Assembly: GCA_902590365.1 (NCBI GenBank)
Contig: CACIWJ010000005.1
Span: 1 to 32,185, forward strand
Direction: 5' to 3'
Length of the DNA stretch: 32,185 nucleotides
From: an uncultured Pelagibacteraceae bacterium
GTDB lineage: Bacteria; Pseudomonadota; Alphaproteobacteria; Pelagibacterales; Pelagibacteraceae
Each line of letters starts with the position of its first letter. The first letter of the stretch is position 1. A program made the position numbers and the translations under genes. A model generated the notes under the pieces. That model searched no databases. It was not told where the DNA came from and saw nothing but the letters and a program-made list of their open reading frames with translations. Positions 1-32,185 of the stretch are shown piece after piece.

Positions 1-636
1 AAAATTAATAAAGATTATTATAGCGATGCATATACATGTATAATTCATCATCAAAAAATTTTTAATAATAAAGCTATTCAAATTTTTACTAAGTATGGTC
101 CTTTAGCTTTTTTACCATTATCTAATAATGAAACTTCAATAGTTTTCTCAATTTATAAAAAAAAAGAAAATATAGATAAGGAAAAAATTATAGAACTAAT
201 TAAATTTTATAATAATTTATATTTTATAAAAAAATTTTCAAAATTCGAAAAAGCACAGCTTAGTTTTTCTTCAGCTAGAAATTATTATAATGGAAAAATA
301 TTATTATTCGGTGATAGTTTACACCAAATACATCCTTTAGCAGGACAAGGTTTTAATATGACTTTAAGAGATTTAGAAGTTTTATTGAATGAGATACAAA
401 ATAAAATTGACTTAGGTCTTTCAGTAGATGCATCGGTTCTTGATGAGTTCCAAAAAAAAACAAAACATTATAATTTAATTTATTCTAGTGGAATAAATTT
501 TATTCAGGATTTTTTCAAATATGATAATAAATTTCAAAATAAATATTGTGATAAAATAATAAATTTGTTAGGCAAAAATAAATTTATAAATAATTTTTTT
601 ATTAAAGTTGCTAATAGAGGTTTGGAAATAAACTAG
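1..636 (+). CDS. FAD-dependent UbiH/UbiF/Coq6-type ubiquinone hydroxylase, C-terminal part (runs off the window start)
   Basis: Frame 1 is open from base 1; contains GDSLHQIHPLAGQGFNMTLRDLEVL, the conserved FAD-binding GD..H..P..GQG.N....D motif. Confidence 0.85.
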   Translation, partial: KINKDYYSDAYTCIIHHQKIFNNKAIQIFTKYGPLAFLPLSNNETSIVFSIYKKKENIDKEKIIELIKFYNNLYFIKKFSKFEKAQLSFSSARNYYNGKILLFGDSLHQIHPLAGQGFNMTLRDLEVLLNEIQNKIDLGLSVDASVLDEFQKKTKHYNLIYSSGINFIQDFFKYDNKFQNKYCDKIINLLGKNKFINNFFIKVANRGLEIN

Positions 637-1281
637 TTATTGTAAAGTTGTATTTTGAAATTCATCTGTGATGTAAGTTTTTAAAATTTCTTCAAGCTTG
701 TGTTTTCGTGATTTAATATCACTAGTTTCCAACAATATTTGTTTCTCTTCTAAAGAAAATGGTGAAGCCATGGAAAGAGTATTAATTGTTTGGTTAAGAT
801 TTTGGTTTTTTAATTCAGACCAATTAATAATAAGACCTTTTTTTTCGAAAATACTTTTTAGATTTTTAAATATTAATTCAAGATCTGAAAAATTAATATT
901 TTCTTTTTTTTGAATAATATCATTAGAAAAGTTTTCATAACTAATTTTACAAATTCTATAAAGTTTTTCAGTTAAAACTTCCTCTATTATTTTAAATCGA
1001 TTTATCCCATTTATTACAATTAAATATCTTCCATCATTAGTTTCATTGAAGCTTGTTATTTTTCCAATACAGCCAACATCATATAAGTCTGGTTTATTCT
1101 GTTCACCAGTTTTTTTTGGTTGTATCATTCCAATCAATTTGCTTGATTTCATGCTGTCATCAATCATTTGAATATATCTTGGTTCGAAAATATTTAGAGG
1201 AACAGCTGTTTCGGGAAAAATTATAAAATTAGATAATGGGAATATAGGTATTTCCTTTGGTAGATCTTCAAATTTAGTCAT
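637..1281 (-). CDS. LON peptidase substrate-binding domain protein
   Basis: N-terminal 'IPIFPLSNFIIFPETAVPLNIFEPRYIQMIDD' is typical of the LON N-terminal domain; short length without the AAA/protease domains. Confidence 0.85.
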   Translation of the reverse strand: MTKFEDLPKEIPIFPLSNFIIFPETAVPLNIFEPRYIQMIDDSMKSSKLIGMIQPKKTGEQNKPDLYDVGCIGKITSFNETNDGRYLIVINGINRFKIIEEVLTEKLYRICKISYENFSNDIIQKKENINFSDLELIFKNLKSIFEKKGLIINWSELKNQNLNQTINTLSMASPFSLEEKQILLETSDIKSRKHKLEEILKTYITDEFQNTTLQ

Positions 1282-1403
1282 AAATTAATAAAATAAATTA
1301 ACAAATAATCTTTTGTATTTCTAATAAAATTCTTTGATAAATTATATATAATATTATTCTTGCTTGCTCAAAAAAAACGTTTAACTATTATCTTTTTTAA
1401 TAA

Positions 1404-1478
1404 GCGGGCATAGCTCAGTGGTAGAGCGTCTCGTTGCCAACGAGAAGGTCGTGGGTTCAAGTCCCATTGCCCGCTCCA
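1404..1478 (+). tRNA. tRNA-Gly (anticodon GCC), CCA encoded
   Basis: Acceptor GCGGGCA/TGCCCGC, anticodon loop in CTCGTTGCCAACGAG, T-loop GGGTTCAAGTCCC, followed by T-CCA. Confidence 0.95.
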
Positions 1479-1522
1479 AATAGACCTATTGATAATTTAT
1501 CTGATAAAGCTAATATTTTACA

Positions 1523-1861
1523 ATGAGTGATTTAGCAGAAAAAAAATGTATTCCATGTGAAGGAAATATACCTGGATTTGATATTACAGAAATTCATAAA
1601 TATCTTAAAATGGTAGATGGATGGGAAGTTAAGTCAGACGATTCAAAAATTTACTATTTAATAAAGGAATTTAAATTTCCAAATTTTTTGGAAAGTCAAA
1701 AATTTGTAAATAAAGTGGGAGATATTGCTGAAAAAGAAGGTCATCATCCTGATATTTGGTTTGGGTGGGGATATGCAAAAATAAAAATTTTTACCCATGC
1801 AATTAAAGGTCTACATGAAAGTGATTTTGTACTTGCGGCTAAGGTAGATAAAATTTCTTAA
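1523..1861 (+). CDS. phhB: 4a-hydroxytetrahydrobiopterin dehydratase (pterin-4a-carbinolamine dehydratase)
   Basis: WEV..DDSKIYYLIKEFKFPNFLESQKFVNKVGDIAEKEGHHPDIWFGWGYAKIKIFTHAIKGLHESDF matches the PCD family signature (EGHHPD, TH..GL...D). Confidence 0.9.
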   Translation: MSDLAEKKCIPCEGNIPGFDITEIHKYLKMVDGWEVKSDDSKIYYLIKEFKFPNFLESQKFVNKVGDIAEKEGHHPDIWFGWGYAKIKIFTHAIKGLHESDFVLAAKVDKIS

Positions 1862-3396
1862 TGCCTAAAATGGCGAGTTTTAGAAAATACTAAAATAGTT
1901 CCAGTTTGATTTGCAAACTTAATTATTTCTTTATCTCTTATGGATCCAGAGGGCTGAATAACAGCACTTACTCCAGCTTGAACCAGAGTTTCAATTCCAT
2001 CAACAAAAGGAAAAAAAGCATCAGAAGCTGCTACAACTCTCTCATTGCTATTATTTTGAAATTTTCTCATTTTATTTATTGCAATTTTACAACTATCAAG
2101 TCTGCTTGATTGCCCAGATCCAATACCAATTGTTGTATTATCTTTTACCAATACAATTGCATTAGATTTTACAAATCTACAAACATTAAAAGCAAAAATT
2201 AAATTTTTTAAAGTTCTAGAATTTGGTTTTTGTTTGGATACAACTTTAAAGTCTTTTGTGGAAAATTTTTTCGTATCAGTAGATTGTAATAACATAGAAT
2301 TAAAATTAGAAGTTATATTTTCAACGTTTTCAACTTCTAAATTAGAAGCATCTATAATTCTTAAATTTTTCTTTTTTTTTAAAATATTTAAAGCATTTGC
2401 CTCAAATCCATTACCGATTACTACTTCTAAGAATATTTTATTTAATTCTAATGCTGTTTTTTTATCTACTTTAAAGTTACAAGAAACAATTCCACCAAAT
2501 GCACTTATAGGGTCACATTTTAAAGCGAGCCTATAACTTTCAACTTTATTTTTATGAATAGATACTCCACAAGGGTTTGTATGTTTAACAATTGCAGTTC
2601 CTGTATTTGTAGGCAAAGATTTTGATATTAATAATGCTGAAAATATATCATTAAAGTTATTATAACTTAGTTGTTTACCATTTAACTTATGTATTTTTAA
2701 TTTTTTTGATGATGAATAAATAGCACCTTCTTGGTGGGGATTTTCACCATATCTTAATTTTTCTACTAGATTTCCAAATACTAATTTTTTATTTGGAAAT
2801 TTATTTTTAGAAATTTTATTAAAGTAGTTTGTTATTAAAGCATCATAGTAACTCGTTTCAGAGAAGGCTTCTCTTGACATTTTTTCTCTAAATTCTGAAC
2901 TAGTAGATCCATTATATTTTTTTAATTCATTAATTAGCTCATTATATTGATTAAAATTTGTAATTACTGTTACATCATTATAATTTTTTGCTGCTGCTCT
3001 GACCATAGCTGGCCCACCAATATCTATATTTTCAATTATTTTTTTATGATTTTTTGTTTGATTTAATGTTTCTTCAAATGGATAAAAATTAACAATTACT
3101 AAATCTATATCTTTAAAATTATTTTTTAATAAATCTTTCTTGTGCGATTTATTTTTTCTTTTACTTAAAATTCCAGCATGTATTTTTGGATGTAGAGTTT
3201 TGACCCGTCCATCTAAAATTTCTGGAGATCCTGTATAATTAGAAACTTCCAAACATTTAAATCCTAGTTTTCTTATTACTTTATATGTGCCACCAGAACT
3301 TATTATTTCTATTTTGTATTTTTTTAAGGTTTTTAAAATTTTGTTAAGTTCAGTTTTTTTTGAGACAGAAATTAAGGCTCTTTTTATTTTCTTCAT
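1858..3396 (-). CDS. purH: Bifunctional AICAR formyltransferase/IMP cyclohydrolase
   Basis: KRALISVSKKTEL, SGGTYKVIRKLG, GSPEILDGRVKTLHPKIHAGIL, KHTNPCGVS, SDAFFPFVDGIE, QPSGSIRDKE. The start is placed at the MKKIKRAL ATG (3394-3396), giving an ATGA overlap with the upstream gene rather than the longer track ORF (3417). Confidence 0.95.
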   Translation of the reverse strand: MKKIKRALISVSKKTELNKILKTLKKYKIEIISSGGTYKVIRKLGFKCLEVSNYTGSPEILDGRVKTLHPKIHAGILSKRKNKSHKKDLLKNNFKDIDLVIVNFYPFEETLNQTKNHKKIIENIDIGGPAMVRAAAKNYNDVTVITNFNQYNELINELKKYNGSTSSEFREKMSREAFSETSYYDALITNYFNKISKNKFPNKKLVFGNLVEKLRYGENPHQEGAIYSSSKKLKIHKLNGKQLSYNNFNDIFSALLISKSLPTNTGTAIVKHTNPCGVSIHKNKVESYRLALKCDPISAFGGIVSCNFKVDKKTALELNKIFLEVVIGNGFEANALNILKKKKNLRIIDASNLEVENVENITSNFNSMLLQSTDTKKFSTKDFKVVSKQKPNSRTLKNLIFAFNVCRFVKSNAIVLVKDNTTIGIGSGQSSRLDSCKIAINKMRKFQNNSNERVVAASDAFFPFVDGIETLVQAGVSAVIQPSGSIRDKEIIKFANQTGTILVFSKTRHFRH

Positions 3397-5027
3397 TGTA
3401 TTTTTTCTAACTCCCAATTTATTTTTTGTTTTTCATTTTCTACGATTCCTGAAATGACTATGTTTTGATTTTCTACAAAATTATTTTTTAAACCAAAAAA
3501 TAATCCTGTTTCAATATCAATTTTATTTTCTTTACATAAAAATTTCCAACCTTCATTATTTAAATCGATATAAATTGTTTTACTATCTTGTGTTTTCATT
3601 ACTTTAGAAGTTGGATCTAGATGAAAACGGATTTCAAAAGTTGTGGATTTGAATTTTTTATTTTTTAAAATTGTATCTATGCCAATAAATTTTTTATCAT
3701 CATGCAAAAAATCAATTTTTCTATTATGAATTATACCAAATCTTTTACTATATCCATTATGAGATGCACTAATTGACCAATAATTCTTTTCTGTGGCAAC
3801 TTTTTTATCGAAAATTTCTAATTTGTTACTAATTATTGTCGGACCATTAGGTTGTTTTATAAATTGTGCTGAAGAAGTATTCGCAATAATTAGAGTACTA
3901 TGGCAAGCGCTTGTTTTTGAAATATTATTAAGTTGATGTTTATAGTTTTGAAAATATCCAGAATTGCATATTAATTTTTTATTATTTGTTATTATTTCGA
4001 AAGATAATGCGCCTGATTGATAATTATCAGAAAATTTTTTATCTGGTGTTGGTCCAAAATCTAAAGCTAAAGCAAATTTTTTGTTTTTTAAAAAAACATA
4101 TCCACCGATTTCGTTATTTTCATTTTTAAAATTATATCCTAATCGGTTGAGGTAATTTTCGAATTCTGAGTTTTTTGATATTTGATTTCCATTAAAAAGA
4201 AAAGTTTGATCAATATTTTTATGAATTAAAAAATTAGCCTGACCTAAATGAAATATAATTTCATCTAAATATTCTGGTATTTCATTTTGTGATTCCTTAA
4301 GCCACTCTCGTATTAGAATAAAATATTTTAAATAAAAATTTAATTGCCTAATATTTCTTGATTTTGGGAAACCTTCTTTATCAAAAGAGAATTTTATTAT
4401 TTTTTTTAAAAGATTTAATCCATAATTTAAAAATTTTTCTTTTTCATGGTAAGCTAGGCCACCCAAAATGATAGCGGCGCATCCAATCATTTTATCGTCA
4501 ACCCATTTAGATCTATCGATTTCGTTAATTAAGTGATTAATTTGTTTTTGTATTAAACCATCAAATTTTTCTTTGTAATTTTCACTACTATTTTCGTAAG
4601 TTAATTTTGAATTAGATATCCAGGCCAAAACTCTTTTTGATAAAATATCTATATTCCAATTTAAATGATTATATTTAAAATTATTATCTATCCAATTTAA
4701 AATTACAGACTGAACTTTTTCTTTTGAAGAGTTAAGATCTAGAGTAAATAACCAAAAGAAACTGTGTAAATTATTATAATCTTTTTTTTTTAAATTTTCA
4801 TTTGACCATATTTTATTTAGATAAAAATCTTTAATATTATTTTTATTTTTATCATATTTTATAAGGCACTCTAGTAAGTTTGGACTAGGTTTGTACTCTA
4901 AGTTTTTTTCATTAATTTTTGAAATTTTATTATTGTAAATTTTTGAATTTAAATAAAATTTTCTTGCTTGATTAGATATTAAAAAAAAAAATTGATTAAT
5001 ATAACTTAATGAATTTTTTAAAATCAT
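3393..5027 (-). CDS. Heparinase II/III family protein
   Basis: Overall architecture and motifs (GCAAIILGGLAYHEKEKFLNYGLNLL, FDKEGFPKSRNIRQLNFYLKYFILIREWL, ACHSTLIIANTSSAQF) match the alphaproteobacterial heparinase II/III-like proteins usually located next to purH. Confidence 0.8.
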   Translation of the reverse strand: MILKNSLSYINQFFFLISNQARKFYLNSKIYNNKISKINEKNLEYKPSPNLLECLIKYDKNKNNIKDFYLNKIWSNENLKKKDYNNLHSFFWLFTLDLNSSKEKVQSVILNWIDNNFKYNHLNWNIDILSKRVLAWISNSKLTYENSSENYKEKFDGLIQKQINHLINEIDRSKWVDDKMIGCAAIILGGLAYHEKEKFLNYGLNLLKKIIKFSFDKEGFPKSRNIRQLNFYLKYFILIREWLKESQNEIPEYLDEIIFHLGQANFLIHKNIDQTFLFNGNQISKNSEFENYLNRLGYNFKNENNEIGGYVFLKNKKFALALDFGPTPDKKFSDNYQSGALSFEIITNNKKLICNSGYFQNYKHQLNNISKTSACHSTLIIANTSSAQFIKQPNGPTIISNKLEIFDKKVATEKNYWSISASHNGYSKRFGIIHNRKIDFLHDDKKFIGIDTILKNKKFKSTTFEIRFHLDPTSKVMKTQDSKTIYIDLNNEGWKFLCKENKIDIETGLFFGLKNNFVENQNIVISGIVENEKQKINWELEKIQ

Positions 5028-5028
5028 A

Positions 5029-5688
5029 CTAATTGGTTTTTAAAATTTCTATATTCTTTTTTATATCACCTTCATTATCTTTAAAAATTGTTGTTCCAGA
5101 TACTAATATATTTGCACCTGCTTCTTTAACTAATTTTGAATTACTAAAATTTATTCCACCATCTACCTCTATGTCAAAATTCATATTTTTTTGTTTTTTA
5201 ATTTGATCAAGATCTTTAATTTTTTTTAAAACATCAGGGATAAATTTTTGTCCACCAAATCCAGGATGAACACTCATTATTAGCACTAAATCAATTTCAT
5301 TTAAAAAGTCTTTTATAATATCAATTTGTGTATCTGGGTTTAGAGATAAACCGACTTTTTTATTAAAACTTTTAATATGTTTAATGGTTTCCCCTAAATT
5401 TTCAGTTGCTTCTGGATGGATTGTGATTATGTCTGCACCTGCATCAGCAAAGTTTTTTATATATTTATGAACAGGAGATATCATTAAGTGAACATCAAAT
5501 GGTAATTTAGAATGCTTACGTAATGATTTAATAACAGGTGGACCTATTGTTAAATTAGGAACGAAATGACCGTCCATAACATCTACATGAATCATGTCTG
5601 CGCCTGCTTTTTCAAGTTTTTGAATTTCACTCCCTAATTGGCTAAAATCTCCCGATAGTATGGAAGGTGAAATTTTTATTTTTTTCAT
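5029..5688 (-). CDS. rpe: Ribulose-phosphate 3-epimerase
   Basis: ISPSILSGDFSQLGSEIQKLEKAGADMIHVDVMDGHFVPNLTIGP, VHPGFGGQKFIP, EVDGGIN. Confidence 0.96.
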   Translation of the reverse strand: MKKIKISPSILSGDFSQLGSEIQKLEKAGADMIHVDVMDGHFVPNLTIGPPVIKSLRKHSKLPFDVHLMISPVHKYIKNFADAGADIITIHPEATENLGETIKHIKSFNKKVGLSLNPDTQIDIIKDFLNEIDLVLIMSVHPGFGGQKFIPDVLKKIKDLDQIKKQKNMNFDIEVDGGINFSNSKLVKEAGANILVSGTTIFKDNEGDIKKNIEILKTN

Positions 5689-5731
5689 TGATTACTAGAA
5701 TACTAGTATCAATTTTTGTTTTTTTTTTGAA

Positions 5732-6082
5732 TCAATTTTTACCAAAAATTTGATAAATTTCTCTAGCAATTTCGCTTTCTAGGGGGAAAGATAACATTCC
5801 CATAACAGAATATCCCATTAGATAGGGCATTAGGTAAAATCTAAACATGTAAAAAAACCAAGCCACATAAAGTGGAACAATGGGCTTTATTATGAATGAA
5901 GGCGTTATAGGTTTGAATAGATTTATTAATGGATCTGTTAACTTTACAAAAACTTTCATGAAAAAAAACTCAGAGTCTTCTCTTTGAAAGATGTTCATTG
6001 CCACTCTTCCAATTAATGTCCACATTATCATGCCCATTACATAATCAATTAAATATACTAAGGGATGAAAGTTTGCAGACAT
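5732..6082 (-). CDS. Small integral membrane protein, YggT-like
   Basis: Hydrophobic segments and 'FFMKVFVKLTDPLINLFKPITPSF', resembling the YggT 'T.P....R...P' segment; family assignment is tentative. Confidence 0.45.
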   Translation of the reverse strand: MSANFHPLVYLIDYVMGMIMWTLIGRVAMNIFQREDSEFFFMKVFVKLTDPLINLFKPITPSFIIKPIVPLYVAWFFYMFRFYLMPYLMGYSVMGMLSFPLESEIAREIYQIFGKN

Positions 6083-6101
6083 TGAAAATTTTTAAAATTA
6101 A

Positions 6102-6125
6102 AAGGGGCGAAATTTATCGCCCCTT
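6102..6125 (-). terminator. Rho-independent terminator downstream of the symporter gene (could act bidirectionally)
   Basis: Perfect 9-bp stem AAGGGGCGA (6102-6110) / TCGCCCCTT (6117-6125), 6-nt loop, followed on the minus strand by TTAATTTTAAAAATTTT. Confidence 0.75.
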
Positions 6126-6139
6126 AAAATTATAATTAT

Positions 6140-7999
6140 TTAGTGTTGTTTACCAAGTACAGTTCTACCACTAGGTATACGTACTTCGTCAACCATTCTT
6201 TGAGTAGCAGCATCTGGTGCTTTAGTCGCTAAACTAACTACAATCATAGATATTAAACTAGCCAAAGCTCCATGTATACCGAATGTAAGTTGAGTAACAC
6301 CCCATATTGGAGTTCCACCAGTACGTACATGAATTAAGTACCAAGTACCAACTGCTAAACCAATAAGCATACCTGCAACAGCACCTTGTGCATTTGCTCT
6401 CTTCCACCATACTCCTAGTACAAGTGGGAAGAACAATCCTGACATCGCAAAGTCAAAAGCCCAAATAACCGAACCTAAGATACCTTGGATCTCTAGTGCA
6501 GCAATAGTTGCTCCAGCAAAACCGATTATTACAAGTAATATCCTTGCAACAATTAGTCTTTTTGCAGTTTCTGCTTTAGGATCAATGATCTTGTAGTACA
6601 AGTCATGAGACAAAGCATTTGCAATTGCTAAAACTAAACCATCAGCAGTAGACATGGCAGCAGCCATACCTCCAGCAGCAACTAGTCCTGATATTACATA
6701 AGGTAATCCAGCAATTTCTGGAGTAGCTAATACAACGGCTTTACCACCCATGAAAAACTCATTTAATTCAAGAGTTCCATTTCCGTTAAAGTCGCTTACA
6801 AACATTAAGTTTGCCTGGTTCCAGTTTTGATACCAATCTATATTCTGAACTTCAGTTATTGATTTACCAATAATTCCTGTTGTCAGGTTTGGATCCATCA
6901 AAGATAGTTTTGATAATGTAGCTAACATTGGCGCAGAAGAGTAAAGTAGGAATATAAAGAATAGTGACCAACCTACAGATCTTCTAGCAGTTCTTACACT
7001 TGGAGTAGTAAAATATCTCATCATAACGTGAGGTAGTGATGCTGTTCCAGCCATCATACAAACTGCTAATGAAATAAATTTCCAAGGTGTTGTGTTAACT
7101 TCAGAGTGTGCTTTAGTTATACCAGCTAAGCCTTTTGGCACTGTAGCTAAATCAGCTGCAGAGTTTTTAACTGTTCCTAAACCAAATTGGCTTTCTAGCT
7201 CAGCAATTCTAGCAACTTCATCTGCTAGCATAAAGTGAGGAAAGAATCCCGCACCCATTTTGTTACTGATCCAGAATACAGGTAATAAGTAAGCTATAAT
7301 TAAAACAATGTACTGTGCAACCTGCGTCCAAGTAACGGCCCTCATACCACCAAGCATAGAACAAAGTAATATACTTGCTAAACCTACATAAACTGCAATT
7401 CCAAATGGAATATCTAATGCTACAGAAGCAATTGTTCCTGTTGCATTAATTTGTGCAGTCACATAAGTGAATGAAGCTACTGTTAAAACTAATACTGCAG
7501 ATACTCTTGCTAAGTTACCACCGTATCTTGTACCAATAAAATCTGGAACTGTGTAACATCCAAATTTTCTTAGGTAAGGCGCTAACAAAGAAGCAACAAG
7601 TACGTATCCACCTGTCCATCCAACTAATAAAGCCATATATCCATAGCCTTTAAAGTATATTCCACCTGCCATTGCAACGAATGAAGCACCAGACATCCAG
7701 TCTGCTGCAGTCGCCATTCCGTTGAATACAGTTGGAACTTGTCTTCCAGCTACGTAATATGCATCTAGTTGAAGAGTACGAGATAAATATCCGATTATTG
7801 CATAGATAGAAACAGTGAAAGCAACAAAAAAGATACCTATCAATTTTGCTGACATTCCCGCTTGTTCCGCAATCGCCATTAAAATTATGAATACTAGGAA
7901 ACCTCCTGTGTATATTCCATAAACTTTAGGCAAATTGTCGATAAATTTTCCTTTAATCATTTTAGTCATCCTCTCTTTCAGTATAACCAAATTCGTCAT
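6140..7999 (-). CDS. Sodium:solute symporter (ActP/VC_2705-like acetate/monocarboxylate permease)
   Basis: SSS motifs 'YYVAGRQVPTVFNGMATAADWMSGASFVAMAGGIYFKGYGYMALLVGWTGGYVLVASLLAPYLRKFG', 'VAAGGMAAAMSTADGLVLAIANALSHDLYY'; coupled to a DUF4212 gene and acs. Confidence 0.9.
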   Translation of the reverse strand: MTNLVILKERMTKMIKGKFIDNLPKVYGIYTGGFLVFIILMAIAEQAGMSAKLIGIFFVAFTVSIYAIIGYLSRTLQLDAYYVAGRQVPTVFNGMATAADWMSGASFVAMAGGIYFKGYGYMALLVGWTGGYVLVASLLAPYLRKFGCYTVPDFIGTRYGGNLARVSAVLVLTVASFTYVTAQINATGTIASVALDIPFGIAVYVGLASILLCSMLGGMRAVTWTQVAQYIVLIIAYLLPVFWISNKMGAGFFPHFMLADEVARIAELESQFGLGTVKNSAADLATVPKGLAGITKAHSEVNTTPWKFISLAVCMMAGTASLPHVMMRYFTTPSVRTARRSVGWSLFFIFLLYSSAPMLATLSKLSLMDPNLTTGIIGKSITEVQNIDWYQNWNQANLMFVSDFNGNGTLELNEFFMGGKAVVLATPEIAGLPYVISGLVAAGGMAAAMSTADGLVLAIANALSHDLYYKIIDPKAETAKRLIVARILLVIIGFAGATIAALEIQGILGSVIWAFDFAMSGLFFPLVLGVWWKRANAQGAVAGMLIGLAVGTWYLIHVRTGGTPIWGVTQLTFGIHGALASLISMIVVSLATKAPDAATQRMVDEVRIPSGRTVLGKQH

Positions 8000-8225
8000 C
8001 TATCTTTTCTTGTCTATTTGCAAACCAAAAAATTAATATTACAAATATTCCAAGTGACCCTTGACATGTCATGTAGTATGACAATGGATATCCAAGTGGT
8101 TTGAAGCTAGATGCTTCCATTTCGGCTCCGAATAAAAAGATGCCAATTGAGAAAACAAACCAGATTGCTAAAGTTACAAATAGCAAACCTCTAGTTTTTT
8201 CCCAGTGTTTTTCTTGTTTTGACAT
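7962..8225 (-). CDS. DUF4212 family protein, putative small subunit of the solute symporter
   Basis: About 87 aa with two TM segments; 'W..TR.L....L..WF.....' and 'PLGYPLSYYMTCQGSLGIFVILIFWFANRQEKIDDEFG' are typical; overlaps the symporter ORF start; AGGGAGGA Shine-Dalgarno upstream. Confidence 0.85.
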   Translation of the reverse strand: MSKQEKHWEKTRGLLFVTLAIWFVFSIGIFLFGAEMEASSFKPLGYPLSYYMTCQGSLGIFVILIFWFANRQEKIDDEFGYTEREDD

Positions 8226-8354
8226 TTTTAATCCTCCCTATAGGTTAAAAGACGGGATTCATACATATAATGAGATAGAATGAAACCCTTAAAAAACCAT
8301 GTTGGTCACTGGAATTAGTAGGTTTTATATAATATAAACAACCTGGAGTAGAAA

Positions 8355-8981
8355 ATGGTTTTAAAATATAAGCTTAATTTTAAAGATATAAAACTAGAAG
8401 ATTTTAGGGTTTATTTATTTTCGTTATTAAAAGCGTTCATACCAAAGAAAAAAATCAAAGATATAAAAGATCTTAAGGAGTTTATTCAAAAAAAATCAGC
8501 ATGGGTGTCTCAAGTAACTTTGTATAGTTACTTAAAAACAAGAATGGGCACAAAGTATGTGTTGCACTTTGATAATGAGGAATTATTAGGATCGATTAAC
8601 AAAGCTAAGTGGAATATTTATTCTGTTGCTCTACAAGATCTTACTTTTTTTAGCTTTTCATATCTTAATGTTTTTTTTAATTATCAAGAAGTTGAAAATG
8701 CAAAAAAAATTTATGAAAGTATTTTAGATGATGAAATTCCAAATGGGATGCCACTTGATGTAATAGAAAAAGGAAAAAGATCTTTTGAAGAACGTTTAAA
8801 AAAAATAGACTGGAAAACTCATTGTAGTAATTTACCATTTAATGATAGTGCTTTGTCTTTATATGAGTGGGCGCCTATAGCCGAAGAATTAAAAACTCTA
8901 GATAAAAAAATAGTTTTAAATTCTATGATTTTAAAGTGGGATAATATTCAAAAAGAATTTATAAAATTAATAAAATTTTAA
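8355..8981 (+). CDS. Conserved hypothetical protein
   Basis: Open 208-aa ORF between divergent DUF4212 and convergent acs; no family recognised. Confidence 0.7.
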
Positions 8982-10978
8982 ATATTTTTTCTATTATCAA
9001 CTAAGCTTTTAACTACACTAGGGTCGGCTAAAGTTGTTGTATCACCAAGTTGTTCGTGTTCATTTGCTGCAATTTTTCTTAAAATTCTCCTCATAATTTT
9101 TCCAGATCTTGTTTTAGGAAGTCCTGGAGAAAAATGTATAAGGTCAGGTGTTGCGATTGGTCCAATTTGTTTTCTTACCCACAGTTTTAATTCTCTTTCA
9201 AGATCTCCATCAGGATTTTCACCTACATTTAATGTTACATAACAGTAAAGGCCATTACCTTTAATATCATGTGGATAACCAACCACAGCTGCTTCTGCAA
9301 CTTTTGGATGTGCAACAAATGCACTTTCTATTTCTGCAGTTCCTAAATTATGTCCTGATACAATTATTACATCATCAACTCTACCTGTAATCCAGTAATA
9401 TCCATCTTTATCTCTTCTGCAACCATCTCCTGTAAAATATTTACCATCAAATTGCGAAAAATAAGTTTCTATAAATCTATTGTGATCACCATAAACAGTT
9501 CTCATTTGCCCAGGCCAAGATTGAGCTATGCATAACCTTCCTCGAGCTTCACCTTTTAATACTTTTCCTTCCTGATCAACGATAACAGGTTTTATACCGT
9601 AAAAAGGTTTAGTAGCAGATCCTGGTTTTAAATCTATTGCTCCAGTTTGTGGGCTTATTAATATTCCACCAGTTTCAGTTTGCCACCATGTATCAACTAT
9701 AGGACACTTAGAATCTCCCACAGTCTTAAAATACCATTGCCATGCTTCAGGATTTATAGGTTCACCTACAGTTCCAAGTAATTTTAAAGATTTTCTTGAA
9801 GTTTTTTTAACAGGACCATCTCCCTCTCTCATTAAAGCTCTAATTGCTGTTGGTGCAGTATAAAAAATATTTACTTTGTATTTGTCGACTATCTGCCACC
9901 ATCTTGATGTATCTGGATATGTAGGTATTCCTTCAAACATAATTGTAGTAGCTCCATTTGCTAAAGGACCATATATTATATAGCTATGTCCTGTAATCCA
10001 TCCAATGTCAGCAGTGCACCAATAAATATCTTTAGGTTTATAATTAAAAATATATTGATGTGTCATTGATGCATAAACCATGTATCCACCAGTAGTATGT
10101 AAAACACCTTTTGGTTTACCAGTTGATCCTGAGGTATAAAGTATAAATAATGGATCTTCGGCATTCATTTCTTCAGGTTCACAAATAGGTGAAGCTTTTT
10201 TAACGATATCGTGATACCAAACATCTCTTCTTTCGTCCCAATTAATTCTATTGCCAGTTTTTTTTATCACAATACATTTCTTAACATTTGAACAATTAAC
10301 TAATGCTTCATCTGTAATAGATTTTAATGGAATAGTTTTTCCCCCTCTTAAACCTTCATCTGCTGTTACCACGTAATCAGATTTACAGTCATTAATTCTA
10401 CCAGCTATACTGTCTGGAGAAAAACCACCAAATATAATTGAATGTACTGCTCCAATTCTTGCACAGGCTAACATTGTATATGCTAACTCAGGTATCATAG
10501 TTAAATAAATTGTAACTCTATCACCTTTTTTAATACCTAATTCTTTTAAAGCATTTGCCGTCTTCGAAACTTCTTGATGAAGCTGTTTATAAGTAATTTT
10601 TTTTTGAACTTTTGGATCATCTCCAACCCAAATAATAGCCGTTTTATCTTTATTCTTTTTTAGATGTCTATCAATACAGTTTGCAGATGCATTAAGAGTA
10701 CCATCATAATACCACTTAATGCTAACATCTGATTTACTATATTTTATATTTTTTATTTTTTTATAAGGCTTGATCCAGGTAATACGCTTACCTTCTTTTT
10801 TCCAAAAATCATCATTATTTTTTAAAGAGTAGCTATATTTTTTTTCATATTGTTTTTTATTAATTATAGCTTTTTTTATCCAATCAGACCTAGTTTTTAT
10901 TATTGATTCTTGTTTTTTCTCAGATGGTTGTAATTTTGTTTTTTTCTTTTTTAATTTTTTTTTTGATCTTTTAGCCAT
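8978..10978 (-). CDS. acs: Acetyl-CoA synthetase
   Basis: [106 protein letters not shown]. Confidence 0.96.
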
Positions 10979-10991
10979 AATTTTTCATTTT

Positions 10992-11408
10992 TTATTTAAT
11001 ATTACTCATCTTATTTAGAATTTTCCAGCTTTTCATATCTATAGGCATTATTGATAAACGGCTTTGTTTTATTAGGGCTAAATGCCTAAGTTTTTTATTT
11101 TTTTTTATATTTTCAAGAGTTATGTTTTTGTTTAAGTGCTTTTTGTATTTAATTTTTACTGCAACAAATTTTTTCATCTTATCAGTGGGGTCAATAAAAG
11201 ATTCTTTGATCACTTCTACAATTCCAACAATTTCTTTTCCAATATTTGAATGATAAAAAAAACATAGATCACCCATTTTCATCTTTTTTAAGTTATTTGC
11301 TGCTTGATAATTTCTAACTCCATCCCAGATTGAGCCGTCTTTACCTGCTTTTTTTTGTTGATCAATTGACCATACATTAGGTTCAGATTTTAATAACCAG
11401 TACTTCAT
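10992..11408 (-). CDS. EVE domain-containing protein
   Basis: MKYWLLKSEPNVWSIDQQKKAGKDGSIWDGVRNYQAANNLKKMKMGDLCFFYHSNIGKEIVGIVEV is the classical EVE/thymocyte nuclear protein 1-like N-terminus. Confidence 0.93.
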   Translation of the reverse strand: MKYWLLKSEPNVWSIDQQKKAGKDGSIWDGVRNYQAANNLKKMKMGDLCFFYHSNIGKEIVGIVEVIKESFIDPTDKMKKFVAVKIKYKKHLNKNITLENIKKNKKLRHLALIKQSRLSIMPIDMKSWKILNKMSNIK

Positions 11409-11418
11409 CTAATTGTTT
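11388..11418. repeat. 31-bp direct repeat, copy 1 (first 7 codons of the EVE gene plus 10 bp upstream)
   Basis: TTTTAATAACCAGTACTTCATCTAATTGTTT, identical to 17072-17102. Confidence 0.95.
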
Positions 11419-11504
11419 CTCCAATGTTTATGCCATTTTTGAATCATCGGACTTTCATTTTCCTTAATTTTTTTAAAACACGTACAACACAACGTACTAC
11501 ACAT
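11409..11504 (-). CDS. Possible 31-aa Cys-rich micro-ORF (MCSTLCCTCFKKIKENESPMIQKWHKHWRNN)
   Basis: ATG directly follows the TAA of the upstream ORF (TAAATG) and its TAG directly precedes the EVE ATG. Not in the ORF track because of length. May be an erosion product. Confidence 0.4.
   Translation of the reverse strand: MCSTLCCTCFKKIKENESPMIQKWHKHWRNN
11480..11503. repeat. Tandem 12-bp repeat (2 units: acgtacaacaca / acgtactacaca)
   Basis: Direct reading; 11/12 identity between units. Confidence 0.7.
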
Positions 11505-12002
11505 TTATTTAACTTTATATTCTTTTGCTAATTTTTCTAAAAATTTACCTTCATTCTTTTTTCTAAATTTAAAACCAATTGCCTCACCACACTGAAAATA
11601 ACCTAGCTTCCAGTCTATAGGAATTATATCTTCTTTAAAATTGTAACTTTTTTTATTATGCTCTGTTATTGTAACCAGTACTGTTTTGTCATTATCCCAA
11701 AACCAAGTCCACCACTCTTCATATGGCATAAGACTTTTTAACATTTTGTCCATTGTGGTAATTGCAGGTTGAAAGCAATGATCTCTATTAAAAGTTCCAG
11801 TTTTATATTTAAAATTATTATTTGCGAATTCTTTTAAAGCTTTTTTTGAAATTCCAACAACTCTCCAACTCCACGGTTCGTAGGTGAAAATATTTCGTAA
11901 AATTTTAATCTTATGGTTTTTTTTAAGAGACGATTTGAATACGGCTTTATAAAGTTCATAGATTTCTTTTTTTATATCTTCATTTGGTTTTGATAAACTC
12001 AT
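11505..12002 (-). CDS. Hypothetical protein (island-encoded)
   Basis: 165-aa ORF; aromatic-rich centre 'MPYEEWWTWFWDNDKTVLVTITEHN'; no family recognised. Confidence 0.65.
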   Translation of the reverse strand: MSLSKPNEDIKKEIYELYKAVFKSSLKKNHKIKILRNIFTYEPWSWRVVGISKKALKEFANNNFKYKTGTFNRDHCFQPAITTMDKMLKSLMPYEEWWTWFWDNDKTVLVTITEHNKKSYNFKEDIIPIDWKLGYFQCGEAIGFKFRKKNEGKFLEKLAKEYKVK

Positions 12003-12007
12003 ATAAT

Positions 12008-12475
12008 TTAATTTTTCTTATTTTTATCACCAAATTCAAATGTGAACGAGTCTTCTGTTATGTGAAGTTTTCCAACATCTTCAGGATGTTTTTTAAAATG
12101 TTCATTTAACCTTTTATCCTCCTCATGTTTCCATAAGTTATTAATACCAGCTTTCTCTTTCATTTCCTCTACCTGTCTTAATAGTGCATGGGTTTGACTT
12201 CCTAGATTGAGGATTCCCATTTCAACTTTTAGTGTACTATATTGCAGTTCCATTATTTTGGCTTGGGCTTCTTCTTTTTTATTTAAATCTTCTCTTAAAT
12301 CTTTAGCAATCAATTCTAAATCAAATTTTGTTAGGTTTGGACTCTTCTCAAGATTCCAAAGGCAACTTTGTATTCCTGTATGAGCCCAGCTTATAGTGTG
12401 TTTTTCTTTTTCTATATCCAAAATAATTTTTTCAAGTCTTTTAAATTTTCCGTCTTTATCATTAAACATACCCAT
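12008..12475 (-). CDS. Hypothetical helical protein (island-encoded)
   Basis: Track ORF starts at 12526, but the ATG at 12473-12475 (MGMFNDKDGKFKRLEKI...) has an AGGAG Shine-Dalgarno with 5-nt spacing (CAACAGGAGATCCTATG), so the shorter start is preferred. Confidence 0.65.
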   Translation of the reverse strand: MGMFNDKDGKFKRLEKIILDIEKEKHTISWAHTGIQSCLWNLEKSPNLTKFDLELIAKDLREDLNKKEEAQAKIMELQYSTLKVEMGILNLGSQTHALLRQVEEMKEKAGINNLWKHEEDKRLNEHFKKHPEDVGKLHITEDSFTFEFGDKNKKN

Positions 12476-12498
12476 AGGATCTCCTGTTGTTGAATTGT

Positions 12499-12526
12499 AT
12501 GTGGGCATAATAAAATATGCCCACAT
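12499..12526. other. Perfect 11-bp stem-loop (ATGTGGGCATA-ATAAAA-TATGCCCACAT) between two island genes
   Basis: Inverted repeat 12499-12509 / 12516-12526 with 6-nt loop; T-rich tract only on the plus-strand 3' side. Confidence 0.8.
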
Positions 12527-12533
12527 ATTCTAT

Positions 12534-12704
12534 TTATTTTTTTATTTTAAAGCCTTGCTTCTCTAAAAGACGTATGAGGTTTTTTTTAATTTCCTCTCTG
12601 CTAGTCTTAGAGTCGCCTATCTTTTCAAAGAATAAAAGTTTTTTTCCTTCTCTTTCTTTTGAAGCAAAATACTCTTTTATTGGCTTTATGGTGAATTTAA
12701 CCAT
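12534..12704 (-). CDS. 56-aa small protein, island-encoded
   Basis: Minus-strand ORF MVKFTIKPIKEYFASKEREGKKLLFFEKIGDSKTSREEIKKNLIRLLEKQGFKIKK* absent from the track; near-ideal Shine-Dalgarno AAAGGAGGAAT immediately before ATG. Preferred over the overlapping plus-strand track ORF 12517-12717. Confidence 0.75.
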   Translation of the reverse strand: MVKFTIKPIKEYFASKEREGKKLLFFEKIGDSKTSREEIKKNLIRLLEKQGFKIKK

Positions 12705-12877
12705 ATTCCTCCTTTAGCGTTGTTTTTATAGTCCCAGCAAGTAGAGATAATTTCTAAATCAGGACTATTTAAACTATATCAAATAAAATAGATTTTATCA
12801 AATTTGTGCCACTATTAATTATTATATTTATAATTGTTAAGTTTCTTTATTCTTAAGAACATTCATTCAACTACATT

Positions 12878-13225
12878 ATGAAACAAATAAACAATCAAAG
12901 TGAGGAAAGAAGTGATTTCATTAGTGACTTCAAAAATCAGATTGCTAGATACACAGACACTTTAAGTGAAACTTCTGATGAAATAAGATATGCAGAACAC
13001 ATAGTTCCACATAAAGGCAAAGAAATAATACCTGGAATGGAATATGAGGACTACATAGATATTAAAAAAAAAAATCTTAAAGGACTTACTTATGACCAAA
13101 TTCTTCTTTTCTTAAAAAATACAACACCACCAAATGGAAGAATAAAAAAATTTAAAAATTTTCTTTCATCAAAGGATATTTATTTTGAATCAGGCTTGTG
13201 GACATGGCATAATAAAGACTTATAA
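12878..13225 (+). CDS. Hypothetical protein, first gene of the R-M operon
   Basis: 115-aa ORF ending 8 bp upstream of the REase ORF, same strand. Confidence 0.65.
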   Translation: MKQINNQSEERSDFISDFKNQIARYTDTLSETSDEIRYAEHIVPHKGKEIIPGMEYEDYIDIKKKNLKGLTYDQILLFLKNTTPPNGRIKKFKNFLSSKDIYFESGLWTWHNKDL

Positions 13226-13233
13226 TTTTTTAT

Positions 13234-15024
13234 ATGACATTACCCTGGTCAATTACAACAACGGTTAGAAATCCCTTAAGAAACAGAGAATTTTTAAAAA
13301 CCCTTACTGAGTTTGAAGGGAAAGAATTTAATGAGGAAATTCAAATTAAATTTCAAATACGGCTTATAGAAAAAAGGTTATATAAGCCAAATAAAATACC
13401 TCCGGACTGCCAAAGTTTAATGGCCTCTAATTCAATAATTGATTATCAGAATGCTAAAAAAATATTTGATTATAACCAATATGAGGACCCACCCATGAGA
13501 GGAAGACAGTCAGCAAACCCTTTAAATAAGTTGGGATTTGCCGTAGCAAGAAAAAATTTTGACAAAATAATTATTACACCTTTAGGTAAAAAATTTTTAA
13601 AAGAAGATTTTGATATTAATTATATATTTTTAAAAAGTTTAATAAAGCTTCAATTTCCTAATCCATGGAGCAGGGATTTTTCAAAAAAAAAAGGATTTAA
13701 TATAAATCCATTCATATCAGTTCTGCATTTGTTGAATAAAATAAATAAAAATTTAAAAGTCAAAGGACTTACTCAAACGGAGTTTTCTGTTTTTGTTCCA
13801 ACATTGAATAATTTTAAATCTATAGATGATCAAATAGAAAATATTTACACTTATAGAAAAAAGACTGATAAAAAATCCTATATCAATGATTTTGCCGTAA
13901 GATTTTATAATAAAAGAAAACTGGATAAAAAAAAAATAAACGATTTATTTGATTATGGAGATAATATTATGAGATATTTTAGATTAACTAATTATTTTAA
14001 AGTTTCCAAAAGCCATTTGTTAGGAGAGTGGAGAATAGATTTAGAACCCACAAAAAAAGAAGAAATAAATCAATTAATTAACGGATTTAGTGGTGAACCT
14101 TTAAATTTTGATAATGAGAATAGTTATATCAAATATCTTTCAGACCTAAATTTACCAAAATTACCTTGGGAAAATAAGGAAAATCTAATTAAAATCATAA
14201 TAAGTTATAAAAAAAATATTTTAGAAATTGTTAAAAAAAATAAATTAGACATTAAAAAATTTTATAAAAATTTTGATAACATAAAATTTACTTTAAATAC
14301 CCCAAAGGAAAAATTAATATCTATTAAAGAAAAATATATAAATATTTATAAAGAAATTAAAAACTATATAAATTTTGATAAAATGAAATATGATTTAAAT
14401 AAACTTCAGGATAAAATAGAATTTTTAGATGATTCAAAAAAAGTCAATTCACGTGATTTTAAACCAGAAATGTTTGAAAAATTTTTTGTAGATATATTCA
14501 CAATTTTAAATGATAGCAAAAAAATTAAGCCAAATTATCCAATGGATGAAGATGGTGAACCATTAAGTCATGCTTCTTCAAGTAAACCAGATTTTGAGTG
14601 TTATTATAATAATTTCAATATTGTTGGAGAAGTTACAAAACAACAAGGTGGGAATCAGTGGATGACGGAAACAGTTCCACCACAAAAACATTTATCGGAT
14701 TTTGAAGATAAAAATAAAGATAAACCAAACTTCCTTTTATTTCTCTCCCCCACAATTCACGAAAGAACATATGCAAATTTTTTTATTGCAACTAAAGGAG
14801 GGGCTTATGGAAAACAAAAAATTATACCTTTGTCTACAATTCAATTTTCTTCATTGTTAAAACAATTTATTGTATTTATTAAATCAAATAAAAAATTTAA
14901 TTCCGATCTACTAGAAAGTTTTTTAGAAGAAATGGTTGATTTAGCCGAAAAATCAGAAACAGCAACACAATGGTCAGCCAATATAAATAAAGCAGTTAAA
15001 AATTATAAAATTAATGAAGACTAA
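13234..15024 (+). CDS. AlwI/BstNBI-family Type IIS restriction endonuclease
   Basis: N-terminus 'LPWSITTTVRNPLRNREFLKTLTEFEGKEFNEEIQIKFQIRLIEKRLYKP' is characteristic of RE_AlwI family proteins; candidate PD-(D/E)xK-like site 'SKPDFECYYNNFNIVGEVTKQQG' in the C-terminal half; followed by two DNA MTases. Confidence 0.85.
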   Translation: MTLPWSITTTVRNPLRNREFLKTLTEFEGKEFNEEIQIKFQIRLIEKRLYKPNKIPPDCQSLMASNSIIDYQNAKKIFDYNQYEDPPMRGRQSANPLNKLGFAVARKNFDKIIITPLGKKFLKEDFDINYIFLKSLIKLQFPNPWSRDFSKKKGFNINPFISVLHLLNKINKNLKVKGLTQTEFSVFVPTLNNFKSIDDQIENIYTYRKKTDKKSYINDFAVRFYNKRKLDKKKINDLFDYGDNIMRYFRLTNYFKVSKSHLLGEWRIDLEPTKKEEINQLINGFSGEPLNFDNENSYIKYLSDLNLPKLPWENKENLIKIIISYKKNILEIVKKNKLDIKKFYKNFDNIKFTLNTPKEKLISIKEKYINIYKEIKNYINFDKMKYDLNKLQDKIEFLDDSKKVNSRDFKPEMFEKFFVDIFTILNDSKKIKPNYPMDEDGEPLSHASSSKPDFECYYNNFNIVGEVTKQQGGNQWMTETVPPQKHLSDFEDKNKDKPNFLLFLSPTIHERTYANFFIATKGGAYGKQKIIPLSTIQFSSLLKQFIVFIKSNKKFNSDLLESFLEEMVDLAEKSETATQWSANINKAVKNYKINED

Positions 15025-15805
15025 TCACATTTATCAGGGCAACTGTATTGAAATATTAAATAAATCAATAAAAAAAAATTCAATTGATTTAATTTATGCA
15101 GACCCTCCTTACAATCTCTCTGGAAAAAAATTAAATCTTGAAGGTAATCTCACAGGTGGCGCGTTTTTTAAAATGAATGAGGACTGGGATACTTTTGATT
15201 ATGATGGTTATTTAAAATTTAGCGAAGAATGGATTTCCGAAAGTTACAAAGTATTAAAAGATAATGGTAGTATTTATATATCTTGCACATACCATAACAT
15301 TGGTGAAGTGATTTTTTTAGCTAAAAAGTTTAATCTTAAATTAAAAAATATTATTACATGGTATAAAACCAACTCAATGCCAAACATTACTAAGAGAACC
15401 TATACACATGCAACGGAGTATGTTTGTTGGTTTGTAAAAGGAAGTAAATGGAAATTTAATTACGAAGAAGTAAAAAAATTTAATCCCAACAAAACTAAAA
15501 ACGGAGAAGATAAGCAAATGAGAGATTTTTTAGATTTTTTCGAATCACCAATTCTTCAAGGCAAAGAAAGAATAAAAGATAATAAAAATAAACGTGCGGC
15601 ACATCCAACTCAAAAGCCAGAAAAATTATTAGAATTAATTATTCGCGCTTCATCTAATAAAAACGATTTAATACTTGATCCTTTTTTTGGTACCGGTACA
15701 ACTGGTTATGTAGCGAATAAATTAAAAAGAAAATGGATTGGAATAGAAATAAATTCAAAATATATCAAAATTTCAAAAAAAAGAATGTTGAATGGCAAAA
15801 AATAA
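15014..15805 (+). CDS. Beta-class DNA methyltransferase M1 (probable N6-adenine)
   Basis: IDLIYADPPYNLSG early and LILDPFFGTGTTGYVANKLKRKWIGIEIN late (DPPY then FxGxG order = beta class), AAHPTQKPEKLLELII. Overlaps the REase 3' end by 11 bp. Confidence 0.92.
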   Translation: MKTNHIYQGNCIEILNKSIKKNSIDLIYADPPYNLSGKKLNLEGNLTGGAFFKMNEDWDTFDYDGYLKFSEEWISESYKVLKDNGSIYISCTYHNIGEVIFLAKKFNLKLKNIITWYKTNSMPNITKRTYTHATEYVCWFVKGSKWKFNYEEVKKFNPNKTKNGEDKQMRDFLDFFESPILQGKERIKDNKNKRAAHPTQKPEKLLELIIRASSNKNDLILDPFFGTGTTGYVANKLKRKWIGIEINSKYIKISKKRMLNGKK

Positions 15806-16553
15806 GGAATTAAATTATTGTAAATTGTACAACGAAGATTGTATTCAATACTTGAAAAAAATTAAATCAAATTCTATTGATTTAATTTTTGCTGACCCAC
15901 CTTATAACTTATCAGATAAAAAATTTTTAACTGTAAAAAGTGGCAAAGTTGCAAAATGTGATAAGGGCGAATGGGATAAAATAAATGACATTGAAAGTTT
16001 TAACATTGATTGGTTAACGCAATGTAAAAGAATTTTGAAAGAAAGTGGAACAATATGGATCTCAGGTACATTACATAATCATCCAAGTATTGGACAATGT
16101 TTAAAAAATTTAGGTTTTTGGATTATTAACGACATAATATGGTTTAAACGAAATGCGCCTCCTTTATTGTCTAGAAATAGACTTGTTCCTTCAACTGAAT
16201 TAATTTGGTTAGCTAGCAGAAATAAAAAATACTATTTTGACTATGATCATGCAAAAATTTTTAATTCTGGAAAACAACTAAGAAATCTTTGGGACATAAA
16301 TGCCCAAAGACATAAAACTGAGCATCCAACTGAAAAACCTGAAATTTTGTTAGAAAGAATTTTAGAAATTGGTTCTAAAAAAAATTCAATTATCCTAGAT
16401 CCATTTATGGGATCGGGAACAACTGGAGTTGTTGCAAAAAGGTATGAAAGAAACTTTATTGGAATAGAAATTGATAAAAAATATTTTAAAATTGCAAAAA
16501 AAAGAATTGAAATGACAAATGTTGATTTGCAATTAAAGATTCAGTCAGCTTAA
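15792..16553 (+). CDS. Beta-class DNA methyltransferase M2 (probable N6-adenine)
   Basis: IDLIFADPPYNLSD, EHPTEKPEILLERILEIG, ILDPFMGSGTTGVVAKRYERNFIGIEID; overlaps M1 by 14 bp. Confidence 0.92.
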   Translation: MAKNKELNYCKLYNEDCIQYLKKIKSNSIDLIFADPPYNLSDKKFLTVKSGKVAKCDKGEWDKINDIESFNIDWLTQCKRILKESGTIWISGTLHNHPSIGQCLKNLGFWIINDIIWFKRNAPPLLSRNRLVPSTELIWLASRNKKYYFDYDHAKIFNSGKQLRNLWDINAQRHKTEHPTEKPEILLERILEIGSKKNSIILDPFMGSGTTGVVAKRYERNFIGIEIDKKYFKIAKKRIEMTNVDLQLKIQSA

Positions 16554-16574
16554 TTTTATCAGATACAATTAAAA

Positions 16575-17030
16575 ATGGATAAAGGAAGCAAACCACTTGA
16601 AATAAATGACTTAAGTGCTTTTGAGTTTGTTAAAGAATGCTTAAAAGGTGATGTAACTTTCGGCATAAATTTTGATAGGATTCAAACAAATTCGGAAACT
16701 GGTAAATATATGATTCTTGAATATTTACTTTGTGATGAAAAACAATTTAAAAATAATGTAACTCCTTTTACAAGTCACCCAAATCGATACTTTCATCTGA
16801 ACAAACAAAAGTTCATAAAACTTTGGGAATTAACAAAAAAACTAAATGCTGATCTATTTTTGATTAATTATTCAAAAAAAAATACTCAATACGAAAATGA
16901 AATATTATTAATGAAAGCAATTGATATTCAAGATAAAATTGAAAATCCTGTTTCTACAGAAAATAAAAAAATGAGTAGGGAAGAATTTTCATTCTGGTTA
17001 AGGAATGTAAATAAATTAGGTAAAGGTTAG
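16575..17030 (+). CDS. Hypothetical R-M-linked protein, possibly nuclease-fold
   Basis: 151-aa ORF immediately downstream of M2 on the same strand; 'GINFDRIQTNSETGKYMILEYLLCDE' is weakly reminiscent of D...ExL nuclease cores. Confidence 0.6.
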   Translation: MDKGSKPLEINDLSAFEFVKECLKGDVTFGINFDRIQTNSETGKYMILEYLLCDEKQFKNNVTPFTSHPNRYFHLNKQKFIKLWELTKKLNADLFLINYSKKNTQYENEILLMKAIDIQDKIENPVSTENKKMSREEFSFWLRNVNKLGKG

Positions 17031-17071
17031 TGGGAGTCAGTCGAGTCTTATAGATGTATCACAAGTGTTGG

Positions 17072-17102
17072 TTTTAATAACCAGTACTTCATCTAATTGT
17101 TT
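17072..17102. repeat. 31-bp direct repeat, copy 2 (EVE-gene 5'-end fragment: MKYWLLK)
   Basis: TTTTAATAACCAGTACTTCATCTAATTGTTT identical to 11388-11418; reverse complement encodes the EVE start ATGAAGTACTGGTTATTAAAA, then diverges. Confidence 0.95.
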
Positions 17103-17148
17103 TCCTTATTTTATTTATTTTTTATTTGGGCTATAAATAAATTTTAAA

Positions 17149-18342
17149 ATGAAAAAAAAATTTTTAAATCTATTCAAACAACCAATAACAAACTCATATC
17201 TTAGTAATATAAATAAAAAAACTACTAAAAAAGAGTTTTTTTATAACCTTTCAGTTGTTTTTGATAAAAAAAACTATCTTGTATCATTAGCAAATCCAAT
17301 AAATCCTAAAAAACAGTATACTAATAAATACGCCCATAGAGCATCTCAATCAGTGACGATGAGTCAATCTTTTAAAAAAATTGCATTAAAGTTACAAAAA
17401 AAATTTAAACCAAGTTTTAGTCTTGAAGTTGGAAGTAATGATGGAGTTTTTATAAAAAATTTTAGTAAAAAAAAAATAATTGCAGTCGAGCCATGTTCAA
17501 ATTTAGCAAAAATAACAAATAAATTAGGTTATGTTACTTACGATAAATTTTGGAATAAAGAATTAGCTAATTCTATAATAGGTAAATATTCAAAATTAGA
17601 TCTAATTTTTTCAGCTAACACCATGTCTCATATACCCAATTTAAAGGAAACATTTGATGCTATTTATATTTCATTAAATGAAGATGGAGTTTTTGTATTT
17701 GAAGATCCTTATATAGGATCAGTAATAAAAATGAATTCTTACGATCAATTTTATGATGAACATGTACATTTATTTTCTTTATTATCAATTTCAAATTTAT
17801 TAGAAAATTCAAAATTAAAAATTTTTGATGTAGAATTGTTGCCTACTCACGGCGGCTCTATAAGATTTTATGTATGTAAGAAATCATCTAAAATAAAAAA
17901 AAGTAAAAGGGTCATAGAATTAAAAAAAAGAGAGCTAAAACAAAAATTAAATAAATTAATAACTTATAAAAAATTTGCTACAAGAGTCAAAAAATCAAAA
18001 CGCGATCTTTTATTGCTGTTAAAAAAAATTAAAAAAAATGGAAAAAGAATAATTAGTTATGGAGCAACTTACAAATCGGCTACAATTTTTAATTATTGTA
18101 ATATTGGTACTAATTTGATTGAGTATGTAATAGACTCAACAAAAAATAAACAAGGAAAATTTACTCCTGGTAAGCACATACCGATTAAATCACCAAAAAA
18201 TGGAATAGATAAAAATGTAGACTATGCTTTTTTAGGTGCATGGAATTTTGAAAAAGAAATAAAAAAAAAAGAGATTAATTTTTTAAAGAACGGTGGTAAA
18301 TTTATAACCCATATCCCTTCAGTAAAAATAATTAGCTTATAA
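17149..18342 (+). CDS. Sugar C-methyltransferase (TylCIII/EvaC/TcaB9-type SAM-dependent MTase)
   Basis: SLEVGSNDGVFIKNF (SAM site), VFEDPYIGSVI, YDEHVHLFSL, THGGSIRFYVC, ISYGATYKSATIFNYCNI, CMT-family C-terminal domain; N-terminal 'KQPITNSYL' corresponds to the family 'QPLANSFL'. Confidence 0.85.
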   Translation: MKKKFLNLFKQPITNSYLSNINKKTTKKEFFYNLSVVFDKKNYLVSLANPINPKKQYTNKYAHRASQSVTMSQSFKKIALKLQKKFKPSFSLEVGSNDGVFIKNFSKKKIIAVEPCSNLAKITNKLGYVTYDKFWNKELANSIIGKYSKLDLIFSANTMSHIPNLKETFDAIYISLNEDGVFVFEDPYIGSVIKMNSYDQFYDEHVHLFSLLSISNLLENSKLKIFDVELLPTHGGSIRFYVCKKSSKIKKSKRVIELKKRELKQKLNKLITYKKFATRVKKSKRDLLLLLKKIKKNGKRIISYGATYKSATIFNYCNIGTNLIEYVIDSTKNKQGKFTPGKHIPIKSPKNGIDKNVDYAFLGAWNFEKEIKKKEINFLKNGGKFITHIPSVKIISL

Positions 18343-18344
18343 AA

Positions 18345-19601
18345 ATGAAGAACATATTATTAAATAAATGGATCCAAAAACAAAAAAAAATTAATAAAAT
18401 GCAAGTAACAAAAGTAAATTTTAATAAAATGGAAAAATGGTTTTTTAGTCAATCAGAAATTTATAACAGAAACAAAAATTTTTTTTCTATAATTCCTTAC
18501 AAGTTTAAAAAAAATAATAAAACTTTTTTTTACCAACCTTTAATTATTCAAAAAGAAGTTGGAATATTAGGTATATTAAAAAAAAAAATTAATTTTATCG
18601 ATCATTATTTACTTCAAGCAAAAGTTGAACCAGGCAACATAAACAATATACAATTGTCTCCTACTGTACAGGCAACCAAAAGCAATTTTTTACGTAAGCA
18701 TGGTGGAAAAAAAACTAGATATTTAGATTATTTTATAAAAAAAAAATCTAATACAGATATTCTAACTAACCTTAAATTATCCGAGCAAGGCACCAGATAT
18801 TATCAAAAGTTTAACAAAAATATCTTAATAGATATAAAAAATAAAAAAATAAAAAAATTTTTTAATTTTGTATGGGTTACAAAAAAAAATTTAATAACTT
18901 TAGTTAATAAAAAAAACCTTTTAAATATGGATACAATTTCTGTACTTTCCAGTTCTCTTATGCCTAATTTAGTTGATTATCCTAAAAATAAGTTAAGTAA
19001 AATTATTTTAAAATTAGGTCAATTTAAAAAAAAATCAAAGTTAACTAAAAAAAAAACCTATTTTAATAAATTGAAAAATTGGAAAATTTCTAAAGATAAA
19101 ATTTATGATATTAATAAAGATTTTTTTTCAATAATAGCTTTAAAAGTTAATACAAATTCTAGAGAGGTAAGGAAATGGTATCAACCCATTATTAGTGATC
19201 ATAGTGCTTCAATCAATGGATTTTTGTTAAAAAAAATTAATAATACACCTCATTATCTTTTGCAAATTATTCAAGAACCTGGTTTTAATTTACCAAAATT
19301 TACTTCAACTATTTGTATAAAAAACTATAATTTTAATAAGAAAGATAAAAATTATTATATTAATTTTTTTAAAAAAAATTCTTTTTTATTGAATGTTGTA
19401 AATTCTGATGAGGGAGGTAGATTTTTTAAAAATGAAACTAGAAATATCATTTCTAAAGTAGATATTAAAAAAAAAATTATAATTAAAAGTAATTACATTT
19501 GGGCTTCTTATAATCAAATTATTAACTTGATTAGTAAAAATTTACTTTCCATAGAAGCTAGAAATTTGTTTGCTAGTTTTAATATTGATAAAATCAAATA
19601 A
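18345..19601 (+). CDS. NDP-hexose 2,3-dehydratase (EvaA/TylCVI-type)
   Basis: Two tandem homologous halves (FFSIIPYKF..FYQPLII..GILGILKKKINFIDHYLLQAKVEPGN / FFSIIALKV..WYQPIISDHSASINGFLLKKINNTPHYLLQIIQEPGF) with 'S.LSEQGTRYYQ' / 'SDEGGRFF' motifs. Confidence 0.85.
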   Translation: MKNILLNKWIQKQKKINKMQVTKVNFNKMEKWFFSQSEIYNRNKNFFSIIPYKFKKNNKTFFYQPLIIQKEVGILGILKKKINFIDHYLLQAKVEPGNINNIQLSPTVQATKSNFLRKHGGKKTRYLDYFIKKKSNTDILTNLKLSEQGTRYYQKFNKNILIDIKNKKIKKFFNFVWVTKKNLITLVNKKNLLNMDTISVLSSSLMPNLVDYPKNKLSKIILKLGQFKKKSKLTKKKTYFNKLKNWKISKDKIYDINKDFFSIIALKVNTNSREVRKWYQPIISDHSASINGFLLKKINNTPHYLLQIIQEPGFNLPKFTSTICIKNYNFNKKDKNYYINFFKKNSFLLNVVNSDEGGRFFKNETRNIISKVDIKKKIIIKSNYIWASYNQIINLISKNLLSIEARNLFASFNIDKIK

Positions 19602-19619
19602 TATATATAGTTTAATTTA

Positions 19620-20777
19620 ATGATAAAAGTTTGGGACTATTTAAAAGAGTATAAAGAGTTAAGAACTGAAATTTTAGATGCTGTTGATCAAGTTTTTAAA
19701 AATGGTGTTCTTATTTTTGGACCTAAATTGGAAGAGTTTGAAAATAAATTTTCTAAATATAATGACTGTAAATATGGCATTGGTGTAGGTAATTGTACTG
19801 ATGCAATTACAATAGCCTTGAAGGCATGCGGCGTTGGTCGTGGAGATGAGGTAATTACAACCTCTAATACAGCAGTTCCAACTGTCACAGCCATAGTTAA
19901 TACTGGAGCAACAGTAAAATTTGTAGATATTGATAAATATTCTTTGATGGATGTTACAAAATTATCAGGTGCAATTTCACAAAAAACTAAAGCAATAGTT
20001 CCAGTACATTTATTTGGTCAAATGTGTGACATGAAAGCTATTATGAAAATTGCAGAAGAAAAAAATTTAAAAGTAATTGAAGATTGTGCACAATCTCATG
20101 GTGCCACATATAATGGCAAGAAAGCAGGATCTATTGGTAATATTGGATGTTATTCTTTTTATCCTACCAAAATATTCGGAGCGTATGGAGATGGAGGATT
20201 TATCACAACAAACAATGAACAATTATTTGATAAAATGAGAAGAATAAGATTTTTAGGAATGGAAAAGAAAAAAATGTCATCAGGGCACTGGAATGGCAAA
20301 TATTATGCAGTTGAACATGGTATGAATTCTAGATTAGATGAAGTTCATGCAGCAATTTTGCTAAAAAAACTTCCTTATTTAGATAAGTGGATTGCAAGAA
20401 GAAGAGAAATTGCCAATAGGTATAATGAAGAATTAAAAGATTTAGATTTAGAATTACCATTAGAGCACCCTAATAATAAACATGCATACTATATTTATGT
20501 TGTGGGTCACAAAAATAGAGATAAAATTATGAGTGATCTTGCAAAACAAGATATACACCTAAACATAAGCTATCCATGGCCAATACACATAATGGATGCT
20601 TATAAACATTTTGTATGTTCAGATACATGCCTTAAAAAAACAGAAGTTGTATGTTCATATACATGCCTTAAAAAAACAGAAGAACAGGCAAAAAAAATAT
20701 TTTCCTTACCCATGTATCCAACTTTAGAAGATGCAGAACAAGAAACAGTTATCAAAGAATTAAAAAAGTTAATCTAA
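19620..20777 (+). CDS. DegT/DnrJ/EryC1/StrS family PLP-dependent sugar aminotransferase
   Basis: GVGNCTDAITIALKACGVGRGDEVITTSNTAVPTVTAI, VIEDCAQSHGATYNGKKAGSIGNIGCYSFYPTKIFGAYGDGGFI (PLP lysine in YPTK), GMNSRLDEVHAAILLKKLPYLDKW. Confidence 0.93.
   Translation: MIKVWDYLKEYKELRTEILDAVDQVFKNGVLIFGPKLEEFENKFSKYNDCKYGIGVGNCTDAITIALKACGVGRGDEVITTSNTAVPTVTAIVNTGATVKFVDIDKYSLMDVTKLSGAISQKTKAIVPVHLFGQMCDMKAIMKIAEEKNLKVIEDCAQSHGATYNGKKAGSIGNIGCYSFYPTKIFGAYGDGGFITTNNEQLFDKMRRIRFLGMEKKKMSSGHWNGKYYAVEHGMNSRLDEVHAAILLKKLPYLDKWIARRREIANRYNEELKDLDLELPLEHPNNKHAYYIYVVGHKNRDKIMSDLAKQDIHLNISYPWPIHIMDAYKHFVCSDTCLKKTEVVCSYTCLKKTEEQAKKIFSLPMYPTLEDAEQETVIKELKKLI
20613..20684 (+). repeat. In-frame 36-bp tandem duplication inside the aminotransferase (VCSDTCLKKTEV / VCSYTCLKKTEE)
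   Basis: Units 20613-20648 and 20649-20684 differ at 3 of 36 positions. Confidence 0.9.
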
Positions 20778-20800
20778 TATTATTTAATTTTAATGACAAC

Positions 20801-20858
20801 TTTTTTGTTAACTTATTGACCACACATTTAGTTCTGATTATTAAAACCAATACTTCAT
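20801..20858 (-). pseudogene. Decayed 5' fragment of an EVE-domain gene
   Basis: Minus strand ATGAAGTATTGGTTTTAATAATCAGAACTAAATGTGTGGTCAATAAGTTAACAAAAAA aligns ungapped with the intact EVE start ATGAAGTACTGGTTATTAAAATCTGAACCTAATGTATGGTCAATTGATCAACAAAAAA (46/60 matches by hand over the first 60 nt); translates MKYWF**SELNVWSIS*QK versus MKYWLLKSEPNVWSIDQQK. Confidence 0.85.
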
Positions 20859-22727
20859 TTAAATTTCAATGTTGTTAGTTTCTTCACCCTTCATATATTT
20901 TTCAAACATCAAAAAATAAGCTTTTTCCAAATTTTTTGTAAATAATTTAATATCATATAAAGATGATTTTGATTTATTTTCTAAAATTTTATTTTTTAAA
21001 TTACTTAAATAATTTTTATCGTTAGCAATTTTATTAGCGAGTTTTTCATACTCTTCATAAGAGGTGGTAATTAATTCCGGTAACATCATTGTATTTAGAA
21101 AACTTGCTGACACTCTGCTTGTAAAAGACTCTCCCATACAAGTTAAAACAGGTAAGCCTATTCTTAGTACATCACTGCATGTTGAATGAGCCGTATAGGG
21201 AAAAGTATCTAAAAATAAATCTGCATTTTTTATTCTGCTCAAATGTTCATCTAATGGCAAACGTTTAGCAAATATGATCCTTTTTTCATCTAATCCTTTT
21301 TTTGAAGCTTCTAATTTAAGATTTTTAGATGAATATTTATTAAATTCCCTTAACCAAAGTACACTATTTGAATTTTTTTTTAAAAGATTAATCCATATAT
21401 TGAATATAGAAGGTGTTATTTTTTGGTGTGAATTAAAACAACAAAAAATAAATTTTTCTTCAGGTAAATTCAATTCTTTTCTATAAAATTTTTTTTCAGA
21501 AATTTTTTTAATGCCTTCAATCGGATGATAAGAATTTGGCATATATACAATTTTTTCTGAATAAAATTTTTGATTATTTTTAGGTATTACTGTTTTATCA
21601 GCAATTATATAATCAATTGATTTAGAACCACTTGTACCTGGATATCCTAAAAAATTTAATTGAATAGGTGCACACCTTTGAGTAAAAATTCCAAATCTAC
21701 TTTCAGTACCTGTATGGGTAGTAAGATCAACAGCAATATCAATGTTTAATTCTAAGGAAAGGTCGGCTACTTTTGAGTCCGTCATAGATTTTATATTAAT
21801 AAATTTATCAAATGTATTAACAATTTTTTTATGTATTAAGTCTTTTTCGTCTAAATTTTCTCCAAAATAAAAACCGTATATTTCAAATTTTGATTTATCA
21901 TGAGACTCAAGCATACCAACAATAGTATTTCCAACAGCATGATCTCTAAAGTCTGCAGAAAAATAAGCTATTCGAATTTTTTTTTTATTTTTTATTAAAT
22001 TATTTAACTTTCTATCGTTTGATTTAAATTGTTTAACCCAAATTTCTGATGCTTTTTTTTGTAAATGTGGAGAGTCAAATATAGTTAGTGCTGTAAAAGG
22101 AATAGATACTTTTTTTTCGTTTTCTAAATTTAATTTTATTGTTTCAATATCTTTTTGAAAATCTTCCCAGTTACAACCCTTAGATTTTGTATGAACTATA
22201 TATCCTAGTAAAAGAGGATGTTCTGGATTTATTATGTAAGCATTTTTATAATTATCCAAAGCTTCTTCTAATCTATCTAATTGTGACAAAATATGTGCTT
22301 TAAAAATATATCCATTAATAGAATTGGGTTTAATTTCTATGGCTTTATCATAACTTAATAATGCATCTTCGTATTTATTTAGTCTTGATAATGCATTGCC
22401 TTTATTATTATGTGCATCAAAAAAATCAGGTTTAATTTCAATTGCTTTATTAAAGTGCGTTATTGCTTCATCATATTTTTTTAAATTCAAAAAAGCATTT
22501 CCTAAATTATTATATGCAAAAAAATATTTGGGATTTAACTCTAAAGCTTTTTTCCATTTATCGATAGATTCATCATACTCTTTAAGTTGAAATAAAATAA
22601 TTGCAAAAATATTAAAAAATTCAGAATTATTATTATTTTTATCATTTATCTCAATACACTTATTTTTTGCTTCAATGAAGTTTCCTTTTTTAATTAAATC
22701 AAAAATAATATTAATATCTGAATTCAT
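20859..22727 (-). CDS. TPR-repeat O-GlcNAc transferase/SPINDLY-like (GT41) glycosyltransferase
   Basis: Several TPR units (ALELNPKYFFAYNNLGNAFLNLKKYDEAITHFNKAIEIKPDFFDAHNNKGNAL...) then FSADFRDHAVGNTIVGMLESHDKSKFEIYGFYFG, CAPIQLNFLGYPGTSGSKSIDYIIADKTVIP, DLFLDTFPYTAHSTCSDVLRIGLPVLTCMGESFTSRVSASFL. Confidence 0.93.
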   Translation of the reverse strand: MNSDINIIFDLIKKGNFIEAKNKCIEINDKNNNNSEFFNIFAIILFQLKEYDESIDKWKKALELNPKYFFAYNNLGNAFLNLKKYDEAITHFNKAIEIKPDFFDAHNNKGNALSRLNKYEDALLSYDKAIEIKPNSINGYIFKAHILSQLDRLEEALDNYKNAYIINPEHPLLLGYIVHTKSKGCNWEDFQKDIETIKLNLENEKKVSIPFTALTIFDSPHLQKKASEIWVKQFKSNDRKLNNLIKNKKKIRIAYFSADFRDHAVGNTIVGMLESHDKSKFEIYGFYFGENLDEKDLIHKKIVNTFDKFINIKSMTDSKVADLSLELNIDIAVDLTTHTGTESRFGIFTQRCAPIQLNFLGYPGTSGSKSIDYIIADKTVIPKNNQKFYSEKIVYMPNSYHPIEGIKKISEKKFYRKELNLPEEKFIFCCFNSHQKITPSIFNIWINLLKKNSNSVLWLREFNKYSSKNLKLEASKKGLDEKRIIFAKRLPLDEHLSRIKNADLFLDTFPYTAHSTCSDVLRIGLPVLTCMGESFTSRVSASFLNTMMLPELITTSYEEYEKLANKIANDKNYLSNLKNKILENKSKSSLYDIKLFTKNLEKAYFLMFEKYMKGEETNNIEI

Positions 22728-22731
22728 AAAA

Positions 22732-23811
22732 TTATAGCTTAACTCCAGCTCCTTTTAAAAAAATAGCTTCAGAATCTAGTGGCCATCTTGGTTTTGCAGG
22801 ATGATCAAAACTATCATATTTTTTTATTTTAAATTTTTCTAATCCAACCATTGCTATCATTGCAGCGTTATCTCCACATAGATCTAAAGGCGGAAAAATT
22901 GGATCAAAATTTTCTTTTAAACTTAAGTCAGTTAAAATTTTTCTTATTTTTTTGTTAGCAGCCACTCCTCCCGCGACAACAAAAGTATTATTTTTATTTT
23001 TATTTTTATTTAATTTTCTAAATTCATTAAAAGCAACTTTTGTTTTTTTATATAATATTTCCTCTATGGTTTTTTGAAAAGAAGCTGCAAGATCATATTT
23101 ATCTTGATCAGTTTTAATTTTTTTTGAAATTTTTAATACAGCAGTTTTTAAACCTGCAAAGGACAAGTTGCATCCACCTTTATTTATTATTGGTTTTGGT
23201 AATTGAAACTTTTCAGGGTCTCCTTTTTCTGCAAATTTTTCTAATAAAGGTCCACCAGGAAATTCAATTCCTATTAATTTTGCAGTTTTATCAAATGCCT
23301 CTCCAAGGGCATCATCAATCGTAGTTCCTAATCTTTTATATTTTCCTAATCCCTGAACACTTAAATATTGTGAATGTCCTCCAGAAATTAATAGAAGTAA
23401 GTACGGGTAATTTAATTTGGTTACAAGTTTTGGACTTAATGCATGTCCTTCTAGATGGTTGACTGCTACAAAAGGTTTATTTAAAAATGATGCAATTGAT
23501 TTTCCAAAATTAAGACCAACAGACAAACATACAATTAATCCTGGACCTGCAGTTGCAGCAATAGCATCAACATCTTCTAATTTTTTTCCACTTTCTTTGA
23601 TTGCTTTTTTTGCAATAAGATCAATTTTTTCAATATGAGATCTGGCTGCTAGCTCAGGAACAACCCCTCCAAATTCTTTATGGATATCAACTTGACTAGA
23701 TACAATATTGGATAAAATAGACGGCACCCCATTACTATTTTCTTGTATTAATGCTACGGCTGTTTCATCACAGCTGGATTCTATTCCCAAAATAATAGTT
23801 TTTTTTTTCAT
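22732..23811 (-). CDS. tsaD: tRNA N6-adenosine threonylcarbamoyltransferase
   Basis: ILGIESSCDETAVALI, HKEFGGVVPELAARSHIEKI, VNHLEGHALSP, LLISGGHSQYL, VAGGVAANKKIR. Confidence 0.97.
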   Translation of the reverse strand: MKKKTIILGIESSCDETAVALIQENSNGVPSILSNIVSSQVDIHKEFGGVVPELAARSHIEKIDLIAKKAIKESGKKLEDVDAIAATAGPGLIVCLSVGLNFGKSIASFLNKPFVAVNHLEGHALSPKLVTKLNYPYLLLLISGGHSQYLSVQGLGKYKRLGTTIDDALGEAFDKTAKLIGIEFPGGPLLEKFAEKGDPEKFQLPKPIINKGGCNLSFAGLKTAVLKISKKIKTDQDKYDLAASFQKTIEEILYKKTKVAFNEFRKLNKNKNKNNTFVVAGGVAANKKIRKILTDLSLKENFDPIFPPLDLCGDNAAMIAMVGLEKFKIKKYDSFDHPAKPRWPLDSEAIFLKGAGVKL

Positions 23812-23870
23812 TAATTTTGTTTTTATTGATAATACAATCTCAATATAAAAATTGATTATAAAATAATTAA

Positions 23871-24794
23871 ATGAAAAGCAAAAAAATTATTATTGGATCT
23901 AGAGGTAGCAAATTAGCTTTAATTTATGCTGAAATTGCAAAAAATAAAATTTTTGAAGTTAAATCTAATTTTAAAATAGATGATATTCATATTAAAAAAA
24001 TAACGACAAAAGGCGACGAGGTTCAAAATATTAGGTTATCCGATATTGGTGGCAAAGGGCTTTTTGCAAAAAAAATAGAAGAAGAGTTATTACAAAAAAA
24101 AATTGATATTGCTGTGCACGCTCTAAAGGACATGCCGTCTAATGAAACAGAAGGTCTTATTACAAATTGTTTTTTAGAAAGGAATGATCCAAGAGAAATC
24201 TTAATAAGCAGAGAAAATTTTTTTTTAAAAGATCTAGCTAAAAATTCAATTATTGGAACTTCATCTTTTAGAAGAGAATTTCAATTAAAAAAAAAGAGAA
24301 ATGATCTTAATTATAAATTGATAAGAGGAAATGTTGATACAAGAATAAAAAAACTAAATGATAAATTATACGATGCTATCATATTGTCATATGCAGGAAT
24401 TAAATCTCTAGGATTAGATAAAAATATTTCTCAAATTTTTTCAACTTCTGAAGTTATTCCTAGTGCTGGCCAAGGTGTTATAGCACTGCAATGTCGAAAA
24501 GAAGATAAAGAGATAATTAATTTATTAAAAAAAATAAATCATCAACCAACATATCATTGCGTTCAAGCTGAAAGAAATGTCCTTAAAGCTTTAGATGGTG
24601 ATTGTGAAACCGCCGTTGGAGCATTTGCAAAAATTGATAAAGATAAAATTAATATTGAAGCAGAATTATTTTCTTTAGATGGTGAAGAAAGATTTTATCA
24701 TAAGTCTTCAAAAGAGCTAAATTTTGCAAGTCAGCTTGGTAAAGAAGTTGGTGAAATATTAAAAAAACAGTCTAAAAATTCTTATAAAAAATAA
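23871..24794 (+). CDS. hemC: Hydroxymethylbilane synthase (porphobilinogen deaminase)
   Basis: IIIGSRGSKLALIYAE, KGLFAKKIEEELL, DIAVHALKDMPS, IGTSSFRREFQL, RGNVDTRIKKL, GDCETAVGAFA. Confidence 0.97.
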   Translation: MKSKKIIIGSRGSKLALIYAEIAKNKIFEVKSNFKIDDIHIKKITTKGDEVQNIRLSDIGGKGLFAKKIEEELLQKKIDIAVHALKDMPSNETEGLITNCFLERNDPREILISRENFFLKDLAKNSIIGTSSFRREFQLKKKRNDLNYKLIRGNVDTRIKKLNDKLYDAIILSYAGIKSLGLDKNISQIFSTSEVIPSAGQGVIALQCRKEDKEIINLLKKINHQPTYHCVQAERNVLKALDGDCETAVGAFAKIDKDKINIEAELFSLDGEERFYHKSSKELNFASQLGKEVGEILKKQSKNSYKK

Positions 24795-24796
24795 TT

Positions 24797-25495
24797 ATGC
24801 ATATTTTATTAACAAGACCCTTGGAAAATAGTCATGATTTAATATTAAGATTTAAATCTTTAGGACATAAAGTTTCACATGTTCCTTTAATTAGTATTGA
24901 AAAAGTAAATTATGAAAAATTAGATTGTTCATTTTTTAAAGGAATAATATTTACTAGTGCTAACGCAATTAAAAATTTAGATGTAAAAAATATTGATAAA
25001 AACATTGATTGTTTTTGTGTGGGTAACGTAACAGAAGCAGTAGCTAAAAGTGTCGGTTTTCAAAATATTTATTCTGCTAGCGGTAATGTTAATAATTTAA
25101 AGGAAATAATTTTGCAAAATTTTGATTCTTCAAAAGGAAAATTACTTTATGTAAGTGGGGAATTAATTTCAAATGATTTAGATCAACAGTTAATTTCTGA
25201 AGGATATAATGTTAAGAGGGTAATTAATTATAGAGCCATTCATATTGAAAAATTTAATTCAGAACTTATTGAAGAATTAAAAAAAAAAATGCCAGATATT
25301 ATTTATGTATATTCACAAAATAGTGGCCTTAGTTTATTGAAATTAATCAAAAATTATAGTTTACAAAATTTGTGTATGGACACTAATGTAATGTGTATGG
25401 GTGAAAAAACATCCAGTATTTTGAACGAAATTAAGTGGAAAAAAATATTTCTTTTTAATTCTGGAGAAGAAGAATTTTTGCTATATAAAATTTAG
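24797..25495 (+). CDS. hemD: Uroporphyrinogen-III synthase
   Basis: ILLTRPLENSHDL, GIIFTSANAIKNL, FCVGNVTEAVAKSVGF; directly downstream of hemC. Confidence 0.85.
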   Translation: MHILLTRPLENSHDLILRFKSLGHKVSHVPLISIEKVNYEKLDCSFFKGIIFTSANAIKNLDVKNIDKNIDCFCVGNVTEAVAKSVGFQNIYSASGNVNNLKEIILQNFDSSKGKLLYVSGELISNDLDQQLISEGYNVKRVINYRAIHIEKFNSELIEELKKKMPDIIYVYSQNSGLSLLKLIKNYSLQNLCMDTNVMCMGEKTSSILNEIKWKKIFLFNSGEEEFLLYKI

Positions 25496-25497
25496 TT

Positions 25498-26583
25498 ATG
25501 GAAATATTTTATAATTTTAAAGTTCTTTTTTTGTCAGTATGGAACAAGGGTATTCTTGGGGTCGACATATTTCAAATTTTAATTGGAATTGGAATTTTTC
25601 TTATTTTTTTAATTTTTAGAGGAATCATAAGCAAAGTAATAATAAAAAAATTAGATAATATTGCCAAAAGAACTAGTAATAAACTTGACGATACTTTTGT
25701 ACAAGCAATGGAAGGACCTGCAAGATTCTTACCAATAGTTATAGGTTTTTTTATTGCAAGTTATTACATGACTTTCTCCGAAGAAAGCAGAGCTGTTGTA
25801 GATACAATTAATAGAACATTAATAACCATTTTGATTTTTTGGGTGATACATCAGATAATAGAACCTATTTCTTACATTTTAAGTGGATTAGATAAAGTTT
25901 TAACTCGAGAATTAATTGGTTGGATTATTAAATCTTTAAAAATTTTAATTTTTATTTTAGGTTTAGCTGCAGTACTTGAACTTTGGGGAATAAAAATAGG
26001 ACCAATTATTGCAGGATTAGGTTTGTTTGGTGTTGCTGTTGCATTAGGAGCACAAGATTTGTTTAAAAATTTAATTTCTGGAATATTAGTTTTAGTTGAA
26101 AAAAGATTTAAAATTGGAGACTGGATACTTGTTGAAGGTATAATTGAAGGAATTGTAGAAAAAATAGGTTTCAGATCTACTGTGATACGAAAATTTGACA
26201 AATCAATTGCAATTATACCAAATTTTCAATTTGCTGAAAATGCAGTAATAAATATTAGTCAAACAACCAATTGGATTATTAGTTGGACAATTAATTTGCA
26301 ATACGATTCAACAGTTGATCAACTTAAAACAATAAGAAATGAAATTGAAGATTACATAAAAAAAAATGAAGATTACAAACCCGAACTTGGATATGCAGTT
26401 AGGGTAGATCAATTTTCTGAAAGTTCTATTGATATGTACATTCGTTGTTTTACTAAAACGGATGACTGGGATGAATGGTTAGCTGTAAAGGAAAGACTTG
26501 CAATTCAAATTAAACAAATTGTAGAAAAAAATAAAGCATCATTTGCTTTCCCTAGCCAGTCTATTTATGTTGAGAAGAAATGA
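25498..26583 (+). CDS. Small-conductance mechanosensitive ion channel (MscS family)
   Basis: GPIIAGLGLFGVAVALGAQDLFKNLISGILVLVEKRFKIGDWILVEGIIEGIVEKIGFRSTVIRKFDKSIAIIPN is a typical MscS core. Confidence 0.93.
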   Translation: MEIFYNFKVLFLSVWNKGILGVDIFQILIGIGIFLIFLIFRGIISKVIIKKLDNIAKRTSNKLDDTFVQAMEGPARFLPIVIGFFIASYYMTFSEESRAVVDTINRTLITILIFWVIHQIIEPISYILSGLDKVLTRELIGWIIKSLKILIFILGLAAVLELWGIKIGPIIAGLGLFGVAVALGAQDLFKNLISGILVLVEKRFKIGDWILVEGIIEGIVEKIGFRSTVIRKFDKSIAIIPNFQFAENAVINISQTTNWIISWTINLQYDSTVDQLKTIRNEIEDYIKKNEDYKPELGYAVRVDQFSESSIDMYIRCFTKTDDWDEWLAVKERLAIQIKQIVEKNKASFAFPSQSIYVEKK

Positions 26584-26870
26584 TTGCTATTTTTTATTTA
26601 GCTCTACAAATTCTAAAACTTTATTCTTACGTAGTGATAGCAAATGTTATTATAAGCTGGTTGATAGCTTTTAATGTTTTAAATACTTCAAATAGGTTTG
26701 TGTATTCAATTTTAGATTTTACTTATAGATTAACAGAACCATTTTTGAGCAAAATTAGAAGATTTCTCCCTACTCTTGGTGCTTTTGATATTTCACCAAT
26801 AATACTTCTTTTGTTGATCTGGTTTATAGAAATGTGTATGAAGCTTTACATAGCACCTTTAATTTTTTAA
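26580..26870 (+). CDS. YggT family protein
   Basis: YVVIANVIISWLIAFNVLNTSNRFVYSILDFTYRLTEPFLSKIRRFLPTLGAFDISPIILLLLI. Confidence 0.9.
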   Translation: MIAIFYLALQILKLYSYVVIANVIISWLIAFNVLNTSNRFVYSILDFTYRLTEPFLSKIRRFLPTLGAFDISPIILLLLIWFIEMCMKLYIAPLIF

Positions 26871-26879
26871 GAGCCCTGT

Positions 26880-27728
26880 ATGATTTTAATAGATGGAAAA
26901 AAAGAAGCAGCAAAATTAAGAGAAGAACTAAAACAAGAAGTTTTAGGTTTAAAAGATATGTTTAAAAAAGTCCCAGGTCTTACAGTTATTTTAATTGGAG
27001 ATATGGCGCCGAGCCAAATTTATGTTCGTAATAAAGAAAGATCTGCAAAAGAAGTAGGTTTAAAATCTGAGGTTATTAAATATCCAGAAAGTATAGAAGA
27101 AAAAATAGTTTTAGAAAAAATTTTGGAGCTAAATAAAGATGATACAGTATCTGGAATTTTGGTTCAATTGCCTTTACCAAAACATATTGATAAACAAAAA
27201 GTAATTGAGGCAATTTTACCTAGTAAGGATGTGGATGGACTTCATCCGATGAATGTAGGAAACCTTTCTTCAGGGTATCAGGGCTCTATTCCTTGTACTC
27301 CTCTTGGATGCTATTTATTAATAAAAAATATAGAACCTAATTTAACTGGAAAAAAAGCAGTTATGATTGGAAGATCAAATTTAAATGGAAAAGCGATGGC
27401 GCAACTTCTATTACAAGAAGACTGTACTGTAACAATTACACATTCAAAAACAAAAAATTTAAAAGCTGAATGTTTGGCCGCAGATATTATAGTTGCTGCA
27501 GTTGGAATTACTGAACTTGTAAAAGGTGACTGGGTTAAAAAGGATGCAATAGTAATTGATGTTGGAATTAACAAAACTGATAAAGGAATTGTTGGTGATG
27601 TTGCATTTGATGAAGTTTCAAAAGTTGCAAAAGCCTTAACACCTGTTCCAGGTGGTGTTGGTCCTATGACTATTGCTTGTTTATTAAAAAATACTATTGA
27701 ATGTTTTAAAAGATCTCAAAAAAATTAA
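26880..27728 (+). CDS. folD: Bifunctional methylenetetrahydrofolate dehydrogenase/methenyltetrahydrofolate cyclohydrolase
   Basis: GDMAPSQIYVRNKERSAKEVG, GILVQLPLPKHID, PSKDVDGLHPMNVGNL, IPCTPLGC, IGRSNLNGKAMAQLL, PVPGGVGPMTIACLL. Confidence 0.97.
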   Translation: MILIDGKKEAAKLREELKQEVLGLKDMFKKVPGLTVILIGDMAPSQIYVRNKERSAKEVGLKSEVIKYPESIEEKIVLEKILELNKDDTVSGILVQLPLPKHIDKQKVIEAILPSKDVDGLHPMNVGNLSSGYQGSIPCTPLGCYLLIKNIEPNLTGKKAVMIGRSNLNGKAMAQLLLQEDCTVTITHSKTKNLKAECLAADIIVAAVGITELVKGDWVKKDAIVIDVGINKTDKGIVGDVAFDEVSKVAKALTPVPGGVGPMTIACLLKNTIECFKRSQKN

Positions 27729-27729
27729 T

Positions 27730-28149
27730 ATGCCAAATTCAATTAGGTGGATTATATTTGTTACTGGATGGATGACATTTAGAGCAGTCGGTTCTAGTTT
27801 ATTTTTATTTTGGAACATAACTGGAAATGAAAGAGGAGCACCACCGGAATGGATTTTGGCATTAATTGGAGATTTTATAATTGGTACAACAGCATTTTTT
27901 TTAGTTTATGGTATATTAAAAAAACCCTCTTATTTAATTTGGGGATTATTACTTTCTTGGAATATTTTAGGACTTATAGATTTACTTGGTGCTATAAGAA
28001 CCAGTTTATTAGTACCTTTCGGACCAATACCAGAAGTGGGCTTAACAAGCATAGGTGTGAGATCTATTTTGTTTTTAAATACTTTTTTACAAATATCTTG
28101 CATATACTTACTATTTAAGGATAGCGTTAGAAACTATTTTAAAAATTAG
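27730..28149 (+). CDS. Hypothetical multi-span membrane protein
   Basis: ORF from MPNSIRWIIFVTGWMTFRAVG; the track start at 27697 lies inside folD, while the ATG at 27730 follows the folD stop. Hydrophobic helices throughout. Confidence 0.7.
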   Translation: MPNSIRWIIFVTGWMTFRAVGSSLFLFWNITGNERGAPPEWILALIGDFIIGTTAFFLVYGILKKPSYLIWGLLLSWNILGLIDLLGAIRTSLLVPFGPIPEVGLTSIGVRSILFLNTFLQISCIYLLFKDSVRNYFKN

Positions 28150-28167
28150 ATATAAATTTTACTGAAT

Positions 28168-29355
28168 TTATTTTTTTAAATTTTTTTTATGAAAATTAAT
28201 AAATCTTTCAACGTTAGATTTATTGAATGTTTTATTCTCTTCAAAAGAAACCTTTTTCATTGAATAAGCATTACTTCTAGTCTGTCTAGATACAATTGTA
28301 ATATTACCTTTGTATAGTTTGAGCTTAACAGATCCGTTCACTTTACTTCTCTTTAGATCAACAATTTTTTGAAGCTTAAATCTTGCTTTTGAATACCAAT
28401 AACCATTGTAAATGAGCTCTGCATATTTTGGCATTATTTCATCTTTTTTGTGCATGGTACCTTTGTCTAATGTTACTGATTCAATTGCTCTATGAGCATT
28501 AATTAATAAAGTTCCTCCTGGTGTTTCATAAACACCTCTTGATTTTATTCCAATAAATCTATTTTCAACTAGATCAACTCTTCCAATTCCATTTTTACCG
28601 GCAATAAAATTTAATTTATCTAAAAGCTTTGATGGGGATAGTTTTTTACCATTTATACTTATTGGGTCACCATTTTTAAATCCTATAGTTACAAAAGAAG
28701 GCTTGTTAGGTGCCTTTTCAGGAGAAGTTGTTCTTTGAAAAATAAATTCGGGTGCGGAATTTTTTGGATTTTCTAAAACTTTTCCCTCAGTTGATGTATG
28801 AAATAAATTATCATCCACTGAAAATGGTGGAGCGCCTTTTTTATCTTTTGGAATTGATATTCCATGTTTTTTTGCATAATTAATTAAATTAGTTCTAGAT
28901 TTAAGTTTCCAGATTCTCCAAGGAGCTATTATTTTTATTTTTGGTCCAAAATAATGATAACCAAGTTCAAATCTTACTTGGTCATTTCCTTTGCCCGTTG
29001 ATCCATGAGAAACAGCATAAGCTTTAAATTTTTTAGCAACTCTAATTTGATCCTTTGCAATTAACGGTCTTGCAATTGATGTACCTAATAAATAAACACC
29101 TTCATAAATGGCATGTCCTCTTATCATTGGATAAATGTAATCTTTAACAAAAGTATCTTTTAAATCTTTTATTATTATTTTTTTAACACCAAGCTTTTTT
29201 GCATTTTTAATTACTTTTTTTCGATCAATTTTCTGACCAATATCTGCAGTGTAAGCAATTATTTCAGCTCTATAATTTTCTTGTAACCATTTTAAGATGA
29301 TAGAAGTGTCCAGCCCACCCGAATAGGCAAGTACAATTTTTTTTTTAGATTTCAT
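28168..29355 (-). CDS. argG: Argininosuccinate synthase
   Basis: KKIVLAYSGGLDTSIILKWLQE, GTSIARPLIAKDQIRVAKKFKAYAVSHGSTGKGNDQVRFE, APWR. Confidence 0.97.
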   Translation of the reverse strand: MKSKKKIVLAYSGGLDTSIILKWLQENYRAEIIAYTADIGQKIDRKKVIKNAKKLGVKKIIIKDLKDTFVKDYIYPMIRGHAIYEGVYLLGTSIARPLIAKDQIRVAKKFKAYAVSHGSTGKGNDQVRFELGYHYFGPKIKIIAPWRIWKLKSRTNLINYAKKHGISIPKDKKGAPPFSVDDNLFHTSTEGKVLENPKNSAPEFIFQRTTSPEKAPNKPSFVTIGFKNGDPISINGKKLSPSKLLDKLNFIAGKNGIGRVDLVENRFIGIKSRGVYETPGGTLLINAHRAIESVTLDKGTMHKKDEIMPKYAELIYNGYWYSKARFKLQKIVDLKRSKVNGSVKLKLYKGNITIVSRQTRSNAYSMKKVSFEENKTFNKSNVERFINFHKKNLKK

Positions 29356-29359
29356 TTAC

Positions 29360-29866
29360 TTAACTACAGCTTTTCTTTGCCTCATTGTAAGCTTTTGTGA
29401 ATCCTAATAGAGAATAATGATCAATAGTTTGTGAACCAGATTTATTGTAGCCAGAAATCATAATTCTTGAACCTTTTTTCATAGTTCTTATCATTTTTTT
29501 TTCAACTTTATTATCCGCTATCCAGGCGAAACTTTGTTGAGATATATCAAAATTATATTTATGTTTGCCTGACTTTGCAGTTATCGAATTTTGTTGATTA
29601 AATTCGTAGCCTGGTGTTGTGCTGATTTCATTTGTTATTTTTTCATTTGGTCTAAAAGAAACGAAAAGTCTTGCATCTCTTTTATTTTTTTTAGGAGCTT
29701 GTAAAACTGGTTTAGATTGAGCAAAACAAGTTATCCCTGAATCTTCAACTAAGACCATAGCTTCCCAATCTTTAAATTTACCAATTTTTTTTACTTCTTC
29801 CGCTGAAACTGAAAAACAAAAAAATAAGATTAATAAATTTAATATAATTTTTTTAATTAAGGACAT
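29360..29866 (-). CDS. Invasion-associated locus B (IalB)-like periplasmic protein
   Basis: N-terminal signal peptide (KKIILNLLILFFCFSVSAEE); 'FKDWEAMVLVEDSGITCFAQSKPV' matches the IalB family pattern. Confidence 0.75.
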   Translation of the reverse strand: MSLIKKIILNLLILFFCFSVSAEEVKKIGKFKDWEAMVLVEDSGITCFAQSKPVLQAPKKNKRDARLFVSFRPNEKITNEISTTPGYEFNQQNSITAKSGKHKYNFDISQQSFAWIADNKVEKKMIRTMKKGSRIMISGYNKSGSQTIDHYSLLGFTKAYNEAKKSCS

Positions 29867-30894
29867 GGATTTGGATATTTTTTTTGAATTTCATTAATTT
29901 GTTTAATAACTTCATCATTTAGATTTAAATTTACACTTTCTATATCAGTTTTCAACTGCTCCATTGTCGTAGCACCAATAATCACACTAGTCATAAAAGG
30001 TTGTAATTCACAAAACTTTAAAGACATTTGAGCCAAATCTAGATTATTTTTTTTTGCAACCTCATAATAAGCATCTACAGCTACATTTGTATTTGGTTTA
30101 TTATATCTTGTCCAAAAATTAGGGTCTAAAGCTACTCTAGAATTTTTAGGCATTTGGTTGTTACGATATTTACCTGACAAATAGCCACTTGCTAAAGGAG
30201 AATATGCTAGCAATCCGATTTGTTCTCTTATTGAAACTTCTGCCAACCCAACTTCATAGGTTCTATTTAATAAACTATAAGGATTTTGAACTGACATCAT
30301 TCTTGGAAGATTTTTTTCTTTAGAAATTTCTAAAAATTTTGATGTTCCCCAAGGTGTCTCATTCGATAATCCTATATTTCTTATTTTTCCTTCATCTATA
30401 AATTTTTTCAAATTCTCTAATACATCTTCGAACTTGTTCCATTCACTATTATCTTTATGTTCATAACCCAATCTACCGAACATATTAGTATTTCTTTCTG
30501 GCCAATGTAGTTGATACAAGTCAATATAATCTGTCTGCAATCTTTTTAAACTTCCATTCAATGCTTCTGTAAGATTTTTTTTGTCAAATTGATTTCCACC
30601 ACCTCTTAAGTATGGACGTGAAGGTCCAGCCACTTTTGTGGCAAGAATAACCTTGTCTCTTTTATTTGTTTTTTTAAACCAATTTCCAATTATTATTTCT
30701 GTATGTCCAAAAGTTTTTTCTTTCGGGGGAACGGAATAAAGTTCTGCAGTATCCCAAAAATTAACGCCTTGATCTAATGCATAGTTCATTTGTTCAAAAC
30801 CTTCATCTTGAGTATTTTGTTCCCCCCAGGTCATTGTTCCAAGGCAAATAGTGCTTACTTTTAAGTCTGTATTTCCTAATTTTCTGTAATTCAT
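29857..30894 (-). CDS. Aldo/keto reductase (Tas-like)
   Basis: MNYRKLGNTDLKVSTICLGTMTWGEQNTQDEGFEQMNYALDQGVNFWDTAELYSVPP, DYIDLYQLHWPERNTNMFG. Confidence 0.93.
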   Translation of the reverse strand: MNYRKLGNTDLKVSTICLGTMTWGEQNTQDEGFEQMNYALDQGVNFWDTAELYSVPPKEKTFGHTEIIIGNWFKKTNKRDKVILATKVAGPSRPYLRGGGNQFDKKNLTEALNGSLKRLQTDYIDLYQLHWPERNTNMFGRLGYEHKDNSEWNKFEDVLENLKKFIDEGKIRNIGLSNETPWGTSKFLEISKEKNLPRMMSVQNPYSLLNRTYEVGLAEVSIREQIGLLAYSPLASGYLSGKYRNNQMPKNSRVALDPNFWTRYNKPNTNVAVDAYYEVAKKNNLDLAQMSLKFCELQPFMTSVIIGATTMEQLKTDIESVNLNLNDEVIKQINEIQKKYPNPCP

Positions 30895-30958
30895 TAATTT
30901 TTTGTTACTTTAATATTGACTTCTTGAAAATTTTTAAAAAAATAACTATATATAAATT

Positions 30959-31714
30959 ATGGATTTTAACAGACAAAATATTTTTCAAGCAACAGCTGCC
31001 AAAAAGACAGTTGTTTGGGACGCAGGTCTTAGGTCGTATATGCTTAAAGTTTATAATTATATGGCGACAGGAGTTCTTTTAACGGGAATAATTGCACTTT
31101 TATCATTTAAAACATCTGTTGTTACAGATCCAAGTGGAGCAATTACTGGTTTTACTAGTTTTGGTAATGCTCTATTTTTTTCTGGACTAAAATGGGTGGT
31201 CATGCTCGCGCCCCTAGGTGTTGTTTTTTACATGAGTTTTGGAATTAACAAAATGAGTTCAGCAAAAGCTCAAACAGTTTTTTGGATTTTTGCAGCTTTA
31301 ATGGGCCTTTCTTTGTCTTGGATATTATTAGTCTACACAGGCGTAAGTGTAGCAAGAGTGTTTTTTATTACTTCCGCAACTTTTGGAGCTATGAGTATTT
31401 ATGGATACACAACCAAGAGAGATCTAACAAAATTAGGATCTTTTTTAATGATGGGTTTAATAGGTATAATTATTGCATCTTTAGTAAATATATTTTTGAA
31501 ATCAGGAATGATGTATTTTATTATTTCAATACTTGGAGTTTTAATTTTTGTTGGCTTAACTGCATATGATACACAGAAAATAAAAAATATGTATGCAGCT
31601 TCTGATAGTGGTGAGCTAATGGGCAAAAAAGCAGTTATGGGAGCATTAACTCTTTACTTAGACTTTATAAATTTATTTATAATGTTACTAAGATTATTTG
31701 GCCAAAGAAGATAA
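30959..31714 (+). CDS. Bax inhibitor-1/YccA family membrane protein
   Basis: Seven hydrophobic segments; 'FFITSATFGAMSIYGYTTKRDLTKLGSFLMMGLIGIIIASLVN', 'GLTAYDTQKIKNMY', 'GALTLYLDFINLFIMLLRLFG'. Confidence 0.93.
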   Translation: MDFNRQNIFQATAAKKTVVWDAGLRSYMLKVYNYMATGVLLTGIIALLSFKTSVVTDPSGAITGFTSFGNALFFSGLKWVVMLAPLGVVFYMSFGINKMSSAKAQTVFWIFAALMGLSLSWILLVYTGVSVARVFFITSATFGAMSIYGYTTKRDLTKLGSFLMMGLIGIIIASLVNIFLKSGMMYFIISILGVLIFVGLTAYDTQKIKNMYAASDSGELMGKKAVMGALTLYLDFINLFIMLLRLFGQRR

Positions 31715-31715
31715 T

Positions 31716-31735
31716 AACTACTTTTGTAGTTTTTT
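31716..31735 (+). terminator. Short rho-independent terminator for the Bax-inhibitor gene
   Basis: AACTAC-TTTT-GTAGTT hairpin followed by TTTT; lies inside the 3' end of the convergent DUF2794 ORF. Confidence 0.5.
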
Positions 31736-32062
31736 CCAATTTGTATTTTTTAAAAGGTTTTCTAAATTATTTGAGTTTTTAAGAACCTTACTTTTTGAGT
31801 CAGTTATCATGTATTTTAAATTTTGACTAATGGGTTTAAAATTTTTACATATTTTGTAAATTGCATTTTCCGCTGCATTTTTAAAAACGTTAAATTCAAC
31901 TTGCTTACTTGAAATCGTAAGGCCATAGTCTTTCCAAGAACCTTCAGAAACCATTTTAGCATACAAATCTAAAATAATTTTTAATTCATCTTTTTCAAAA
32001 AAATATTTATAATTTTGATCTTTGTTTAAATTATTTACTACGAGTTTTAAATTTCTATTCAT
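31718..32062 (-). CDS. DUF2794 domain-containing protein
   Basis: '[54 protein letters not shown]' resembles the alphaproteobacterial DUF2794 family ('G.WRDYAID...D.A.F..FRR..E.PLYRI.K'). Confidence 0.8.
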
Positions 32063-32185
32063 TCAATTTGTATTTATTTATCAATCCTATTTGGAATGCT
32101 GTAAATATAAAAGTAATTGGTAACATTCCCCAAACTTTAAAATTAACCCAAAATTCTTCAGATTGTGTTCTCCAAACTATTTCAT
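32055..32185 (-). CDS. yciB: YciB/intracellular septation protein A family, C-terminal end (partial, continues beyond window)
   Basis: Minus frame gives ...[41 protein letters not shown], like the YciB C-terminus; stop overlaps the DUF2794 start. Confidence 0.75.

Follow-up and report, generated by a model that had tools for sequence, protein, structure and literature searches.

The SAR11 bacteria, the most abundant in the ocean, have small genomes with few recognisable mobile elements, carry varied immunity genes and are under heavy phage attack. Among the systems that such cassettes call to mind, the SCC elements of staphylococci are modular cassettes stacked at the 3' end of rlmH and associated with Ccr serine recombinases, and SCC versions without a recombinase are known. 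Tycheposons, of 4-200 kb, have tRNA genes as their sites and encode a tyrosine recombinase (PMC10872708), while the SXT/R391 ICEs, of ~100 kb, occupy the 5' end of prfC and encode their own tyrosine integrase and conjugation genes (PMC2791158). Cis-mobilizable elements (CIMEs) have kept their ends, have lost integrase and transfer genes and are subject to tandem accretion (PMC5704250). The microcin H47 island of E. coli is small, is flanked by direct repeats and has no recombinase of its own; it is moved by functions encoded elsewhere, which its authors describe as a parasitic strategy (PMC3191183). The best reading of the locus described here, found in a 32,185-nt stretch of DNA analysed as a whole (the window), and of its relatives is that they are immunity cassettes that are non-autonomous, are mobilised in trans and supply the 5' end of an EVE gene anew; the enzyme that would move them is inferred.

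The repeat pair and the attachment core

A match search of the window recovered the exact 31-bp direct repeat TTTTAATAACCAGTACTTCATCTAATTGTTT at 11388-11418 and 17072-17102, where the sequence-only reading had placed it. As had been claimed, the first copy consists of EVE codons 1-7 (11388-11408, reverse complement) and leader (11409-11418), and the rest of the gene is absent at the second, where the seven codons (17072-17092) run on into the unrelated peptide PTLVIHL. The base composition of the window predicts ~2e-12 second copies. No third copy with up to three mismatches is present in the window (0 expected in shuffles), and none elsewhere in the source genome assembly (57.6% complete), so that the 31-mer is not a dispersed repeat in either. 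The att-like interpretation also foresaw two kinds of relatives, some in which the tsaD-EVE junction is uninterrupted and some in which two EVE-start copies enclose unrelated cargo. Both exist, and neither of the outcomes named against it, a dispersed repeat or a gene order shared by all relatives with no empty site, was observed. With direct repeats at both ends and a single copy in the empty site, as in an att-flanked island, the 31-mer pair is an att-like pair. Comparison of loci nevertheless reduces the general core to ~20 bp, and a 31-bp core was abandoned; the full identity is partly due to the window being a tandem junction, with a second, degraded A-end from 17093 (Table 1).

The AlwI-type endonuclease and two N6/N4 methyltransferases reported between the repeats were confirmed, as was the absence of a tRNA or recombinase from the interval; the "about six" unknown genes come down to four further ORFs (165, 172, 115 and 151 aa). 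The 165-aa ORF has no match in Pfam, PHROG, PADLOC or NCBIfam, and relatives of the 115-aa ORF, 52-59% identical, occur in L054, L097, L100, L152, L155, L163 and L164. The A-end of the window also supplies a GGAG upstream of EVE. At the other end, the B-end model (nhmmer, the window being among the training sequences) scores 98 bits over 16956-17095, the B-arm iterons are missing and the end of the 151-aa ORF stands in their place. The degraded A-end resembles the second A-end of AG-365-F10, and the second block behind it has no B-end adjoining tsaD. This block is plainly degraded, as are L153 and L154.

Table 1. Coordinates of the unit, its cargo and its neighbours in the window.
Feature	Position	Strand	Evidence
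EVE-domain gene, 138 aa, target; first 7 codons are the attachment core	10992..11408	-	PF01878, 4.5e-43
EVE-side 31-bp repeat copy (core 11388-11408)	11388..11418	-	exact match
A-end of unit	11409..11512	-	nhmmer A-end model, 116 bits (window among training sequences)
Mini-ORF MIQKWHKHWRNN* in A-end, stop directly before EVE ATG	11409-11447	-	translation
A-arm iteron pair CGTACAACACAA-CGTACTACACATTT	11481..11506	+	alignment of ends
Cargo ORF, 165 aa, no assigned function	11505..12002	-	100% identical in G268
Cargo ORF, 172 aa, no assigned function	12008..12526	-	99% identical in G268
Cargo ORF, 115 aa	12878..13225	+	related ORFs next to R-M genes in other units
AlwI-type restriction endonuclease	13234..15024	+	PF09491, 1.4e-63
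DNA methyltransferase 1	15014..15805	+	PF01555, 2.5e-64
DNA methyltransferase 2	15792..16553	+	PF01555, 4.5e-57
151-aa protein resembling C-terminal part of type II restriction enzyme	16575..17030	+	PADLOC REase_II, 7.5e-16
B-end of unit, conserved inner part only	17019..17071	+	420 bp at 99.8% in AG-365-L04
Second 31-bp repeat copy (core 17072-17092)	17072..17102	+	exact match
Degraded A-end of second, older tandem unit	17093..17132	+	29-bit A-end match, 17070-17107
Second block: C-methyltransferase, NDP-hexose 2,3-dehydratase, DegT aminotransferase (+), TPR protein (-)	17149..22727		
tsaD, right-hand flanking gene	22732..23811	-	

A family of units at the start of EVE

Units with both ends conserved, running from A to B, were found 24 times in 22 Pelagibacteraceae genomes of at least six genera. 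They measure 0.2-6.9 kb and lie in one orientation, 23 of them at EVE, a gene present in 346 of 397 genomes of the family. The A-end (~100 bp) follows EVE codons 1-7, and the B-end (~115 bp) stands before the second copy of these codons; the two differ in sequence and have no inverted-repeat relation, and their iterons are direct. Such conserved ends could not be recognised from the window alone. Cargo varies among units, with restriction-modification genes recognisable in 11 of the 24. A GTDB-wide scan with the B-end pattern matched 27 loci, all of them in SAR11 (AAA288-G21 was assigned to the family separately). Tandem B-end/core/A-end junctions occur in L139, L140 and L165, and the arrays contain nothing but units of this type. 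In AG-410-D23 a unit occupies a secondary site beside tctA that has only TTTNATAA in common with the core.

Empty sites, in which 3-4 bp separate the end of tsaD from the EVE start, were seen in 12 of the 39 relatives read; a thirteenth has the same gap by alignment-based coordinates, with its EVE start codon elsewhere. The unit of AAA288-G21 sits at an EVE start without tsaD alongside, and the target is therefore EVE and not tsaD. EVE codons 1-4 are imported by the unit: GTACTTCAT is present at 18 of 21 unit-bearing sites and at 1 of 13 empty sites, so that the flanking codons are of the unit type and not of the host type. A promoter scan of the A-end revealed no sigma-70-like site, so that the claim of resupply holds for ribosome binding only.

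A two-unit iteron is usually present at both ends, and its variants match within a unit. Across 27 genomes, every occurrence of the pair (46 matches, against 0 for the reversed-pattern control) is at a unit end. The agreement between A-arm and B-arm within units is 22.5/26, compared with 19.7 after shuffling, and none of 20000 shuffles reached it. The half-site inverted repeat of the core matches at 7/9 positions (background 0.6%), while symmetry in empty sites is weak, mostly 5/9 (background 11%). Taken together, ends, core and iterons resemble the attP of a heterobivalent tyrosine recombinase; the 7/9 half-sites and matched iteron pairs may correspond to the inverted core half-sites around a short overlap and to the arm-type repeats on both sides of such a site, but no unit read encodes a recombinase and the unit of the window has no B-arm.

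Movement of the units and its possible mechanism

The mobile unit itself is established, as are its paired ends, its precise transfer as a whole, the one target used in one orientation, the arrays, the empty sites and the agreement of the arms within each unit. The clearest transfer involves AG-909-G09 and AG-917-E05, whose whole units, 3415 bp from end to end, are 99.3% identical between flanks of 65-73%, with identity staying high as far as the core at either end; this is the discrete unit between unrelated flanks that is expected of a site-specifically integrated element. Similarly, L054 and L164 share 4215 bp at 93.9% between flanks of 64-74%. The right end of the unit in the window (420 bp, 99.8%) adjoins, in AG-365-L04, a tsaD 77% identical, and the left 1096 bp of this unit (99.1%) recur in G268 next to an EVE protein of 70% identity, after which the two diverge. 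The B-end of AG-365-L04 likewise has no iteron pair, although that end moved recently.

The sequence-only reading had left the mechanism open. The choice has narrowed to site-specific recombination by an enzyme acting in trans, its main rival being the exchange of cargo by homologous recombination, and we consider it likely that 11409-17071 is a non-autonomous integrative element with an AlwI-type restriction-modification system, mobilised in trans and directed to the EVE start. A recombinase supplied in trans, most probably of the heterobivalent (lambda-type) tyrosine class, would join a putative circular unit to the EVE start and may still be active. Its site would be GTGTTGGTT-TNANT-AACCAGTAC; the presumed overlap would contain the variable codon 6, and the iteron pairs, at a distance of 70-100 bp to either side, would serve as arm sites. 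Once integrated, the A-end would provide codons 1-4 of EVE together with a new leader for ribosome binding, leaving EVE readable, while the old EVE start would persist next to tsaD and encode a short dead-end peptide. Tandem arrays could arise by repeated integration, and recombination within units could swap cargo.

No recombinase or integrase was recognised among the cargo ORFs of any unit read, or beside the units. A PF00589 search typically returned one XerC/D-like gene per host, and resolvase-family genes are found in only 2 of 27 hosts. Xer-dif integration was left aside, since the core lies at the coding start of EVE. P4-type integrases, present in 4 of the 397 genomes of the family and never at EVE, were rejected as the partner; the copy read at sequence level (G042) is next to a sequence resembling a tRNA, and primase-like ORFs lie close to two of the others, much as they do in prophages or satellites. 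For a 99-aa ORF next to the L052 A-end, which looked like an integrase arm-binding domain, there is no Pfam or PHROGs match and no significant BLAST similarity to these P4-type integrases, and it was not taken as evidence. Viral, phage and plasmid collections yielded no attP-like DNA: viral contigs L128-L134, which contain a short B-end pattern, share a 19-mer without the rest of the end, a chance match, and in two viral contigs, which were also rejected, an iteron-like pair precedes unrelated genes, away from the contigs' own integrases and without A- or B-ends. No circular form of a unit was observed.

This failure to find a recombinase is what would be expected if the ends had anciently settled at EVE and RecA-type recombination through the ~100-bp A- and B-ends now swapped cargo, no recombinase being active. 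Such homologous exchange, which we judge unlikely, would also accommodate the mosaics that break inside units, as at the divergence from G268, the movement of the arm-less B-end of the window, and the core triplet, which differs between AG-909-G09 and AG-917-E05 on both sides and is host-like each time. Site-specific integration requires heteroduplex resolution or gene conversion to account for these triplets. Homologous exchange, however, leaves unexplained the tandem junctions, the secondary site at tctA and the within-unit match of arm variants, and the best pair keeps its high identity up to the core on both sides.

It is very improbable that the units no longer move, each being what separately remains of a larger ICE or prophage which once used the EVE start and lost its integrase. 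Near-identical whole units in distant hosts require recent movement, intact units contain no recognised mobility or phage structural genes, and no full-size ancestor or parent ICE/IME was found at the EVE site in the family sample, even if end sites kept without mobility genes have the look of a CIME (PMC5704250) and L153, L154 and the second block of the window have decayed. Hardly credible at all is a transposon duplicating 12-20 bp of target. The core copies are alike, and at 8 of 17 loci both have the same variable triplet, but this agreement hardly exceeds chance (p = 0.04); moreover, the codons 1-4 beside the unit are unit-type, the ends show no inverted-repeat relation and insertion is nearly always at one gene. 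A plain target-site duplication was considered and set aside.

The units constitute a concrete route for variation in immunity genes, as standard-ended cassettes, often with restriction-modification systems, that cross genera and use one harmless socket, landing at EVE without breaking the gene. A tentative extension, which we would put at somewhat under an even chance, is that SAR11 draw on a shared pool of minimal immunity cassettes that have no recombinase, carry standard ends and fit one chromosomal socket, and whose mover in trans resides in a yet unseen phage, satellite or transfer agent, the arm iteron types being specificity classes for different mobilisers. The ends are defined well enough for counts in metagenomes, a search for circular forms and a hunt for the recombinase through the arm repeats.

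Comparison with described elements

Tycheposons are likewise cargo elements at fixed sites in streamlined marine bacteria (PMC10872708), but the SAR11 unit has no tRNA at its site and no recombinase. No integrase of their own, the mark of tyrosine-recombinase elements (ICE, IME, satellite), was recognised in the units or next to them. Like SXT/R391 they integrate site-specifically at the start of a conserved housekeeping gene, and they differ in their size of 0.2-6.9 kb and in having neither integrase nor conjugation genes. Like SCC they are modular cassettes stacking at one conserved gene; here, however, the gene is EVE, and resolvase-family genes are confined to the two hosts mentioned above. 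Both end sites without integration or transfer genes, and tandem arrays at one gene, are also seen in CIMEs (PMC5704250). These stem from a recognisable ICE or IME, whereas no parent was found for the SAR11 units, which occur alone and near-identical in distant hosts. The microcin H47 island is similar in being small, repeat-flanked, recombinase-less and dependent on an outside mover, but it is a single island with one cargo and extensive imperfect repeats (PMC3191183). The SAR11 units, by contrast, carry many cargoes between compact, iteron-bearing ends, have a single target at a gene start, form tandem arrays and are distributed over several genera.

Empty and occupied sites at the EVE start

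The exact 31-bp repeat that a sequence-only reading had placed on either side of the restriction-modification (R-M) genes was recovered in a mismatch-tolerant scan, with no third place in the window at up to 3 mismatches; a second copy is not expected from base composition. A dispersed repeat, named in that reading as contrary evidence, was not seen: the window's genome assembly, 57.6% complete, holds no further match at up to 3 mismatches. The rest of EVE is, as claimed, absent at the second copy, where MKYWLLK is followed by PTLVIHL. Between the copies lie the AlwI-type endonuclease and the two methyltransferases first recognised there, the latter of the N6/N4 DNA type, together with four ORFs without Pfam match rather than about six other genes. 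One of these four, 151 aa long, is similar to a type II restriction enzyme's C-terminal portion.

EVE is present in 346 of 397 sampled family genomes, and its locus beside tsaD was read in 39 relatives. In 12 of these, 3-4 bp separate the stop codon of tsaD from the start codon of EVE, and this junction is the ancestral empty site; a thirteenth (L065) has the same gap from alignment coordinates, yet its EVE start codon sits elsewhere. In other relatives the two genes are separated by 0.1 to 14 kb of unrelated sequence. The locus comparison across SAR11 proposed earlier has brought out both uninterrupted junctions and unrelated cargo between two EVE-start copies; one gene order everywhere, with no empty site, is not what is found. 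In G154, among the nearest relatives by EVE identity, a TPR gene alone separates EVE from tsaD. Such a gene occupies this interval in several relatives, on the strand opposite to that in the window.

Conserved ends, cargo and movement

Several occupied loci of different genera share a sequence directly after the EVE start (A-end) and another (B-end) directly before a second, host-varied EVE start adjoining tsaD. Among 85,462 species genomes scanned with a 33-base B-end pattern, 27 loci matched. All are titled Pelagibacteraceae, Pelagibacterales or Pelagibacter except AAA288-G21, a single-cell alphaproteobacterium, which the family search puts in the same family. Profile models of both ends, built from part of the loci found, which therefore match by construction, give 24 complete A-to-B units of 202 to 6875 bp in 22 genomes. 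Genomes with one end or both belong to at least 6 genera, going by the genus labels that the family search gives. An orphan B-end (L138, AG-414-L04 contig 1) lies away from EVE, with no A-end in the stretch read. More divergent A- and B-like ends surround core genes at L056 (G365) and may represent another, older family of this kind.

Coordinates of the features (window unless another locus is named; other loci as oriented)
Feature	Position	Content
Repeat, first copy	11388-11418	EVE codons 1-7 and 10 bp of leader
Repeat, second copy	17072-17102	continuation not EVE
115-aa protein	12878-13225	
B-end	17019-17071	no iteron pair; 151-aa frame extends into it
Degraded A-end	17093-17132	follows second repeat
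Block beyond second repeat	17149-22727	no B-end
Duplication inside the DegT aminotransferase frame	20620-20700	short, CLKKTE twice
TPR gene	20859-22727	
L046 (G042:C19)	2230-2432	202-bp unit, both ends, no cargo
L138	16231-16364	orphan B-end

Eleven of the 24 units carry recognisable R-M genes: AlwI types (window, L163), N6/N4 and D12 methylases with a PLD-type endonuclease (L054, L164), type I-like M and S genes (L055, L156, L158), C5 methylases (L152, L155), a type ISP enzyme (L140) and an Eco57I-like methylase with an SNF2/PLD helicase (L162). In the remaining units the proteins are nuclease-like, helicases or of unknown kind; one unit has an autotransporter that contains a lectin domain. 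The 115-aa protein family of the window is also found next to the restriction genes of other units, and at least two genomes (G268 C9, G402 C6) have DNA matches to it at other places.

The entire 3415-bp unit of AG-909-G09 is 99.3% identical to that of AG-917-E05, while the flanks align at 65-73%, and high identity stops at the core on both sides. L054 and L164 have 4215 bp in common at 93.9%, with flanks at 64-74%; conversely, the close relatives L097 and L164, whose flanks are 97% and 91% identical, differ in the restriction system that this site holds. Such near-identical DNA in divergent flanks is taken as proof that units move as whole units. The window unit matches G268 over its left 1096 bp (99.1% identity) and AG-365-L04 over 420 bp at its right end (99.8% identity), an end that in AG-365-L04 adjoins tsaD directly. 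B-end/core/A-end junctions in L139, L140 and L165 represent units stacked at one site. The window is also a tandem case: the repeat is exact over 31 bp rather than about 20 because a degraded A-end follows its second copy, and the block beyond is probably an older insertion.

Target, core and possible mechanism

The target is EVE itself, since the AAA288-G21 unit sits at an EVE start distant from tsaD. Of 21 occupied sites, 18 have GTACTTCAT as EVE codons 1-4, versus 1 of 13 empty ones (p ~1e-5, counting genomes as independent although related ones are not): these codons come with the unit. In AG-410-D23 a unit occupies a secondary site next to tctA; there it has only TTTNATAA in common with the host, which puts the exchange point just before CCAG. 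B-side, core and A-side form GTGTTGGTT-TNANT-AACCAGTAC, with 7/9 inverted matches (background 0.6%); in empty sites such matches are weak, mostly 5/9. The variable triplet (EVE codon 6) would fall inside the overlap, so that either copy could turn host-like after mismatch resolution. The A-end supplies GGAG about 10 bases 5' of the EVE start and a mini-ORF ending directly before the ATG (MIQKWHKHWRNN-stop in the window, variants in other loci checked); a promoter scan of the A-end found no sigma-70-like promoter. The old EVE start beside tsaD now encodes, in most loci checked, a 14-residue peptide, MKYWLLKPTLVIHR or similar.

Each end usually has two copies of CGTAC-YMYRC (arm iterons), about 12 bp apart and in the same direction. 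All 46 occurrences of the pair in 27 host genomes (up to 2 mismatches) lie at unit ends, and a reversed-pattern control had no match in these genomes. A- and B-arms within a unit, the minimal unit being left out, are alike at 22.5 of 26 positions versus 19.7 in shuffles (0 of 20000 as high), a result to which common descent of related units still contributes and which is unchanged without three units having near-duplicates. The minimal unit, L046, is apparently left by deletion between its two arm iterons.

This anatomy fits a lambda-type attachment site, which would be served by a recombinase supplied in trans. Homologous swapping of cargo via the common ends explains some mosaics, as well as how the arm-less B-end of the window, also present in AG-365-L04, came to spread, but leaves the tandems, the secondary site and the matched arms unexplained. 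No recombinase match was obtained among the cargo proteins tested, and searches of viral, phage and plasmid collections gave no attP-like DNA. Hosts typically have one Xer-like gene (PF00589), and resolvases occur in 2 of 27. Since many hosts are incomplete single-cell genomes, failure to find the enzyme is weak evidence. P4-type integrases are rare in the family genomes, none being at EVE. These SAR11 integrases (G042 C9, G172 C72, G223 C14, G126 C61) likely belong to prophages or satellites located elsewhere; one adjoins a tRNA-like sequence, and primase-like genes lie close to two others.

Relation to known systems

Full-text searching on SAR11 islands and immunity elements, with subscription papers and preprints mostly outside its coverage, brought up no account of the EVE-start unit family, which is provisionally considered new. 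Among the nearest by behaviour are the microcin H47 island, without its own recombinase (PMC3191183), and CIMEs with tandem accretion (PMC5704250). The units agree with the definition of CIMEs in their end sites but, unlike CIMEs, have no known parent element. SXT-type ICEs also count among the nearest, since they insert into a conserved gene at its 5' end (PMC2791158).
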